A stretch of DNA of 64,000 nucleotides from positions 1 through 64,000 of the forward strand of contig JADLEK010000053.1 of NCBI GenBank assembly GCA_020846135.1, in the 5' to 3' direction. Under the pieces are notes generated by a model. The model saw only the letters and a list, made by a program, of their open reading frames with translations, was not told the origin of the DNA and made no database searches. Below are positions 1 through 64,000 of this stretch, in pieces; the first letter of the stretch is position 1; each line of letters begins with the position of its first letter. Source of the stretch: Gammaproteobacteria bacterium. GTDB taxonomy: Bacteria > Pseudomonadota > Gammaproteobacteria > Competibacterales > Competibacteraceae. Made by a program: the position numbers and the translations under genes.

Positions 1-378
1 CGCTGGCGCAGTCACCGGATGCGCCGTTTCAGGCAATCCTGGTGGGACTGGCCCTGGATAGCGCGGATTTTCAGCAGTTGCAGACCGCACTGGAACCGCA
101 CTGGGCGCATATTCCCCGGTTACTATTATTATCCATTGATTTTAATGGATATTCAGATGCCGGTCATAGACGGAATCGAAGCCATGCGGCAGATTCGGGC
201 AGGGCAAACCAACCGGGAGCAACGGTCGGTGATTGTCGCCGTGACCGCTAATGCAATGGAAGGCGACCGGGAGCAGTTGCTGGCTGAAGGCATGGATGAC
301 TATCAGAGCAAGCCTTACGGTTTGGAACAACTGCGGGAACTGTTGCGGCGGTGGCTGGAAAAACCGGCGGTGGGCTGA
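1..378 (+). pseudogene. Truncated, frame-broken receiver domain (hybrid histidine kinase or response regulator end)
   Basis: The 3' part, read in frame 1 to the stop at 376-378, is a clear response-regulator receiver. It has the phospho-acceptor stretch LMDIQMPVIDG (about 142-174), then AVTANAM and the SKPY lysine motif. Upstream, about 3-120 reads well in frame 3 (AILVGLALDSADF, then PRLLLLS) and looks like part of a second, degenerate receiver. The two frames meet near 115-140, where the start of the second receiver (its acidic pocket and first strands) is missing. This looks like an internal deletion between two tandem receivers that also changed frame. The gene runs off the left window edge, so the parent protein is inferred to be a hybrid sensor kinase. 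An assembly error is an alternative explanation. Confidence 0.6.
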
Positions 379-385
379 CCAGTGG

Positions 386-415
386 GTTAGTCAGGCTGTT
401 GTTAGTCAAGCTGTT
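386..415. repeat. Two tandem imperfect 15-bp repeats
   Basis: GTTAGTCAGGCTGTT at 386-400 is followed directly by GTTAGTCAAGCTGTT at 401-415, with one mismatch. It lies just after the receiver-fragment stop, between two broken genes. It may be a slippage or recombination scar. No function is evident. Confidence 0.6.
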
Positions 416-488
416 ATGAGCAAACCGCTCCGGCTTGCATTGCACAACTGATCCGCACCCCCCGTACTTCCGGGTGTGGAACAAGTAG

Positions 489-2088
<1,600 letters not shown>

Positions 2089-2102
2089 ATTGATTATCGC
2101 GC

Positions 2103-2282
2103 TTAGGCGTTTTGTTCAACCATGGCGGATAATATGCCGATAATCTTGCTGGGATTATCAATAAAATACTCTTTCAAATCAATCTCCGCATTATTTCCGG
2201 TCAACCTTAAAAACTGCCAAGCAGTACCGGAAGTCTCAAGTTCGGTTTTTACCCTTTTCAGATTAAAGCTGCTGTACGGCAT
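2103..2282 (-). CDS. Short hypothetical protein (59 aa) with a strong ribosome binding site
   Basis: On the minus strand, ATG at 2282-2280 opens a 59-codon frame to TAA at 2105-2103. The protein begins MPYSSFNLKRVKTELE and ends in SAMVEQNA. It is mixed acidic/basic with no evident signal peptide or membrane segment. A strong Shine-Dalgarno, GGGGAGG, lies nine bases before the ATG. The stretch is visibly more AT-rich than its neighbours, which suggests recent acquisition or a remnant of a larger gene. I do not recognise the family. It fills the gap between convergent dolP and sspB and could be co-oriented with sspB. Confidence 0.5.
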   Translation of the reverse strand: MPYSSFNLKRVKTELETSGTAWQFLRLTGNNAEIDLKEYFIDNPSKIIGILSAMVEQNA

Positions 2283-2360
2283 TTTTGCATACCTCCCCAG
2301 AGAAGATCGCTACCGAACAACCGGTAACCGGCTAGGCACCGGTTGCGCTGCCGTATTGCG

Positions 2361-2756
2361 TTACTTCACAATCTTCAGCACCGGCCTTTTCCGGGCGTGA
2401 GCCGCAGGCTTTTCCGGCGGCGGCGCATCGGGCGGTTCGTCGCTGCCCCGCTCCTCACCGAAGGCCATGCCCTGACCGTTTTCCCGCGCATAAATCGCCA
2501 GCACCGCTTGCACCGGAATCTGAATCGCGCGGGCAGCCCCGCCGAATCGGGCGCTAAACTCGATCCAGTCATTGCCCATCCGCAGATTATGCACCGCAGA
2601 AGGGGTGACATTAAGGACGATCTGCCCTTCACGGACATGCTGTTTGGGAACGCTAACCCCCGGGGCTTCGGCGTTGACCAGGATGTGCGGCGTCATGTTG
2701 TTATCTTCAATCCACTCATAAAGAGCGCGAATCAGGTAAGGCCGGGACGGGGTCAT
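2361..2756 (-). CDS. sspB: ClpXP protease specificity-enhancing factor SspB
   Basis: A 131-residue adaptor that delivers ssrA-tagged proteins and other substrates to ClpXP. The N-terminal folded domain starts MTPSRPYLIRALYEWI and continues with HILVNAEAPGV and IQIPVQAVLAIYA. A long Pro/Glu/Ala-rich linker ends in RPVLKIVK, which resembles the ClpX-binding tail motif of E. coli SspB. The gene follows petC on the same strand after 85 bases. In many Gammaproteobacteria sspA lies between petC and sspB. It is absent here. Confidence 0.92.
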   Translation of the reverse strand: MTPSRPYLIRALYEWIEDNNMTPHILVNAEAPGVSVPKQHVREGQIVLNVTPSAVHNLRMGNDWIEFSARFGGAARAIQIPVQAVLAIYARENGQGMAFGEERGSDEPPDAPPPEKPAAHARKRPVLKIVK

Positions 2757-2841
2757 GGCGGATCAGATCAGCAGGCAGAGGGGTTAAAGGGGATCGGGGG
2801 ACAACATGGCAGGGAGGCGCGGCGGCCTCCCTGCTTGGCAG

Positions 2842-3585
2842 TTAATGCACGTCCTTCCAGTACTCTTTCTTGAGCAGGTAGAACACCACGGTCGCCAGCG
2901 CCAGGAATAACAGGACCCAGATGCCGATCCGTTGCCGCTCCAGCTTGATCGGTTCGCCAACGTAGGCCAGAAAATTGGTCAAATCCGCCATCGCCTCCTT
3001 AAATTCCGGCGGACTCAGGCTGCCCGGCTGGGTCAGCTTGAAACCGGTAATGGTCTTGACCTCAGTCCCGGCTGCGTCCTTATGCACGGTGTAGACCGGT
3101 TCCTGCATCCCCTGCAATTCCCACAGCACATGCGGCATCCCGGCATTCGGGAACACCACGTTATTGACGCCAAACGGCCGTGTGGGGTCCTTATAGAAGG
3201 TTTGCAGGTAGTTATAGAGATAGTCCACGCCCCGCGAGCGGGCGATCACGGTCAGATCGGGCGGCGTTACGCCAAACCAGCGCTTGGCGTCAGCCTTGGG
3301 CATGGCGTTCTTCATGGTATCGCCGACTTTGGCGCCAGTGAAGATCAGGTTGTCCTTGACCTGCTCATCGGTCAGGCCGATGTCGCGACCCATGCGGTTA
3401 TACCGCTGATAGTCCAGCGAATGACAGCCCATGCAATAGTTGACGAACAACTTGGCGCCGCGCTGCAAGGACGGCTGGTCGTGCGGATCAATCGGCGCTT
3501 TCGCCAACGGATAGCCACCTTCACCCGACGCAAGAGTTAGCCCCGGCAAGGCCAGCAAGGCCAGTGCAATGATGATTTTTTTCAT
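2842..3585 (-). CDS. petC: Ubiquinol-cytochrome c reductase, cytochrome c1 subunit
   Basis: A 247-residue membrane-anchored c-type cytochrome of the bc1 complex, which passes electrons from the Rieske centre to soluble cytochrome c. There is a cleavable signal peptide (MKKIIIALALLALPGLTLAS). The haem site CMGCH lies at residues 51-55. A candidate axial Met sits in NAGMPHVLW. One C-terminal membrane helix (IGIWVLLFLALATVVFYLL) is followed by a basic tail. Its start overlaps the end of petB by four bases, so it is the third gene of petABC. Confidence 0.95.
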   Translation of the reverse strand: MKKIIIALALLALPGLTLASGEGGYPLAKAPIDPHDQPSLQRGAKLFVNYCMGCHSLDYQRYNRMGRDIGLTDEQVKDNLIFTGAKVGDTMKNAMPKADAKRWFGVTPPDLTVIARSRGVDYLYNYLQTFYKDPTRPFGVNNVVFPNAGMPHVLWELQGMQEPVYTVHKDAAGTEVKTITGFKLTQPGSLSPPEFKEAMADLTNFLAYVGEPIKLERQRIGIWVLLFLALATVVFYLLKKEYWKDVH

Positions 3586-4823
3586 TTTGTCACCCTTTCC
3601 GGGACTGGCTTGGTCTTTTCAATGGCCGGCAGGATCGGCAGCGCGAAGAAGAAGCCGAAGTAGATGAATGAACAGATTTGAGCCAGCGTGGTGCGTTCTG
3701 GGGTGGTCGGCAATGCGCCTAGATAGCCCAGAATCAGGAACGAAATGATGAACGCGGCCAACACCAGTTTGAACGCCAACCCGCGATAACGGATTGACTT
3801 GACCGGGCTGCGATCCAGCCAGGGCAGGAAGAACAGCATGACAATCGCGCCGCCCATCGCCAGAACGCCCCACACCTGGGTTCCGGCAAACGACGGCACC
3901 GCCCGCAGAATCGCGTAGAACGGGGTGAAGTACCACACCGGGGCAATATGCGGCGGGGTCTTCATTGGATCGGCGGGATCAAAATTCGGATGCTCTAGGA
4001 AGTAGCCACCCATTTCCGGCATGAAGAAGATGATCAGGGCGAAGAAAATCAGGAACACCATCGTGCCGAGCAGATCCTTGACCGTGTAGTAGGGATGGAA
4101 CGGAATGCCGTCGAGCGGTTTGCCGTCCTTGCCCTTGACCTTCTTGATTTCGACGCCATCGGGATTATTGGAGCCGACTTCATGCAGGGCGATGATGTGC
4201 GCGACGACCAGCCCCAGCAGCACCAGCGGCAGGGCGATGACATGCAGCGAGAAGAACCGGTTCAGGGTGACATCGGAAACCACATAGTCGCCGCGAATCC
4301 ACACCGACAGGTCGGGGCCAATGACTGGAATGGCGCTGAACAGGTTGATGATCACCTGTGCGCCCCAGAACGACATCTGCCCCCAGGGCAGCAGGTAGCC
4401 CATGAAGGCTTCCGCCATCAGCGCCAGAAAGATCACTACCCCGAACAGCCAGATCAATTCCCGCGGCTTTTTATAGGAGCCGTAGATCAGCGCCCGGAAC
4501 ATGTGCAGGTAGATAACGATGAAGAACGCCGAAGCACCGGTCGAGTGCATGTAGCGGAGCAGCCAGCCCCAGTCCACGTCGCGCATGATGTACTCGACCG
4601 AAGCGAAAGCGTCAGCAGCGGCAGGTTTATAGTTCATGGTCAGCCAGATGCCGGTCAGAATCTGATTCACCAGCACCAGAATCGCTAGTCCGCCGAAGAA
4701 GTACCAGAAATTGAAGTTCTTCGGCGCGTAGTACTCGGTCAGATGCTCGCGCATCATTTTGGTCAGCGGAAAGCGCTCGTCAATCCAGCCGACCAGGCCG
4801 GTCGTGCCTTGGGTATTCGCCAT
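3582..4823 (-). CDS. petB: Ubiquinol-cytochrome c reductase, cytochrome b subunit
   Basis: A 413-residue polytopic membrane protein carrying both b haems and the quinol sites of complex III. Haem ligands fit His93 (YMHSTG), His107 (YLHMF), His194 (SLHVIA) and His209 (AHIIALHE). The C-terminal domain has PVWY at residues 295-298 in place of the usual PEWY, so the Qo-site Glu is replaced by Val. Such variants are known in some bacteria, so the protein need not be inactive. It overlaps petC by four bases and abuts petA, consistent with one transcript. Confidence 0.95.
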   Translation of the reverse strand: MANTQGTTGLVGWIDERFPLTKMMREHLTEYYAPKNFNFWYFFGGLAILVLVNQILTGIWLTMNYKPAAADAFASVEYIMRDVDWGWLLRYMHSTGASAFFIVIYLHMFRALIYGSYKKPRELIWLFGVVIFLALMAEAFMGYLLPWGQMSFWGAQVIINLFSAIPVIGPDLSVWIRGDYVVSDVTLNRFFSLHVIALPLVLLGLVVAHIIALHEVGSNNPDGVEIKKVKGKDGKPLDGIPFHPYYTVKDLLGTMVFLIFFALIIFFMPEMGGYFLEHPNFDPADPMKTPPHIAPVWYFTPFYAILRAVPSFAGTQVWGVLAMGGAIVMLFFLPWLDRSPVKSIRYRGLAFKLVLAAFIISFLILGYLGALPTTPERTTLAQICSFIYFGFFFALPILPAIEKTKPVPERVTK

Positions 4824-5422
4824 TATGCAGCCTCCGGATCAACGCCAATCAGGACCCGCGACTCACTCAAGTACCGGTAGGATGGCACCTCGAGGTTCTT
4901 TGGCGCAGGCACATTTTTGTAAACCCGCCCGGCCAGGTCGAAGCGGGACCCGTGGCAGGGGCAAAAGAACCCGCCTTTCCACTCCGGCCCCAGGTCAGCA
5001 GGCGCAGCGTCGGGGCGGAAGGTCGGGGAGCAGCCCAGATGGGTGCAGATGCCGACCAGCACCAGAACATCCGGTTTGATCGAGCGGTCGATGTTCTGGG
5101 CGTATTTGGGCTGCTGGCTGGCTTCGCTGGAGTCGGGATCGAGCAACTGGCTCTTGAGGCCAGGCAGATCGGCCAGCATTTTCTTGGAGCGTTTTAGCAG
5201 CCAGACCGGTTTGCCGCGCCATTCGACGGTCATCAACGCGCCTTCTTCGAGCTTGCTAATATCGGCTTCCACTGGCGCGCCGGCGGCTTTGGCGCGTTCG
5301 CTAGGCAACCAGGACTTCAGAAAGGGGACGGCGACAAAGGCAGCGCCTACGCCACCGACCACGGTCGCGGTCAGCGTCAAAAAGCGGCGTCTGCCCGGAT
5401 TGACGGCATCTACCGTACTCAT
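4823..5422 (-). CDS. petA: Ubiquinol-cytochrome c reductase, Rieske iron-sulfur subunit
   Basis: A 199-residue Rieske protein. It has a twin-arginine type N-terminus (PGRRRFLTLTATVVGGVGA) that also serves as the membrane anchor, followed by a flexible hinge. The 2Fe-2S ligands lie in CTHLGC (126-131) and CPCHG (154-158). The two cysteines that can form the stabilising disulfide are present. It is the promoter-proximal gene of petABC and shares one base with the petB start. The 318 bases upstream, shared with the divergent phasin gene, should hold the promoter. Confidence 0.95.
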   Translation of the reverse strand: MSTVDAVNPGRRRFLTLTATVVGGVGAAFVAVPFLKSWLPSERAKAAGAPVEADISKLEEGALMTVEWRGKPVWLLKRSKKMLADLPGLKSQLLDPDSSEASQQPKYAQNIDRSIKPDVLVLVGICTHLGCSPTFRPDAAPADLGPEWKGGFFCPCHGSRFDLAGRVYKNVPAPKNLEVPSYRYLSESRVLIGVDPEAA

Positions 5423-5590
5423 ACGCAGTCTCCTGTTATTAGTTTATCGTTCATGGTGATAGGCAACCCGAATGGATAATGAGTGAACATTCACGATTTC
5501 GTGTTCGCCGGAACCCGATCATGAACTGCGGGGGCGCACGTCGGGCGGATCACGGGATCGGTGGATAAGCCGGCGCGGGGGTCTGGTTCC

Positions 5591-5616
5591 TGCGGTACGG
5601 CGGAAAATATACCGCA
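5591..5616. promoter_or_regulatory. Perfect inverted repeat in the petA/phasin intergenic region
   Basis: TGCGGTA at 5591-5597 is repeated as TACCGCA at 5610-5616, with 12 bases between. It lies in the 318-base gap (5423-5740) between divergent petA and the phasin gene. It could be an operator for a dimeric regulator or a transcript hairpin. It lacks a terminator T-run. No other gene was seen in the gap. Confidence 0.4.
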
Positions 5617-5663
5617 GTGCGGGTATGGGGTCTATGCGCCTGTTGCCTTCGGGCGGTTTTATA

Positions 5664-5674
5664 TTGCACTGCAA
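5664..5674. promoter_or_regulatory. TGC-type palindrome upstream of phasin, candidate PhaR operator
   Basis: TTGCACTGCAA is a perfect palindrome around one central base, 67 bases before the phasin ATG. A second TGC-rich stretch, ATGCTGCATCG, follows at about 5688-5698. PhaR repressors of PHA metabolism are known to bind TGC-rich sites upstream of phasin genes. Assigning this site to PhaR is inference, and no phaR is seen in the window. Confidence 0.4.
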
Positions 5675-5740
5675 CAAAAACCGGATTATGCTGCATCGAG
5701 AAATTCCGACTTAGCAACCTCTGTTTTGGAGAAATCCACC

Positions 5741-6085
5741 ATGAGCAACGACGCGATGGCCAACATGACCGCGCAGTACCAAAATTTCCTGGGGCCGGTG
5801 ATCAAGGCCAATAAGCTGTCCGCCGCCAATCTGGAAGCGCTGGTCAATTTTCAGATGAGCGCCCTGCAATCCTATGTCGATATGGCGATGGCCCGGATGA
5901 AGTCCGCCGCCGACATCAGCGATCCCGCTTCTTTCCAGGCGTTCCTGACCAGCCAGGCCGAGATGGTGTCCAGCTTGCAGCACAAGTTCAGCGACGATGC
6001 CAAGACCCTCGCCGACCTGATGAATCGCTTCAAGGCTGAATTTGACAAACTGGTGCAGGAAAGCCTGCCGATGGGCAAGCAGTAA
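5741..6085 (+). CDS. Phasin family protein (PHA granule-associated)
   Basis: A 114-residue soluble, almost wholly helical protein, rich in Ala, Met and Gln with no Cys. It has the amphipathic heptad character of phasin_2-type proteins (NLEALVNFQMSALQSYVDMA, then FLTSQAEMVSSLQHKF). Phasins coat polyhydroxyalkanoate granules and control their size. The ATG at 5741 is chosen because GGAGAAA lies just upstream; the frame is open further 5' but without phasin-like sequence. TGC-type palindromes in the upstream region fit PHA-responsive control. It appears monocistronic, with mnmA 90 bases downstream. Confidence 0.8.
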   Translation: MSNDAMANMTAQYQNFLGPVIKANKLSAANLEALVNFQMSALQSYVDMAMARMKSAADISDPASFQAFLTSQAEMVSSLQHKFSDDAKTLADLMNRFKAEFDKLVQESLPMGKQ

Positions 6086-6175
6086 CCGAACCTGAGTCCT
6101 CGCTTTCCACCGCCAAGGGTCGAGCCTCCCGGTTCGGCCTTTGGCGTTTTAGCCTTGCCCGATCCGTTACTTCCC

Positions 6176-7264
6176 ATGCCTAAAACCCGCATTGTGATCG
6201 GTCTGTCCGGTGGGGTCGATTCCTCGGTCGCCGCCCTGCTGCTGGTCGAGCAGGGTTACGACGTGCATGGCTTGTTCATGAAGAACTGGGAGGATGCGGT
6301 TGACACCGGCTATTGCGCCGCCGCCGAAGATTTGGAAGATGCGCGAGCGGTGTGCGCAACGCTCCGTATTCCACTGCATCAGGTCAACTTCACGGACGAA
6401 TATCAACAGCGGGTTTTCCGCTATTTTCTCGACGAGTACCGGACTGGCCGGACCCCGAACCCGGACGTTCTGTGCAACACCGAAATCAAGTTCAAAGCCT
6501 TCCTCGATCACGCCCGGCGGCTGGGTGCGGACTGGATCGCGACCGGCCACTATATCCGCCGCGTTGAGCGCGACGGTTGCTGGCGCCTGCTCAAGGGCTG
6601 CGATCCGGGCAAGGATCAAAGTTACTTCCTGCATGGGCTGAATCAGGCGCAACTGGCTGGCGCGCTGTTTCCGGTCGGGGGATTGCTTAAGGCGCAAGTC
6701 CGGGAGCGGGCTGCCGCCGCTGGCTTGCTCACCCACGCCAAGAAAGACAGCACCGGCATCTGCTTCATCGGCGAGCGCCGGTTCCGCGAGTTTCTCAGCC
6801 GTTATCTGCCAGCTCAGCCCGGCCCGATCCAGACTCCCGATGGCGCAACGGTCGGCGAACATGCGGGGCTGATGTTTCACACCATCGGGCAGCGGCAGGG
6901 ACTGGGCATCGGCGGACGCAAGGCGGGCAGCGGCGAACCGTGGTATGTCGCGGGCAAGGATTTGGCGCGTAATACCTTGATAGTCGTGCAGGGTCATGAT
7001 CATCCCGCCCTGTTTCATCGTCGCTTGCGGGCTTCGCCACTGCACTGGATCGCCGGCGAATCGCCTGCCCTGCCGCTGACCTGCGCCGCCAAAATCCGCT
7101 ATCGCCAATCCGATCAATCCTGCGTGGTGGAATCCAGCGACGAACAGGGGGCGGAAGTCAGCTTTATCGAACCGCAGCGGGCCATCGCTCCCGGCCAGTC
7201 GGTGGTTTTTTATTCGGGTGATGAATGCCTGGGCGGCGGAATCATTGATGCCGGCTACACTTGA
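6176..7264 (+). CDS. mnmA: tRNA-specific 2-thiouridylase MnmA
   Basis: A 362-residue cytosolic enzyme that makes 2-thiouridine at the wobble position of Lys, Glu and Gln tRNAs, using sulfur relayed by the Tus system. The PP-loop is GLSGGVDSS near the N-terminus. The nucleophilic Cys is in [12 protein letters not shown]. The persulfide-forming Cys is in GICFIGER. The family motif FMKNWED is also present. Start ATG 6176 gives [10 protein letters not shown]; the in-frame TTG at 6155 is less likely. hflD follows closely, the usual gammaproteobacterial order. Confidence 0.95.
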
Positions 7265-7292
7265 TGACAGTTCCTCTAACGACGCGAAACCC

Positions 7293-7910
7293 ATGCCCCA
7301 AACTGATCATGACCGTGTCATCGCCCTGGCTGGGGCCATGCAAGCTGCGGATTTGGCCCGCAGCATCGCCCGGCGCGGCCAGGCCGATCCGGAAGCGGTC
7401 GCTACCTGTCTGACCAGCCTGATCCGGATCGATGCCCCGAGCAGCGCCGAAGTGTTCGGCGGCATTGAACGATTGCAACCCGGCCTGCGCTTGCTGGTTC
7501 AACAGCTTAGCAATCCCCAGGATATGGAGCTGACCCGCTATGTGGTGATGTTGTTGCGTCTGGAGCGGCAGTTGGCGCGGCGCCATGAGCTGCTGGAAAC
7601 TCTGGCGACCGGCATTGGAACCATCATTCAGAACCTGGCGCACTTTCCGCTCGATCACAGCAACACCATTGCCCGGTTCGCCGATCTTTACCTGAAAACG
7701 GTCAGCACCCTGACGCCGCGGATCATGGTCAACGGTTCGCAGGTTCATCTGAATAACCCGGAGAATGCCAACCGGATTCGGGCGTTACTGCTGGCGGGAA
7801 TCCGGGCGGCGATCCTGTGGCGGCAAAGCGGCGGCAGCCGGTGGAAACTGCTGGTGCAGCGCAACGCCCTGTTGCGGGAAGCCCGGTCGCTGCTGGCGCA
7901 AGCGGCATGA
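7293..7910 (+). CDS. hflD: High-frequency lysogenization protein HflD homologue
   Basis: A 205-residue all-helical, membrane-associated protein. In E. coli HflD binds phage lambda CII; its wider role is unclear. Family features visible are VIALAGAMQAADLARSIA near the N-terminus, SSAEVFGGIERLQPGL, ELTRYVVMLLRLERQL, and the C-terminal block LLLAGIRAAILWRQSGG. ATG 7293 gives the usual length. An ATG at 7248, overlapping mnmA, is possible. The linkage to mnmA matches E. coli, although purB is not adjacent here. It converges on the NodT gene with a 32-base gap. Confidence 0.9.
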   Translation: MPQTDHDRVIALAGAMQAADLARSIARRGQADPEAVATCLTSLIRIDAPSSAEVFGGIERLQPGLRLLVQQLSNPQDMELTRYVVMLLRLERQLARRHELLETLATGIGTIIQNLAHFPLDHSNTIARFADLYLKTVSTLTPRIMVNGSQVHLNNPENANRIRALLLAGIRAAILWRQSGGSRWKLLVQRNALLREARSLLAQAA

Positions 7911-7942
7911 TCCGTATCTTTAGGCAAGCTGCTCCGTCTGAC

Positions 7943-9457
7943 CTACCGCGCTGTAGGCAGTAGCGCCGTTTCCTGAGCGTTCGCTGGGGATTCATTCCAC
8001 CAGCCGCCGCCAAGCGCTTGGAAAAGCGCGGCTGAGTCGGTGTATCGGTTTGCGGCGGAGTTGGCGCGGTCAATTGCCGTTTGCAGATACTGGCGTTGAG
8101 CATCGAGCAGCGAAAGCTGGCTGATGCCGCCGGCGCGGTACCGCTGCGAAAAGACTTTATAGGTGGCTTCGGCCTGAGCGGCGGCCGCTGCGCGCGCTTG
8201 CAGGGTTTGCGCATCGTTGATCAGCGCGCGCAGCGTGTCGGCGACTTGCTGAAAAGCCTGTAGCACCACTTGCTGATAGGCTGCCCCGGCCTCTTCATAA
8301 GCAGCCACCGCTTTACGCTCCTGGGCGCGCAGGGATCCGCCGCTGAAGAGGGGCTGGGCGAGCGCCGCGCCAAAATCCCAGACCCGTCCGCCATTGCTGA
8401 AGCTGGTTCCGGCACCGCCGACGTTTCCCGACAAGACGATCTGTGGATAGAGGTTTGCGGTGGCGACGCCGACGTTGGCGCTGGCCTGATGGAGCAGCGC
8501 CTCGGCGGCGCGAATGTCGGGACGCTGACGCGCCAGCACCGAAGGCAGGCTGACCGGAAGCTCCTGGGGAAGATGAAGCCGGTCGAGGCTGATGCTCTCA
8601 ATGGTAGCTTCGGCGGGCGTTGCGCCGATCAGGACGGCGAGTTGATGGTTCACGACCTCGAACTGCTGTTGCAGGGGCGGGATAGCGGCGCGGGTCTGTT
8701 CGACGAGGGTGCGCTGCTGGTTGCTCTGGTATCGGGGAAGTCCGCCGGCCTGGATCCGCTGCTCGATGATCGCAAGTTCCTGCTGCTGGAGTGCCAGCAA
8801 CTGGCCGGTCAGATCGATTTGCGCACGCAGTTGCGCCTGACGGATGGCGGCGGAAATGACGTTGCCGGCCAGCGTGAGGCGCGCGGCCTGGAGTTGCCAG
8901 TGTTCATATTCGGCTTGGGCGTTGAGGCTCTCGATCAGCCGGCGGTTACTGCCGAACAGGTCGAGCGCGTAGGAAACGGTGACTGATCCGTTCAGCAGGT
9001 TGAAGGGCGGCGGGCTGGGGAAGGGAACGCCAAAGGCAGCGAGGTCAACCTGTTCGCGTTGAGCGGAGATGGAGGCGCTGACGTTCGGGTAGGTGGTCTG
9101 GCCGCTACGGGTATTCACTTCTTCCTGCGCCTGCTTCAGGCGTGCGCCGGCCTGGACCAAGGAGGGGCTGTTGGCGAGGGCCTGGCGCACCAGACGATCC
9201 AGTTCAGGGGATTGGAACAGCATCCACCACTGGGCGGGAATGTCCATAACCGGATTCAGACGTTGCGCCGCGCCAGACGAGCCGGCGGTAGCAACGGTCA
9301 TCGCCGGTTGCGGCTCCGGCGTGTAGCGGTCTATGGCAGGCGGATCGGGCGGCGCAAAATTCGGGCCGACCGTGCATCCGGCCAGCAGCGCCAAGCCAAG
9401 CGCCATAGCCGCGAATCCCACATCTTTCACCGGCAGGTTGCCGATCATCCCCTTCAT
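7943..9457 (-). CDS. NodT-family outer-membrane efflux lipoprotein
   Basis: A 504-residue TolC-like outer-membrane channel of the RND/ABC-associated NodT family. It begins with a lipoprotein signal (LALLAGCTVGPNF; lipobox LLAGC). Two repeats of the OEP helical domain follow, with conserved LDLFGSNRR in the first half and GVATANLYPQIVLSG then FGAALAQPLFSGG in the second. ATG 9457 is preferred because it follows the permease stop by ten bases. It is the last gene of a four-gene efflux operon and would form the outer-membrane exit duct with the HlyD adaptor. The substrate is unknown. Confidence 0.9.
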   Translation of the reverse strand: MKGMIGNLPVKDVGFAAMALGLALLAGCTVGPNFAPPDPPAIDRYTPEPQPAMTVATAGSSGAAQRLNPVMDIPAQWWMLFQSPELDRLVRQALANSPSLVQAGARLKQAQEEVNTRSGQTTYPNVSASISAQREQVDLAAFGVPFPSPPPFNLLNGSVTVSYALDLFGSNRRLIESLNAQAEYEHWQLQAARLTLAGNVISAAIRQAQLRAQIDLTGQLLALQQQELAIIEQRIQAGGLPRYQSNQQRTLVEQTRAAIPPLQQQFEVVNHQLAVLIGATPAEATIESISLDRLHLPQELPVSLPSVLARQRPDIRAAEALLHQASANVGVATANLYPQIVLSGNVGGAGTSFSNGGRVWDFGAALAQPLFSGGSLRAQERKAVAAYEEAGAAYQQVVLQAFQQVADTLRALINDAQTLQARAAAAAQAEATYKVFSQRYRAGGISQLSLLDAQRQYLQTAIDRANSAANRYTDSAALFQALGGGWWNESPANAQETALLPTAR

Positions 9458-9467
9458 CGCAGGCCTC

Positions 9468-10610
9468 TCAATCCAGAGTACGGCGGTAAGTTTTGACCGC
9501 AATCAGCATGACTACCAGGGTAAAGACGATCAGCGGCCACACGCTTGGCCAGGACTCGATCCAGCCGTTGCCCTTGAGCATGATCCCGCGAATCAGGCGG
9601 TTGAAATAGGTTAGCGGCAGGAGATTGCCCAGAACCTGCGCCCATGCGGGCATGCCCTGGAACGGAAACATAAACCCGGAAAGCAGCAGGTTGGGCAGAA
9701 AATAGAAGATCGTGAGCTGCACCGCCTGTAATTGATTCTGCGCCAGTGAGGACAGGGTAATGCCGACCGTCAGGTTCGCCGCCACGAACAATAGCACCAC
9801 GAGATAAACGGCGCCGATATCGCCAAACAGGGGCACGTCGAAAACGAAACGCGCCCCCAGCAGAATGATGGTCGCCTGAATGAGTCCGATGCCGATATAG
9901 GGGAGGATTTTGCCGGTCATGACTTCGAGGGGGGTAGCCGGCATGGCGAGCAGATTTTCCATGGTGCCGCGCTCCCGCTCGCGGGTGATGGCGAGGCTGG
10001 TCATCATCACCATGGTGAGCGCAAGGATGACCCCCATCAGACCCGGCACAACGTTGTACTGGGTGATGTTCTCGGGGTTGTAGAGCTGATGGACCTTGAC
10101 CTCGAAAGGCGCGGGCGCGCCGGCCAGCGGCGCGAGCGGCCCGGTGAGTTCCTTCTGAATCACCGACTGGGTGATGCCGTTGAGGGCGGAGATCGCGGTG
10201 GCGGTGGCGGTAGAGTCGGTGGCGTCGGCTTCGATCAGCAGGGCCGGCCGTTCGCCCCGGAGTAACTGGCGGGTGAATCCGGCGGGGATACTGACTACGA
10301 ACAGTACCTTGCCTTGCGCCAGCGCTTCCCGTCCGGCCGCTTCGTTGGGCAATTCGCCGACGAACTTGAAGTATTCCGAGTTCCGCATCGCCCAGATGAA
10401 GCTGCGGGTGATGGTGGTGTTATCACTGCTGATAATCGCGGTGTCGAGATGCTTGGGGGCGGTGTTAATGGCGTAGCCGAACAGCGCCATCTGGATGATC
10501 GGGAGGCCGACGATCATGGCGAAGGTGACGCGATCGCGGCGGAGTTGCAGGAACTCCTTGCCGACGATGCTCCACCAGCGGCTCAGGGAAAAGCCACCGT
10601 GGCGGCTCAT
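9468..10610 (-). CDS. ABC-2 type efflux permease
   Basis: A 380-residue inner-membrane permease of the ABC-2 family (YbhS/YhhJ-like). A first helix near residues 30-48 (VTFAMIVGLPIIQMALFGYA) is followed by a large periplasmic domain. Five C-terminal helices come next, with the family signature ITRERERGTMENLLAMP. Its start overlaps the ATPase gene by four bases. Only one permease gene is present where E. coli ybhGFSR has two, so it probably acts as a homodimer. It works with the upstream ATPase, HlyD adaptor and NodT channel. Confidence 0.9.
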   Translation of the reverse strand: MSRHGGFSLSRWWSIVGKEFLQLRRDRVTFAMIVGLPIIQMALFGYAINTAPKHLDTAIISSDNTTITRSFIWAMRNSEYFKFVGELPNEAAGREALAQGKVLFVVSIPAGFTRQLLRGERPALLIEADATDSTATATAISALNGITQSVIQKELTGPLAPLAGAPAPFEVKVHQLYNPENITQYNVVPGLMGVILALTMVMMTSLAITRERERGTMENLLAMPATPLEVMTGKILPYIGIGLIQATIILLGARFVFDVPLFGDIGAVYLVVLLFVAANLTVGITLSSLAQNQLQAVQLTIFYFLPNLLLSGFMFPFQGMPAWAQVLGNLLPLTYFNRLIRGIMLKGNGWIESWPSVWPLIVFTLVVMLIAVKTYRRTLD

Positions 10611-11554
10611 GTTTCGCCCCGGAAGTTGTCGGCGGTGCCGCTCATCATATAAATGAAGACATCCTCCAGACCCGTGTCGATCTTCGCGGCGCGCAGCGCT
10701 TTGTCGGCAATGACCGCTTGCACGCTGCGCTCGAGCGCGGCGGCGTCAAGGCCGCTTACATGCAGGCCGTCGCCGAAAATGACCGTTTGATCGACGCCGG
10801 GCTGGTTACGAAGGATGTTCTGTAATTCGATCAGGCGGTCGCCGTAGATGGCCCAACTGCTGAGATTCTGCTGGGCGATAACTTCGGCGGCGGTGCCCTG
10901 CGCCAGCAGCTTCCCGTAGGCGATATAGGCGAGCTTGTGGCAGCGCGAGGCTTCGTCCATGTAGTGGGTGCTGACCAGAACCGAGATGCCGCTAGCTGCG
11001 AGTCCCTGCAACTCGTCCCAGAAATCGCGGCGGGCCTTAGGATCGACGCCGGCGGTGGGTTCGTCGAGCAGGAGCAGTTTCGGGTTGTGCAACATGCAAG
11101 CAGCCAGAGCCATGCGCTGTTTCCAGCCACCGGACAGTTCGCCGGCGAGCTGCCGCGCCCGGCCGGTGAGGCCGAGATCAGCGATGGTCTGGCGAACCGT
11201 TTCGCGGCGGTTGGGGATGCCGTAGATGCGGGCGACGAAGTCAAGGTTCTCGGCGATGGTCAGATCGTCCCAGAAGGAAAAGCGCTGGGTCATATAGCCG
11301 ACGCTGCATTTGATGGCGGCGCTCTGACGCAAAATGTCGTAGCCCAGACAGGTGCCGGAGCCGGAATCGGGTTTGAGCAGGCCGCACATCATGCGGATGG
11401 TGGTGGTTTTGCCGCTGCCGTTCGGGCCGAGAAAGCCGAAGATCTCGCCGCGCCGCACTTGTAACGAGACGTTGTTCACGACGTGTTTTTGGCCGAAGTG
11501 CTTGTGCAAACCCTGCACGTCGATGGCGAAATCAGCGTTGGCAGCGGTCGTCAT
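10607..11554 (-). CDS. ABC transporter ATP-binding protein (efflux)
   Basis: A 315-residue cytoplasmic ATPase. Walker A is GPNGSGKTT, the signature is LSGGWKQR (Trp in place of the usual Gln), Walker B is LLLLDEPTAGVD, and the switch His is in VSTHYMDEA. The C-terminal region of about 75 residues is typical of CcmA/YbhF-type drug exporters. ATG 11554 overlaps the hlyD TGA; a GTG at 11563 is also possible. There is one nucleotide-binding domain, unlike the tandem domains of YbhF or RbbA, so a dimer with the single permease is expected. Confidence 0.93.
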   Translation of the reverse strand: MTTAANADFAIDVQGLHKHFGQKHVVNNVSLQVRRGEIFGFLGPNGSGKTTTIRMMCGLLKPDSGSGTCLGYDILRQSAAIKCSVGYMTQRFSFWDDLTIAENLDFVARIYGIPNRRETVRQTIADLGLTGRARQLAGELSGGWKQRMALAACMLHNPKLLLLDEPTAGVDPKARRDFWDELQGLAASGISVLVSTHYMDEASRCHKLAYIAYGKLLAQGTAAEVIAQQNLSSWAIYGDRLIELQNILRNQPGVDQTVIFGDGLHVSGLDAAALERSVQAVIADKALRAAKIDTGLEDVFIYMMSGTADNFRGET

Positions 11555-12525
11555 TGCAACCACGCTTGCAGGGGCTGTCCGGGGTGAAGCCGGGACGCCT
11601 GGTCAGCCGGGGGCTTGGCGATGATCATGAAGACCAGCTTGGCGCGGGTTTCATTGCTGTAAATCACCGGTGGGGTGTATTCGACTTGTGGGGAAATGAA
11701 GGTGATGCTGGCGGGAATTTCGGCGGCGCAACCGTCGCAGTGAACCTTGATCGGCTGGCCGGGTTTGATCTGGCCCACCACGGTTTCGGGGACGAAGAAG
11801 CGGATTTCCAGATTTTCCGGGGGGAGCATCTGGACGATGGGGCTGCCCGCGGCCACCCATTCGCCTTCACGATACAGCGTGTCGAAGACCAACCCAGCGC
11901 GCGGGGCAACGATGGTTTTTTGTTGCAGCTTCCAGGTCGCTTGCTGGAACGCCGCCCGGTCAGCCTCAACCACTGCGGCTTGGGCCTTGATTTGCTCATC
12001 GCGCCCCGGCAAGGCGGCCACCGCCTGGTTGCTCCGCTGCTGGCGGGCGAGGGCGTCATTGGTTTCCACCGCAGCCCTGGCGGTAATCAAATCGGTGAGC
12101 GCAACACCGCCGGATGCGTATTGGGATTGGTAGCTTTTCAGAATTTCGACCGACTTTTTCTGCTCGGCCATTACCTGGGCAAGCTGGGCGCGAATGACCT
12201 CCACTTCGGGAGGACGCTTGCCGGTTTGCAGATCAGCGAGCCGCGCTTCATCGGCGTGGAGTAACTGCCGGGCCTGCATGGCGGCGGAAGCTTCGGGTTC
12301 CTGATCGAGCGCAAACAGCGGATGGTTGACCGCGACGCTGTCGCCACGGGTCACTCCCAGGTGTTCGAGTCGCCCGCTTTGGGGTGACGCGACATAAACG
12401 AACTGGCCTTCGACATAGCCTTGGTAGCTAGTGTCGGGTTTTCGGTCACAACCCGACGACAGCGCCGCGAGTAATGCCGCGAGTCCATAGAGCGAAAGTC
12501 TGAAGCGCAGGTTAAAGGCGTTCAT
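11551..12525 (-). CDS. HlyD/EmrA-family membrane-fusion (periplasmic adaptor) protein
   Basis: A 324-residue periplasmic adaptor. The N-terminal signal contains LSSGC, so it may be lipidated. A first lipoyl half-motif (GYVEGQFVYVASPQSGRL) is followed by a coiled-coil hairpin of about 120 residues rich in Gln, Ala and Glu. The second lipoyl half (IVAPRAGLVFDTLYREG) and a beta-barrel domain complete the YbhG-like architecture. It is the first gene of the operon hlyD-ATPase-permease-nodT, all overlapping or within ten bases. It bridges the inner-membrane ABC pump and the NodT channel. Confidence 0.9.
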   Translation of the reverse strand: MNAFNLRFRLSLYGLAALLAALSSGCDRKPDTSYQGYVEGQFVYVASPQSGRLEHLGVTRGDSVAVNHPLFALDQEPEASAAMQARQLLHADEARLADLQTGKRPPEVEVIRAQLAQVMAEQKKSVEILKSYQSQYASGGVALTDLITARAAVETNDALARQQRSNQAVAALPGRDEQIKAQAAVVEADRAAFQQATWKLQQKTIVAPRAGLVFDTLYREGEWVAAGSPIVQMLPPENLEIRFFVPETVVGQIKPGQPIKVHCDGCAAEIPASITFISPQVEYTPPVIYSNETRAKLVFMIIAKPPADQASRLHPGQPLQAWLQ

Positions 12526-12543
12526 GGGGGAGTCTCGCTGAGG

Positions 12544-12572
12544 TTGGTCAGCAAATCGTGAACGCTAACCAA
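12544..12572. promoter_or_regulatory. Near-perfect inverted repeat upstream of the efflux operon
   Basis: TTGGTCAGC at 12544-12552 and GCTAACCAA at 12564-12572 pair with one mismatch around an 11-base spacer. It sits 19-47 bases before the hlyD start. The position suits an operator for a TetR- or MarR-type repressor, but no regulator gene is adjacent. It may also be chance. Confidence 0.3.
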
Positions 12573-12650
12573 GCGGTTTGATCCTTCACTGCTGCTCTGG
12601 TCAATGATCCGGCGCTGCGTCTCAGCCAGGCTAACGCCAGTATTTTTCAC

Positions 12651-14795
12651 TCACGTCTTCCGGTACGCCTCGACCACATTGTGCAACTGGCTGATCTTGT
12701 CCAGCACCCGGCTGAGTTGCACCACATCGGTAATTTCCAGAGTCAGTCCCATCCGGGCAATGGAGGTGTCCCGGTCAGTCAGGGTGTTCGCGCCCAGCAC
12801 GTTGACCTGATCGTTGGCCAGCACCGACGTGATATCGCGCAGCAACCCGGAACGGTCATAGGCGATGATCATGATGTCCACCGGATAGGTGGCCGGAGTC
12901 TCGCCCCAACTCACTTCGATCACCCGTTCGTGATGCTGGCTGGCCAGTCCCAGTAGATTGGCGCAATCCTGGCGGTGAATGGTGACGCCCCGCCCCTGAG
13001 TGATGTAGCCGGCAATCGGTTCAAACGGCGCGGGCTGGCAACAATGCGCCATCTGGGTCATCAGCCGCCCGACCCCACGAATCTGCACATCGCCGCCCTT
13101 GCCCGGTTCAACCGGCTTGGCCTTGCGAGTCACCGGCAGACTGTCGCCATGCATCGGCGCGCTCGAGATCAGTTCGGGAATCCGGGCAATCACTTGCGCA
13201 GTGGTCAACGCGCCATGACCAATCGTGGCGAACAGTTCATCCGGCTTGGCGAAGTGGAGCTTTTCCGCCACTTTCTCCAGCTTGATCTGGCGCACGCCGA
13301 GCCGCTGGAACTCTTTTTCCAGCGCGGCGCGCCCGGCAGCGATGTTCTTGTCCTGATCCTGCTGGATGAACCATTGGCGGATTTTAGCCCGCGCCCGGTT
13401 GCTTTTGACATAGCCCAGATGCGGACTGAGCCAGTCGCGGCTGGGGCCGCCGCTCTTGGCGGTCAGTACGTCCACCTGTTCGCCGTTCTTGAGTTCGTAG
13501 GTCAGCGGCACAATCCGGCCATTGACCTTGGCCCCCCGGCAGCGATGGCCGACTTCGGTATGGACGTGATAGGCGAAGTCCAGCGGAGTCGCGCCCTGTG
13601 GCAGTTCAACAATCGCGCCCTTGGGGGTAATCGCGTACACCCGATCCTGGAACGCCTCGGCCTTGAACCGCTCCAGCAGATCGCCGTCGTCGCTGTCGTC
13701 TTCGCGGTATTCCAGCATCTGCCGCAGCCAGGCGATTTGTTGGGCGGTGGCGTCGCCCGGCCCGCCGCCTTCCTTGTAACGCCAATGGGCGGCGACCCCC
13801 AGTTCGGCGTTCTGGTGCATGTCGAAGGTGCGGATTTGCACCTCGACCGCCCGCCCCTCCGGCCCGATCACGGCGGTATGCAGCGATTGATAGCCATTCG
13901 GTTTGGGATGGGCGATGTAGTCATCGAACTCGCGGTGAATATGGTTCCACAGGGTATGGGCGACCCCCAGCGCGGCGTAGCAGTCGCTGACCGAGTCCAC
14001 CATCACCCGCACCGCCCGCACATCGAAAATCTGCTCAAAAGACAGCTTCTTGCGCTGCATCTTGCGCCAGATGCTGTAGATGTGCTTGACCCGGCCGCTG
14101 ACCTCGGTATGAAGACCGACCTGTTGCAAGTGGTCGCGCAGTTCAGCAATCAACTGATCAATATAGTGTTCGCGGTCGGTGCGGCGTTGGTCGAGGGCGG
14201 TAGCGATCTGCTTGTAGGTCACCGGGTCCAGATAACGCAATGCCAGGTCTTCCATTTCCCACTTGATCCGGCCAATGCCGAGCCGGTTGGCCAGCGGCGA
14301 GAAGATGTCCAGGGTTTCCTTAGCCATCCGCCGCTGTTCTTCAGCGGGCCGCTGACCCAGTCGACGCAAATCATGCAGGCGCATGGTCAGCTTGATCAGC
14401 ACCACTCGCACATCCTGGGCCATCGCCAGCAGCATTTTCCGCAGGCTTTCCAGTTGCCGCCCGGCATGTTGGGCGCTCTGGTGCAATTCGCTGATCGCGT
14501 CAAGTTTAGTGATGCTGGCTGTCAGTCGCGCAATTCCGGCGCCAAACTCATCCTGCACTGCGGTCGGTTTAAGGTCGCCCGCAGCTACCAGTTCATGCAG
14601 CAGTGCGGCGGCCACGACCTCGTGATCCATGCCCAAATCGGCCAGCAAATCAGCGACTGCCAGTTCCGGCTCGCCACTGCGGGCGTAGGCGCTGCGGACG
14701 ATCTCGATCTGGGCTGGCGTCCAGGGAACGGGCCGGGTTTGGAGCCAGGTATCGAAATCAGCGCCGGCCAGCGCGGTTTGTCGGGAACTGACCAT
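12651..14795 (-). CDS. relA: GTP pyrophosphokinase RelA (monofunctional (p)ppGpp synthetase)
   Basis: A 714-residue RelA/SpoT homologue that makes (p)ppGpp on stalled ribosomes. The N-terminal hydrolase region is degenerate: the HD motif reads LLHELV, with Glu in place of Asp. The synthetase domain (about 220-340) has EFDDYIAHPKPNGYQS, the EXDD form typical of synthetase-only RelA rather than the RXKD form of bifunctional SpoT/Rel. A TGS domain (VYAITPKGAIVELPQG) and a C-terminal ACT domain (VDIMIIAYDRSGLLRDI) follow. ATG 14795 gives MVSSRQ, close to the E. coli start, with GGA well placed. ATG 14801 is an alternative. Length is slightly below E. coli RelA (744). Confidence 0.93.
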   Translation of the reverse strand: MVSSRQTALAGADFDTWLQTRPVPWTPAQIEIVRSAYARSGEPELAVADLLADLGMDHEVVAAALLHELVAAGDLKPTAVQDEFGAGIARLTASITKLDAISELHQSAQHAGRQLESLRKMLLAMAQDVRVVLIKLTMRLHDLRRLGQRPAEEQRRMAKETLDIFSPLANRLGIGRIKWEMEDLALRYLDPVTYKQIATALDQRRTDREHYIDQLIAELRDHLQQVGLHTEVSGRVKHIYSIWRKMQRKKLSFEQIFDVRAVRVMVDSVSDCYAALGVAHTLWNHIHREFDDYIAHPKPNGYQSLHTAVIGPEGRAVEVQIRTFDMHQNAELGVAAHWRYKEGGGPGDATAQQIAWLRQMLEYREDDSDDGDLLERFKAEAFQDRVYAITPKGAIVELPQGATPLDFAYHVHTEVGHRCRGAKVNGRIVPLTYELKNGEQVDVLTAKSGGPSRDWLSPHLGYVKSNRARAKIRQWFIQQDQDKNIAAGRAALEKEFQRLGVRQIKLEKVAEKLHFAKPDELFATIGHGALTTAQVIARIPELISSAPMHGDSLPVTRKAKPVEPGKGGDVQIRGVGRLMTQMAHCCQPAPFEPIAGYITQGRGVTIHRQDCANLLGLASQHHERVIEVSWGETPATYPVDIMIIAYDRSGLLRDITSVLANDQVNVLGANTLTDRDTSIARMGLTLEITDVVQLSRVLDKISQLHNVVEAYRKT

Positions 14796-14882
14796 GAGCA
14801 TGTCCAGAATGAAAGTTCGACAACGGCTTTACGCCCGCAACCGGCAGGGCTGGCGGAGCGAACGACGGGGGATTTAAGGCGG

Positions 14883-14910
14883 AAAACCCTTCTCCGGTCG
14901 GGGAGAAGGG
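14883..14910 (-). terminator. Intrinsic terminator after the haem c lipoprotein gene
   Basis: CCCTTCTCC (14887-14895) and GGAGAAGGG (14902-14910) form a nine-pair stem. Read on the minus strand it is followed by four T residues (14886-14883). It lies 18 bases after the cytochrome stop and before relA, so relA should have its own promoter. Confidence 0.7.
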
Positions 14911-14928
14911 TAGGCGCAGCAGCAGTGC

Positions 14929-15324
14929 CTAGTTATTCTTGGCGCCCTGATCGACCCACTTGCGGATCAAGACCAGTTTTTCTTCCGGCAGCTTGACCTT
15001 GCCATGCGGCATCTGGATCGAGGGATTAACCCCGGGACGGCCTTCGATCAGCCGATTGAGGGTGCTATTGAGGCTCTGACCGGCGATGATAACCGGTCCC
15101 ATCTTGGTGCCTTTCATCAGCCCTTCATAGGTGTCAACCGCCAGCCCGCTTTTCTGGTAGCCGTCACCGGTGGGCGGGGTATGGCACTCGGCGCAACTCG
15201 TCTTGAGAATCGGATACACGTCTTTCTGAAAGCTAACCGGCTTGTCCGGTTTTTCTGCGGAACAGCCCACCAGTGCTAACGATCCGAGAATCAGGGCGGA
15301 TGCCAACAGTTTATGCGCGTTCAT
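14929..15324 (-). CDS. Monohaem c-type cytochrome lipoprotein, planctomycete-type domain
   Basis: A 131-residue exported protein. The signal peptide ends in the lipobox LALVGC at residues 16-21, so it is probably anchored to a membrane. One haem c site, CAECH, is at residues 44-48, preceded by FQKDVYPILKTS, the usual start of the planctomycete cytochrome C-like domain. It ends with KLPEEKLVLIRKWVDQGA. A Met in IQMPHGKVKLP is a candidate distal ligand. The ATG at 15324 is chosen for the signal peptide; upstream in-frame sequence is not protein-like. It is a single-gene unit with a terminator. The electron partner is unknown. Confidence 0.82.
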   Translation of the reverse strand: MNAHKLLASALILGSLALVGCSAEKPDKPVSFQKDVYPILKTSCAECHTPPTGDGYQKSGLAVDTYEGLMKGTKMGPVIIAGQSLNSTLNRLIEGRPGVNPSIQMPHGKVKLPEEKLVLIRKWVDQGAKNN

Positions 15325-15468
15325 GGATGGTCCTTTGGGGCAATTTTGACGGAGTTCAACCAGGTTTGGATGATTCAACGATGATTTTATCAGACTGCGG
15401 GGAGATGGGGATGCTGCAATGATGCAAATCCTCCGCTGGATGTCCGGAGTACGGCAGACCGATCCGCC

Positions 15469-15497
15469 CTTGAAATTTCCGCCTTTAACCCCCACCT
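15469..15497 (+). promoter_or_regulatory. Candidate sigma-32 heat-shock promoter for grpE
   Basis: CTTGAA at 15469-15474, a 15-base spacer, then CCCCA beginning at 15490. This matches the sigma-32 consensus (CTTGAA / CCCCATNT) well apart from the 3' end of the -10. It lies about 60 bases before the grpE ATG. Heat-shock control of grpE-dnaK is well established in Gammaproteobacteria. Confidence 0.6.
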
Positions 15498-15559
15498 CCC
15501 GACTAACAGGCGCACGCGCCGCCCGACCGAATATGCAAGAGTGACGGAGAACCCGACCC

Positions 15560-16177
15560 ATGCCCCCCACTGAACCGACCCTTGATCCCCGCGCCCACCC
15601 GGAAGCTGTCGAAACAACGCATCCCTTCGCAGAACTTGCGGCCGCGCAGGATGCTGAGGAAGACCTGGAAATTCTGATGAGTCGCGAGGAGATCGACACA
15701 TTGCAACGGGAACTCGACCAGGCGCTGGCTAAGGCTGATGAACACTGGAAACTCTATCTGAGCGCTCATGCCGAGATGGAAAACCTGCGTAAGCGCGCCG
15801 AGCGCGATGTACAGAATGCCCACAAATTCGCTCTGGAGCGGTTTTTTGGGGAATTGCTGCCGGTGCGCGATAGCCTGGAACTGGGGCTGGCGGCGGCGGA
15901 TGGCGCAACCGAGGTGGCGCACTTGCGGGCCGGGCTGGAATTGACTCTGAAACAACTGGCGGCAGCGATGGAAAAATCCGGCGCCCGCGAAGTGAATCCG
16001 GCGATCGGCGTCAAATTCAATCCTACCGAACATGAAGCGATGGCGATGATGCCCACCGATCAGCAAGAACCCAATACCGTCGCGCAGGTAGTTCAAAAGG
16101 GCTATCAGTTAAACGAACGGCTGATTCGTCCCGCCAAGGTCATTGTCGCCCAGGCCCCGCCCAAACCGGCTGGCTAA
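15560..16177 (+). CDS. grpE: Nucleotide exchange factor GrpE
   Basis: A 205-residue homodimeric co-chaperone that releases ADP from DnaK. An acidic, disordered N-terminus is followed by a long coiled coil (about 35-95) containing AEMENLRKRAERD. The four-helix region and C-terminal beta-wing end in the GrpE signature VVQKGYQLNERLIRPAKVIV. It is first in grpE-dnaK-dnaJ, with dnaK 99 bases downstream, and is preceded by a sigma-32-like promoter. Confidence 0.96.
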   Translation: MPPTEPTLDPRAHPEAVETTHPFAELAAAQDAEEDLEILMSREEIDTLQRELDQALAKADEHWKLYLSAHAEMENLRKRAERDVQNAHKFALERFFGELLPVRDSLELGLAAADGATEVAHLRAGLELTLKQLAAAMEKSGAREVNPAIGVKFNPTEHEAMAMMPTDQQEPNTVAQVVQKGYQLNERLIRPAKVIVAQAPPKPAG

Positions 16178-16276
16178 ATCCGAATTCACCCTATTGAAAA
16201 CCTGCTGCGTTGCCCCCACATTCCAAGGCAGCGAAGGTTTAACCACACCAAATTTCAAGTTCAGCGAGCGTAACCC

Positions 16277-18220
16277 ATGAGTACCAGCACCATTATCGGC
16301 ATTGACTTGGGCACCACCAATTCCTGCGTAGCGATTATGGAAGGCGGCAAGCCCCGGGTCATCGAAAACAGCGAAGGCGACCGGACCACCCCGTCCATCG
16401 TCGCCTTTATGGAAGATGGCGAAATCACCGTCGGCCAGCCAGCCAAGCGCCAGGCGGTCACTAACCCGCACAACACCCTGTTTGCAGTCAAGCGGCTGAT
16501 TGGTCGCCGCTTTATTGAGCCGGAAGTCCAAAAGGACATTAACCTAGTTCCCTATAACATCGTCAAGAATGAGAATGGCGATGCCTGGGTCGAGGCGCAC
16601 GGCAAGAAAATGGCCCCGCCGGAAATTTCGGCTCGGGTGCTGATGAAGATGAGGAAGACCGCCGAAGATTATCTCGGCCACCCAGTCACCGAGGCGGTGA
16701 TCACGGTGCCGGCCTACTTCAACGACAGCCAGCGCCAGGCGACCAAGGATGCCGGGCGGATCGCCGGGCTGGAAGTGAAACGGATCATCAACGAACCCAC
16801 CGCAGCGGCGCTGGCTTTTGGCATGGACAAGTCCAGCGCCAAGGATCGCAAGATCGCGGTTTACGACCTGGGCGGCGGCACTTTCGACGTTTCGATCATC
16901 GAAATCGCCGAGGTGGATGGCGAGAAGCAGTTCGAGGTGCTATCGACCAATGGCGACACCTTTCTCGGCGGCGAAGACTTCGACAAGCGGATCATTGATC
17001 ACCTGATCGAACAGTTTCAGCGCGAGTCCGGGATCAATCTGACCAGTGACCCACTGGCCCTGCAACGGCTCAAGGAAGCGGCGGAAAAAGCCAAGATCGA
17101 ACTTTCCTCCAGCCAGCAGAGTGAAATCAATCTGCCCTACATCACCGCGGACAAGAGCGGGCCGAAGCATCTGAATTTGAAGCTGACCCGCGCCAAGCTG
17201 GAATCACTGGTTGAGGATCTGGTGGATAAAACCATGGGTCCCTGCCGGACCGCGTTGAAAGATGCGGGACTGAGCGTCGGCCAGATCGACGACGTGCTGC
17301 TGGTCGGCGGCCAGACCCGGATGCCCAAGGTGCAGGAGAAGGTGCGCGAGTTCTTCGGCAAGGAGCCGCGCAAGGACGTGAATCCCGACGAAGCGGTCGC
17401 AGTCGGCGCGGCGATTCAGGGCGGGGTGTTGGGTGGCCAGGTCAAGGATGTGCTGCTGCTCGACGTAACGCCGCTGAGTCTGGGCATCGAAACCCTCGGC
17501 GGGGTGATGACCAAGCTGATCGAGAAGAACACTACCATCCCGACCAAGGCCCAGCAGACCTTCTCGACCGCTGATGACAACCAGACCGCGGTCACGGTGC
17601 ATGTCATGCAGGGCGAGCGCGAGATGGCTCAGGCCAACAAGTCGCTGGGCAAATTCGACTTGCAGGATATTCCGCCGGCCCCACGCGGGGTACCGCAGAT
17701 CGAAGTTACCTTCGACATCGACGCCAACGGCATTCTGCATGTGTCGGCCAAGGACAAGGCTACCGGCAAGGAAAACCGGATTGTGATCAAGGCGTCATCC
17801 GGGCTGTCCGAGGATGAGATCAAGCGGATGGTTGGCGATGCCGAGGCCCATGCCGAGGAAGACAAGAAGTTCCACGAACTGGTCAACGTCCGCAATCAAG
17901 CTGAAAACCTGATCCATGCCACCGAGAAGACCCTGCGCGATCTGGGCGACAAGGTGGAAGGCAGCGAGCGTTCGGCGATTGAAGCGGCGATCAGCGATCT
18001 GCGGACGACTGCTAAAACCGACAACAAGAGCGCGATCGAAGCCAAGACCCGCACCTTGGGTGAGGTCTCCGGTAAGTTGGCTGAACGGGTTTATGCGCAG
18101 GCCGGTGGCGGATCCGAAGGCGGCGGCGGGCCGGAGGGGCCGGGTGGACCAAGCGGTCACGGCCATAAACCCGCCGATGATGGCGTGGTCGATGCCGAAT
18201 TTGAGGAAGTAAAGAAGTAA
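16277..18220 (+). CDS. dnaK: Molecular chaperone DnaK (Hsp70)
   Basis: A 647-residue Hsp70. The N-terminal nucleotide-binding domain has [13 protein letters not shown] and [13 protein letters not shown]. The interdomain linker is [17 protein letters not shown]. The substrate-binding beta-domain, helical lid and Gly-rich tail end in the acidic motif DAEFEEVKK. Length is close to E. coli DnaK (638). It acts with GrpE upstream and DnaJ downstream in folding and heat-shock control. A hairpin with a T-run after the stop separates it from dnaJ. Confidence 0.98.
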
Positions 18221-18245
18221 CGATTTCGGCTAAGATAAATGGTCA

Positions 18246-18278
18246 ATCCGGGAACGCATGACGCATTCCCGGATTTTT
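18246..18278 (+). terminator. Intrinsic terminator/attenuator between dnaK and dnaJ
   Basis: ATCCGGGAA (18246-18254) and TTCCCGGAT (18266-18274) form a nine-pair stem, followed by TTTT (18275-18278) so the run reads ATTTTT. Placed in the dnaK-dnaJ gap, it should lower read-through so that DnaJ is made at a lower level than DnaK, unless dnaJ has its own promoter. Confidence 0.72.
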
Positions 18279-18325
18279 GGTTTCTGGATCGGCACAACCC
18301 GGCAAATGCCTGTAGACGTAAAACC

Positions 18326-19456
18326 ATGGCCAAACGCGATTATTACGAAACCCTCAATCTGACCCGCAACGCCAGCGAAGCTGAAGTCAAGCAGGCTTAC
18401 CGGCGACTGGCGATGAAGCATCACCCCGACCGCAACCCCGGCGATCAGGTTTCAGAAGACAAATTCAAGGAAGCCAAAGAAGCCTATGAGGTGTTAAGCG
18501 ATCAGCGCAAGCGGGCGGCTTATGACCAGTTTGGCCATGCCGGGGTCGATCATTCGGCGGGCGGCGGTGGCGGGTTTGGCAACGCCGCTGATCTGGGCGA
18601 TATTTTTGGCGGGGTATTCCGCGATATTTTCGGGGCTGGGCGCGGCAGTGGGCAGGCCGGTTACCGGGGCGCAGATTTGCGCTACCCCCTGGATTTAAGT
18701 CTGGAAGAGGCGGTTTTCGGCACCACCGCCAAGATCAAGGCGCCAACCTTGGTGACTTGCGCGACCTGCGCCGGCAATGGGGCCAAGCCCGGCACCAAAC
18801 CGACCGCCTGCCCCACCTGTCGCGGGGTCGGCCAGGTGCGGATGCAGCAAGGGTTCTTTTCGATCCAGCAGACCTGCCCGCGCTGTCAGGGCCGTGGCAC
18901 GATTATTCCCGAACCGTGTGAAACCTGTCGGGGCGCGGGCCGGGTCGAGGAGCAGAAAACCCTGTCGGTCAAGGTGCCGGCCGGGGTGGATAACGGCGAC
19001 CGGATTCGGCTGGCCGGGGAAGGCGAAGCGGGTGAACAGAGCGGGCCAGCCGGGGATCTGTATGTGCAAATCCGGGTCAAGCCACATCCGATTTTCACCC
19101 GCGAGGACAGCGATCTGTATTGCGACGTGCCGATCAGTTTCACGGCGGCGGCGCTGGGCGGGGAACTGGAAGCGCCGACTCTGGATGGACGGGTCAACCT
19201 GAAAATCCCGTCGGAAACCCAGACCGGCAAGGTGTTCAGATTGCGCGGCAAGGGCGTCAAACCGGTGCGGGGCGGCGCGACCGGCGATCTGCTGTGCCGG
19301 GTTGTCGTCGAAACGCCGGTTAATTTGACCAAGGAGCAGAAAGAGTTATTGCAGAAACTGGCTGAGACCATGGAGGCTAGCGACAAGCAACATACCCCGC
19401 AGGAAGGCAGTTGGCTGGATGGGGTCAAGAAGTTCTTTGAGGAGATGAAGTTCTAA
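18326..19456 (+). CDS. dnaJ: Chaperone DnaJ (Hsp40, class A)
   Basis: A 376-residue co-chaperone that loads substrates on DnaK and stimulates its ATPase. The J-domain (residues 5-70) has the HPD motif in [12 protein letters not shown] Gly/Phe-rich linker follows. The four zinc-ribbon repeats are [24 protein letters not shown] and CETCRGAG. Two C-terminal beta domains close the protein. ATG 18326 (MAKRDYYE) is the standard start. Remnants of foreign genes begin immediately after its stop. Confidence 0.97.
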
Positions 19457-19746
19457 AAACCGACTATATCCTCTACTATCGGCCCAACCTGCCTATCGCC
19501 CTGATCGAGGCTAAGGACAAGAACCATAGCTTCGGCGACGGAATGCAGCAGGTGCTGGATTATGCGGTGACGCTCGACATCCCGTTCGTGTTCACCTCCA
19601 ATGGCGACGGCTTTGTCTGCCACGACCGCACCGGGATGAGCGGCGAGGTAGAAACGACCCTCCCGCTGGACGCTTTTCCGTCCCCTGCGGCGCTTTGGTC
19701 CCGCTACCAAAGTTGGAAAGGGCTGACCCCCGAGGCTGAACGGATT
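19456..19746 (+). pseudogene. Fragment of type I restriction subunit HsdR (N-terminal nuclease region)
   Basis: Frame 1 from the dnaJ stop reads TDYILYYRPNLPIALIEAKD, then GDGMQQVLDYA, IPFVFTSNGDGFVCHDRTG and LWSRYQSWKGLTPEAER. This is the conserved N-terminal endonuclease region of HsdR, including the catalytic IEAKD motif. The start of the gene and the helicase, translocase and C-terminal parts are all missing. Similarity ends abruptly at about 19746, where the frame runs into an unrelated antitoxin-like tail. No hsdM or hsdS is nearby. It is a non-functional remnant, abutting the dnaJ stop directly. Confidence 0.72.
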
Positions 19747-19954
19747 GGGGAGACTAAAAATGCCCTGATCCGCAAAGCAGTCACCGAGTGGCTGGCTTGC
19801 TACAATCAACCAGCCTGGCCGGAAGCAGTCCTTATCCTTTACCCGGGTTGATGATATGTCGCCCTTCGAATCCGGCCGCGGCGATCTGAATGCCCCAACC
19901 GGGGACCTATTGGCGGTGAATGACTCGCTTCAGTTCAATTCCACGAATCATTAG
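19747..19954 (+). pseudogene. Frameshifted C-terminal remnant of a ribbon-helix-helix antitoxin
   Basis: From about 19747 the frame continues ETKNALIRKAVTEWL and PAWPEAVL, typical of the second helix and tail of CopG/RHH antitoxins, and stops at 19849-19851. The expected continuation appears in the next frame: VDDMSPFESGRGDLNAP, ending with TAG at 19952-19954. A one-base shift near 19840 therefore splits the tail. The N-terminal strand and start are missing, replaced by the HsdR fragment. No partner toxin gene is seen before lipA. Family assignment rests on pattern recognition. Confidence 0.5.
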
Positions 19955-19963
19955 GATTCCGCC

Positions 19964-20968
19964 ATGCCCGACTCAATGACTTGCGGCGATCACGTCGCTA
20001 AATCGCCCGCCGACCCAACTGCCCGCCCGCCCGGTGAAAAGCTGCGCGGAGCCGAGAAAGTCGCCCGGATTCCGATCAAGGTTGCGCCGACCGATCCCAA
20101 ACAGCGGTTGCGCAAACCGGTCTGGATTCGCGCCCCATTCCCCGGCACCCCCGAAGTGCAGCGCCTCAAGCAAATCCTGCGCGATCATCATTTGCATACC
20201 GTCTGCGAAGAGGCGAGTTGTCCCAACCTCGGCGAATGCTTCGGTCACGGCACCGCAACCTTTATGATCATGGGCGCAATCTGCACCCGCCGTTGTCCGT
20301 TTTGCGATGTCGGGCATGGCCGGCCTGACCCGCTCGATGCCCAGGAACCGGCCAATCTGGCCCGCACTGTGGCCGCGATGGGCCTCAAGTATGTGGTGAT
20401 TACCTCAGTGGATCGGGACGATTTGCGCGATGGCGGGGCGGCGCACTTTACCGACTGCATCCGGGCGGTGCGGGCGGCCCAGTCCGGGATTGTCATTGAA
20501 ATCCTGACCCCCGACTTCCGGGGACGCATGGAGACCGCGCTGGAGATTCTGGAGCAGGAACCACCGGACGTGTTTAACCACAATCTGGAAACCGTGCCGC
20601 GCTTGTACCGACAAGCCCGTCCCGGCGCGGATTATCAATTCTCGCTGACTCTGCTCCAGCGCTTCCGCGCGCGTCGGCCACGAATTCCCACCAAGTCCGG
20701 GTTGATGCTGGGTTTAGGCGAAACCCTGGAAGAAATCCGCGAAGTCATGCGCGATCTGCGCGACCACGGGGTAGAGATGCTGACCCTGGGTCAGTACCTG
20801 CAACCGAGCGTTCATCACTTGCCGGTGGAACGCTACGCGCCGCCCGAAGAGTTTGAACAGTTGCGCGAGTTTGGCGCGGGGCTGGGTTTTACCCATGTCG
20901 CCTCCGCGCCCCTGGTCCGCTCGTCCTACCACGCCGACGCGCAGGCCAGAAATGCCGGGGTTGCCTGA
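19964..20968 (+). CDS. lipA: Lipoyl synthase LipA
   Basis: A 334-residue radical-SAM enzyme that inserts two sulfurs into octanoyl chains on lipoyl domains. The auxiliary cluster motif is [12 protein letters not shown]. The radical-SAM cluster motif is [10 protein letters not shown]. Also present are [13 protein letters not shown] and the C-terminal VRSSYHA, whose Ser ligates the auxiliary cluster. lipB is not adjacent, and it appears to be a single transcription unit ending in a hairpin. The exact N-terminus is uncertain, since the first 45 residues are variable in the family. Confidence 0.95.
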
Positions 20969-20997
20969 GACGAGGGGTTTAAGAGGATAGTTTGACG

Positions 20998-21030
20998 ACC
21001 CAGCGCCAGACGGGTTGGGTTTTCTCTTTT
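20998..21030 (+). terminator. Probable intrinsic terminator of lipA
   Basis: ACCCAG (20998-21003) can pair with TTGGGT (21015-21020), with one G-T pair. TTTCTCTTTT follows. It lies in the 74-base gap between convergent lipA and livG. The stem is short, so confidence is moderate. Confidence 0.45.
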
Positions 21031-21042
21031 ATCCTCAATTTA

Positions 21043-21816
21043 TTACGGTTCATCCTCAACACCCAGATAAGCCTCAATGACCTGAGGATTGCTGCGCGCC
21101 TGATCTGGCGATCCTTCGGCGATCTTGCCGCCATGCTCCAAAACCACCAGCTTCTCGCAAACCCGCATCACCAGCCGCATATCGTGTTCAATCAGCAGAA
21201 TGGTAACGCCGCGTTGCTGAATCCGCCCGATCAGTCCAATCAGCCCCTCGGTTTCCTGCTCATTCATGCCGCCTGCCGGCTCATCCAGAATCAGCAAACG
21301 CGGTTCAGTTGCTAGCGCGCGGGCAATTTCCAACCGCCGCTGATCGCCATAAGAAAGATTTTTTGCCACCGTCAACGCATGCGAATTCAACCCCACAAAG
21401 GCTAATTCCTGCTGGGCGCGTTCAACCGCCTGCTGTTCCTCGCGCCGTTGCGCTGGCAATCGCAGCATCGTCGCCACAATTCCACTGCGCATCCGGTAAT
21501 GACAACCCGCCAGCACATTTTCCAGTGCGGTTAATTGCTGAAACAGCCGGATATTCTGAAAAGTTCGGGCAATGCCGCGCATGATGATCCGGTGGGTACG
21601 AAGGCCATTCAGCGGGGTATCGGCAAACGTGATTTGCCCGCGATCCGGCTGATAATTGCCGGTAATCAAATTAAAGACCGTCGTTTTACCAGCCCCGTTT
21701 GGCCCAATCAACCCGACAATCGCGCCTTTTTCAACAGTGAAAGAAACGTCCTTTACAGCAGTCAGGCCACCGAAGGTTTTAGTCAGATGCTGCAAGGAGA
21801 GCAAATTCACCATCAC
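21043..21816 (-). CDS. livG: Branched-chain amino acid ABC transporter ATP-binding protein LivG
   Basis: A 257-residue ATPase. Walker A is GPNGAGKTT, the signature is [15 protein letters not shown], Walker B is [12 protein letters not shown], and the switch His is in [11 protein letters not shown]. The family insertion [12 protein letters not shown] and the C-terminal [11 protein letters not shown] are typical of LivG. It overlaps livM by four bases. It is the last gene of this cluster: the second ATPase, livF, which normally follows, is missing, and lipA converges here. Confidence 0.95.
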
Positions 21817-22730
21817 CTTCCCCGCGCCGGCAACAAGCCCTGAGGCCGAACCACCATCATCACCATCATCACCAATCCAAACACCAGCATTCGCGCTCCG
21901 GCAAATTCCCGGAACAGTTCCGGCAACCCAATCACCAGAAAAGCGGCCAGCAAAATTCCGGCAATACTACCTGCCCCACCGAGAATCACGATCATAAACA
22001 GCACGACCGACTCCCAAAAGCTGAATGATTCCGGGGAAATAATCGTCATCTTGGCGGCGAACAGCGTCCCTGCCATCCCTGCCCACGCTGCGCCGAGTCC
22101 AAAAGCCGCTAGTTTGTAATAATCGGTATTGATGCCGCTACCTTCCGCCGCCACCTCATCCTCGCGCAGATAATTCAGCGCCCGGCCAAATCGGGAGCGT
22201 TTGATCCGCAGAAACAGGAAAATGGTCAGCGCCACAAACCCCCAAATCAGATAATAAAACTCCTGCGGCTGACGAATCACAAAACCAAACAACTTTGGAC
22301 GGCTAATGCCAAAAATACCATTCGCACCGCCGGTCAGGCCAAACACATCATTGACTAAAGCAATGCGGACAATCTCACCGACACCGATGGTGACAATCAG
22401 CAAATAATCGCCACGCAGATGCACCACAGGCCGGGCTACCGCCAAAGCGAACAGGCCAGCGATCAGCCCACTTAGGGGCAAGGTCCATAGGATCGGAACC
22501 TGATAACGGGTATTCAGAATAGCGGCGGTATAGGCCCCTATGGCATAAAAAGCGGCGTGGCCCATATTAAACAGTCCCGCCTCGCCAAGAATCAGATTCA
22601 GACTCAGCGCCAGCAATGCATACAGGCCGATGCTATTCAGCACATCGACCTGATATGTATTCAGAAATAATGGCGCAACCGCTAAAAGCGCCGCAAATAG
22701 CGCTATAGCAAACGGCTCAAACCGCTTCAT
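21813..22730 (-). CDS. livM: Branched-chain amino acid ABC transporter permease LivM
   Basis: A 305-residue inner-membrane permease with about eight to ten helices. Family motifs seen are [20 protein letters not shown] near the N-terminus, VRLRG-like [14 protein letters not shown], and the coupling loop [19 protein letters not shown] that contacts the ATPase. With LivH it forms the heterodimeric channel for Leu/Ile/Val or related substrates. It overlaps livG and lies 25 bases after livH. Confidence 0.95.
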
Positions 22731-22755
22731 AGCTTTAACCTTTTTAGCCTTTAGC

Positions 22756-23661
22756 CTAAATCTTGTCCGCCACCCGTTCGCCCAGCAATCCGGTAGGCCG
22801 CACGATCAGGATCAGAATCAGCACACAGAAAGCAATCGCATCTTTCCAGGCAATCGAGATATAAGCCGCGCCCATAGCCTCAATCACCCCAAGCAGTAAT
22901 CCACCCACCATCGCGCCGGGGATATTGCCAATGCCGCCGAGAATAGCGGCAGTAAATGCTTTCATACCATAGATCCAGCCCATGGTGAAATTGACCTGGC
23001 CGTAATACAGCCCGACCATTAAGCCTGCGACTCCACCGAGCGCCGGCCCAACTAGGAACACCAGCAGAATCACTCGATTCACGTCAATACCCATTAACCG
23101 CGCCGCGCTCTGATCAATCGCTGCCGCCCGAATCGCCGTTCCAATCCGGGTTTTCTGAATAAACAGGTACAGCGCAGCCATCATCACTACCGAGGCCAGA
23201 ACAATCAGCACTCGCATCAGCGGTAAATACAGACCGAAAAAATTCAGTGTCGCTGTGGGCAAAATGTCATCGGGATAGACCTGAAAACGCGCCCCATAAA
23301 TCAGCATCAGGGTATTTTGCAGAAAGATCGATGCGCCCAAGGCCGACACGACCGCCGATAGCCGGGGAGATTCCCGCAATGGCCGATAAGCGGCCCGTTC
23401 CAGAATTGCGCCCAGCACCGCCGCCAGGCCCATCACCATCAGCACCAGGACCGCAATGCCTAAAACAAATCCCAACCGGTCCGTCAGCGCCAATGAAGTC
23501 AGCAGCGTTAAGCCCAGATAAGCGCCATAAGTGAATAAATCACCGTGGGCAAAATTAATCAGCTTGAGTACCCCGTAAACCATGGTGTAGCCCAAAGCGA
23601 TCAAGGCATAAATACCGCCTACCGCGAGACCATTGGTCAGTTGCTGGATAAATTCTTCCAC
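22756..23661 (-). CDS. livH: Branched-chain amino acid ABC transporter permease LivH
   Basis: A 301-residue inner-membrane permease. Typical LivH features are QLTNGLAVGGIYALIALGYT near the start, INFAHGDLFTYGAY, and the ATPase-contact loop TRIGTAIRAAAIDQSAARLMG. The start is taken as GTG 23661 because GGCGGA lies just upstream and homology begins there. The longer open frame above it is the remains of hicA. It is separated from livK by the hicB/hicA insertion, yet stays on the same strand as the other liv genes. Confidence 0.92.
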   Translation of the reverse strand: MEEFIQQLTNGLAVGGIYALIALGYTMVYGVLKLINFAHGDLFTYGAYLGLTLLTSLALTDRLGFVLGIAVLVLMVMGLAAVLGAILERAAYRPLRESPRLSAVVSALGASIFLQNTLMLIYGARFQVYPDDILPTATLNFFGLYLPLMRVLIVLASVVMMAALYLFIQKTRIGTAIRAAAIDQSAARLMGIDVNRVILLVFLVGPALGGVAGLMVGLYYGQVNFTMGWIYGMKAFTAAILGGIGNIPGAMVGGLLLGVIEAMGAAYISIAWKDAIAFCVLILILIVRPTGLLGERVADKI

Positions 23662-23678
23662 AAATCCGCCGGAACGAT

Positions 23679-23871
23679 TCAGATTGAAGGAAAAGGAACG
23701 CCAAGTTGCCGGCAAATGCTTGCGGCGGTGAAATCGTTTATTTGACGATGACGGGGAATAGAGATTCGGCGACCATTCGACAGGATTTTCCCAAATGGAG
23801 TGTTCACCATTGTCTCTCAATAACTGACAACCATGCTGGCGTAAATGAAGAAATAAATCCCGTCATTTCAT
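23679..23871 (-). pseudogene. hicA: HicA toxin pseudogene (nonsense codon plus frameshift)
   Basis: ATG 23871-23869 overlaps the hicB stop (ATGA). The reading is MK, then TGA at 23865-23863, then RDLFLHLRQHGCQLLRDNGEH and SIWENP. After a one-base shift near 23778-23781 it continues NGRRISIPRHRQIND and ICRQLGVPFPSI, to a TGA at 23681-23679. Together these match a HicA toxin of the MKR(R/K)DL...GC..LREG..HSI...PRH.EI type. The expected codon 3 is Arg (CGA), so TGA is a single-base change. Two separate lesions make a sequencing error unlikely. The conserved GxH is still visible as GEH. Confidence 0.72.
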
Positions 23872-24146
23872 GCCGTAACCGCCTCCGGTCTGACTCGGGA
23901 AGTAGCGGTTAATAATGAATGAATAGGTTCTTCAAGATCAGCATCCGGATCGGTGCAACCTGAATCCTGGCAGGGAAGTGATTCACCCAATAATAGACAA
24001 GTTTCCGCTATATCTACTAATACCTCAGCTAATAACCGCCTGGCTTCCGGCAGATTTTCCGCACAGGTTACGACGCCGGGAAAATCCAGCGCCTCGGTAT
24101 GAACGCCACCATGAACAAACCGGTACATGGCTTTATAAGTGAGCAT
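23868..24146 (-). CDS. hicB: HicB-family antitoxin
   Basis: A 92-residue protein with a partial RNase H-like HicB fold: YRFVHGGVHTEALDFPGVVTCAENLPEARRLL is the diagnostic region in three parts (strand, DFPG turn, and EAR helix). The C-terminal part is Asp/Glu/Pro-rich with no obvious DNA-binding RHH or HTH domain. ATG 24146 follows GGAG by five bases. It overlaps the start of the dead hicA. HicB normally neutralises HicA, an mRNA-cleaving toxin. Here the reading frame is intact although the toxin is broken. It sits between livK and livH inside an otherwise ordinary liv operon. Confidence 0.75.
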   Translation of the reverse strand: MLTYKAMYRFVHGGVHTEALDFPGVVTCAENLPEARRLLAEVLVDIAETCLLLGESLPCQDSGCTDPDADLEEPIHSLLTATSRVRPEAVTA

Positions 24147-24174
24147 GGCAACTCCACCCAATGGGTACGATCAA

Positions 24175-24206
24175 AGCGGTTCCCCCAGTATAAAAGAGGA
24201 ACCGCT
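24175..24206 (-). terminator. Strong hairpin after livK (attenuator or mRNA stabiliser)
   Basis: AGCGGTTCC (24175-24183) and GGAACCGCT (24198-24206) form a perfect nine-pair stem with a 14-base loop, just after the livK stop. On the minus strand it is followed only by TTGA, so termination would be weak. It may protect the livK message and lower expression of the downstream genes, as is common after binding-protein genes. Confidence 0.55.
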
Positions 24207-24211
24207 GACGA

Positions 24212-25339
24212 TCACAGCTTCTGCAATACAAACTTGCCCTCAGCGTCCACCTTGTAGACCCGGTAAACATCGCCTTCACGGTCGCCTTTAGAATCGAAGG
24301 AAATCGGGCCACTCAAACCGGGATAGTTTTTGAGGTCCTTGTGCAGATATTCAGCGACCTTGTCACCCTCCGCAGATTTAGCCCCGGCAATGCCCGCCGC
24401 CGCTACCCGGAATCCGTCACCCGCCAGCACCGCCCAAATCGAGGGCGGCAATTCGTTATATTTCTTCTGGTAATCGGCCAGAAACGCCTTGGCGTCCGGC
24501 GTATCCAAATCCTGCGGTTGCGGCGGACTGAGGAAATAGAAACCCTCAGCGGCTTCTTTACCGGCAATCTTGACCAGATCGGCATTATTCGTGGCGTCTC
24601 CACCAATAAACGGCGTCTTCCAGTTCATCCCCTTTTTTTGCCGTAGTAATAAGCCCGCTTCCGGGTAATACCCTGTGAACAAAACGATGTCGGGATTCGC
24701 ACCCTTCAGCTTGGTCAGAATGGCGGTGTAATCGCTTTCCTTGGGTGTCAGCGCATCAAAAAATACTACCTCCACGCCCTGTTTTTTCAACAGCGCATTA
24801 GCTTCATCCGCCAAACCTTTCGCATAGGAAGTGCTGTCATGGAGAATGGCAACCTTCTTGAAACCCAGTTTGCCAATGGTCCGCGCCGCCATCCGGCCCT
24901 GCTCATCATCGCGGGGCGCAGTGCGGAAAAACAGTTCAAGGCCCTTTTCGGTCAGGCGGATCGCCGTTGAACCATTGGCGATTTGCGGGATTTTGGCCTC
25001 GTCGTAAATGGTCTGGCTGGCTTCAGTCACCGAAGAACCGTAAGTGCCGACCACTGCCACCACACCCTTGGTGGTCAACCGCTGCGCAGCCAACGATGCG
25101 GTACGCGGATCGCCGCCATCATCCTCGGTGATCACCTCAATCTGCTTGCCCAGGACCCCGCCCTTGGCGTTCTGCTGCTCGGCCAGCAACTCAACGATCT
25201 TCTTCATCCCCTGACCTTCGCTAGCCCAGGAACCGGTCAGCGGGGCCATCAGTCCGATCTTAACGGTTTCCGCCTGGGCCAGGCCGCCGCCCAAGGCCAG
25301 CCCGACCGCCGCCGTCAAGACTAATAGTTGTTTTTTCAT
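24212..25339 (-). CDS. livK: Branched-chain amino acid ABC transporter substrate-binding protein
   Basis: A 375-residue periplasmic binding protein. It has a classic signal peptide (MKKQLLVLTAAVGLALGGG, cleaved after LAQA). The type I periplasmic binding fold shows IGLMAPLTGSWASEGQGM, VVGTYGSSVTEA, FFRTAPRDDEQG and VAILHDSTSYAKG, as in LivJ/LivK proteins. It is the first gene of the liv cluster. A hairpin and the hicB/hicA insert separate it from the permeases. The ligand is probably a branched-chain or related amino acid; close relatives also bind amides or aromatic acids. Confidence 0.9.
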   Translation of the reverse strand: MKKQLLVLTAAVGLALGGGLAQAETVKIGLMAPLTGSWASEGQGMKKIVELLAEQQNAKGGVLGKQIEVITEDDGGDPRTASLAAQRLTTKGVVAVVGTYGSSVTEASQTIYDEAKIPQIANGSTAIRLTEKGLELFFRTAPRDDEQGRMAARTIGKLGFKKVAILHDSTSYAKGLADEANALLKKQGVEVVFFDALTPKESDYTAILTKLKGANPDIVLFTGYYPEAGLLLRQKKGMNWKTPFIGGDATNNADLVKIAGKEAAEGFYFLSPPQPQDLDTPDAKAFLADYQKKYNELPPSIWAVLAGDGFRVAAAGIAGAKSAEGDKVAEYLHKDLKNYPGLSGPISFDSKGDREGDVYRVYKVDAEGKFVLQKL

Positions 25340-25430
25340 CAGGTTATATCCTCTTGAACAGGTTGGAAAAGCGGGAACGATAACAGCCAGGTTTAAACAG
25401 CGTCAAACCTGCCGCATGATGGGCAACCGG

Positions 25431-26342
25431 CTACGACACGACCATCGCCTGCGCTAAATCCTCGTCTTCATCATCTTCACCCGCATCGGCCTCATGCCCA
25501 CTCATCAGCCAGTCTACCGCTTGACTGCGATGATACTGATCCTGAGTGCGGGAACCGAGTCCGGCGAAATCAAACAGGGCGGCATCGGCCAAATGTGATG
25601 GAGCAACGTTTTGCAGCGCGGCAAAAATGTTCTCTACCCGTCCCGGAAACTGCTTTTCCCACTGTCGCAACATCGCTTTAATCACCTGGCGTTGCAGATT
25701 CGGCTGCGAACCGCACAGATTGCAGGGAATGATCGGGAATTGCCGCGCTTCGGCATAAGCAGCGAGGTCACGTTCCCGGCAATAAGCCAATGGTCGAATC
25801 ACGACATTACGGCCATCATCACTGAGCAGTTTCGGCGGCATGGCCTTCAGCTTGCCGCCGTGGAACAGATTCAGGAACAGGGTTTCCGTAATGTCATCGC
25901 GATGGTGACCCAGCGCGATTTTGGTCATGCCATGATCGGCGGCGAACGTGTAGAGAATCCCGCGCCGCAAGCGCGAACACAGCCCGCAGGTGGTCTTGCC
26001 CTCGGGAATGATCCGCTGAACAACCTGGTAGGTATTCTGCTCAATGATGTGGAAGGGAACGCCGATCTGCCGCAAATAATCGGGCAGCGCCTGTTCAGGA
26101 AAACCCGGCTGCTTCTGGTCGAGATTGACTGCGATCAATTCAAACGACACCGGCGCCCGCGCTTGCAGATTCCGCAAAATATCCAGCATCACGAAGGAGT
26201 CCTTGCCGCCGGACAGACAGACCATCACCCGGTCGCCGGCCTCGATCAGATTAAAATCCTGAATGGCCCGTCCGACGTTACGCCGCAACCGCTTGTGCAG
26301 TTTGTTAAAATTGACCTGCTGTTTTCTGACTGCCGTCATCAT
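25431..26342 (-). CDS. ttcA: tRNA 2-thiocytidine biosynthesis protein TtcA
   Basis: A 303-residue cytosolic enzyme that thiolates cytidine 32 of tRNA and carries a labile Fe-S cluster. The PP-loop is [12 protein letters not shown]. The two conserved cysteine motifs are [10 protein letters not shown] and CNLCGSQ. The family block [20 protein letters not shown] is intact. The C-terminus is an acidic tail (EDDEDEDL). ATG 26342 is chosen because GGAGAG lies six bases upstream and [15 protein letters not shown] matches the family start. It is divergent from the DUF465 gene. Confidence 0.94.
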
Positions 26343-26550
26343 CGCTCGCTCTCCGGGAACTACGTTCGCCAGCGGAAACTCTAGCTGAAATCCGACCCGA
26401 TTGCGCCGGTTGGATACCTTGCCGCCCGGTGGCCAGCGGGCTAGACTCTTTCCCATGACCACGGTTAGCGCCGCGCGTCGGGATACCTGCCCGGCCCCGG
26501 CTTGCCACACCGTACAGACCAACCGCCACCCCCCCGGAGAATCCCCGCCT

Positions 26551-26757
26551 ATGGAGACCAGCGACATCGAAAACTACAAGCGTCGGCTCGTCGAACTGCG
26601 CACAGAGCATCGCGATCTGGACGACGTGATTGCCCGCCTCGCCAAGGACCCGCTGGTCGACGAGCTTGAACTGAAACGGCTGAAAAAACGCAAGCTCATG
26701 CTCAAAGATATGATCGCGCATCTGGACAGCAAGCTGATTCCCGATCTCAACGCCTGA
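26551..26757 (+). CDS. YdcH/DUF465 family small coiled-coil protein
   Basis: A 68-residue charged, helical protein. The DUF465 pattern is visible: [19 protein letters not shown] at the start and [19 protein letters not shown] near the end. The family is widespread in Proteobacteria and its function is not established. ATG 26551 has GGAGA ten bases upstream; the longer upstream frame is not conserved-looking. It converges on the phasin-HhH gene across a hairpin. Confidence 0.85.
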
Positions 26758-26776
26758 ATCCCGCCCCACCGTGGGG

Positions 26777-26800
26777 CCGCCCGGTCTTGTGGCCGGGCGG
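26777..26800. terminator. Hairpin between convergent genes
   Basis: CCGCCCGG (26777-26784) and CCGGGCGG (26793-26800) form a perfect eight-pair stem in the 64-base gap between the DUF465 gene and the convergent phasin-HhH gene. Only a weak T-rich tail follows on the plus strand, so it may be a bidirectional but weak terminator. Confidence 0.4.
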
Positions 26801-26821
26801 TTCGCGGTTGTTCGCTACTGG

Positions 26822-27493
26822 CTACTTGCCGCCTACCGGCGCACCGTACTTCTTCGCGTACAGCGCCCGCGCCTGATTGACCCACTCATCCCGGCTAATC
26901 CGCCCGCTGAAATGGATCACCTCGGACTCCACCCGATCAATCTCGGCGGCGCTCAACGTCGCCAACTGCCGATAGCTGCTGATTCCGGCGGTGTTCAGCT
27001 TGCCTTCCAGCGCCGGCCCGATGCCACTAATCAGCTTTAGATCGTCCTTTTCCAGGGTTGCCAGCGCTGGAGCCGGAGCCGATTCCACCACGGGCGCAGG
27101 TAATGCGGCAACAGGCGGGGCGCTGGTCAGCGTCTTGATCCGATCATTGATTTCATCCAGCCGCTGGGCAATACCCTGCACATCGTCACGGGTCGGTACC
27201 CCCAAGCGCTTGAGCGCCCGCCCCACCCGTTCCTCGAACAACTGCTCCAGATTGTCCAGGGTATCGCCAGCTTTGGTTTTCGCGCTCTCGACCATGCTGC
27301 GCACCTCGTCAACCCGTCCTTTCACTTCACCAGCAGCGTCTCCAGCCAGCTTCAAGGTCTGTTCGCGCAGTTTCTCACTCTCCTTGACCAGGGAATCCAT
27401 CAATTTGCCAGTTTCCTCCTGCGCCTTGTCGACGACCGTCTTGACCTGATCGGCCACGGCCTCTGCGGTTTTCTTCGCAGTATCTTTCTTCAT
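26822..27493 (-). CDS. Phasin-like PHA granule protein with C-terminal helix-hairpin-helix domain
   Basis: A 223-residue protein in two parts. The N-terminal half is a long charged amphipathic coil typical of poly(hydroxyalkanoate) granule-associated phasins: TGKLMDSLVKESEKL, the KAGDTLDNLEQLFEERV region, and RALKRLGVPTRDDVQGI. An Ala/Pro-rich linker (about 125-145) follows. The C-terminal part, DDLKLISGIGPALEGKLNTA and SYRQLATLSAAEIDRVE, is a helix-hairpin-helix domain like those attached to diverse proteins (DUF4332/H3TH type), often nucleic-acid binding. The fusion could connect granules to the nucleoid, by analogy with PhaF, but that is inference. Confidence 0.75.
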   Translation of the reverse strand: MKKDTAKKTAEAVADQVKTVVDKAQEETGKLMDSLVKESEKLREQTLKLAGDAAGEVKGRVDEVRSMVESAKTKAGDTLDNLEQLFEERVGRALKRLGVPTRDDVQGIAQRLDEINDRIKTLTSAPPVAALPAPVVESAPAPALATLEKDDLKLISGIGPALEGKLNTAGISSYRQLATLSAAEIDRVESEVIHFSGRISRDEWVNQARALYAKKYGAPVGGK

Positions 27494-27711
27494 GTCGAAC
27501 TCCGGTTGGCTATTGTTTGGTGTTTAAGTCTTGGATTAACTGTAGCAGCCAAAAGTAGTGTAAACCGCCTAACTCCAATTCGGCTGGCCCCAAGTCCGGG
27601 GGAAAGCCCCCTGTTGCGCTATACTAAAATGATTCACAGTTTCTCATCCGCCCCGGGGCTGACCACCGGTCTGCCGGGCCGCACCCTACCCCGAACCATG
27701 CTAATCATCCC

Positions 27712-30576
27712 ATGATCCTGAGCCGCTTCCTCAAGCCCAAGCAGCAATCCACCGATCCCGAACCCCGTAAATCCGCCTTATCCGAGCTGGACGCGGCTGA
27801 CCCGGCGCTGGCTGAAATGGCGCAACAGCATCCGGACCCGGCGCAACGCCGCGCCGCGCTGGAACGCCTTGGCGATCTCGACCGCCTGGACGCCATTGCC
27901 CGCGAGGATGCTGATCCGACGGTGCAAACCGCCGCCCAGAATCGCTACCGGGCGCTGCTGACCGGCAAGGCCGCCGGCAGTCCGGCGCTGGTGGAGCGGC
28001 TGGAGTGGCTGCGGCAACATCCCGACCTAGAGTTGGCTCAGTACCTGGCCCATCACGCCGCCGAACCCGACCTGCGGCGGGCGGCGCTGACGCTGATTGA
28101 TTCAGAAGCGGTGCTGGCCAACCTCGCGGCGAGCGATTCCCACCCCGAAGTGCGATTGGCGGCGCTGGAGCGGGTTCACGATCCCAACCTGCTGGATCAA
28201 ATCGCCCGCCAGAGTCGCAACCGTGACAAACGGGTCTACCGCCGTTCCAGGGAACGGCTCGATGAACTGGTCGCAATCCAGGCTCGCGCCGCCCATCTGG
28301 AGCGCCTGTGCGCCGAAATGGAGCGGCTGCGCTGGGACGGCGAAACCGGCCCCACTGCCGCCCGACTGCTGAAACTGGAACAGGAATGGCGGGATCAGGA
28401 AGCCATTGCGCCGCCCGAACTGCGCGAACGCTATGCCCAGGCTCGCGCCCGGTTGCAGGTTGAGCGGGAGACTGGCGCCAGCCGGCGCGGCGAACGGCTG
28501 GAATTGATCGCCTCGCTCGAAACCCTGCTGGAGCGGTTGCGCCACGAAACCGAACCCAGCCCGGCCCTGACTGCCTCAATCCAGTACGCCACCCGTGAAG
28601 CGCCCGCCGCCTGGGCTTACATCGGCCCGGTCCAGGACGCCGACAGCCGGCGACTGGCTGCCCGATTCGAGCAACTGGTGCAAAACATCCATGAACAGGA
28701 ACGCATCCTGCACCGTAATCTGAGCCGCGCCGCCCGGTTGCGTGAACTCCTGCAACAGGCCGAAACCTTGCTGGCCCAGCCCAGCGAAGTGCATGACGCC
28801 GATCTGAAAAGCCTGCGTCAACAGTGGGATGGACTCGAGCACCCGGAATCGCCAACGCTGGCCGGCGAGTTGCAAACCCGGTTTGACGGTCTCTTGGACA
28901 AGCTCCGGACCCGTCTGCAAAAGCAGCTTCAGCACCGCGATCAGGAATGGCAGGACTTGCAGGAACTGGCCCGGCAACTGGAAGAAGCCGCTGAAAATGG
29001 CGAGTTGCAGCAGGCCACCCAGCTTCAGGAACAAACCCGGCAGCGGCTACGGCGCAACATCGGCCTGAGCCGGGCGCAAATGGCGACGATTGAAGAACGG
29101 CTACAAAGTTGCACCGGCAGAATCAACGAGTTGCGCGACTGGCGGCGCTGGGCCACCAATCAGGCCCGCGAGCAGATTTGCGGCGCTATCGAAGAACTGA
29201 TTGGCTTGGAAAACGCCGACCCGACCGATATCGCCCAGCGCATTCAGCAGGCCCGCCAGACCTGGAAAGACCTCGATCACAAGGAAGGGGCCGCGCCCAA
29301 AGGCTTATGGAAGCGGTTTAACAGCGCGTGTGAGCAGGCTTACGCGCCGTGCCAGGCCTACTTCGAAGAACGGGTCCGTGAACGCCAGCAAAACCTAGAA
29401 AAGAAAGCGGCGCTATGCGAGCAACTGGAGCGGTTTGAAATCGCGACCGACTGGCAACAAATCGACTGGCGCGAAGCCGACCGGCTGCACCGCCGCTCCC
29501 AGGAGCAATGGTACAAGCTGGGGCCGATTAACCGCTCCGACCGTCGCAACTTGGACCGGCGCTTCCATCAGGCGATGCAGCGGCTGGATGGCCGCCTTCA
29601 GGCCGAACGCGAGCGGGAAATCCAGCGGCGGGAGCAACTGATTCAACAGGTTCAGGTGCTGGCCGACGGGACCGATCTGCGGGCCGCCATCGACACCGCC
29701 AAACGCGCTCAGGCCGAATGGCATCCCACCGTGCAGGCTCCGCCCCGGCAGGAACAGGCTCTGTGGAAAGCGTTCCGCGCCGCCTGTGATGCGGTATTCG
29801 CCCGCCGGCAGAATGAGCAACAGGCCGCCGATGATGAACGGCAGGCCAATCTCGAACATAAGCAAGCGTTGTGCGCTGAAATCGAAACCTGGTCCGGCAG
29901 CGACAGCGCGCAAATCGCCCAGACCCAGACCCGCTTGCAGGCCATTCAGCATGATTGGGACGACATCGGCCCGGTGCCCAAAACCGAACAGCGGGCGATC
30001 AGTCAGCGATTCGAAGCCGCCATCGACCAATTCATCCGGCGTGAACAGGCGCTGCGCCGAACCAATGCTCAGGAAGCCTTTGACAACGTCCAGGAACGGG
30101 CCGGGTTGTGCGCCGCGATGGAGGCGCTGCTGGCGAAACCGGTCGATGATGCCGAGTTCGCTACGATTCAGCAGGCGTGGGCTAATCTGCCGACAGTGCC
30201 AGGGCCATTGCTGGAACCGATCCAGCGCCGTTTCGCCACGGTTTGCCAGGCGTTGCACGATCCCGATCAGGCTTCAAAGCTGCGCGAGACGCTGGAGCGG
30301 AATCTGGAGCGCAAGCAGGTCTGGTGCGTGTGTATGGAAATCGTCGCCGGCCTGGAATCGCCACCGGATCAGGCGCAACTGCGGATGGAGTATCAGGTCG
30401 CCCGGCTGTCAGCCTCACTGGCCGGAGCCACCGCCAAAACCGATTCCCTGTATGATGCCCCGCAATTGCAGGAACAGTGGCTACTCACCGGGGCGCTGCC
30501 CATTGAAGCCGCAGCGGCGCTGGATCAGCGGTTTTTCCGGGCGCTGCGGACCTGGCGGCAACGGGAGGAAGGCTGA
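27712..30576 (+). CDS. Large DUF349-repeat protein with N-terminal HEAT-like repeats
   Basis: A 954-residue cytosolic protein with no signal peptide or membrane segment. The first 190 residues or so are short alpha-helical repeats of HEAT type (HPDPAQRRAALERLG, AEPDLRRAALTLI, HPEVRLAALERV). The rest is Gln/Arg/Glu-rich coiled coil with several DUF349 units, seen as W..LG.I.R.....L..RF pieces, for example WYKLGPINRSDRRNLDRRF and WDDIGPVPKTEQRAISQRF, and FRAACDAVFARR. DUF349 proteins are widespread in Proteobacteria and poorly characterised. It is monocistronic, with a divergent promoter region shared with the phasin-HhH gene. Confidence 0.85.
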   Translation: MILSRFLKPKQQSTDPEPRKSALSELDAADPALAEMAQQHPDPAQRRAALERLGDLDRLDAIAREDADPTVQTAAQNRYRALLTGKAAGSPALVERLEWLRQHPDLELAQYLAHHAAEPDLRRAALTLIDSEAVLANLAASDSHPEVRLAALERVHDPNLLDQIARQSRNRDKRVYRRSRERLDELVAIQARAAHLERLCAEMERLRWDGETGPTAARLLKLEQEWRDQEAIAPPELRERYAQARARLQVERETGASRRGERLELIASLETLLERLRHETEPSPALTASIQYATREAPAAWAYIGPVQDADSRRLAARFEQLVQNIHEQERILHRNLSRAARLRELLQQAETLLAQPSEVHDADLKSLRQQWDGLEHPESPTLAGELQTRFDGLLDKLRTRLQKQLQHRDQEWQDLQELARQLEEAAENGELQQATQLQEQTRQRLRRNIGLSRAQMATIEERLQSCTGRINELRDWRRWATNQAREQICGAIEELIGLENADPTDIAQRIQQARQTWKDLDHKEGAAPKGLWKRFNSACEQAYAPCQAYFEERVRERQQNLEKKAALCEQLERFEIATDWQQIDWREADRLHRRSQEQWYKLGPINRSDRRNLDRRFHQAMQRLDGRLQAEREREIQRREQLIQQVQVLADGTDLRAAIDTAKRAQAEWHPTVQAPPRQEQALWKAFRAACDAVFARRQNEQQAADDERQANLEHKQALCAEIETWSGSDSAQIAQTQTRLQAIQHDWDDIGPVPKTEQRAISQRFEAAIDQFIRREQALRRTNAQEAFDNVQERAGLCAAMEALLAKPVDDAEFATIQQAWANLPTVPGPLLEPIQRRFATVCQALHDPDQASKLRETLERNLERKQVWCVCMEIVAGLESPPDQAQLRMEYQVARLSASLAGATAKTDSLYDAPQLQEQWLLTGALPIEAAAALDQRFFRALRTWRQREEG

Positions 30577-30666
30577 ACGCGGTCTTGGCCAGACCTGCCC
30601 TTTGAAAACGGTCCTGACCTCCGCTCCTCGCCCGTTTGCAGACGAAGGGTTTTTTAGTGCGTGTCC

Positions 30667-31545
30667 ATGCCCATGAAACCCGGCGATTTGCTGCTGGCGC
30701 TACTGGCCAACGCTGCTTGGGCATTCAACTTTCTGGCCGGCAAAGTGGGCGTCGAACAATTTCAGCCCTTGATGTTCACTGCGCTGCGCTTTGGGCTATT
30801 GCTGCTGGCGCTGCTGCCGTTGCTGCGCTGGATTCCGGGACGGATGGGCCGCATTTTTGGCATCGGCCTAGTGCAGGGGGTGCTGCATTTCAGCCTGATT
30901 TTCGCCGGGCTAAACGCCAGTGGCGACATCACCTCGGTCGCCATCGCCGCCCAACTCTACGTCCCATTTTCGGCCTTGCTGGCGCTGGTCTGGCTGGGTG
31001 AAAAACTGAGCCGGCGACACTGGCTCGGCATCAGCGCCGCCTTCGCCGGGGTGCTGGTGATTGGCTTCGATCCCATCGTCTTTCGCCATCTCGACGCACT
31101 ACTGCTGATCACTGGCGGAGCGCTGGCGATGGCGGTCGCCACCATTCAAATGCGGCAACTGCGCGGGGTCAGCGTGTTCGTACTGCAAGGCTGGATCGCG
31201 GTGTACGCTACGCCAACCCTGGCGCTACTGTCACTGCTGTTTGAGCGGGGGCAATGGGTAGCCTTGCAAACCGCTACCTGGCTGGAGCTGGCCGCGCCGC
31301 TGTATTCCGCTATCGGCGCATCGCTGATCGGCCACGGCATCCTCTACTACCTGCTCGGACGCTACCCGGTCGGCGTGACCACCCCCTTGATGCTGCTGTC
31401 GCCGGTGCTGGCAGTTGGATTCGGCGTGTGGCTGTGGAGCGATACGCTGACCTGGAAACTGGCGCTAGGCGGACTGCTAACTTTGGCCGGCCTCGCCATC
31501 ATCACGATACCCGGTTCGCGCCGCGCTTCGGCTTCGCAAAAATAG
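30667..31545 (+). CDS. EamA/DMT-family transporter
   Basis: A 292-residue inner-membrane protein with ten predicted helices in two EamA repeats. The first runs from LLLALLANAAWAFNFLAGK to LGISAAFAGVLVIGF. The second starts at LLITGGALAMAVATI and ends at LALGGLLTLAGLAIITI. The family contains metabolite exporters, for example of amino acids; the substrate here is unknown. ATG 30667 is used; GTG 30661 and ATG 30673 are equally in frame. It converges on prkB with a gap of five bases. Confidence 0.88.
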   Translation: MPMKPGDLLLALLANAAWAFNFLAGKVGVEQFQPLMFTALRFGLLLLALLPLLRWIPGRMGRIFGIGLVQGVLHFSLIFAGLNASGDITSVAIAAQLYVPFSALLALVWLGEKLSRRHWLGISAAFAGVLVIGFDPIVFRHLDALLLITGGALAMAVATIQMRQLRGVSVFVLQGWIAVYATPTLALLSLLFERGQWVALQTATWLELAAPLYSAIGASLIGHGILYYLLGRYPVGVTTPLMLLSPVLAVGFGVWLWSDTLTWKLALGGLLTLAGLAIITIPGSRRASASQK

Positions 31546-31550
31546 TGCAA

Positions 31551-32420
31551 TCAATATTCCCGGCGAATCAGTTGCTCGATCAGCGGTTGCAGGATGATTT
31601 CCATGGCAAAACCCATCTTGCCGCCCGGCACCACGATGGTATTGCGACGCGACATGAACGAGTCGTGGATCATCCGCAGCAGATAGGGAAAATCGGGTTG
31701 GGTCTTGCGCGGTTCGCGGAACCGGATTACTACAAAACTTTCATCCAGAGTAGGAATATCGCGGGCGGCAAACGGGTTGGAAGTGTCTACGGTCGGCACC
31801 CGCTGAAAATTGATGTCGGTGCGCGAGAATTGCGGGACGATGTAATGGGTGTAATCATACATCCGCCGCAGAATGGTCTCGGTCACCGCCTCGGCGCTGT
31901 AGCCCCGTTCGGCGGTATCACGGTGAACCTTCTGAATCCATTCCAGATTAACAATCGGCACGACGCCAATCAGCAGATCGACATACCGAGCGACGTTGAC
32001 CTTTTCGGTCACAATCCCGCCATGCAACCCCTCGTAAAACAGCAGATGGGTTCCGGTCGGCAACTGCATCCAGGAGGTAAAAGCGCCCGGCTCCAGCCCG
32101 TAAGGCTTGGCTTCCTCGCGATCATGCAGGTAATAACGCCGCAGTCCGGCGCCCCGCTCGCTGTATTCCATGAACAACGCTTCCAGGCGGTCAAAAAGAT
32201 TGCCTTCGGCGCCAAAGTGGCTGAGCGGACGACCCTCCCGATTGGCCTGCTCGACCTGCCTTTGCATTTCCAGCCGGTCATAGCGGTGAAAACTGTCGCC
32301 CTCCACCACCACCGCATTGATGCCATCGCGCCGGAAAACATGCTCCATCGCAATCCGAACGGTGGAGGTGCCGGCACCGGAAGAACCGGTAATCGCGACG
32401 ATAGGATGCAGTTTCGACAT
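31551..32420 (-). CDS. prkB: Phosphoribulokinase (PrkB/CbbP family)
   Basis: A 289-residue kinase. The P-loop is ITGSSGAGTST. Typical PRK sequence follows: VEGDSFHRYDRLEM, FYEGLHGGIVT, VPIVNLEWIQKVHRD and VPTVDTSNPFAARDIPTLDE. Length and start (MSKLHPIV) match both E. coli PrkB and the octameric bacterial PRK of the Calvin cycle. ATP-dependent phosphorylation of ribulose 5-phosphate is the family reaction. No RuBisCO or other cbb gene is in the window, so a Calvin cycle cannot be claimed. It follows mnhC by 32 bases on the same strand. Confidence 0.88.
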   Translation of the reverse strand: MSKLHPIVAITGSSGAGTSTVRIAMEHVFRRDGINAVVVEGDSFHRYDRLEMQRQVEQANREGRPLSHFGAEGNLFDRLEALFMEYSERGAGLRRYYLHDREEAKPYGLEPGAFTSWMQLPTGTHLLFYEGLHGGIVTEKVNVARYVDLLIGVVPIVNLEWIQKVHRDTAERGYSAEAVTETILRRMYDYTHYIVPQFSRTDINFQRVPTVDTSNPFAARDIPTLDESFVVIRFREPRKTQPDFPYLLRMIHDSFMSRRNTIVVPGGKMGFAMEIILQPLIEQLIRREY

Positions 32421-32452
32421 GGGTCCCCTGAAATTCGCAGACTGAAGTTTGC

Positions 32453-32800
32453 TCAAGGATCAGGAGCGGGATCGGTGGTTTCAACCCCATCCACCTGATC
32501 GCTGCCGGTCTCATACCGCGTCCGCAAGGCCAGCGCTATCAGGAATGCGGTCATGGCAAAGCCGATCACAATGGCGGTCAACACCAGGGCTTGTGGAACC
32601 GGATCAGCATAATCGGTTTGGCCCGACCCCAGAATCGGCGGCCGATTCAGCGTCAGCCGACCCATCGCCAGCAGGAACAAATTGACCGCATAGGACAGCA
32701 GAGCCAATCCCAGCGCCACACTAAAAGTGTGGCCCCGCAGGAGCAAATAAACCCCGGCGGTTGTCAGCAGGCCGATCACCCCAGCGATCAGGGCTTCCAT
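32453..32800 (-). CDS. mnhC: Mrp-type Na+(K+)/H+ antiporter subunit C
   Basis: A 115-residue membrane protein with three helices, homologous to NuoK. Recognisable are the start MEALIAGVIGLLTTAGVYLLL, LGLALLSYAVNLFLLAMG, and DPVPQALVLTAIVIGFAMTA, the family block. It overlaps the end of mnhA by 13 bases, so the two are translationally linked. Subunits D, E, F and G, which normally follow in Mrp operons, are absent; prkB comes next. Confidence 0.88.
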   Translation of the reverse strand: MEALIAGVIGLLTTAGVYLLLRGHTFSVALGLALLSYAVNLFLLAMGRLTLNRPPILGSGQTDYADPVPQALVLTAIVIGFAMTAFLIALALRTRYETGSDQVDGVETTDPAPDP

Positions 32801-35577
32801 CCATTCTCCTCTGCATTGGCCTGGCCCAACTCCAGCAATATCCGCATCACCGCCCCGACCACGACCAGATAAACACCCAGATCAAAAGCCATCGCGCTCG
32901 CTATCTCAAAGTCGCCAAAAATCGGGAGATGGGCATGGGTAAAAGCAGAAGTCAGGAACGGATAGCCAAACAGTGCGCTGACTAGACCCGTGAATCCGAT
33001 CAGCGCCAGCCCGCCGCCCATCAGTCGTTGATAGTCCAGATTAAGTTGCGCTGTCGTCCAGCGGAAATCTCCAGCCAGATACTGCGTTGCCAACGCCAGC
33101 GCTGTCATCAGTCCGGCGATAAAGCCGCCGCCCGGCAGATGATGGCCGCGCAGAAAAATGTACGCCGCCAGCAGCAAGGTCAATGCCAGCAGTGGTCGGG
33201 CACCCATCCGCAATAGCAACGGCCAACGCTCTTCAATACTGACAACTCGCGGCGAACTCCTGATCGGCAATGGAAAACCGCCCGTCAGAAGCGCGGTAAT
33301 TCCCAGCGCGGCAATCACTAGAACCGTCGCTTCCCCCAAGGTATCAAAGCCGCGAAAGTCCACCAGAATCACGTTGACCACATTGGCCCCGCCGCCGCCC
33401 GGCAGACTGGTCGCCAGAAAATACTCCGCCAATTCAGGCTGCAGCGGGCGCGTCAGCCCCCCCCAAGTCAATGCCGCTACGCCGATCCCGGCCAGAATCG
33501 CCAACCCCGCATCGCGCAACCGTCGACTCGGCATCGATTCTGGCAGCGCGTCTGACGGTAGATAACGAAGCGCCAGCAGCAACAACACAGTCGTTACCAC
33601 CTCTACCGTCAGTTGAGTCAGGGCCAGGTCTGGCGAGGAAAACCGGATGAACGCCAGTACCACTATCAGGCCGACGCCGCCGAGCAAAATGATCGCGGTG
33701 AGGCGCTGGCGGTGCCAAAGCATGGTTAATCCTGTAGTCAGCACCAGCAGCAATGCCGCCAACAGACTCAATAAGTCTACCGGCGGGAGTGGCTGATCGC
33801 CGGTCAACTCGCCGCCCTGCCACGCTCCCGCTACGCCAGCCACTAGCGCAACCCCGATCAGCAACGCCAAATAACGTTGCAGCGAGCCATTTTCCAGCCC
33901 CTCAGTCAGACGGCGGGTAGCAGCAATTCCCAGGTTTAAGCCGCGCTCGAACAACGCCTTCCCATCCGGCGGCGGATAACGATCGCCTAACCGGAACAAC
34001 CGGCGACGTTGCCAGTACATCAGCGCCCCACCAATTAGCGCCAAGCTACTCATTAGCAGCGGCAGGTTGAAACCGTGCCAGATCGCGAGGCTGTAAGGCG
34101 GCAACGGCCCGCCGACCACGCTGGTTGCGGCTATCGCCAGCAGCGGCCCGACCGTATAGGCCGGTGCGATCCCGACTAGCAAACAAATCGCCACCAGGAC
34201 TTCCACCGGCGCCCGCAAATAAGGCGGTGGTTCATGCGGCAGTCGCGGCAGATTAATCGGCTCACCGTTAAAAAACACGTCATGAATAAATCGAGCCGAA
34301 TAGGCGACCGAAAAGATGCCGGCCACCGTCGCCAACAGCGGTAATAACCAATGGACCTCGCCTCCCGCAGCCGCCTGATAGACGGTCTGGGCAAAAAACA
34401 TCTCCTTGCTGAGAAAGCCATTCAACAAGGGAACGCCCGCCATGGCCGCCGCCGCCGTCATCGCTAACGTCGCCGTCCACGGTATGTATTTGAACAGACC
34501 ATTCAATTTCCGCATATCCCGGCAGCCGGTTTCATGATCGATAATTCCCGCCGCCATAAATAACGAGGCTTTGAACACCGCGTGATTGATGATGTGAAAC
34601 ACACCAGCCACGACGGCCAATGGCGTGCTGAGACCCAACAGCAGGGTGATCAAACCCAAGTGACTAATGGTCGAATAAGCTAGCAAACCTTTTAAATCAT
34701 GCTGAAATAACGCGGCGTAGGCGGCGAATAGCAGGGTTATTAATCCGGTTCCGCCCACCAGATAAAACCACAGATCGGTATCAGCCAGCACTGGAAACAA
34801 TCGGGCTAACAAAAAGACACCCGCTTTCACCATGGTCGCTGAATGCAAATAAGCGCTCACTGGCGTGGGCGCAGCCATCGCGTGGGGGAGCCAGAAATGG
34901 AAGGGAAATTGCGCCGACTTAGTGAATGCGCCGAGCAGAATCAGCATCAGCATGACCGGATACCCAGGATGATTCTTGACGGTTTCGCCTGCCGCCAGTA
35001 CCGTCGACAACTCAAAACTTCCAGCGATATGCCCTAGCAACAAAAATCCCGCCAGCAACGCCAACCCGCCAGCCGCAGTGACGGTCAGCGCCATGCGCGC
35101 GCCTTGACGGGCGTCAGCACGGGAATGCCAGTAGCCAATCAGCAGAAAGGAACTGAGGCTGGTCAATTCCCAGAACAGCAGCAACAAGAGCAGGTTATCG
35201 GCCAGGACCATGCCAAGCATCGCTCCCATGAACAGCAGCAGCAACGCATAGAAACGACCCAGATCATCGCGCTCAGCCAGATAGTAGCGGGCGTAGAGGA
35301 TCACCAGCAGACCGATGCCGGTAATCAGCAAGCCGAACAGCAGCGCCAAACCGTCCAACCGAAAGGTGAAATTCAAACCCAGTTGCGGCAACCACGGCCA
35401 ATTGGCTTGCAACACCACACCGTCAAAAACCACCGGCGACAGCCATAGCAATAAGGCGAGACTTGCCGCGGTCACTGCCGCAGTCGTCCACACACTGACA
35501 TCACGTCCGCGCCGCCCACCAGCCCACAACGGCAATAACGCGCCTAATAATGGAATCAGAGCAATAAACAGGAGCAT
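32788..35577 (-). CDS. mnhA: Mrp-type antiporter subunit A with fused subunit B domain
   Basis: A 929-residue polytopic membrane protein. The N-terminal two-thirds is a NuoL-like core with the antiporter motif region LLFWELTSLSSFLLIGYW, FPFHFWLPHAMAAPTPVSAYLHSATMVKAG, shown here in two parts, and [12 protein letters not shown]. The middle has the MrpA-specific segment FSSPDLALTQLTVEVV. The last 140 residues or so contain the MnhB domain (YIFLRGHHLPGGGFIAGL). The A-B fusion is typical of group 2 Mrp systems. ATG 35577 is used. A terminator hairpin directly upstream separates it from the nuo operon. Confidence 0.9.
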   Translation of the reverse strand: MLLFIALIPLLGALLPLWAGGRRGRDVSVWTTAAVTAASLALLLWLSPVVFDGVVLQANWPWLPQLGLNFTFRLDGLALLFGLLITGIGLLVILYARYYLAERDDLGRFYALLLLFMGAMLGMVLADNLLLLLLFWELTSLSSFLLIGYWHSRADARQGARMALTVTAAGGLALLAGFLLLGHIAGSFELSTVLAAGETVKNHPGYPVMLMLILLGAFTKSAQFPFHFWLPHAMAAPTPVSAYLHSATMVKAGVFLLARLFPVLADTDLWFYLVGGTGLITLLFAAYAALFQHDLKGLLAYSTISHLGLITLLLGLSTPLAVVAGVFHIINHAVFKASLFMAAGIIDHETGCRDMRKLNGLFKYIPWTATLAMTAAAAMAGVPLLNGFLSKEMFFAQTVYQAAAGGEVHWLLPLLATVAGIFSVAYSARFIHDVFFNGEPINLPRLPHEPPPYLRAPVEVLVAICLLVGIAPAYTVGPLLAIAATSVVGGPLPPYSLAIWHGFNLPLLMSSLALIGGALMYWQRRRLFRLGDRYPPPDGKALFERGLNLGIAATRRLTEGLENGSLQRYLALLIGVALVAGVAGAWQGGELTGDQPLPPVDLLSLLAALLLVLTTGLTMLWHRQRLTAIILLGGVGLIVVLAFIRFSSPDLALTQLTVEVVTTVLLLLALRYLPSDALPESMPSRRLRDAGLAILAGIGVAALTWGGLTRPLQPELAEYFLATSLPGGGGANVVNVILVDFRGFDTLGEATVLVIAALGITALLTGGFPLPIRSSPRVVSIEERWPLLLRMGARPLLALTLLLAAYIFLRGHHLPGGGFIAGLMTALALATQYLAGDFRWTTAQLNLDYQRLMGGGLALIGFTGLVSALFGYPFLTSAFTHAHLPIFGDFEIASAMAFDLGVYLVVVGAVMRILLELGQANAEENGWKP

Positions 35578-35587
35578 TCTTAACACC

Positions 35588-35623
35588 AAAAAGGCGGTCA
35601 GAAATTCAATTTCCGACCGCCTT
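35588..35623 (-). terminator. Intrinsic terminator at the end of the nuo-DUF2818 operon
   Basis: AAGGCGGTC (35591-35599) and GACCGCCTT (35615-35623) form a perfect nine-pair stem. On the minus strand the stem ends in TT and three more T residues follow, giving a run of five. It lies after the DUF2818 stop and only about ten bases before the mnhA start, so mnhA expression would need read-through or a promoter inside the DUF2818 gene. Confidence 0.75.
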
Positions 35624-35645
35624 GGCGTATAAATTTTGAAGGGTG

Positions 35646-35969
35646 CTAACGCCCAGCCTGTTCCAATAATCGCCGCAATTGATAACGGTAGACAAATCCA
35701 GGCAAGGCGCTAACCGCGAACAGGCAAAGCGTTACCGTATAAAACTCCCAATCCTGGAGATGAACAGCGCCGATGGTTTTATACTCCAGACCAAAACCCA
35801 TCCCCAAAACCAGTCCGTATAGCAATCCCCATTCAATTAACTGCAACCAAAACGACTTTAACTGGACATTACGAGCGATAAAAAATAACCCCCGATCGCT
35901 CAGCCAAGGCAGATTGGCAACAACCACCGCCAACCCCAACCACAATCCAATCATTATTCCTTGGGGCAT
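35646..35969 (-). CDS. DUF2818 family small membrane protein
   Basis: A 107-residue integral membrane protein with about three helices. The DUF2818 pattern is visible: VVVANLPWLSDRGLFFI, KSFWLQLIEWGLLYGLVLG, and DWEFYTVTLCLFAVSALPGFVYRY. The family usually follows nuoN in Beta- and some Gammaproteobacteria, which suggests a link to complex I; its function is not established. ATG 35969 or GTG 35981 (adjoining the nuoN stop) could be the start. It is the last gene before the terminator. Confidence 0.8.
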   Translation of the reverse strand: MPQGIMIGLWLGLAVVVANLPWLSDRGLFFIARNVQLKSFWLQLIEWGLLYGLVLGMGFGLEYKTIGAVHLQDWEFYTVTLCLFAVSALPGFVYRYQLRRLLEQAGR

Positions 35970-35981
35970 AACCAAAATCAC

Positions 35982-37421
35982 TTAATTCAGCAATGCTGTC
36001 GCACACCAAGTCATTAACACCGTCGGATACAGGCCAATCACCACCAGCAACAAGCCATTAGCACTGATCACAATTTCAGTATCCAGACTCATCTCAATCG
36101 GTTCGTTCTGTTCCGGCTTGTCGAAATACACGCACTTGACCACCCGCAGATAGTAAAACGCGCCAATCACCGAGAACACGACACCGAGAATCGCCAGCCA
36201 GACCAGCCCAACATTGACGATCGACTGCAACACCATCCACTTGGCGTAAAAACCGGCCAGAAAAGGAACGCCAGCCATGGACATCATAATGACCATCATC
36301 ACAAAAGCCAGCCACGGATTGCGGTCATTCAGACCCTTGAAGTCGTCAATGTTCTCTGCCTCAAACCCGGCCCGGCTCAGCAGAATAATCACACCGAAAG
36401 CGCCAACCGCCATTAACACATACACAATGGTGTAAAACATCGCTGCTGCATAGCCATCCGGAGTGCCTGCCAGAATCCCCAGCAGCATAAAACCGATATG
36501 CGAAATGGTTGAATAGGCTAGCATCCGCTTGATATTAGCTTGGGCAATAGCAATCAGGTTGCCAGTCGCCATCGACAGCGCCGCCAGAATAACCAGCATC
36601 TGCTGCCAATCGCCCTGCAAGGCGCCAAGACCCTCAACCAGAATCCGCATCAGCAGCGCAAATGCCGCCAGTTTGGGAGCAGAGCCAATAAACAAGGTGA
36701 CCGAAGTCGGAGCGCCCTGATAAACATCCGGCAACCACATATGGAAGGGTACCGCGCCTAACTTGAACGACAGTCCAACCACCAGAAACACCAGTCCAAA
36801 CACCAGCACCAGGTTATCCGCGCCTTGATTAGCCACTGAATCAGCAACAACTTGCAAATCTACGCTTCCAGTCGCACCGTAAATCATCGAAATGCCGTAT
36901 AGCAACATCCCGGACGCCAGCGAACCAAGGACGAAATACTTCATAGCAGCTTCGGAAGCGATGGGCGAATCCCGGTCAATAGCGACCAGCGCATATAGCG
37001 ACAGTGACAGCAACTCTAATCCCAGATACACCGTCAGCAGGCTGTGGGCGGACACCATCACCATCATCCCTAACACGCCAAACAGCCCCAGCATGTAATA
37101 CTCGCCCTTAAACAGATCACGCCGGCGCAAATAATCTCGCGAGTAGAGAAACACGGCGGCAGAAGTCAGATAAATAAACAGCTTGAGCAAATCACCCATG
37201 GCGTCCTTGATGTAGTGACCAAACATCGTAGTCACCGGAGCCTGGGCATAGCTGAACAAGGTCAGCAAAGCCGCTCCCAGCAGGGTCAGTTGCGCCAAAC
37301 CATAGGTAATGTGGCGCTGCCGTTGTTCAAGAAACACATCAACAACCACGATTAAACAGGTCATGGCCAGAACAAACAGTTCCGGCAATACCGGCATGAA
37401 ATCAGGGGCGACGAAGTTCAT
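35982..37421 (-). CDS. nuoN: NADH-quinone oxidoreductase subunit N
   Basis: A 479-residue antiporter-like proton-pumping subunit of the complex I membrane arm. It has about 14 helices. The conserved core is [16 protein letters not shown] (first Glu), [21 protein letters not shown] (in the Lys helix region) and [14 protein letters not shown]. It is the distal gene of nuoA-N and has the usual N-subunit length. Confidence 0.96.
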
Positions 37422-37456
37422 AAGAATTCTCTCATCTTCTCTGGCGGCGGGTGCTG

Positions 37457-38971
37457 TTACAGCTTGGTTGCGGTGATGTGCTGCAACAAATTATCCACCG
37501 AGACATGCATAGCCGAGGTCAGCGGGTCGGGCCAAACGCCCAGCAGCAATACCGCTGCCGCCAGCAGACTCAGCATAATGATTTCACGGGTATTCACATC
37601 CTCCAGGGCTGCAACATGGCTATTACCAATGTCGCCAAAAATCACACGCTTGATCAACCATAAAGTATAGCCCGCCCCCAGCATCAGAGTCGTCGCCGCC
37701 AGGAATGCCAGCCAGAAATTAGCTCTGAAGCTGCTCAGAATCACCATGAATTCGCCGATAAACCCCGAAGTACCCGGCAAACCAGCGTTAGCCATACCAA
37801 ACAGCACCATGAATGCGGCGAAAACCGGCATGGTATTGACTACACCACCGTAGTCCTTGATCTGGCGGGAATGCATCCGGTCATATAGCACGCCCACGCA
37901 CAGGAACAGCGCCCCGGAAATAAAACCGTGTGACACCATTTGCACCATGCCGCCTTCAATACCGAGCATCGCGCCACTCAGGCTACCCGTATGGCGATAG
38001 ATACCGAACACGATAAAGAAGCCCAACGTAACAAAACCCATGTGCGCAATCGAGGAATAAGCGATCAGCTTCTTCATATCCTGCTGAATCAGCGCCACCA
38101 GACTGATATAGACCACTGCAATCAGCGACATGGTAATAATCAGCCAGTCCAGCATGTTAGCCGCATCCGGCGTAATAGGCAGTGCGAAGCGCAGGAAACC
38201 ATAACCACCGATTTTCAGGGTAATGGCCGCCAGAATGACCGAACCCCCAGTAGGCGCTTCAACATGGGCGTCGGGCAACCAGGTATGCACCGGCCACATC
38301 GGCACTTTGACCGCAAAACCCAGCAGGAAAGCGAAAAAGATCAGCACCTGCTCATTCATGCTCAGCGGCAGTCGGTGGAAATCCAGAATCTCAAAGCTGT
38401 TCGACTGGCTGTACATGTAGATCAGGGCAATCAGCATGAATACTGATCCCAGAAAGGTGTACAGGAAAAACTTGAGAGTCGCATAAACCCGACGTGGTCC
38501 ACCCCAGATGCCGATGATCAGAAACATCGGAATCAGCATCGCCTCAAAGAATACATAGAACAGAATAGCGTCCAAAGCGGCGAATACGCCAATCATCAAT
38601 CCTTCCATGATCAGGAACGCTGCCATGTATTGGGCAATCCGGTACTGAATCACTTCCCACCCGGCAATGACCACCACCACGGTCATAAACGCAGTGAGCA
38701 GAATCAGCGGCATCGAAAAACCGTCAACGCCCAAGTGATAATTGACGCTCAACGCTGGAATCCACGGCAGAAATTCCTGAAACTGCATCGCCGCCGTCGT
38801 CGGATCGAATAGCGTAAACAGCGGGACGCTGAATAGAAAACTCAGGATCGCCACGGTTAGGGCCAGCGCCTTAGCGCGTCCGGGGTTGTCGTCACCCACA
38901 AACAGCACCGCAACACCGCCGAGAATCGGGAACCAGATGGCAAGACTCAGCAAAGGCAATTCCGACAGCAT
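37457..38971 (-). CDS. nuoM: NADH-quinone oxidoreductase subunit M
   Basis: A 504-residue membrane-arm antiporter-like subunit. Key features are the Glu-bearing helix [17 protein letters not shown], the conserved Lys region [22 protein letters not shown] with [18 protein letters not shown] (each part of one proton channel), and [16 protein letters not shown]. It lies 35 bases before nuoN and 18 bases after nuoL. Confidence 0.97.
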
Positions 38972-38989
38972 GGTTTTTGTTCTTCCAAG

Positions 38990-40942
38990 TTAGCGGGCAA
39001 CGAACCAAGTCAGCAGGATTAACAAGCCGATGATCATGGCGAATGCATAAGTATAAAGATAGCCGGTTTGCACCAACCGGGCTACAGAGGCAACCCAGCC
39101 TACCAGTCGCGCAGTACCGTTCACCATCACACCATCAATCAGGCCTGCGTCACCGTATTTCCACAGCACCGTTCCTAAACTCCGGCAGCCGCGCATAAAA
39201 ACCGCCTGATAAATCTCATCAAAAAGATACTTGCGGATCATCACATCATACAGTCTGGCAAAACGTTGCTGAATCTGATCCGGCAAATCGGGCCGCATCA
39301 TGTACAGATAATAAGCTGAGCCAAGTCCAGCCAGCACCAGCATAAACGGCAACCCGAGCAGACCATGCAGCGCAAAACTCATTGCCCCGTGAAAATGCGC
39401 AGCAATGTGTTCCAGTACGTTATGGTCTGGTGCAACCTGAATAGCACCTTCAAACACATTACCAAATAATAGCGGCTGAATGGTCATCGCCCCAATCACT
39501 ACCGAGGGAATCGCCAGCAGAATCAGCGGAACCGTCACGACTGCCGGGGTTTCATGCAAATGCTCCTGGGTATGATGATCCATCCGCTCCTTGCCATGAA
39601 ACACCAGAAAATAGAGGCGGAATGAATAGAAGGAAGTAATGAACACGCCCAGCACTACCGCGAAATAGGCAAAACCAGCACCGGGAATCTGCGAGTAATG
39701 CACAGCCTCCAGAATACTGTCCTTGGAGTAGAAACCGGCAAAGCCAGGAGTGCCAATCAACGCCAGGGTGCCAAGCAGGAACGTGATCCAAGTAATCGGC
39801 ATGTATTTCCACAGCCCACCCATCTTGCGAATATCCTGCTCATGATGCATGGCGATAATCACTGAACCCGCCCCCAGAAACAACAAGGCTTTGAAAAAGG
39901 CATGGGTCATCAGATGAAAAATAGCGGCGGAATAAGCCGAGACGCCCAAAGCAACGGTCATATAGCCCAGTTGCGAGAGCGTTGAATAAGCGATGACCCT
40001 CTTGATGTCGTTCTGGATGATGCCAAGAAAACCCATGAATAGGGCGGTTATCGAACCAATAACCAGCACAAAACTCAACGCAGTTTCCGACAGTTCAAAC
40101 AGAGGCGACATCCGGGCGACCATGAAAATACCAGCAGTCACCATCGTTGCAGCATGAATCAATGCCGAAATTGGCGTAGGACCTTCCATTGAATCCGGCA
40201 ACCAGACATGCAAAGGCACTTGAGCGGATTTACCCATGGCGCCGATGAACAGCAGAATGCAAATCACTGTCATCAACGACCAGTCCATACCGGGGATAAT
40301 CTGCACCGTCAGATCCGCCATCAGCGGCGCGGCAGCAAAGACATCCGCATAATCAATGCTATTAAAAACCATTAATACCGCAGCAATGCCGAGCAGAAAA
40401 CCGAAATCGCCAACCCGGTTAACCAGAAAGGCTTTCATACTTGCGAAAATCGCGCTTTCGCGTTTATACCAGAACCCAATCAGCAGATAGGACACTAGGC
40501 CCACGCCTTCCCAACCAAAGAACAATTGCAGGAAGTTGTTAGCCATGACCAGCATCAACATCGCGAAGGTGAATAGCGCGATATAGCTAAAAAACCGCTG
40601 ATAGCCATCGTCATCATGCATATAGCCAATGGTATAAATATGCACCATCAACGACACGAAAGTGACCGTACTAATCATCACCGCAGTCAAATTATCGACT
40701 AGAAACCCGATCTCAAAACGGATACCTTCAACCATCATCCAGGTATAAACCGATCCATTATACGGCTCCGATCCATTCAAGACGTGATGGCGAAGAACCA
40801 CCAGCGACAGCAAAAAGGAAACCGCCACGCCGATAATAGTGACCCAATGCGCACCAGCGCGACCGATTTTTCGCCCGAACAAACCGGCGACCAGCGCACC
40901 AATCAGGGGCGCAAGCACAAGAACCAGATAGACATTTTTCAT
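38990..40942 (-). CDS. nuoL: NADH-quinone oxidoreductase subunit L
   Basis: A 650-residue subunit, the most distal of the membrane arm, with the long lateral helix expected at its C-terminus. It shows FGWEGVGLVSYLLIGFWY, GKSAQVPLHVWLPDSMEGPTP, ALIHAATMVTAGIFMVAR and VIAYSTLSQLGYM. Homology to the MnhA core in the same region is evident. It follows nuoK by six bases. Confidence 0.97.
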   Translation of the reverse strand: MKNVYLVLVLAPLIGALVAGLFGRKIGRAGAHWVTIIGVAVSFLLSLVVLRHHVLNGSEPYNGSVYTWMMVEGIRFEIGFLVDNLTAVMISTVTFVSLMVHIYTIGYMHDDDGYQRFFSYIALFTFAMLMLVMANNFLQLFFGWEGVGLVSYLLIGFWYKRESAIFASMKAFLVNRVGDFGFLLGIAAVLMVFNSIDYADVFAAAPLMADLTVQIIPGMDWSLMTVICILLFIGAMGKSAQVPLHVWLPDSMEGPTPISALIHAATMVTAGIFMVARMSPLFELSETALSFVLVIGSITALFMGFLGIIQNDIKRVIAYSTLSQLGYMTVALGVSAYSAAIFHLMTHAFFKALLFLGAGSVIIAMHHEQDIRKMGGLWKYMPITWITFLLGTLALIGTPGFAGFYSKDSILEAVHYSQIPGAGFAYFAVVLGVFITSFYSFRLYFLVFHGKERMDHHTQEHLHETPAVVTVPLILLAIPSVVIGAMTIQPLLFGNVFEGAIQVAPDHNVLEHIAAHFHGAMSFALHGLLGLPFMLVLAGLGSAYYLYMMRPDLPDQIQQRFARLYDVMIRKYLFDEIYQAVFMRGCRSLGTVLWKYGDAGLIDGVMVNGTARLVGWVASVARLVQTGYLYTYAFAMIIGLLILLTWFVAR

Positions 40943-40948
40943 GTGCGG

Positions 40949-41254
40949 CTAACCCTTCAACGTGTCAAGGTCGGCGACGTTAATAGTGCGGCGATTACGA
41001 AACAGCACTACCAGGATGGCCAGGCCGATGGCCGATTCAGCCGCCGCCACGGTCAGAATGAAAAAGACGAACACCTGCCCGATGGTATCGCCAAGAAACT
41101 GTGAAAAGGCGATGAAATTAAAATTCACTGCCAGCAGCATCAACTCAATGGACATCAGCAAAATGATGACATTTTTCCGGTTCAGAAAGATGCCGGCTAT
41201 ACTGAGACAAAAGAGAATGGCTCCCAACACCAGATAATCAGTCAGCGCGATCAT
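40949..41254 (-). CDS. nuoK: NADH-quinone oxidoreductase subunit K
   Basis: A 101-residue, three-helix membrane subunit. The two conserved membrane Glu residues are in [19 protein letters not shown] and [16 protein letters not shown]. It starts [15 protein letters not shown]. It is the complex I counterpart of MnhC. Confidence 0.96.
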
Positions 41255-41309
41255 CGTTTGTTCAATCCTGGTTGTCTTGGATTAGCGAAGATGTGAGCGA
41301 GTTCTTCCA

Positions 41310-41921
41310 CTAGCGGAAGCCATGCTTCTTTTCCGACGCTACTTTTACAATCCGTACCCGGTCATCCCTCGATACCCGCACTTGTTGACTCGGATTCTGG
41401 GACTTGACCCCTTCCCGCCGCCGCATAGTCAGCGAAATTGCGGCAATAATCGCTACCAGCAGAATCACTGAGGCAATCTCGAACGGATAGACATAGAACG
41501 TGTACAACACACTGCCCAGTTCCTTGGTATTGCTGTAATCAGCAGCATGAGCTACGAGATTGTACTGATCAGTACTGAAATAACCCGAACTCACCACCAG
41601 CACCATTTCAATCACAATCAGCAAGGCCACAGTCGCCCCAACTGGCAGATATTTGATAAAACCTTCCCGCACCGGATCGACATTGATATCCAACATCATC
41701 ACTACGAACAGGAATAACACCATCACCGCACCAACATAAACTAGCACCAAAACAATGGCTAGGAACTCCGCCTCGATCAGCAACCAGAGCGCAGCGCTGG
41801 TGAAAAACGCCAGCACCAGGAACAAAGCGGCATGAACCGCATTACGCACCGTGATAACCCGCACTGCGGCAAAAATCAGGATGAGCGCGAAGACGTAGAA
41901 CAGAAACTTTTCAAATCCCAT
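41310..41921 (-). CDS. nuoJ: NADH-quinone oxidoreductase subunit J
   Basis: A 203-residue, five-helix membrane subunit. The conserved third helix region reads LVYVGAVMVLFLFVVMMLDI, with the hallmark pi-bulge area. N-terminus MGFEKFLFYVFALILIFAAV and the last helix ASVILLVAIIAAISLT are typical. The soluble C-terminal tail is basic. It sits between nuoI and nuoK with gaps of 47 and 55 bases. Confidence 0.95.
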   Translation of the reverse strand: MGFEKFLFYVFALILIFAAVRVITVRNAVHAALFLVLAFFTSAALWLLIEAEFLAIVLVLVYVGAVMVLFLFVVMMLDINVDPVREGFIKYLPVGATVALLIVIEMVLVVSSGYFSTDQYNLVAHAADYSNTKELGSVLYTFYVYPFEIASVILLVAIIAAISLTMRRREGVKSQNPSQQVRVSRDDRVRIVKVASEKKHGFR

Positions 41922-41968
41922 GAGCGGCGACCTGTTTTCTTTAATCTTTAAGGTAACAATGGCGACAG

Positions 41969-42466
41969 TTACCGGTAAGCCGCATCGGCGGCTCGGTCAG
42001 CGGCAATTTGCGCTTCGCAACGATCACCATGAGCAAGCAGTTTTTCCTTGGTCATGATCTGTTCGCCGCGCTTCTCAAAGTGATAATCAAAAGTTTGGGT
42101 TTCCACGATGGAATCGACCGGACAGGCTTCTTCACAGAATCCGCAGAAAATACACTTGAACAGATCGATGTCATAGCGGGTCGTGCGGCGGGTGCCATCC
42201 TCCCGCGCTTCCGATTCAATCGTAATTGCCAATGCCGGACAGACGGCTTCGCACAACTTGCAGGCAATGCAACGCTCCTCACCATTCGGATAACGGCGCA
42301 GTGCATGTAGCCCGCGAAACCGGTGCGACAACGGCGTGCGTTCTTCAGGAAACTGAACCGTGATTTTTTTGGCAAACAGATAACGGCCAGTGATCCGCAA
42401 ACCAAGCAGCAGTTCCCACAACATGAAACTCTTCAGGTAGAACCGCAGGGCGTTCAGGGTCTTCAT
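41969..42466 (-). CDS. nuoI: NADH-quinone oxidoreductase subunit I
   Basis: A 165-residue peripheral subunit carrying clusters N6a and N6b. Two 4Fe-4S motifs are complete: [12 protein letters not shown] and [12 protein letters not shown]. The N-terminal amphipathic helix ([14 protein letters not shown]) anchors it at the membrane. It passes electrons towards NuoB. Confidence 0.97.
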
Positions 42467-42481
42467 CGTTGTTTTCTCCGC

Positions 42482-43504
42482 TCAATCAAACCATGGGCCA
42501 ATCTGCGCCAGCACGCCCAGCCCAATCACCAGCAACCAAACCAGCGTTACCGGGATAAAAACCTTCCAGCCCAGTCGCATGATTTGATCGTAGCGATAAC
42601 GGGGGAAAGTTGCGCGGAACCACAGGAAAAACAGCAGCAGGAACGAGATCTTCAGCACTAGCCAAGCAACACCAGGGACAAAGGCGAATAACTCGCCCAG
42701 TAATGGCACCCCCTCGAAAGGCGACAGCCAGCCCCCCAGAAACAGGGTTGATGCTAATGCCGACACCAGAATCATATTGGCATATTCGGCCAGAAAGAAT
42801 ACCGCGAACGCCATCCCCGAATAATCCACATGGAACCCGGCGACAATCTCTGATTCACCCTCAGCCACGTCAAAGGGAGCGCGATTGGTTTCAGCAACCC
42901 CCGAGATAAAATACACCACGAACAATGGTAATAGTGGCAACCAGAACCAGTGCAACAAACTACCCTGTTGCGCCAATACGATCTGATTCAGATTCAGACT
43001 GCCAGCAGCCATCAACACGCCCACCAAGGCGAAACCCATCGCGATTTCGTAGGAAACGATTTGCGCGGCTGAACGCATTGCGCCGAGAAAGGCATACTTG
43101 GAGTTTGACGCCCAGCCGGCAATGATCACGCCATAGACGCCCATCGAGGTGAGCGCCAGCAGGTATAACAGACCTGCGTCCAGATGCGAAATCATCATGC
43201 CGTCGCCAAAGGGCACTACCGCCCACGCCGCAATCGCCGGTCCAAAAGATAAAATCGGCGCCAGAATAAACAAAAAGCGGTTGGCGCGAGTCGGGATGAT
43301 GATCTCCTTGAACATCAGCTTGACTGCATCAGCAATCGGTTGCAGCCACCCTTTTGGCCCCACTCGATTCGGACCCAGCCGAACCTGCATGTAGCCGATC
43401 ACCTTGCGCTCGGCAAAGGTCAGATACGCCACGCTCAGCAGCAACGGCATCAGCACGGCGATAATTTTCAACAGGATAATAAGGACTGCCAGCAGCGTTT
43501 CCAT
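42482..43504 (-). CDS. nuoH: NADH-quinone oxidoreductase subunit H
   Basis: A 340-residue, eight-helix membrane subunit that forms much of the quinone cavity. Signatures are [19 protein letters not shown] near the N-terminus, the [20 protein letters not shown] block, and [17 protein letters not shown]-like [18 protein letters not shown] near the end. It is followed by nuoI after 15 bases. Confidence 0.97.
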
Positions 43505-43523
43505 AGTTTACGATTCCTTGCCG

Positions 43524-45872
43524 TTAGCCGATGACCACTGGCCCGACTGCCGGACCGAGTGCGATGCTGGCGTTTAATCCCGCCGGAATCCAGGCGCAGC
43601 CTCTGGGGATGCTGTCATCCAGCACCAGCGGCAAATCAACCGCCACCCCATCCTGTCGCACTTGCACCTGTTCCCGCCCGGTCACACCCAACTCGCCGGC
43701 GACATCAGGGTGCAACCGCACCTCAACCGGTTGCGCCAACGGACTGCGTTGCAACGAGCAGGCGCGGCGCACCAGCGCGTCCACCGCGTAGACAGGCACG
43801 TCCGCTACCCGCAACAGACCATCAAACTGGAATGGACTCAGCGGCCTGCTCAAATCAGCCGTATTATCCGGCTGAACCTGGGCGCAGGCATTTTGCGCTT
43901 CGGCCAGGACCTCTTCGGAACTAGTGTAGTCGAAACCACCGACTCCACACAGATTGCCCAGTACTCGCAACACCTTCCAGGCAGGACGCGCTTCACCAAC
44001 CGGCTTGCTGGCGCCTTGGAAACTCTGCCAGCAACCCTCGGCATTGACATAAGAACCTGAGGTTTCCGCAAAGGTCGCCGTGGGCAAACTGACTTTCGCG
44101 TAGCCTTTACCGGCATAGGGACTGAGTGAAATCACCAGTTCCGCGCTTTGCATAGCCTGCAACGCCGCTGCCCCGTCCCAGCAATCCAGCTCCGGCTCAA
44201 TACCCAGCAAGATATAGGCTTTACGCGGCGTTTCCAGCATCGCTCGCGCATCCAGACCGGACTTTACCGCAGGTTTGCCACCCGCCAATCGGTGCGGTAC
44301 CGCGCCAGCCAGCCAGCCGCCGACCGAATTGGCCGCTTCCGGCAGGTAACCCAATCGAGCGCCGGTCTGCGCCGCGATGAACCCCGCCAGCGCCCGCAAC
44401 TGGGCCAATACCGGATGAGCGACTGCGAGATTACCCAGCAACACGGTAGCCGGGGCATGATTCACCAGATTAGCCGCGATAACGCGTTCAGTTTCGCCCG
44501 GAGTACCGGTTGTCAGTCCGGCCAGACTGTCCGGCAGCGCTGCGCCTTGCAAAGCCGCAACCGCTTGAGCCACTCTGGCCAGCGCTGCAACCATGCCGAC
44601 CGGATTGGCGATTACTTTAGCGGCTACCGGGAAGCGGAAATCGAAATCACGGGGATTGATGAACATGAGCTGCCCACCCGCCAGCGCTGCTTTACGCAAG
44701 CGATGTCCAGCCAGAGGTTGTTCCATTCGCACGTTGGAGCCGATCAGCAGCGCCGCCTTGACCTTTTCCAGGCCTTCCAGCGCCTGACCCAGCCACGGAA
44801 ATACCGGGGCGGTATCCTGATCGCTGAAATCGGCCTGCCGCAACCGGTGATCGATATTCGCCACGCCCAGACCCCGCGCCAGTTTCTGCGTCAGATACTG
44901 TTCCTCTACGGTCGCCGTCGGTGAAACCAGAAAACCCACTGAGTCCGCGCCATGCTGGGCGATCACGTCTTTCAAACCGGTCGCTGCCGCTTCCAGCGCC
45001 GTTTCCCACTCGACCTCAGCGCCATCCAGCACTGGCCTGGTTAGCCGGTCCTCGCTGTAAATGCCTTCGTAGCTGAACCGATCACGGTCGGAAATCCAGG
45101 TTTCGTTGATCGATTCGTTTTCACGCGGTGCGACCCGCATGACCCGACCGCGCAGGATATGAATAAAGATGTTGGAGCCGACCGAATCATGCGGCGCAAT
45201 CGCCGGGTGCTGCACATATTCCCAGGAACGGCCCTTGTAGCGGGATGGCTTGGCCGTCAGCGCCCCCACCGGACAAAGGTCGATCACATTGCCCGACAGC
45301 TCGGAAGCCACGCTGTGCGCCACATAGGTACCGATTTCCACATTCTCGCCGCGGCCTGTCGCGCCCAATTCGCGCAGCCCGGCAATCTCCTCGCCAAAGC
45401 GGACACACCGGGTGCAATGAATGCAACGGGTCATCTCGGTCGCGATCAGCGGGCCAATATCCTTGTCCCGCACTACCCGCTTGCGCTCGGCAAACCGGGA
45501 GGCATCACCGCCATAACCCAGCGCCACATCCTGCAATTCACACTCGCCGCCTTGGTCGCAAATCGGGCAGTCCAGCGGATGATTGATCAGCAGGAATTCC
45601 ATCGTCCCTTTCTGGGCGGCCAGCGCTTTGGGCGATTCGGTGTAAACCTTCATCCCCTCCATCACCGGGGTCGCGCAGGCCGGCAAGGGCTTGGGCGCTT
45701 TCTCCACCTCGACCAGACACATCCGGCAATTCGCGGCGATAGAGAGTTTCTTGTGATAGCAAAACCGGGGGATCGCAATACCCGCCGCATCGGTGATCTC
45801 GATGAGCATCGCACCCTTGCGAGCCTTCAGCGGGATGCCGTTGACTTCGATGTTGACCTGTTCCTCGCTCAT
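43524..45872 (-). CDS. nuoG: NADH-quinone oxidoreductase subunit G
   Basis: A 782-residue iron-sulfur subunit of the peripheral arm. The N-terminal 2Fe-2S ferredoxin domain has FCYHKKLSIAANCRMC with a later Cys in PLPACATP. The His-Cys3 site HPLDCPICDQGGECELQD binds N5. CIHCTRCVRFGEE with a later CPVGAL binds N4. The rest is a molybdopterin-oxidoreductase-like domain without evident cofactor ligands, as in other NuoG. Shorter than E. coli NuoG (about 908). Confidence 0.96.
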   Translation of the reverse strand: MSEEQVNIEVNGIPLKARKGAMLIEITDAAGIAIPRFCYHKKLSIAANCRMCLVEVEKAPKPLPACATPVMEGMKVYTESPKALAAQKGTMEFLLINHPLDCPICDQGGECELQDVALGYGGDASRFAERKRVVRDKDIGPLIATEMTRCIHCTRCVRFGEEIAGLRELGATGRGENVEIGTYVAHSVASELSGNVIDLCPVGALTAKPSRYKGRSWEYVQHPAIAPHDSVGSNIFIHILRGRVMRVAPRENESINETWISDRDRFSYEGIYSEDRLTRPVLDGAEVEWETALEAAATGLKDVIAQHGADSVGFLVSPTATVEEQYLTQKLARGLGVANIDHRLRQADFSDQDTAPVFPWLGQALEGLEKVKAALLIGSNVRMEQPLAGHRLRKAALAGGQLMFINPRDFDFRFPVAAKVIANPVGMVAALARVAQAVAALQGAALPDSLAGLTTGTPGETERVIAANLVNHAPATVLLGNLAVAHPVLAQLRALAGFIAAQTGARLGYLPEAANSVGGWLAGAVPHRLAGGKPAVKSGLDARAMLETPRKAYILLGIEPELDCWDGAAALQAMQSAELVISLSPYAGKGYAKVSLPTATFAETSGSYVNAEGCWQSFQGASKPVGEARPAWKVLRVLGNLCGVGGFDYTSSEEVLAEAQNACAQVQPDNTADLSRPLSPFQFDGLLRVADVPVYAVDALVRRACSLQRSPLAQPVEVRLHPDVAGELGVTGREQVQVRQDGVAVDLPLVLDDSIPRGCAWIPAGLNASIALGPAVGPVVIG

Positions 45873-45911
45873 CTTTTACCCACTGTGCGACCGTGTTGGT
45901 GATTTCGCGGC

Positions 45912-47186
45912 TTACGCGACCAGACTGCGCTTGTGTTCGATGTAGTACGCGAACTCATGGCGGTAGTGCTTGACGAAGCTCCGCACCGGCATGGCGGCGG
46001 CATCGCCCAAAGCGCAGATGGTGCGCCCTTCAATCTTGCTGGCGACGCTGTCAAGTAAGTCCAAATCTTCTGGCCGACCCTTCCCTTCAACGATGCGGGT
46101 CACCATCCGGTACAGCCAGCCCGTACCTTCGCGGCAAGGCGTACATTGTCCGCAGGATTCGGAGAAATAGAACCGGGAAATCCGTTGCAGCACCTTGACC
46201 ATGTCGGTGGTCTCGTCCATCACGATCACCGCACCGGAACCGAGCATCGAACCGGCGATTTTGGACACCGAGTCGTAGTCCATGTTGACTTTCAACATGG
46301 TCTCGCCAGGAACCACCGGCACCGAGGAGCCACCCGGAATCACGGCTTTCAGCTTGCGCCCTTTCCAGATTCCGCCGGCCAGCGTCAGCAAATCGGCAAA
46401 GGGGATCCCCATCGACACTTCAAAATTGCCCGGCTTTTCGACATGGCCAGACACCGAGAAAATCTTGGTGCCACCGGCGTTAGGAATACCGAAACCAGCA
46501 AACCATGCACCGCCATTGCGAATAATCGACGGCACCGAGGAGAAGGTTTCAGTATTGTTAATCGTAGTCGGCTTGCCGTAGAGACCGTAATTGGCCGGGA
46601 ACGGCGGTTTGAACCGGGGCTGGCCTTTCTTGCCTTCCAGCGACTCCAGCAACGCGGTTTCTTCACCACAGATATAGGCGCCAGCGCCTAAAGTCGGGTA
46701 CAGATCAAAGTCAATCCCGGAACCCTGGATGTTTTTGCCAAGCAATCCGGCGGCGTAGGCTTCCTTGACCGCATTTTCAAAACGCTGATACGGCTCATCC
46801 ATGAATTCACCGCGCATATAGTTGTAGCCCACCGTGGAGCCGGTGGCGAAACCGGCAATCGCCATGCCTTCCACCAGCGCATGAGGATTGAAGCGCAGAA
46901 TGTCACGGTCCTTGCAGGTGCCGGGTTCCGATTCATCGGAATTACAGACCATGTATTTCTGGACCGTCGCATTACGCGGCATGAAAGTCCATTTCAGTCC
47001 CGCCGGAAACCCCGCGCCACCTCGTCCGCGCAACCCGGATTTCTTGACCTCGTCAATCACCTGATCCGGTGTCAACTTGCCGGCTAGGATATTTTTCCAG
47101 GCTTCATAGCCGCCGACGCTCTGATAAGTGTCCATCGACCACGGCCGGTTCAGGCCCAGCGTCCGGTAACAAACCTCATTGGCCAT
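45912..47186 (-). CDS. nuoF: NADH-quinone oxidoreductase subunit F
   Basis: A 424-residue subunit that binds NADH and FMN and carries cluster N3. The nucleotide site is [16 protein letters not shown]. The flavin region is [13 protein letters not shown] and [19 protein letters not shown]. The 4Fe-4S ligands are in [12 protein letters not shown] with a later Cys in TICALGD. It starts seven bases after nuoE. Confidence 0.97.
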
Positions 47187-47192
47187 CGCGGC

Positions 47193-47690
47193 TTACTCCA
47201 GGCTATCCAGCACCTGATCCACCTTTTCCGGGGTCAGATGCTCGTAGTAGATATGATCGACCTGCATCATTGGCGCTCCACAACAGGCAGCCAGACACTC
47301 TTCTTCTCTTTTCAGATAAAACTTGCCATCCGGAGTGCTTTCACCCAGCTTGACGCCCAGCTTTTTCTCGATATGCGCCAGCACCGTCTCACCGCCACGC
47401 AACATGCAGGAAATGTTGGTGCAAACCGCGATGCTATGCCGGCCAACCGGCTTCAATTCATACATCGAGTAGAACGAAGCGACTTCGTAAACGGCGATAG
47501 GCGGCATATCCAGATAATCCGCTACCGCATCCATTAACTTGGTTGTCAGATAGCCGCCGTTCTCATGCTGGACTTCACGCAAGGCCGCCAATACGGCGGA
47601 TTGCTTCTGGTCAGCCGGATAGCGGGTCAACCAATGATCAATTTCAGCGCGGGCGTAGGCAGACAGCAGTTCACTCGTGCGAGGGTTCAT
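47193..47690 (-). CDS. nuoE: NADH-quinone oxidoreductase subunit E
   Basis: A 165-residue thioredoxin-like subunit with the 2Fe-2S cluster N1a. Ligands are in AVCTNISCMLRGG and EECLAACCGAPMM. The N-terminal helical part includes VLAALREVQHENGGYL. The start overlaps the nuoD stop by one base (TAATG), so coupling is likely. Confidence 0.97.
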   Translation of the reverse strand: MNPRTSELLSAYARAEIDHWLTRYPADQKQSAVLAALREVQHENGGYLTTKLMDAVADYLDMPPIAVYEVASFYSMYELKPVGRHSIAVCTNISCMLRGGETVLAHIEKKLGVKLGESTPDGKFYLKREEECLAACCGAPMMQVDHIYYEHLTPEKVDQVLDSLE

Positions 47691-48949
47691 TAGCGGTCAA
47701 CCTCCCCGAAGACAATATCCTGAGTGCCAATGACAGCCACTACGTCGGCCAGCATGTGACCACGAGTCATTTCATCCATCGCTGACAGATGCGCAAATCC
47801 CGCCGCCCGAACCTTGACCCGATACGGTTTATTAGCCCCATCGGAAATCAGATAGATGCCATATTCACCTTTAGGGTGCTCGGTAGCGACATAAACTTCG
47901 CCTTCCGGGACGCAATAACCTTCAGTAAATAATTTGAAATGATGAATCAGAGCTTCCATATCCTCTTTCATCTGTTCCCGAGGCGGCGGCGCTACTTTGT
48001 GATCGTCAATGATTACAGGGCCAGGATTTTCTTTCAGCCATTTCACACATTGCTTGATGATGCGGTTGGCTTGACGCATTTCCTCGACCCGGACCAAATA
48101 GCGGTCGTAGCAGTCACCATTCACCCCAACCGGAATATCGAAATCAAGCTGGTCATAGACATCGTAGGGCTGCTTCTTTCGCAAATCCCACGCAAAGCCA
48201 GAACCGCGCAACATCGGCCCGGAGAATCCTAATTGCAAGGCCCGCTCCGGCGAGACAACGCCAATTCCAACCGTCCGCTGTTTCCAGATCCGATTATCGG
48301 TCAACAGGGTTTCGTACTCATCCACCCGTTGCGGAAACCGCTCAGTAAATGCCTCAATGAAATCGAGCAGGGAACCATGACGATGGGTATTCTGCTCATC
48401 GATGTCTTTCTTGCTGTGGCACTGCGCATCCTGATACTGGTATTTCGGCATCACATTAGGCAGGTCGCGATAAACACCGCCAGGACGGAAATACCCGGCA
48501 TGAAACCGCGCGCCGGACACGGCTTCGTAGCAATCGACCAAGTCTTCCCGTTCACGGAAGGCGTACAAAAAAACGGTCATCGCGCCAATATCCAGCCCGT
48601 GAGCGCCGATCCACAACAAATGATTCAGGATGCGGGTCATTTCCGCATACATTACCCGGATGTATTGTGCCCGCACCGGCGGTTGAATACCGAGCAGTTT
48701 TTCAATCGCTAATACATAAGCATGCTCATTGCTCATCGCCGACATGTAGTCCAACCGATCCATATAGCCGATGCTTTGGTTAAACGGCTTGCTCTCAGCC
48801 AGTTTTTCAGTGCCGCGATGCAACAAGCCAATATGCGGATCAGCGCGTTGTACAACTTCGCCATCCAGTTCCAGCACCAACCGAAGCACCCCGTGCGCCG
48901 CCGGATGCTGCGGCCCAAAGTTCAGGGTGTAATTGCGAATTTCAGGCAT
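47690..48949 (-). CDS. nuoD: NADH-quinone oxidoreductase subunit D
   Basis: A 419-residue, 49-kDa-type subunit that forms the quinone site with NuoB and NuoH. The start has [15 protein letters not shown], including the His that contacts quinone. It also shows the [18 protein letters not shown] and C-terminal [19 protein letters not shown] motifs. It is separate from nuoC, unlike the fused NuoCD of E. coli. Confidence 0.97.
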
Positions 48950-48960
48950 CGTCGCTTCCT

Positions 48961-49671
48961 TCAGTGAGGCTGGGACAGGTAGCGGTTATCCTTGCGGATG
49001 ACGCGGGGCACCAGCACCCGCGGCTCAATACTGACCGGTTCATACACCACCCGGCCCCGTTCAGGGTCGTAGCGCATTTCAACATTGCCAATCAGCGGGA
49101 AATCCTTGCGGAACGGATGACCAACAAAACCGTAGTCGGTCAGGATCCGACGCAAATCCGGGTGGCCTTCAAACATAATCCCGTACAGGTCGAAAGCCTC
49201 GCGCTCATACCAGTTGGCCGAAGCCCAAATCTCTACTACGGAAGACACGACTGGAAATTCATCATCCAGGGCAAAAACCCGCACCCGCACCCGCTGATTC
49301 AGCGGAACCGATAATAGTTGATAGACGGCGGCAAATCGGCCCTTACCCGCAAACGTCCGTTCAACCACTGATTCAATTGCTACGGCACCACGCCCGGTTG
49401 CCCGTTCCACGACACCGCGGCTGAATCCCTTATCCGTTGATTCATTCGTCGCCCATTCCACAATACCGTAGGCCGAGTAATCAACGCCGCAGATGTCCAT
49501 TAACTGCTTGAACGTGAAATCCGGTTCATCACGCAGGGCGGTAAATATCTCAATCGCCTGATCCGGCGCAATATCAAGAGTGACTTCATCACGATCCAGT
49601 CGGCATTCCAGCAGCGCCACGCCAAATCGGGCCTGAAGTTTTTCCACGAGAGTCTGAAGCGGGTCAGCCAT
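48961..49671 (-). CDS. nuoC: NADH-quinone oxidoreductase subunit C
   Basis: A 236-residue, 30-kDa-type peripheral subunit. The signature is [22 protein letters not shown] (two overlapping parts), followed by [21 protein letters not shown] 49671 is preferred over ATG 49677 because GAGAGG lies six bases upstream. It precedes nuoD by 11 bases. Confidence 0.96.
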
Positions 49672-49681
49672 GAACATCCTC

Positions 49682-50158
49682 TCAACGGGCTATAGTGTTG
49701 GTGCGGCGAATCTTGTTCTGCAACTGAAGTATGCCATAAATCAGCGCCTCAGCCGTCGGCGGACAACCGGGGACATAAATATCAACCGGCACAATCCGAT
49801 CACAGCCCCGCACTACGGCATACGAATAATGATAATAGCCGCCGCCATTCGCACAGGAACCCATCGAGATGACCCAGCGCGGTTCGGGCATTTGATCGTA
49901 AACCTTGCGCAGGGCCGGCCCCATTTTATTGCACAAGGTACCCGCCACGATCATCACATCGGACTGGCGAGGACTGGGCCGGAAGACGATGCCAAACCGA
50001 TCCAGATCATAGCGTGATGCGCCAGCGTGCATCATCTCTACCGCACAGCAAGCCAACCCAAAGGTCATCGGCCACATTGACCCGGTTCGCGCCCAGTTAA
50101 TGAGCTTGTCGGCGGTGGTGGTTACCATGCCTTTTTCAAGAATGCCTTCTATTCCCAT
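49682..50158 (-). CDS. nuoB: NADH-quinone oxidoreductase subunit B
   Basis: A 158-residue subunit carrying terminal cluster N2. The tandem cysteines are in [13 protein letters not shown]. The further ligands are in [11 protein letters not shown] and [13 protein letters not shown] 50158 gives [10 protein letters not shown], the usual start, and overlaps the end of nuoA by ten bases. Confidence 0.97.
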
Positions 50159-50505
50159 TCCAAGGCTCCTTTCTTCCACTCGTAGATGAAACCGATCACC
50201 AGAATGCCGAGAAAGATGGTCATCGCCGCAAAACCAAACAGGCCAATCTGATTCAGCACAATCGCCCACGGAAACAAGAAAGCGATTTCCAGATCGAAGA
50301 TGATGAACAGGATGGCTACCAGGTAGTAGCGGACATCGAATTTCATCCGGGAATCTTCGAATGCTTCAAAACCACATTCATAGGGTGAAAGCTTTTCACT
50401 GTCATAACGGCGGGGGCCAAGGACAAAACCCAAACCGATGACCACCCCAGCCATGACAAAAGCGATGATCATGAAGATCAGAACAGGAAGGTAATTGGAC
50501 AACAT
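50149..50505 (-). CDS. nuoA: NADH-quinone oxidoreductase subunit A
   Basis: A 118-residue, three-helix membrane subunit. The conserved loop is [20 protein letters not shown], with the Cys found in ND3-type subunits. ATG 50505 (MLSNYLPVL) matches the family length and has AAGG upstream; ATG 50538 is in frame but less usual. It is the first nuo gene. A very AT-rich stretch near 50559-50577 between it and tRNA-Leu may contain its promoter. Confidence 0.95.
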
Positions 50506-50594
50506 CAGAGTCGCACCTTCGATATCATATGATGACATCTTGAAATGGACGCGGCGTTTTAAATTTAATTTAAGTACGCCCGTTTTTTATTGTT

Positions 50595-50679
50595 TGGTGC
50601 CGATGGCCGGACTCGAACCGGCACGGCTTGCGCCACTAACCCCTCAAGCTAGCGTGTCTACCAGTTCCACCACATCGGC
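50595..50679 (-). tRNA. tRNA-Leu (anticodon GAG)
   Basis: An 85-nt class II tRNA with a long variable arm. The acceptor stem pairs GCCGATG with CATCGGC, followed by discriminator A and an encoded CCA (50597-50595). The anticodon loop reads CTTGAGG, giving GAG. The T-arm has GGTTCGAGTCC. Its place between secG and nuoA matches E. coli leuU. Confidence 0.95.
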
Positions 50680-50703
50680 ATAAAGTACTTGAAAAGCATT
50701 CCC

Positions 50704-51042
50704 TTATTTTGGCGGCAACTGCGGGACATCTACCGGACCACCGTCGGTCTTGGGCAGATCGACGGGCTGTTCAATCTGAACCCGCTCGACCACACTCTGT
50801 GGCGCAGTAGCCTGATTGGCGAAATAGGCCAGCGTCAAACTGGTCAAAAAAAACGCCGTTGCCAGAACCGCCGTGGTCCGACTCAGAAACGAGGCAGAAC
50901 CCTGAGAGCCGAACATGGTTGCCGATGCGCCACTGCCGAAAGCTGCGCCGGCGTCAGCGCCCTTGCCCTGCTGCAACAACACCAATGCGATCAGGGCGAC
51001 AGCAACCACGATATGGGCAACCAGAAGGAGAGTGTGAACCAT
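50704..51042 (-). CDS. secG: Preprotein translocase subunit SecG
   Basis: A 112-residue inner-membrane protein with two helices, a non-essential partner of SecYE. The family block is [18 protein letters not shown] and [17 protein letters not shown]. The C-terminal tail is Pro/Val-rich. It follows tpiA by nine bases, the conserved tpiA-secG-tRNA-Leu order. Confidence 0.95.
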
Positions 51043-51051
51043 GGCGGCAAC

Positions 51052-51804
51052 TTAAACGCCGGCCTTGGCAATCGCCAAAAATTCTTTGGCATCCAGCGAC
51101 GCACCACCGATCAATCCGCCATCAATATCCGCCATGGACAGCAACTCGCCCGCATTAGCGGCTTTCATGCTGCCGCCGTAGAGAATCCGGGTTTTAGCAG
51201 CAACCGCCGGATCAAGCGCCACCAGTTGGGCGCGAATAAAGGTATGAACATCCTGAGCTTGCTGCGCAGTCGCGGTGCGGCCAGTGCCAATCGCCCAGAC
51301 CGGCTCATAAGCAATCACCGCGTCGGCGAACGCGCCAATGCCTTCCAAATCCAGCACTGCCTTGAGTTGCCGGGCGACCACCGCCTCGGTCACGCCCTGC
51401 TCGCGTTCGTCCAGCGTCTCACCCAGACAAAGCACCGGTTTAATACCCAGCTTGCGGGCGGCGGCGAACTTGCGGGCAACCAGGTCATCAGTTTCGCCAT
51501 ACAGGGTGCGTCGTTCCGAGTGTCCCACCAGAACATAGGCGCAATGAAAATCCAGCAACATGGATCCTGCGACTTCGCCGGTGTAAGCGCCGGAAACCTG
51601 TTCGGAGAGATTCTGCGTTCCCCAGGCAACAGGGGCGTCGGACAACTGCTGTTCCACCAGTCCGAGATAAACGAAAGGCGGGAACACCGCCAACTCGACC
51701 GCCGCAACTTCGGCAGCGCCTTCGCGAATGCCTTGCAGCAGTTTGCGGATACTGTCCGCAGAACCATTCATTTTCCAGTTTCCAGCTACCAGCTTACGGC
51801 GCAT
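51052..51804 (-). CDS. tpiA: Triosephosphate isomerase
   Basis: A 250-residue TIM-barrel enzyme that interconverts dihydroxyacetone phosphate and glyceraldehyde 3-phosphate. Catalytic residues are the Lys in GNWKMNGS, the His in VGHSERR and the Glu in [11 protein letters not shown]. The phosphate loop GGSMKAAN is present. ATG 51804 follows GGGAGATCGAC, a good ribosome site; the longer upstream frame is not conserved. It lies 57 bases downstream of glmM. Confidence 0.97.
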
Positions 51805-51861
51805 GTCGATCTCCCACTGTGAAAGCCGGCGAATCTTACGGATTCTGCGCGGCGAAAGCAA

Positions 51862-53202
51862 TCACGCTGACAGGGTATCCCGCACGACCTTCCCCAGTTC
51901 GCGGGCGTAGCGTTCAACAGCATCCGCATCGGGGCCTTCCACCATGACCCGCACCACCGGTTCGGTGCCAGAGGGGCGCAACAGCACCCGACCCTGCTCG
52001 CCGAGTTGACTCTCTATCGCCCGCACTGCGTCCTGAATCGGGGTCCGCTGCAAATCGATCACCCCATTCACCGTCACGTTGATCAGAATCTGTGGGTAGC
52101 GAGTCATGCCCGCCTTGAGATCGTGCAGGCTTTTGCCGGCGTGGAGCATCGCTGTCAGGACTTGCAGCGCAGCGATCACGCCATCGCCCGTTGTGGTGCG
52201 ATCCAGGCAGATGATGTGACCCGAATTTTCACCGCCCAGAATTAGATGATCAGCCAGCAACCGTTCCATCACATAGCGGTCGCCAACCTTGACCCGATGT
52301 AAATCGAGGCCCAAGGCCTGCAACGCCATTTCCAGTCCCAAGTTGGTCATCAGCGTCCCAACCACTGCGCTGAACTGGCTGCCACTCCGCAGGCGATCAC
52401 GGGCGATGATGAACAACAGATCATCGCCGTCCAGAATTTGGCCCTGATGATCCACCATGATCACCCGGTCACCGTCCCCGTCAAAGGCGATGCCAAGATC
52501 GGCGCCGTGCTGACGAACGGTTTCACACAGCGCCGCTGGATGGGTGGAGCCACAGTCCAGATTAATGTTCAGGCCATCAGGTGCGGCGCTAATAGCAATA
52601 ACCGTCGCGCCTAGTTCGCTGAAGACGCTGGGGGCGATGTGGTAAGTGGCGCCGTGAGCGCAATCCACCACAATTTTCATCCCCACCAGGCTGGTGTAAG
52701 GAGGAGTCGTGCTTTTGCAGAACTCGATGTAGCGACCCGCAGCATCACCGATGCGTTCCGCCTTGCCCAAGGCGTCAGGTTCCACCGTGATCAGTGGCTG
52801 CTCCAACAGTTCCTCAATTCGGGTCTCAACTGCGTCGGGCAACTTCTGGCCATCGCGGGAGAAGAATTTGATGCCGTTGTCGTAATACGGATTGTGGGAG
52901 GCGCTGACCACGATGCCAGCGCAGGCGTGCAGAGTGCGGGTCAGGTAGGCAATGCCGGGGGTCGGCATAGGTCCCAGCAAGGCGACGTTGACCCCGGCCG
53001 CCGACAATCCTGCCTCCAATGCCGATTCGAACATGTAGCCGGAAATGCGGGTGTCCTTGCCGATCACCACTTTATTGAAGCCTTTGGTCTGCAACGCCCG
53101 CCCTGCCGCCCAGCCCAGCTTCAACACAAACTCGGCCGTGATCGGATGCTCGCCGACCCGCCCGCGAATGCCATCGGTTCCAAAGTAGCGTTTTTCTATC
53201 AT
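51862..53202 (-). CDS. glmM: Phosphoglucosamine mutase GlmM
   Basis: A 446-residue cytosolic enzyme that converts glucosamine 6-phosphate to the 1-phosphate for UDP-GlcNAc, peptidoglycan and LPS. The active-site phosphoserine is in [17 protein letters not shown]. The metal site is [13 protein letters not shown]. The sugar-binding region is GGENSGHII. The phosphate-binding loop is [16 protein letters not shown] 53202 ([11 protein letters not shown]) is spaced seven bases from AAGGA; ATG 53205 is just upstream. Confidence 0.97.
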
Positions 53203-53234
53203 CATTAATTCCTTAAAATTCAACAAATTAAAAA

Positions 53235-53240
53235 ATTATA
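53235..53240 (-). promoter_or_regulatory. Consensus -10 box upstream of glmM
   Basis: On the minus strand TATAAT occurs about 33 bases before the glmM start, in a notably AT-rich gap. No good -35 is visible at 17 bases. It suggests glmM has a promoter separate from folP. Confidence 0.35.
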
Positions 53241-53326
53241 GTAGAAAACTGGGGATACTGAGCATACATCAAGGTTTGGAACCACAAAACAGCCATGGAG
53301 AACAGGATCGGTCTGGCGAAACAGCA

Positions 53327-54157
53327 TCATCCTGCCGCCCGCGCCGCAGCGCATACACACAGCGCCTGCACCGTTTCGCGGACATCATGGGTGCGAATGA
53401 TCTTCGCCCCCTGCCACAGCGCGATCACCGCCGCCGCCAGACTGCCGCTCAGCCGTTCGTCCACCGGCGCATTGAGCAACAAGCCGATCATGCTTTTGCG
53501 GGAAATGCCGACCAGCACTCCGGCGGCTAAAGCAGTAAAGCGGTCAAGATGCCGCAGCAACCGCAGATTGTGATTCAGAGTCTTGCCAAACCCAAACCCG
53601 GGGTCCACTAAAATCCGATCATGGGGAATGCCGGCCGCCTCGCAAACCTGCACCCGTTCCGTCAAAAAGGCGTGAACCTCGCTCACCACATCGCCATAAC
53701 GGGGTTCCTGCTGCATGGTGGCCGGCTCGCCCCGGATGTGCATCAGGCAAACAGGCAACCTGCTTGCCGCCGCCGCATCCACCGCTCCCGGCATTTGCAA
53801 GGCCCGCACATCGTTGATGAATCCCGCGCCGGCCCGTGCCGCTTCACGCATCACTTCGGGCTTGCTGGTATCCACAGAAACCGGGATCGGCAACTCCCGC
53901 GCCAGTCGCTCCACCACCGGCAACATCCGATCCAGTTCCTCCTGAGCCGACACTGGCGGCGCACCGGGCCGGGTGGATTCACCGCCGATATCGATGATCC
54001 CCGCACCCTCCTCGACCATGCTTGCCGCCCAGCGCACGGCGGCATCAAGTTCCAGATAACGCCCGCCATCGGAGAACGAATCGGGCGTCACATTCAGCAC
54101 GCCCATTACCACCGGCTGGCTCAAATCAAGCCTTTTTCCCGCACAATCCAGTAGCAT
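53327..54157 (-). CDS. folP: Dihydropteroate synthase
   Basis: A 276-residue TIM-barrel enzyme of folate synthesis that joins p-aminobenzoate to the pterin diphosphate; it is the sulfonamide target. Motifs are MGVLNVTPDSFSDGG, IIDIGGESTRPGA, FINDVRAL, DPGFGFGKT and GISRKSMIG. It is preceded by a terminator after ftsH, so it may depend on read-through or its own promoter. The order ftsH-folP-glmM is conserved in Gammaproteobacteria. Confidence 0.96.
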   Translation of the reverse strand: MLLDCAGKRLDLSQPVVMGVLNVTPDSFSDGGRYLELDAAVRWAASMVEEGAGIIDIGGESTRPGAPPVSAQEELDRMLPVVERLARELPIPVSVDTSKPEVMREAARAGAGFINDVRALQMPGAVDAAAASRLPVCLMHIRGEPATMQQEPRYGDVVSEVHAFLTERVQVCEAAGIPHDRILVDPGFGFGKTLNHNLRLLRHLDRFTALAAGVLVGISRKSMIGLLLNAPVDERLSGSLAAAVIALWQGAKIIRTHDVRETVQALCVCAAARAAG

Positions 54158-54172
54158 CGTTGGAACTCCAAT

Positions 54173-54206
54173 AAAAAAGCCCCTCTTCCACCGGTGGGAA
54201 GAGAGG
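54173..54206 (-). terminator. Intrinsic terminator after ftsH
   Basis: CCTCTTCCACC (54182-54192) pairs with GGTGGGAAGAGAGG (54193-54206), a long stem with one bulge or mismatch and a tight turn. On the minus strand GGGGC and a run of six T residues (54178-54173) follow. It sits 25 bases after the ftsH stop. Confidence 0.78.
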
Positions 54207-54230
54207 CAGGGTTAAGAGTAGAGTCGCTAT

Positions 54231-56156
54231 TTAATGCTGCGGAGCAGGACCACCAATCGGCCCTTTGCCGCGCGGTTTCTTGTCTAGGTTAACCGTCGAC
54301 CCGGCAGCAGGCGGTTCCGAATCGGCGCTGATATCAGCCGGTTCACGGGGCGGACGCCCAGCCATGATGTCGTCAATCTGATCGGCATCGATCGTTTCGT
54401 ACTTGATCAGCGCGTCAGCCATCGCCTGCAACTGGTCGAGATGCTCACGCAACAACTGTTCGGCCCGCTGGTAGTTGCGATCAATCGTCGAGCGGATTTC
54501 TTCGTCGATCACATGCGCCGTTTCATCGGACACACTCTTGTGCCGGGTGACACTGCGGCCCAGAAACACCTCGCCGTCATCCTCACTGTAGGTCAGCGGC
54601 CCGAGCCGATCCGACAGCCCCCACTTGGTGACCATATTGCGGGCGATGCTGGTGGCCCGCTCAATGTCGTTCTGGGCGCCGGTGGTGACGTAATCTGCGC
54701 CAAAGATGATCGCCTCGGCGATCCTCCCGCCAAACAGGCTGGAAATCTGGCTCTCCAACCGCTGTTTGCTATAGCTGTAGCGGTCGCCTTCCGGCAGGAA
54801 CATGGTCACGCCCAGCGCCCGGCCCCGCGGAATGATGCTGACCTTGTAGACCGGATCGTGGGCCGGCACCAGCCGTCCGACAATGGCGTGGCCGGCTTCG
54901 TGATAGGCGGTGAGCTTCTTTTCCTCCTCGCTCATCACCATCGACTTGCGTTCCGCGCCCATCATGATCTTGTCTTTGGCCTTCTCGAAATCGTCCATGT
55001 CCACATCATGCTTGTTGGATCGGGCGGCGAACAGCGCGGCCTCATTGACCAGATTGGCCAGATCCGCCCCGGAGAAGCCGGGCGTACCCCGGGCGATCAC
55101 CGCCGGCTTGACGTTGTCGGAAATCGGCACTTTGCGCATGTGGACTTTGAGAATCTGCTCCCGCCCGCGCACATCGGGCAGCGGCACCACCACCTGCCGG
55201 TCGAACCGGCCCGGCCGCAGCAAAGCCGGATCCAGCACATCCGGGCGGTTAGTGGCAGCAATCACAATGATCCCTTCATTGCCTTCAAAGCCATCCATTT
55301 CCACCAAAAGCTGGTTCAAGGTCTGTTCACGCTCGTCATGGCCGCCGCCGAGACCCGCGCCGCGATGCCGTCCGACCGCGTCAATTTCGTCGATGAAGAT
55401 GATACAGGGCGCGTGTTTCTTGGCCTGCTCAAACATATCGCGGACCCGCGACGCGCCGACCCCGACGAACATTTCCACGAAATCGGAGCCGGAAATCGAG
55501 AAGAACGGCACTTTGGCCTCGCCGGCGATGGCTTTAGCCAGCAGGGTTTTACCGGTGCCGGGCGAACCGACCATCAGCACCCCGCGTGGAATCTTGCCGC
55601 CGAGTTTCTGGAACTTGCCAGGATCGCGCAGGAACTCGACCAGTTCCGCCACTTCTTCCTTGGCCTCATCGACGCCAGCGACATCGGCGAAGGTAATCTT
55701 GATCTGATCTTCGCCCATCATCCGGGCGCGGGATTTGCCAAACGACATCGCGCCCCGACCCGCGCCGCCGCCCTGCATCTGCCGCAGGAAGAAAATCCAG
55801 ATGCCGATCAGCAATAACATCGGGAACCAGGAGATGAAGATTTGCATCAGCAGCCCCTGTTTCTCCGGCGGCTGGCCTTCAATATCCACCCCGCGATTGA
55901 GCAACTCGCCGATCATCGCGCTGTTATCAGTTTCCGGGCTGTAGGTGGTGAAGCGTTCGCCACCGCTGGTGCGGCCCATAATGGCGCGACCATCAATGCT
56001 GACCTGGGCGATCCGGCCCTGCTTGGTTTCTTGCAGGAATTGCGAATAGGACATTTGGGCGGAGGGTGCCACCTTGGGTCCAAAACTGTTGAACACGGAC
56101 ATCAGCACAACGGCGATGACCACCCACAAGAGAATGTTTTTGACCATGTCGTTCAA
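54231..56156 (-). CDS. ftsH: ATP-dependent zinc metalloprotease FtsH
   Basis: A 641-residue inner-membrane AAA+ protease that degrades sigma-32, LpxC and misassembled membrane proteins. Two N-terminal helices (about 7-23 and 104-124) flank a periplasmic domain. Walker A reads GSPGTGKT at 197-204, with Ser in place of the usual first Pro. Walker B is [12 protein letters not shown], the second region of homology contains [18 protein letters not shown], and the zinc site is HEAGH. The length matches E. coli (644). It lies 130 bases after rlmE, with a sigma-32-like promoter between. Confidence 0.97.
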
Positions 56157-56243
56157 GGTAGACGCCTCAACGCTGCGGGATTCGGGAAGGATGCGACGGG
56201 GTAACAGGGGAACGCTATGGAAAACCCGACGCGGGCACTAGGT

Positions 56244-56272
56244 ATATGGGTATCGGATCGGGAAAATGCAAG
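56244..56272 (-). promoter_or_regulatory. Candidate sigma-32 promoter upstream of ftsH
   Basis: Read on the minus strand: CTTGCA (56272-56267), a 15-base spacer, then ACCCATAT (56251-56244). This is close to CTTGAA / CCCCATNT. It lies about 90 bases before the ftsH ATG. The heat-shock control of ftsH known in E. coli supports the reading. Confidence 0.5.
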
Positions 56273-56286
56273 TTTTTTAGACGAAA

Positions 56287-56907
56287 TCAGCCCTGATAGT
56301 TCCTGGCCAGCAGATATTGCTCGGCGCTGCGGGCGCGGGAAGCCTTCGGTTTACGCGGGGCAACACTGCCAAAGACGCTGCGTAATTCCTTGAAAAAAGG
56401 GTCGAAACCTTCGCCCTGAAAGGCTTTCAGCAGGAAATCGCCGCCAGGCCGCAAGCAACGCCGGGCAAAATCCAGCGCTAGTTCATTCAGATAGATCCCC
56501 CGCGGCTGATCAACGCCTTTAATTCCGCTGGTATTGGGCGCCATGTCAGCCAAAACCAGATCGACTGGCCGCTGATCGAGCACCGCCAGCAGGCGTTCCA
56601 GCACCACCGTCTCGCGGAAATCGCCCTGGATAAACTCAACCCCGGCCAGTGGCTCCAGCGGCAACAGATCCAGCGCGATGATCGTTCCTTGTCCGCCCAT
56701 CAGCTTCACCGCCAGCTGCGACCAGCCGCCAGGAGCCGCGCCTAAATCCACCACGGTCAGCCCGGGTCGAATCAGCCGGTCTTTCTCATTAATTTCCAGC
56801 AGTTTGTAGACAGCACGGGAACGATACCCTTCCTGCCAGGCGCGTTTGACGTATTCATCGGTGAAATGCTCTCGCAACCAGCGGGCGCTACTGTTAGTAC
56901 GGGCCAT
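56287..56907 (-). CDS. rlmE: 23S rRNA (uridine-2'-O)-methyltransferase RlmE (FtsJ/RrmJ)
   Basis: A 206-residue SAM-dependent enzyme that methylates U2552 of 23S rRNA, a heat-shock protein in E. coli. The SAM site is [13 protein letters not shown]. The catalytic K-D-K-E residues fit Lys in AVYKLLE, Asp in [10 protein letters not shown], Lys in [11 protein letters not shown], and a later Glu. Start ATG 56907 ([11 protein letters not shown]) or 56913. The first codons overlap the preceding membrane-protein gene. Confidence 0.95.
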
Positions 56908-57166
56908 GGGCATGCTGCTCCTGGTCGCGGATGAATTTCGCCATAATCCGCCGGGTGCGAACCACGATCCAGATCAATCCGATCAAGCCGTAGCTGACCA
57001 GCGCCAGCAATTGCAGCGGGAGACTGTCCAGCGCTCGTCCTTGCGCCAGCAGCAGCAATACGCCCACCGCCAGAATGATCCCCAGCTCCAGCTTGACTTC
57101 ATTCAACGGACTGGGGGCTACCGTCATACCCTTGCCGCCGGCTACACTGCCCGCTTCTTTCACCAT
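56894..57166 (-). CDS. Small hypothetical membrane protein
   Basis: A 90-residue protein with two predicted helices ([16 protein letters not shown] and [19 protein letters not shown]) and a basic cytoplasmic tail ([13 protein letters not shown]) ending in His/Pro. I do not recognise the family. ATG 57166 follows GGGGGAG by eight bases; an ATG at 57127 would remove the variable N-terminus. It overlaps the rlmE start and is divergent from yhbY by 17 bases, so it is probably the first gene of an rlmE-ftsH unit. Confidence 0.65.
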
Positions 57167-57183
57167 GATCCGGTCTCCCCCTC

Positions 57184-57480
57184 GTGTTCGATCTCAACAA
57201 TCCGCAAAAGCGACATCTCAAAGCCCTGGCCCATCCCCGCAAGCCGGTCGTCATTGTCGGTGATCACGGCGTGACCCCGACGGTCCTGCACGAAATTGTT
57301 CAGGCCCTTGATCACCACGAATTGATTAAGGTCCGGGTCAATGCAGCGGATCGGGAAGCCCGAGATCTGTTGATTGCCGAGATCTGCGCGACCACCAGCG
57401 CGGCGCTGGTCCAGAGGATCGGACATATTGCGACGCTGTTTCGGCGCAACCATGAAGCGCCGCGGATCGCGCTGCCCTGA
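57184..57480 (+). CDS. yhbY: CRM-domain RNA-binding protein YhbY
   Basis: A 98-residue protein consisting of a single CRS1-YhbY (CRM) domain, which binds pre-50S ribosomal RNA. Family signs are KRHLKALAHPRKPVVIVGDHGV, seen in two parts, ELIKVRVN, and IGHIATLFRRN. The GxxG-type loop here is GDHG. The start appears to be GTG 57184; no ATG is near. It is divergent from rlmE, the standard gammaproteobacterial arrangement. Confidence 0.92.
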   Translation: MFDLNNPQKRHLKALAHPRKPVVIVGDHGVTPTVLHEIVQALDHHELIKVRVNAADREARDLLIAEICATTSAALVQRIGHIATLFRRNHEAPRIALP

Positions 57481-57515
57481 CAGGGAAGCAGGGATCACGA
57501 TTCAGATGGGGGGAA

Positions 57516-57600
57516 TACTGGCGGTGGGACTCGAACCCACAAGCCCGGTCAGGGGCGCAGGATTTTAAGTCCTGTGTGTATACCATTCCACCACGCCAGC
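57516..57600 (-). tRNA. tRNA-Leu (anticodon TAA)
   Basis: An 85-nt class II tRNA. The acceptor stem GCTGGCG pairs with CGCCAGT (a G-U pair at the top), with discriminator A at 57516. The 3' CCA is not encoded. The anticodon loop reads CTTAAAA in the stem AGGA/TCCT, giving TAA. The T-arm has GGTTCGAGTCC. It lies downstream of yhbY on the opposite strand. Confidence 0.93.
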
Positions 57601-57723
57601 AGGGATTGAGTTAATGAAAGCCCGGGTCGGAACCGAATCGATGATAGTTCATCCGTGTCCTTATCGGCAAGCTGGAAGCGCTCGGGCGATTGGGTTGCAT
57701 TCGTGTCAGAAGCTATCTAAAAA

Positions 57724-58479
57724 CTAAGCCATTGAACCCGCCGCAATCACCCGCAATCCCATGAACAGCAAATCCGGCTCCAGCCGATAGTCTCTTTTCA
57801 AGTGCGGTAAGACCGCGTTGCCGCCGCCGCCGGTCAGCAGTCGCAACCCCGGTCCGTGACTGGTCGCCATCCGTTCAGTAATCCCGTCAATCGCCGCCGC
57901 AACCGCATACGCAGCTCCGCCCCAGACACAATCGCGCGTGCTTTGTCCAAATAATTGCACCGTCCCTGTTTCGGGCGGAATCTGCCGGGTTTCCCGATAC
58001 AGAGCCTCACGCATCAACCGTGTTCCCGGAAAGATCAGGCCCCCCAAATGCTGGCCATTCGCGGCCAGCGCATCAATGGTCACCGCAGTGCCACAATCCA
58101 CTACATAACAGGTTTGCTGGATCGCGAGGGTTTGCATCAAGACCCGCGCCGCAATCATCGCCACCCAGCGATCCGCGCCCATCCGCTCCGGTTCAGCGTA
58201 AGCGTTGTGGATGCCAAAAGCCGCAGCGGTAGAAACTGCGAATTCAGCATCAATCGCCCAGGTTTGTTGAATCCACTGCGTCAGCGTCGTCCGAACTTCG
58301 GGACCGGCCACACTGACTATCAAAACCCGCTGTGGCCGCGGCAATGCCCGCCAGAGGCGGGTCGCCAGTTCAGACCAGCTTTCCTTGCCATGCCGAGCCT
58401 GGCCGCGTTGCTGGAACTCACCCTGCTCGCAACTAATCCACTTAATCCGGCTATTGCCCACATCCGCTAATAGAATCAT
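57724..58479 (-). CDS. coaX: Type III pantothenate kinase CoaX
   Basis: A 251-residue kinase of the ASKHA fold that phosphorylates pantothenate, the first step of CoA synthesis. Motifs are LLADVGNSRIKW (phosphate 1), PERMGADRWVAMIAA, VVDCGTAVTIDAL (catalytic Asp) and GGLIFPGTRLMREAL. Its start overlaps birA by four bases. Type III enzymes differ from E. coli CoaA and are common in Pseudomonas and relatives. Confidence 0.94.
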   Translation of the reverse strand: MILLADVGNSRIKWISCEQGEFQQRGQARHGKESWSELATRLWRALPRPQRVLIVSVAGPEVRTTLTQWIQQTWAIDAEFAVSTAAAFGIHNAYAEPERMGADRWVAMIAARVLMQTLAIQQTCYVVDCGTAVTIDALAANGQHLGGLIFPGTRLMREALYRETRQIPPETGTVQLFGQSTRDCVWGGAAYAVAAAIDGITERMATSHGPGLRLLTGGGGNAVLPHLKRDYRLEPDLLFMGLRVIAAGSMA

Positions 58480-59288
58480 GATTCGACTCTCAAGCTGATT
58501 TCACCGCCGACATACGGATTGATTTCTCCAGATGCCGTTTCCAGCAATAATGCGCCAGTCGCATTAACACCTCGGGCAATACCGATCATGGCCTTGTTAA
58601 GCATTTTCAATCGCACTTTCCGGCCAATGATGACATCAAATCTGGCCCATTCATCAGTCAGATCCGCAAAACCGCCTTGCTCAAACTGGATAAAAACCGC
58701 GATAAGTTCATTGATCAACATGGCGGCAAGCGAGTTACGGGAAATAGCGCTTGTCGCCAGAATTTCCTGTAAATCTACCCACGGCTGATCAATCAGTTCA
58801 CTGGTCTGGGGCGGCAGATTGACATTCAGGCCAATCCCCGCCACTACATAAAATGCGCCGGCGTCACTGCCCGATTCCAGCAAAATGCCGCCCAGTTTGC
58901 GCTCTCGCCACCAAATATCATTTGGCCACTTGAGACCAACCTCTGCGACGCCAAGCCGTTGCACCGTGCGGGCCACCGCAATCCCGGTCGCCAGACTCAA
59001 GCCGCTTAAGGCATCCGGCGGCAGGTGAAAGCGCCACAGCAGCGACAGCGCCAGACTAGCGCCAAAGGGGGTTATCCAAGAGCGCCCCAAGCGCCCCCGA
59101 CCAGCGCTCTGCTGTTCCGCCAGACAGATCGCGCCGCCCAGCCAGTTTTCCCGCGCTCCCGCCTGTAAATAAGCATTGGTGGAATCCAGCTCCTGAAAAA
59201 CCTCCAACCGGCTTAATGCCGATCGCGCCGTAGTCGTTAATCCGGCCAGGATCGATTCCCGATCCAGCAAGTCCAATACGCCGCTCAT
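58476..59288 (-). CDS. birA: Biotin-[acetyl-CoA carboxylase] ligase without N-terminal HTH
   Basis: A 270-residue biotin protein ligase. Catalytic motifs are SAGRGRLGRSW and GLKWPNDIWW; the C-terminal SH3-like domain includes VNATGALLLETASGE. The N-terminus starts within what would be the end of the winged-helix repressor domain in E. coli BirA (LLDRESILAGL), so most of the DNA-binding domain is absent and biotin-operon repression is unlikely. ATG 59288 is preferred for ribosome-site spacing; ATG 59297 is nine bases upstream. Confidence 0.9.
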   Translation of the reverse strand: MSGVLDLLDRESILAGLTTTARSALSRLEVFQELDSTNAYLQAGARENWLGGAICLAEQQSAGRGRLGRSWITPFGASLALSLLWRFHLPPDALSGLSLATGIAVARTVQRLGVAEVGLKWPNDIWWRERKLGGILLESGSDAGAFYVVAGIGLNVNLPPQTSELIDQPWVDLQEILATSAISRNSLAAMLINELIAVFIQFEQGGFADLTDEWARFDVIIGRKVRLKMLNKAMIGIARGVNATGALLLETASGEINPYVGGEISLRVES

Positions 59289-59314
59289 CAAATTCATTCC
59301 GCTTGGGCATCAAT

Positions 59315-59347
59315 AAAAACCGCTTTCCTCCGTGCGGACGAAAGCGG
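59315..59347 (-). terminator. Intrinsic terminator at the end of the cco cluster
   Basis: CCGCTTTC (59320-59327) pairs with GAAAGCGG (59340-59347), with an inner CCG/CGG extension. On the minus strand five T residues follow (59319-59315). It separates the cbb3 maturation cluster from birA. The region 59348-59501 between it and the short ORF holds another small stem (GGCG/CGCC near 59410) but no gene that I can support. Confidence 0.78.
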
Positions 59348-59501
59348 CGCATCCCCCTACAGCGATCTGGTTGAGTGGACTTTTCCCTTCCCTGGATAAG
59401 GAAGGGTGGCGCGAAACGCCGGGGTAGTTTGACCCGGACTTTGCGCCACTCATCCAGCGACGAGTTCAGATGGCAGAGAGTGGTCAGATGCAAGAGAGGG
59501 G

Positions 59502-59603
59502 TTAGAACAGGTTATTCCAGGGAATAACCGAGAGAAAACTCAGCCACGCGGCCACAATCATGATAAAAATAATAATCAGCGGGAAATTTTCAAAGGTAAA
59601 CAT
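59502..59603 (-). CDS. 33-residue single-helix membrane protein in the cco cluster
   Basis: ATG 59603-59601 opens a 33-codon frame to TAA 59504-59502. After MFTFENF comes one hydrophobic helix, PLIIIFIMIVAAWLSFLSVI, and the short tail PWNNLF. GGAG lies ten bases upstream. It follows ccoS by 52 bases on the same strand and precedes the terminator. Its size, single helix and position suggest a small accessory subunit of an oxidase, like CcoM or CcoQ types, but I do not recognise the sequence and a chance ORF cannot be excluded. Confidence 0.5.
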   Translation of the reverse strand: MFTFENFPLIIIFIMIVAAWLSFLSVIPWNNLF

Positions 59604-59655
59604 GGGTGCTTTTCTCCAAGCAGGTTTTAGTGAAAATGCCAAAAAAAAAACGGAT

Positions 59656-59853
59656 TCATCCATCCAGAGAATGATCATCCTTCCGAGACTGGCTGGATCG
59701 GGGAATACGCGGATCGTCGTCGTCCATCAGAATTCGGTGGGCCGGGCCATCCAGATCGTCAAACTGGCCGGTGCGCACCGCCCACAAAAAGGCCCATAAC
59801 GCGACCCCCATGACGCCCAGCGCCATGGGAATCAACAGATACAGAATCCGCAT
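59656..59853 (-). CDS. ccoS: cbb3-type oxidase assembly protein CcoS
   Basis: A 65-residue membrane protein. One N-terminal helix (YLLIPMALGVMGVALWAFLWAV) is followed by the CcoS motif GQFDDLDGPAHRILMDDD and a charged tail. CcoS is needed for cofactor insertion into cbb3 oxidase in Rhodobacter. It lies 32 bases after ccoI on the same strand. Confidence 0.93.
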   Translation of the reverse strand: MRILYLLIPMALGVMGVALWAFLWAVRTGQFDDLDGPAHRILMDDDDPRIPRSSQSRKDDHSLDG

Positions 59854-59885
59854 CAGGCGACTCCTCCCAATGATAAGACGGTCGT

Positions 59886-62372
59886 TTATTCAGACTGCCG
59901 CAGCCGCAGCGCATTCACCATGACCAGCAAGGAACTGAACGACATCCCCAGCGCCGACATCCACGGGGTCAGCCAACCTCCGGCGGCCAACGGCACCGCC
60001 AGCAGATTGTATCCGATAGCCCAGGCGAAATTCTCACGCATGATCAATAAGGTTTGCCGGGCTTTGTCCACCCCGGCCACCAGATGCGCCAGCCGTTCAG
60101 TCAGCAGAATCATGTCGGCGGTCGCGTGCGCCAGTTGGGTGCCGCTGCCCATAGCCAGCGAGACCTGGGCTGCCGCCAGCACCGGCGCATCGTTCACCCC
60201 ATCGCCGACCATCGCCACCACCGCGCCCTGCCGTTGCCACTCCCGCAGCCGATCCAGCTTGTCCTGCGGGGTCATCCCGCCGCTAGCTTCAACAATCCCG
60301 ACCTCGCGGGCAATGTCCGCCGCCGCTTCCGAGCGGTCGCCGCTCAATAAGGTCACGGTTAGCCCTCGCGCTTGCAAGGCCGCGACGGCTGCCGCCGCGC
60401 CGGGGCGCAAGGCGTCGGTCAGGCGGAACCAGGCCAGCAACCCGGTTTCATCGCCCAGCGCGACCCGGATGCCCGCGGTGTCACCCCCGGCTGGCTGGAT
60501 CACCGTTGCGCCACTCAGCCCGGCGACAAATTCGGGCCGGCCAATCCGGTAGCAACGCCCCTCAAGCCAGCCTTCAACGCCGCTGCCGGGGGTGTTCCGC
60601 AACTCGGTCGCAGTCAACATGATCGGCCCGGCAGCTTCCGCCAAGGCCCGCCCAACCGGATGTTCCGAGCCGCGCTCCAAGGCCGCCGCCAGCGCCAAAC
60701 TGCGCGGACCGTCCAGATCAGCCATCGGTTCTACTGCTGCCACCTGCGGCCGGCCATAAGTCAGGGTGCCGGTTTTATCGAAGATGACGTGAGTGGCTTG
60801 CGCCAGGGTTTCCAGGGCATGGCCGCGGGTGGTTAGAACGCCAAGCCGGGTCAAGGCGCCGGTCGCCGCGACAATCGCGGTCGGGGTCGCCAGCGACAAC
60901 GCACAGGGGCAACTTACCACCAGCACCGCCAGGGTAATACGGAACGCGGTATCGAAATCACTGAGGGTCCACCAGGCGATAAACACCACCGCTGCAACGC
61001 TCAGCAAGGCGCTGACAAACCAGCCGGCGATCCGGTCGGCCAGCAAGGCCAGGCGCGGCTTCTCGCCCTGAGCGCGATCCAGCAGCCGCACAATCGCCGA
61101 CAACACGGTATCTGCGCCGACTTTTTCAATCTGCATCACCAGCGGACTTTCGACATTCACCGAACCGCCGATCAGAGGTTCGCCAGCCTGTTTGGGTAAC
61201 GGCAAACTTTCACCGGTCAGCAGCGATTCATCGACGCTGCTCACCCCTTCCAGCACCCGGCCATCGGCGGGAATCGTCGCGCCGGGCCGCAACAGCACCC
61301 GGTCGCCGGGAACCAGTTCAGCGATGGGAACCACGGTTTCGCCGCCCGACTGATCCAGTCGGGTCGCCATCGCCGGCAGCATCCGCACCAGCGCCTCGGA
61401 AATCTGGCCGGCCCGATGCCGGGCGGTCATTTCCAGAAACCGTCCGGTCAGCAGGAAAAAGGCGAACATGGTGACGGAATCGTAATAAACCTCGCCGCCA
61501 CCGTTGATGGTGTACCAGACACTGGCGATAAACGCGGCGCTCATCGCCAATGCGACCGGGACATCCATCCCTAATTGCCGGTTGCGTAAATCGCGCCACG
61601 CACCAATAAAAAACGGTTGGGCGGAGTAGCCGATCACGGGTATGGTTAAAATTATGCACATCCAGCGCATAAAATTCTTCATCCCGGATTCCATGCCGTG
61701 ATAATCGCCGGCATACAGGCCCACTGCCAGCATCATCACCTGCATCGCCCCGATTCCGGCAATCGCCAGGCGGCGTAATGCGACCGTGCGTTCCCGTTTC
61801 TGAATCGCTTCCTGGCGGTTAGGATCAAAGGGATGGGCGATATAGCCAATCGCGGCAATCGCAGCCAGAATCGCGCTAAGTTTGATCTGCTGCTCGTCCC
61901 AGCGTACCTGGGCGCGGTGGGTGGAGTAATTGACCCAAAACTCCAGAACCCCCGGCAAGGCGTTGACATGGCGTTCACTGAGCCAGACACAGGCGGCGCA
62001 GACAATCCCTTCCAGCATCAGCGCGGCTTCGCGGACATGCTCGCCTTCAACCCGGACAAAGCTTTTTTGCAAATCGGCCCGGTCGTACAACTCCAGTCCA
62101 CGCAGTTGCTCGGGAATCAAATCCTCGGGCCGTTTTGAATTGACGGTGCGATGCTGGTAAAAATTAGTCAGTCCGGCAGCGACAATCGCTTCGGCCACGG
62201 CTTCACAGCCATGGCAACACATCGGGCGGGGCTGGCCGTTAATGACCACGGTAAAATGGATATTCGGCGGAACCGGCAGACCACAATGGAAACAGTCCAG
62301 TGCGGCATGAGTAGAAGGTAATCCGCACCGGAGGGGATCAGGATCAACCGGCGCTACTTGCGAATTAATCAT
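59886..62372 (-). CDS. ccoI: Copper-translocating P-type ATPase CcoI (FixI)
   Basis: An 828-residue P1B-type ATPase that supplies copper for cbb3 oxidase. The N-terminus has Cys pairs CFHCGLP and CCHGC, then a degenerate metal-binding domain with GIVCAACVW. Eight helices follow, with the metal motif SCPCALSLATP, the phosphorylation site FDKTGTLTYG, the TGES actuator motif (LLTGESLPL) and the hinge MVGDGVNDAPVL. ATG 62372 follows GGA by six bases; a TTG at 62390 would overlap the preceding stop. ccoNOP are not in the window. Confidence 0.95.
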   Translation of the reverse strand: MINSQVAPVDPDPLRCGLPSTHAALDCFHCGLPVPPNIHFTVVINGQPRPMCCHGCEAVAEAIVAAGLTNFYQHRTVNSKRPEDLIPEQLRGLELYDRADLQKSFVRVEGEHVREAALMLEGIVCAACVWLSERHVNALPGVLEFWVNYSTHRAQVRWDEQQIKLSAILAAIAAIGYIAHPFDPNRQEAIQKRERTVALRRLAIAGIGAMQVMMLAVGLYAGDYHGMESGMKNFMRWMCIILTIPVIGYSAQPFFIGAWRDLRNRQLGMDVPVALAMSAAFIASVWYTINGGGEVYYDSVTMFAFFLLTGRFLEMTARHRAGQISEALVRMLPAMATRLDQSGGETVVPIAELVPGDRVLLRPGATIPADGRVLEGVSSVDESLLTGESLPLPKQAGEPLIGGSVNVESPLVMQIEKVGADTVLSAIVRLLDRAQGEKPRLALLADRIAGWFVSALLSVAAVVFIAWWTLSDFDTAFRITLAVLVVSCPCALSLATPTAIVAATGALTRLGVLTTRGHALETLAQATHVIFDKTGTLTYGRPQVAAVEPMADLDGPRSLALAAALERGSEHPVGRALAEAAGPIMLTATELRNTPGSGVEGWLEGRCYRIGRPEFVAGLSGATVIQPAGGDTAGIRVALGDETGLLAWFRLTDALRPGAAAAVAALQARGLTVTLLSGDRSEAAADIAREVGIVEASGGMTPQDKLDRLREWQRQGAVVAMVGDGVNDAPVLAAAQVSLAMGSGTQLAHATADMILLTERLAHLVAGVDKARQTLLIMRENFAWAIGYNLLAVPLAAGGWLTPWMSALGMSFSSLLVMVNALRLRQSE

Positions 62373-62386
62373 TAGCAGTCCATTGG

Positions 62387-63934
62387 TCAAAGTGGATCGG
62401 ACGGTTCCATCACCGGCGATGACCAGAGCGCCGCCTGATTTTTGCCGGCCTGTTTCGCCGCAACCATCGCCGCTTCGGCGGATTGCGTCAGCGCTTGGGC
62501 GTCTTCGGTATGCAGCGGATACAACACCAAGCCAATGCTGGCCGAAGCCGGGATAATAATGCCGCCGGTTAGTCTGAACGGTTCCGAGAGCCGGGCGATC
62601 AACGCCTCGGCGACCCGTGTTACCGCCGCCAAATCAGTCACCGCCGGCAGAATCGCCGCGAATTCGTCGCCGCCCATCCGGGCCACGGTGTCGCTTTCGC
62701 GCAACCGGTTCCGCAAGCGTAACGCCACCTGTTGCAACAATTCATCACCGGCGGCATGACCCAAGCGGTCGTTGATCGCTTTGAACCCATCCAGATCGAT
62801 CCACAGCAGCGCCACATTCTGCCGTTCCCGGTTCGCCCGGCGCAGGGTTTGCTCCAGCCGTTCTCGAAACAGGACCCGGTTCGGCAACTCGGTCAGGGAA
62901 TCGTAATGGGCCTGGACCCGAAGCTGCTGATCCTTGCGCCGCGTTTCAGTCACGTCGCTAAAAATCAGGATGGAACCGGAGAGCGGTTGCTGGACTGCCT
63001 CGAACAGGTGTACCCAATAGGCCGATACCCAGAGACCGCTACCCTGCAGACGAAATTCAATTCGGTGGACCTGGCTGGAGGCGCGGTTGATGTCCCAGGC
63101 GAATTTAACGTAGTCGCGGCTGTCAAGGTGGACAAAGTCGAAGAAGTGTCGTCCCCAAGCCGCCTGCTCGGCACAGTCCGTCAAGGCGCAGCCGACCGGG
63201 TTGAGATAACGACAGTGGCCTTCGATATCGAGCTCGGCGATACCGACCGGTGCAGCATTAACCAGGATGCGCAGATGGCGCTCCCGCTCGGTCAGTTCCT
63301 GGTTGGCCAGGCGCAATTCACGGATGATGGTCACCACCTCCCGCTCCAGGCGTATCACATGGGTGCGTAACGCCTCGCGGGCCTGCCAATGCGGGGTGAT
63401 GTCAAGCGCCGTGCCCCGATAGCCGCGCAGCTTGCCGAATTCATCCAGCAGCGGAATGCCATTGATCCGCACCCAGCGCGGCGGCTGATGAGGAGCAAGC
63501 TGGACCGACAGTTCGAGATTGCGAAACGGGCGGCAGGCGGTAATTGCGGCCTTGAGTACAGCCAGATCCGGGGCCTCCGGAAATAGCGATAGCCAGCGCT
63601 GGCCGAGCTGGAGCTTGAAAAATTGCGCTAGGATACCGTTCAGCACGGTAAAGCCGCCCCGGGCGTCCGTTTCCCACAGCAAGTCGTTGGAGACCTTGGC
63701 GAAGTCGCGGTATTGCTGAAGGTTCGTGCGGCAGAGCGCCAGTTCACCGCCCAGCAACAGTCCCAGCGTGGCCAGGGTCAATGCCGCCCATGGTGATGCC
63801 AGCAGGTAATTGCCATAACCGAATAAGGCCAGCAGCAGAGTCAGGTTCAGCATCGCAACACGGCGGGTTTTCCCCGCTGCGACAGAGGTTGGCGGCGATT
63901 CAGGCGGGATAGCCTGAGCGGCAGGTTGGGTCAT
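62387..63934 (-). CDS. Membrane-associated PAS-PAS-GGDEF diguanylate cyclase
   Basis: A 515-residue signalling protein. Two N-terminal helices (about 28-70: LNLTLLLALFGYGNYLL, LTLATLGLLLGGELAL) are followed by two PAS domains (about 75-170 and 205-325, with LRILVNAAPVGIAELD), a coiled linker and a GGDEF domain. The active site GGDEF is at 421-425, and the inhibitory RxxD site (RESD) is five residues before it, so it should make cyclic di-GMP under product control. No EAL domain. ATG 63934 is likely; ATG 63967 is in frame. It ends 14 bases before ccoI, suggesting one operon. Confidence 0.88.
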   Translation of the reverse strand: MTQPAAQAIPPESPPTSVAAGKTRRVAMLNLTLLLALFGYGNYLLASPWAALTLATLGLLLGGELALCRTNLQQYRDFAKVSNDLLWETDARGGFTVLNGILAQFFKLQLGQRWLSLFPEAPDLAVLKAAITACRPFRNLELSVQLAPHQPPRWVRINGIPLLDEFGKLRGYRGTALDITPHWQAREALRTHVIRLEREVVTIIRELRLANQELTERERHLRILVNAAPVGIAELDIEGHCRYLNPVGCALTDCAEQAAWGRHFFDFVHLDSRDYVKFAWDINRASSQVHRIEFRLQGSGLWVSAYWVHLFEAVQQPLSGSILIFSDVTETRRKDQQLRVQAHYDSLTELPNRVLFRERLEQTLRRANRERQNVALLWIDLDGFKAINDRLGHAAGDELLQQVALRLRNRLRESDTVARMGGDEFAAILPAVTDLAAVTRVAEALIARLSEPFRLTGGIIIPASASIGLVLYPLHTEDAQALTQSAEAAMVAAKQAGKNQAALWSSPVMEPSDPL

Positions 63935-64000
63935 ATCTCTGAAAGCGAGAACGCTATTGCAGGTCATTCGGGCAGCGGGTTAGCCGCCAGCCATTGCCGA

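Follow-up and report, generated by a model that had tools for sequence, protein, structure and literature searches.

Between livK and livH of the liv operon studied here lies a Class 2 hicBA module in which the toxin gene, hicA, is broken by two lesions and the antitoxin gene, hicB, is open. The module was analysed in a window of 64,000 nucleotides, the whole stretch of DNA considered, from a member of the Candidatus Competibacteraceae (genome G000). With a probability of roughly 0.85, hicBA descends vertically from one old insertion and has been lost at least eight times, the window genome being an intermediate of this process. The case is one of clear but ordinary module decay, at an unusually old and fixed location. 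By what is known of the family, an intact copy would form a type II toxin–antitoxin pair, with HicA as an mRNA-cutting RNase and HicB as the protein that inhibits it. The module would have entered once between livK and livH, before the divergence of the sampled family genomes that carry this liv operon, and would have been inherited with the operon under selection probably so weak or episodic that losses accumulated. In the window genome, HicA would have been killed by a stop codon plus a frameshift, probably recently, and HicB would be left as an antitoxin without a partner, most likely on its way to being lost, since an antitoxin can be lost safely only after its toxin.

The features of the locus, in the order of transcription, are as follows.

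24212..25339, minus strand: livK, the upstream neighbour, encoding a branched-chain amino acid binding protein; intact and full length against relatives (PF13458, E 1.4e-62)
24175..24206, minus strand: 9-bp inverted repeat (24175-24183 / 24198-24206) between livK and hicB, read from the sequence
23868..24146, minus strand: hicB, small antitoxin of 92 aa, open; predicted fold matches HicB structures with Z up to 8.1
23782..23871, minus strand: N-terminal part of hicA, with an in-frame TGA at codon 3 (23863-23865)
23778..23781, minus strand: site where hicA shifts by one base, with four bases against three in intact homologues
23679..23777, minus strand: C-terminal part of hicA in the other frame (coding part 23777..23682), with its own stop at 23679-23681
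22756..23661, minus strand: livH, permease, with a GTG start at 23661 (PF02653, E 2.3e-45); start conserved as GTG/ATG GAAGAATT in relatives

hicB begins with ATG behind a GGAG ribosome site, and its TGA overlaps the ATG of hicA (ATGA, 23871..23868). The first codons of hicA are ATG AAA TGA, with the TGA at 23865..23863. The flanking genes livK, livH and livM are complete and in normal order. An earlier note on this DNA had described an intact hicB, an overlapping hicA whose third codon is TGA and whose frame shifts by one base, and a module placed between livK and livH in an otherwise normal liv order; the lesions and the placement were confirmed. In most relatives, too, livK is followed by a hairpin, whether or not hicBA is present; it has no T-run and so may serve in stabilising or attenuating the transcript of livK.

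The two pieces of hicA were compared with a group profile built from 26 intact HicA proteins of relatives. The N-terminal piece, with one TGA inside, corresponds to profile positions 1-32 (E 5e-14) and the C-terminal piece to positions 32-61 (E 2.5e-12); as these positions are consecutive, the two pieces together make one full-length HicA, which answers positively the question raised earlier of whether the two-frame translation aligns with the HicA family. The closest intact copy shares 82.5% identity over 63 residues and scored 41.1 bits against PF07927 (cut-off 27), a threshold that intact orthologues pass; the first frame of the window hicA, with only its stop masked, reached 14.4 bits, under the cut-off. 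No match to these hicBA proteins was obtained in NCBIfam, nor in profile searches of PDB sequences. There is no single open toxin frame in the window, owing to the TGA at codon 3 and the one-base shift, and as judged from its sequence this hicA is a pseudogene of the HicA family without a working product. Comparison of hicA with the intact gene of G028 gave a dN/dS of 0.12, which indicates that selection on hicA lasted until recently; the rest of the gene is still well conserved, so its death is probably recent.

In the predicted model of HicB (mean pLDDT 73, residues 85-92 of low confidence), three strands are followed by a long helix, one further strand and a short helix. The model agrees with the HicB fold, a partial RNase H-like domain: it matched the HicB chains 6g1c, 6g1n, 4p78 and 5yrz with Z of 7.3-8.1, against about 3.5 for unrelated entries, with a Foldseek E of only 0.006 and a HicB Pfam match below the cut-off. 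No extra or DNA-binding domain was seen in the model. The position of hicB upstream of hicA, the 92 aa of HicB and the lack of a recognisable DNA-binding domain place the pair in Class 2, which has been described as having a small HicB of 63-103 codons, no DNA-binding domain and hicB first (PMC10865869).

hicB is open over its 92 codons and retains the residue of each of the 16 invariant alignment columns. Against an HMM of HicB proteins from outside the family, the window copy scored 134 bits and that of the sister species, G001, 130 bits; the other full-length family copies scored 149-158 bits and the truncated copy of G026 137 bits. By these scores, the conservation of hicB has slipped in the window genome and its sister and is not tight. 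Between these two genomes the dN/dS of hicB was 0.25, whereas their livH and livK gave 0.03-0.04, and other hicB pairs about 0.1 wherever an estimate was possible. A frame that is open with such a value makes some constraint until recently likely, and constraint that still continues is possible.

The same site was inspected in 25 genomes of the family, the window genome included, that have a livK orthologue and the livH junction; most are draft assemblies. hicBA or its remains occupy exactly the livK-livH site in 11 of the 25, belonging to several genera, and hicB is absent from the junction in the other 14. When relatives were searched, hicB of this group was found in 10 other genomes (one copy truncated), each time between livK and livH. 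Both frames are open at eight occupied sites, and those of G000, G031 and G026 are at differing stages of decay. On a tree of livK plus livH, occupied and empty sites are interleaved, and a single gain needs eight losses, a count that does not change after nodes under 0.9 support are collapsed. The trees of hicBA and of the liv genes share the well-supported pairs G000+G001, G010+G030, G017+G059 and G018+G031. No other livK of this kind was found among 114 genomes of the class (search at E 1e-100); with no outgroup liv operon, the insertion is datable only to within the family.

The empty sites were examined with a 42-nt matrix of the hicA 3' end, applied to the sequence before livH and compared with 2000 shuffles per site. 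The last 42 or so bases of hicA were recognised at eight empty sites, in the right register and at the right distance before livH, the match being equalled by 0 of 2000 shuffles at each; the site of G002, from the same genus as the window genome, is one of them. In G024 a longer remnant of about 24-34 codons is present, which the protein profile re-finds with two stops. No clear scar was detected at the empty sites of G015, G020, G023 and G034, that of G035 gave a weak match (p 0.02), and the sequence of G029 was too short for the test. An old livH leader does not account for the segment, which is hicA: the same residues are homologous to HicA proteins from outside the family, encoded away from these liv genes. 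The main alternative to a single gain, many independent insertions into the same place, is opposed by the scars. The comparison with relatives proposed in the earlier note found intact hicA copies as well as empty sites, but most of the latter are deletion scars; an empty site, even in a close relative, is no proof of a recent insertion. A further idea, to which we give a low but appreciable chance, is that the hicA 3' end is now part of the livH leader and that about 40 bases have repeatedly been kept for a helpful effect on livH translation or expression. If so, a toxin gene would leave behind a useful regulatory scar.

The sites stand at several stages of decay. In the sister species G001 both frames are open, and its HicA lacks some conserved residues and falls just under the Pfam cut-off. 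In the window genome hicA is lost through two lesions and hicB is open. G031 has a stop near the end of hicA and an internal deletion in hicB. In G026 (locus L060, livK end at 2625 to livH at 3888) about 1 kb replaces hicA and the end of hicB; the gene it carries is for a methyltransferase of FkbM type (PF05050, E 6.6e-17) and includes a short repeat, QPAS, and no mobile element was identified. Only the hicA remnant is left in G024 and only the tail at other sites, with essentially nothing in G029 and G020. One module at one fixed site therefore provides a series from intact, through toxin dead and both genes damaged, to scar only and nothing, which fits a toxin that is broken earlier than its antitoxin.

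Outside the family, 34 loci with an open hicB and enough sequence were compared. hicA is broken in 11 of them (L018, L020, L029, L032, L040, L041, L042, L045, L046, L050 and L052) and was not found in two; the breaks lie at differing codons and use all three stop codons. Most first lesions fall within the first 27 of 61 codons, a bias that is weak once all cases are counted. At another locus, L044, hicB is broken and the start of hicA is also damaged. The asymmetry between the two genes is partly one of ascertainment, as the search was seeded with HicB. Sequence comparison shows a dead toxin beside an open antitoxin to be a common state in this hicBA group, not special to the liv site.

The earlier note had proposed that the toxin decayed while the antitoxin stayed open, which agrees with the two lesions of hicA and the 92 open codons of hicB, and that hicB might have been retained for a purpose. 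Retention of HicB after the loss of HicA, either as an anti-addiction factor against incoming hicBA or as a regulator of the liv transcript, would fit its open frame, the 16 intact invariant columns and the recurrence of open hicB next to broken hicA in 11 of the 34 loci; orphan antitoxins occur commonly, and roles of this kind have been proposed for them (PMC7192599). It is nevertheless improbable, although the best placed of the rival explanations. A need for hicB to carry the liv transcript does not hold in the 14 relatives that manage with livK-livH and no hicB. As a regulator, HicB is small and its model has no DNA-binding domain, so that direct repression of the liv operon by a protein of this predicted fold is unlikely. 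As a guard against other HicA copies it would lack a cognate target, as the window genome has no further HicA of this group; the best other match to the group profile there had E = 0.019. The slipped HMM score in the window genome and its sister also argues against retention. So does a calculation under neutrality, for which an indel rate was assumed: hicB would stay open with a probability of 0.51 at a divergence of 0.02 substitutions per site after the death of hicA, and of 0.19 at 0.05, so that an open hicB is likely while this divergence is small. With so little time since selection on hicA ended, and with that indel rate, chance alone is expected to leave hicB open. Nothing shows that HicB has kept a function in the window genome.

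An assembly error behind the hicA lesions is unlikely, and a hicA that is really intact and only misread has a very small probability. One of the lesions, a single-base shift, would fit an error, but two separate lesions stand within 63 codons, and about 15 neighbouring genes (around 6000 codons), compared with those of G002, are in one frame with no internal stops in their coding parts. The general error rate therefore provides no explanation, and the hicA profile score is lowered even after both pieces are joined.

Still less probable, and rejected, is a recent horizontal landing of hicBA in the liv operon of the window genome. In G002 the site lacks a module, and toxin–antitoxin modules are usually mobile (PMC10865869), but the identical site in several genera, the congruent trees and the hicA scar in G002 itself stand against it. 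The landing of a module in the liv operon, as the earlier note put it, was thus no recent local event. Programmed recoding, by which stop read-through plus a frameshift would make HicA conditionally, was rejected as almost certainly wrong: the two frames combined do give a complete HicA, but two recoding events would be needed in the window, and the lesions of relatives lie at differing codons, with TAA, TAG or TGA, while other copies are lesion-free.

The preferred reading, an old hicBA decaying in place, has parallels. As in Class 2 modules already described, the gene order, the overlap of hicB stop and hicA start, a HicB of 92 aa and a HicA of about 63 aa are found here; unlike them, the window module lies inside a conserved metabolic operon, has been inherited with it and has a broken hicA (PMC10865869). 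Decay of chromosomal toxins is documented by truncated or missing toxin genes among homologues, in many relatives for E. coli ccdO157 and pseudomonad xre-res (PMC7280312). Both resemble hicBA in this respect, whereas here a single fixed site in an operon shows several stages, 3' scars among them, across a family whose members are mostly uncultured. Orphan antitoxins documented in Klebsiella (PMC7192599) likewise lack a functional toxin, but the window hicB still adjoins its toxin remnant. Class 2 hicBA being already known, what is unusual is the long-kept operon site with its scars; no description of hicBA fixed in a liv operon across a family, nor of such 3' scars, was met in the literature searched.

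Minor observations were made at several loci. The livH ORF called mechanically (22756-23820) starts inside the hicA remnant, since the frameshift sets the N-terminal piece of hicA in frame with livH; an ORF caller can thus fuse the remnant and livH, and automatic annotation may give an over-long LivH. A distant second HicA-like sequence (L001, C3:6989-7138) is present in the window genome, with a Pfam score of 26.1 bits, under the cut-off, and an internal stop. The livH of the draft genome G034 (L079, 2704-3605) is in two frames, with the break at about residue 165-171. The gap from livK to hicB in G059 (L070, about 2626-2824) holds around 130 extra bases, whose palindromes resemble REP elements.
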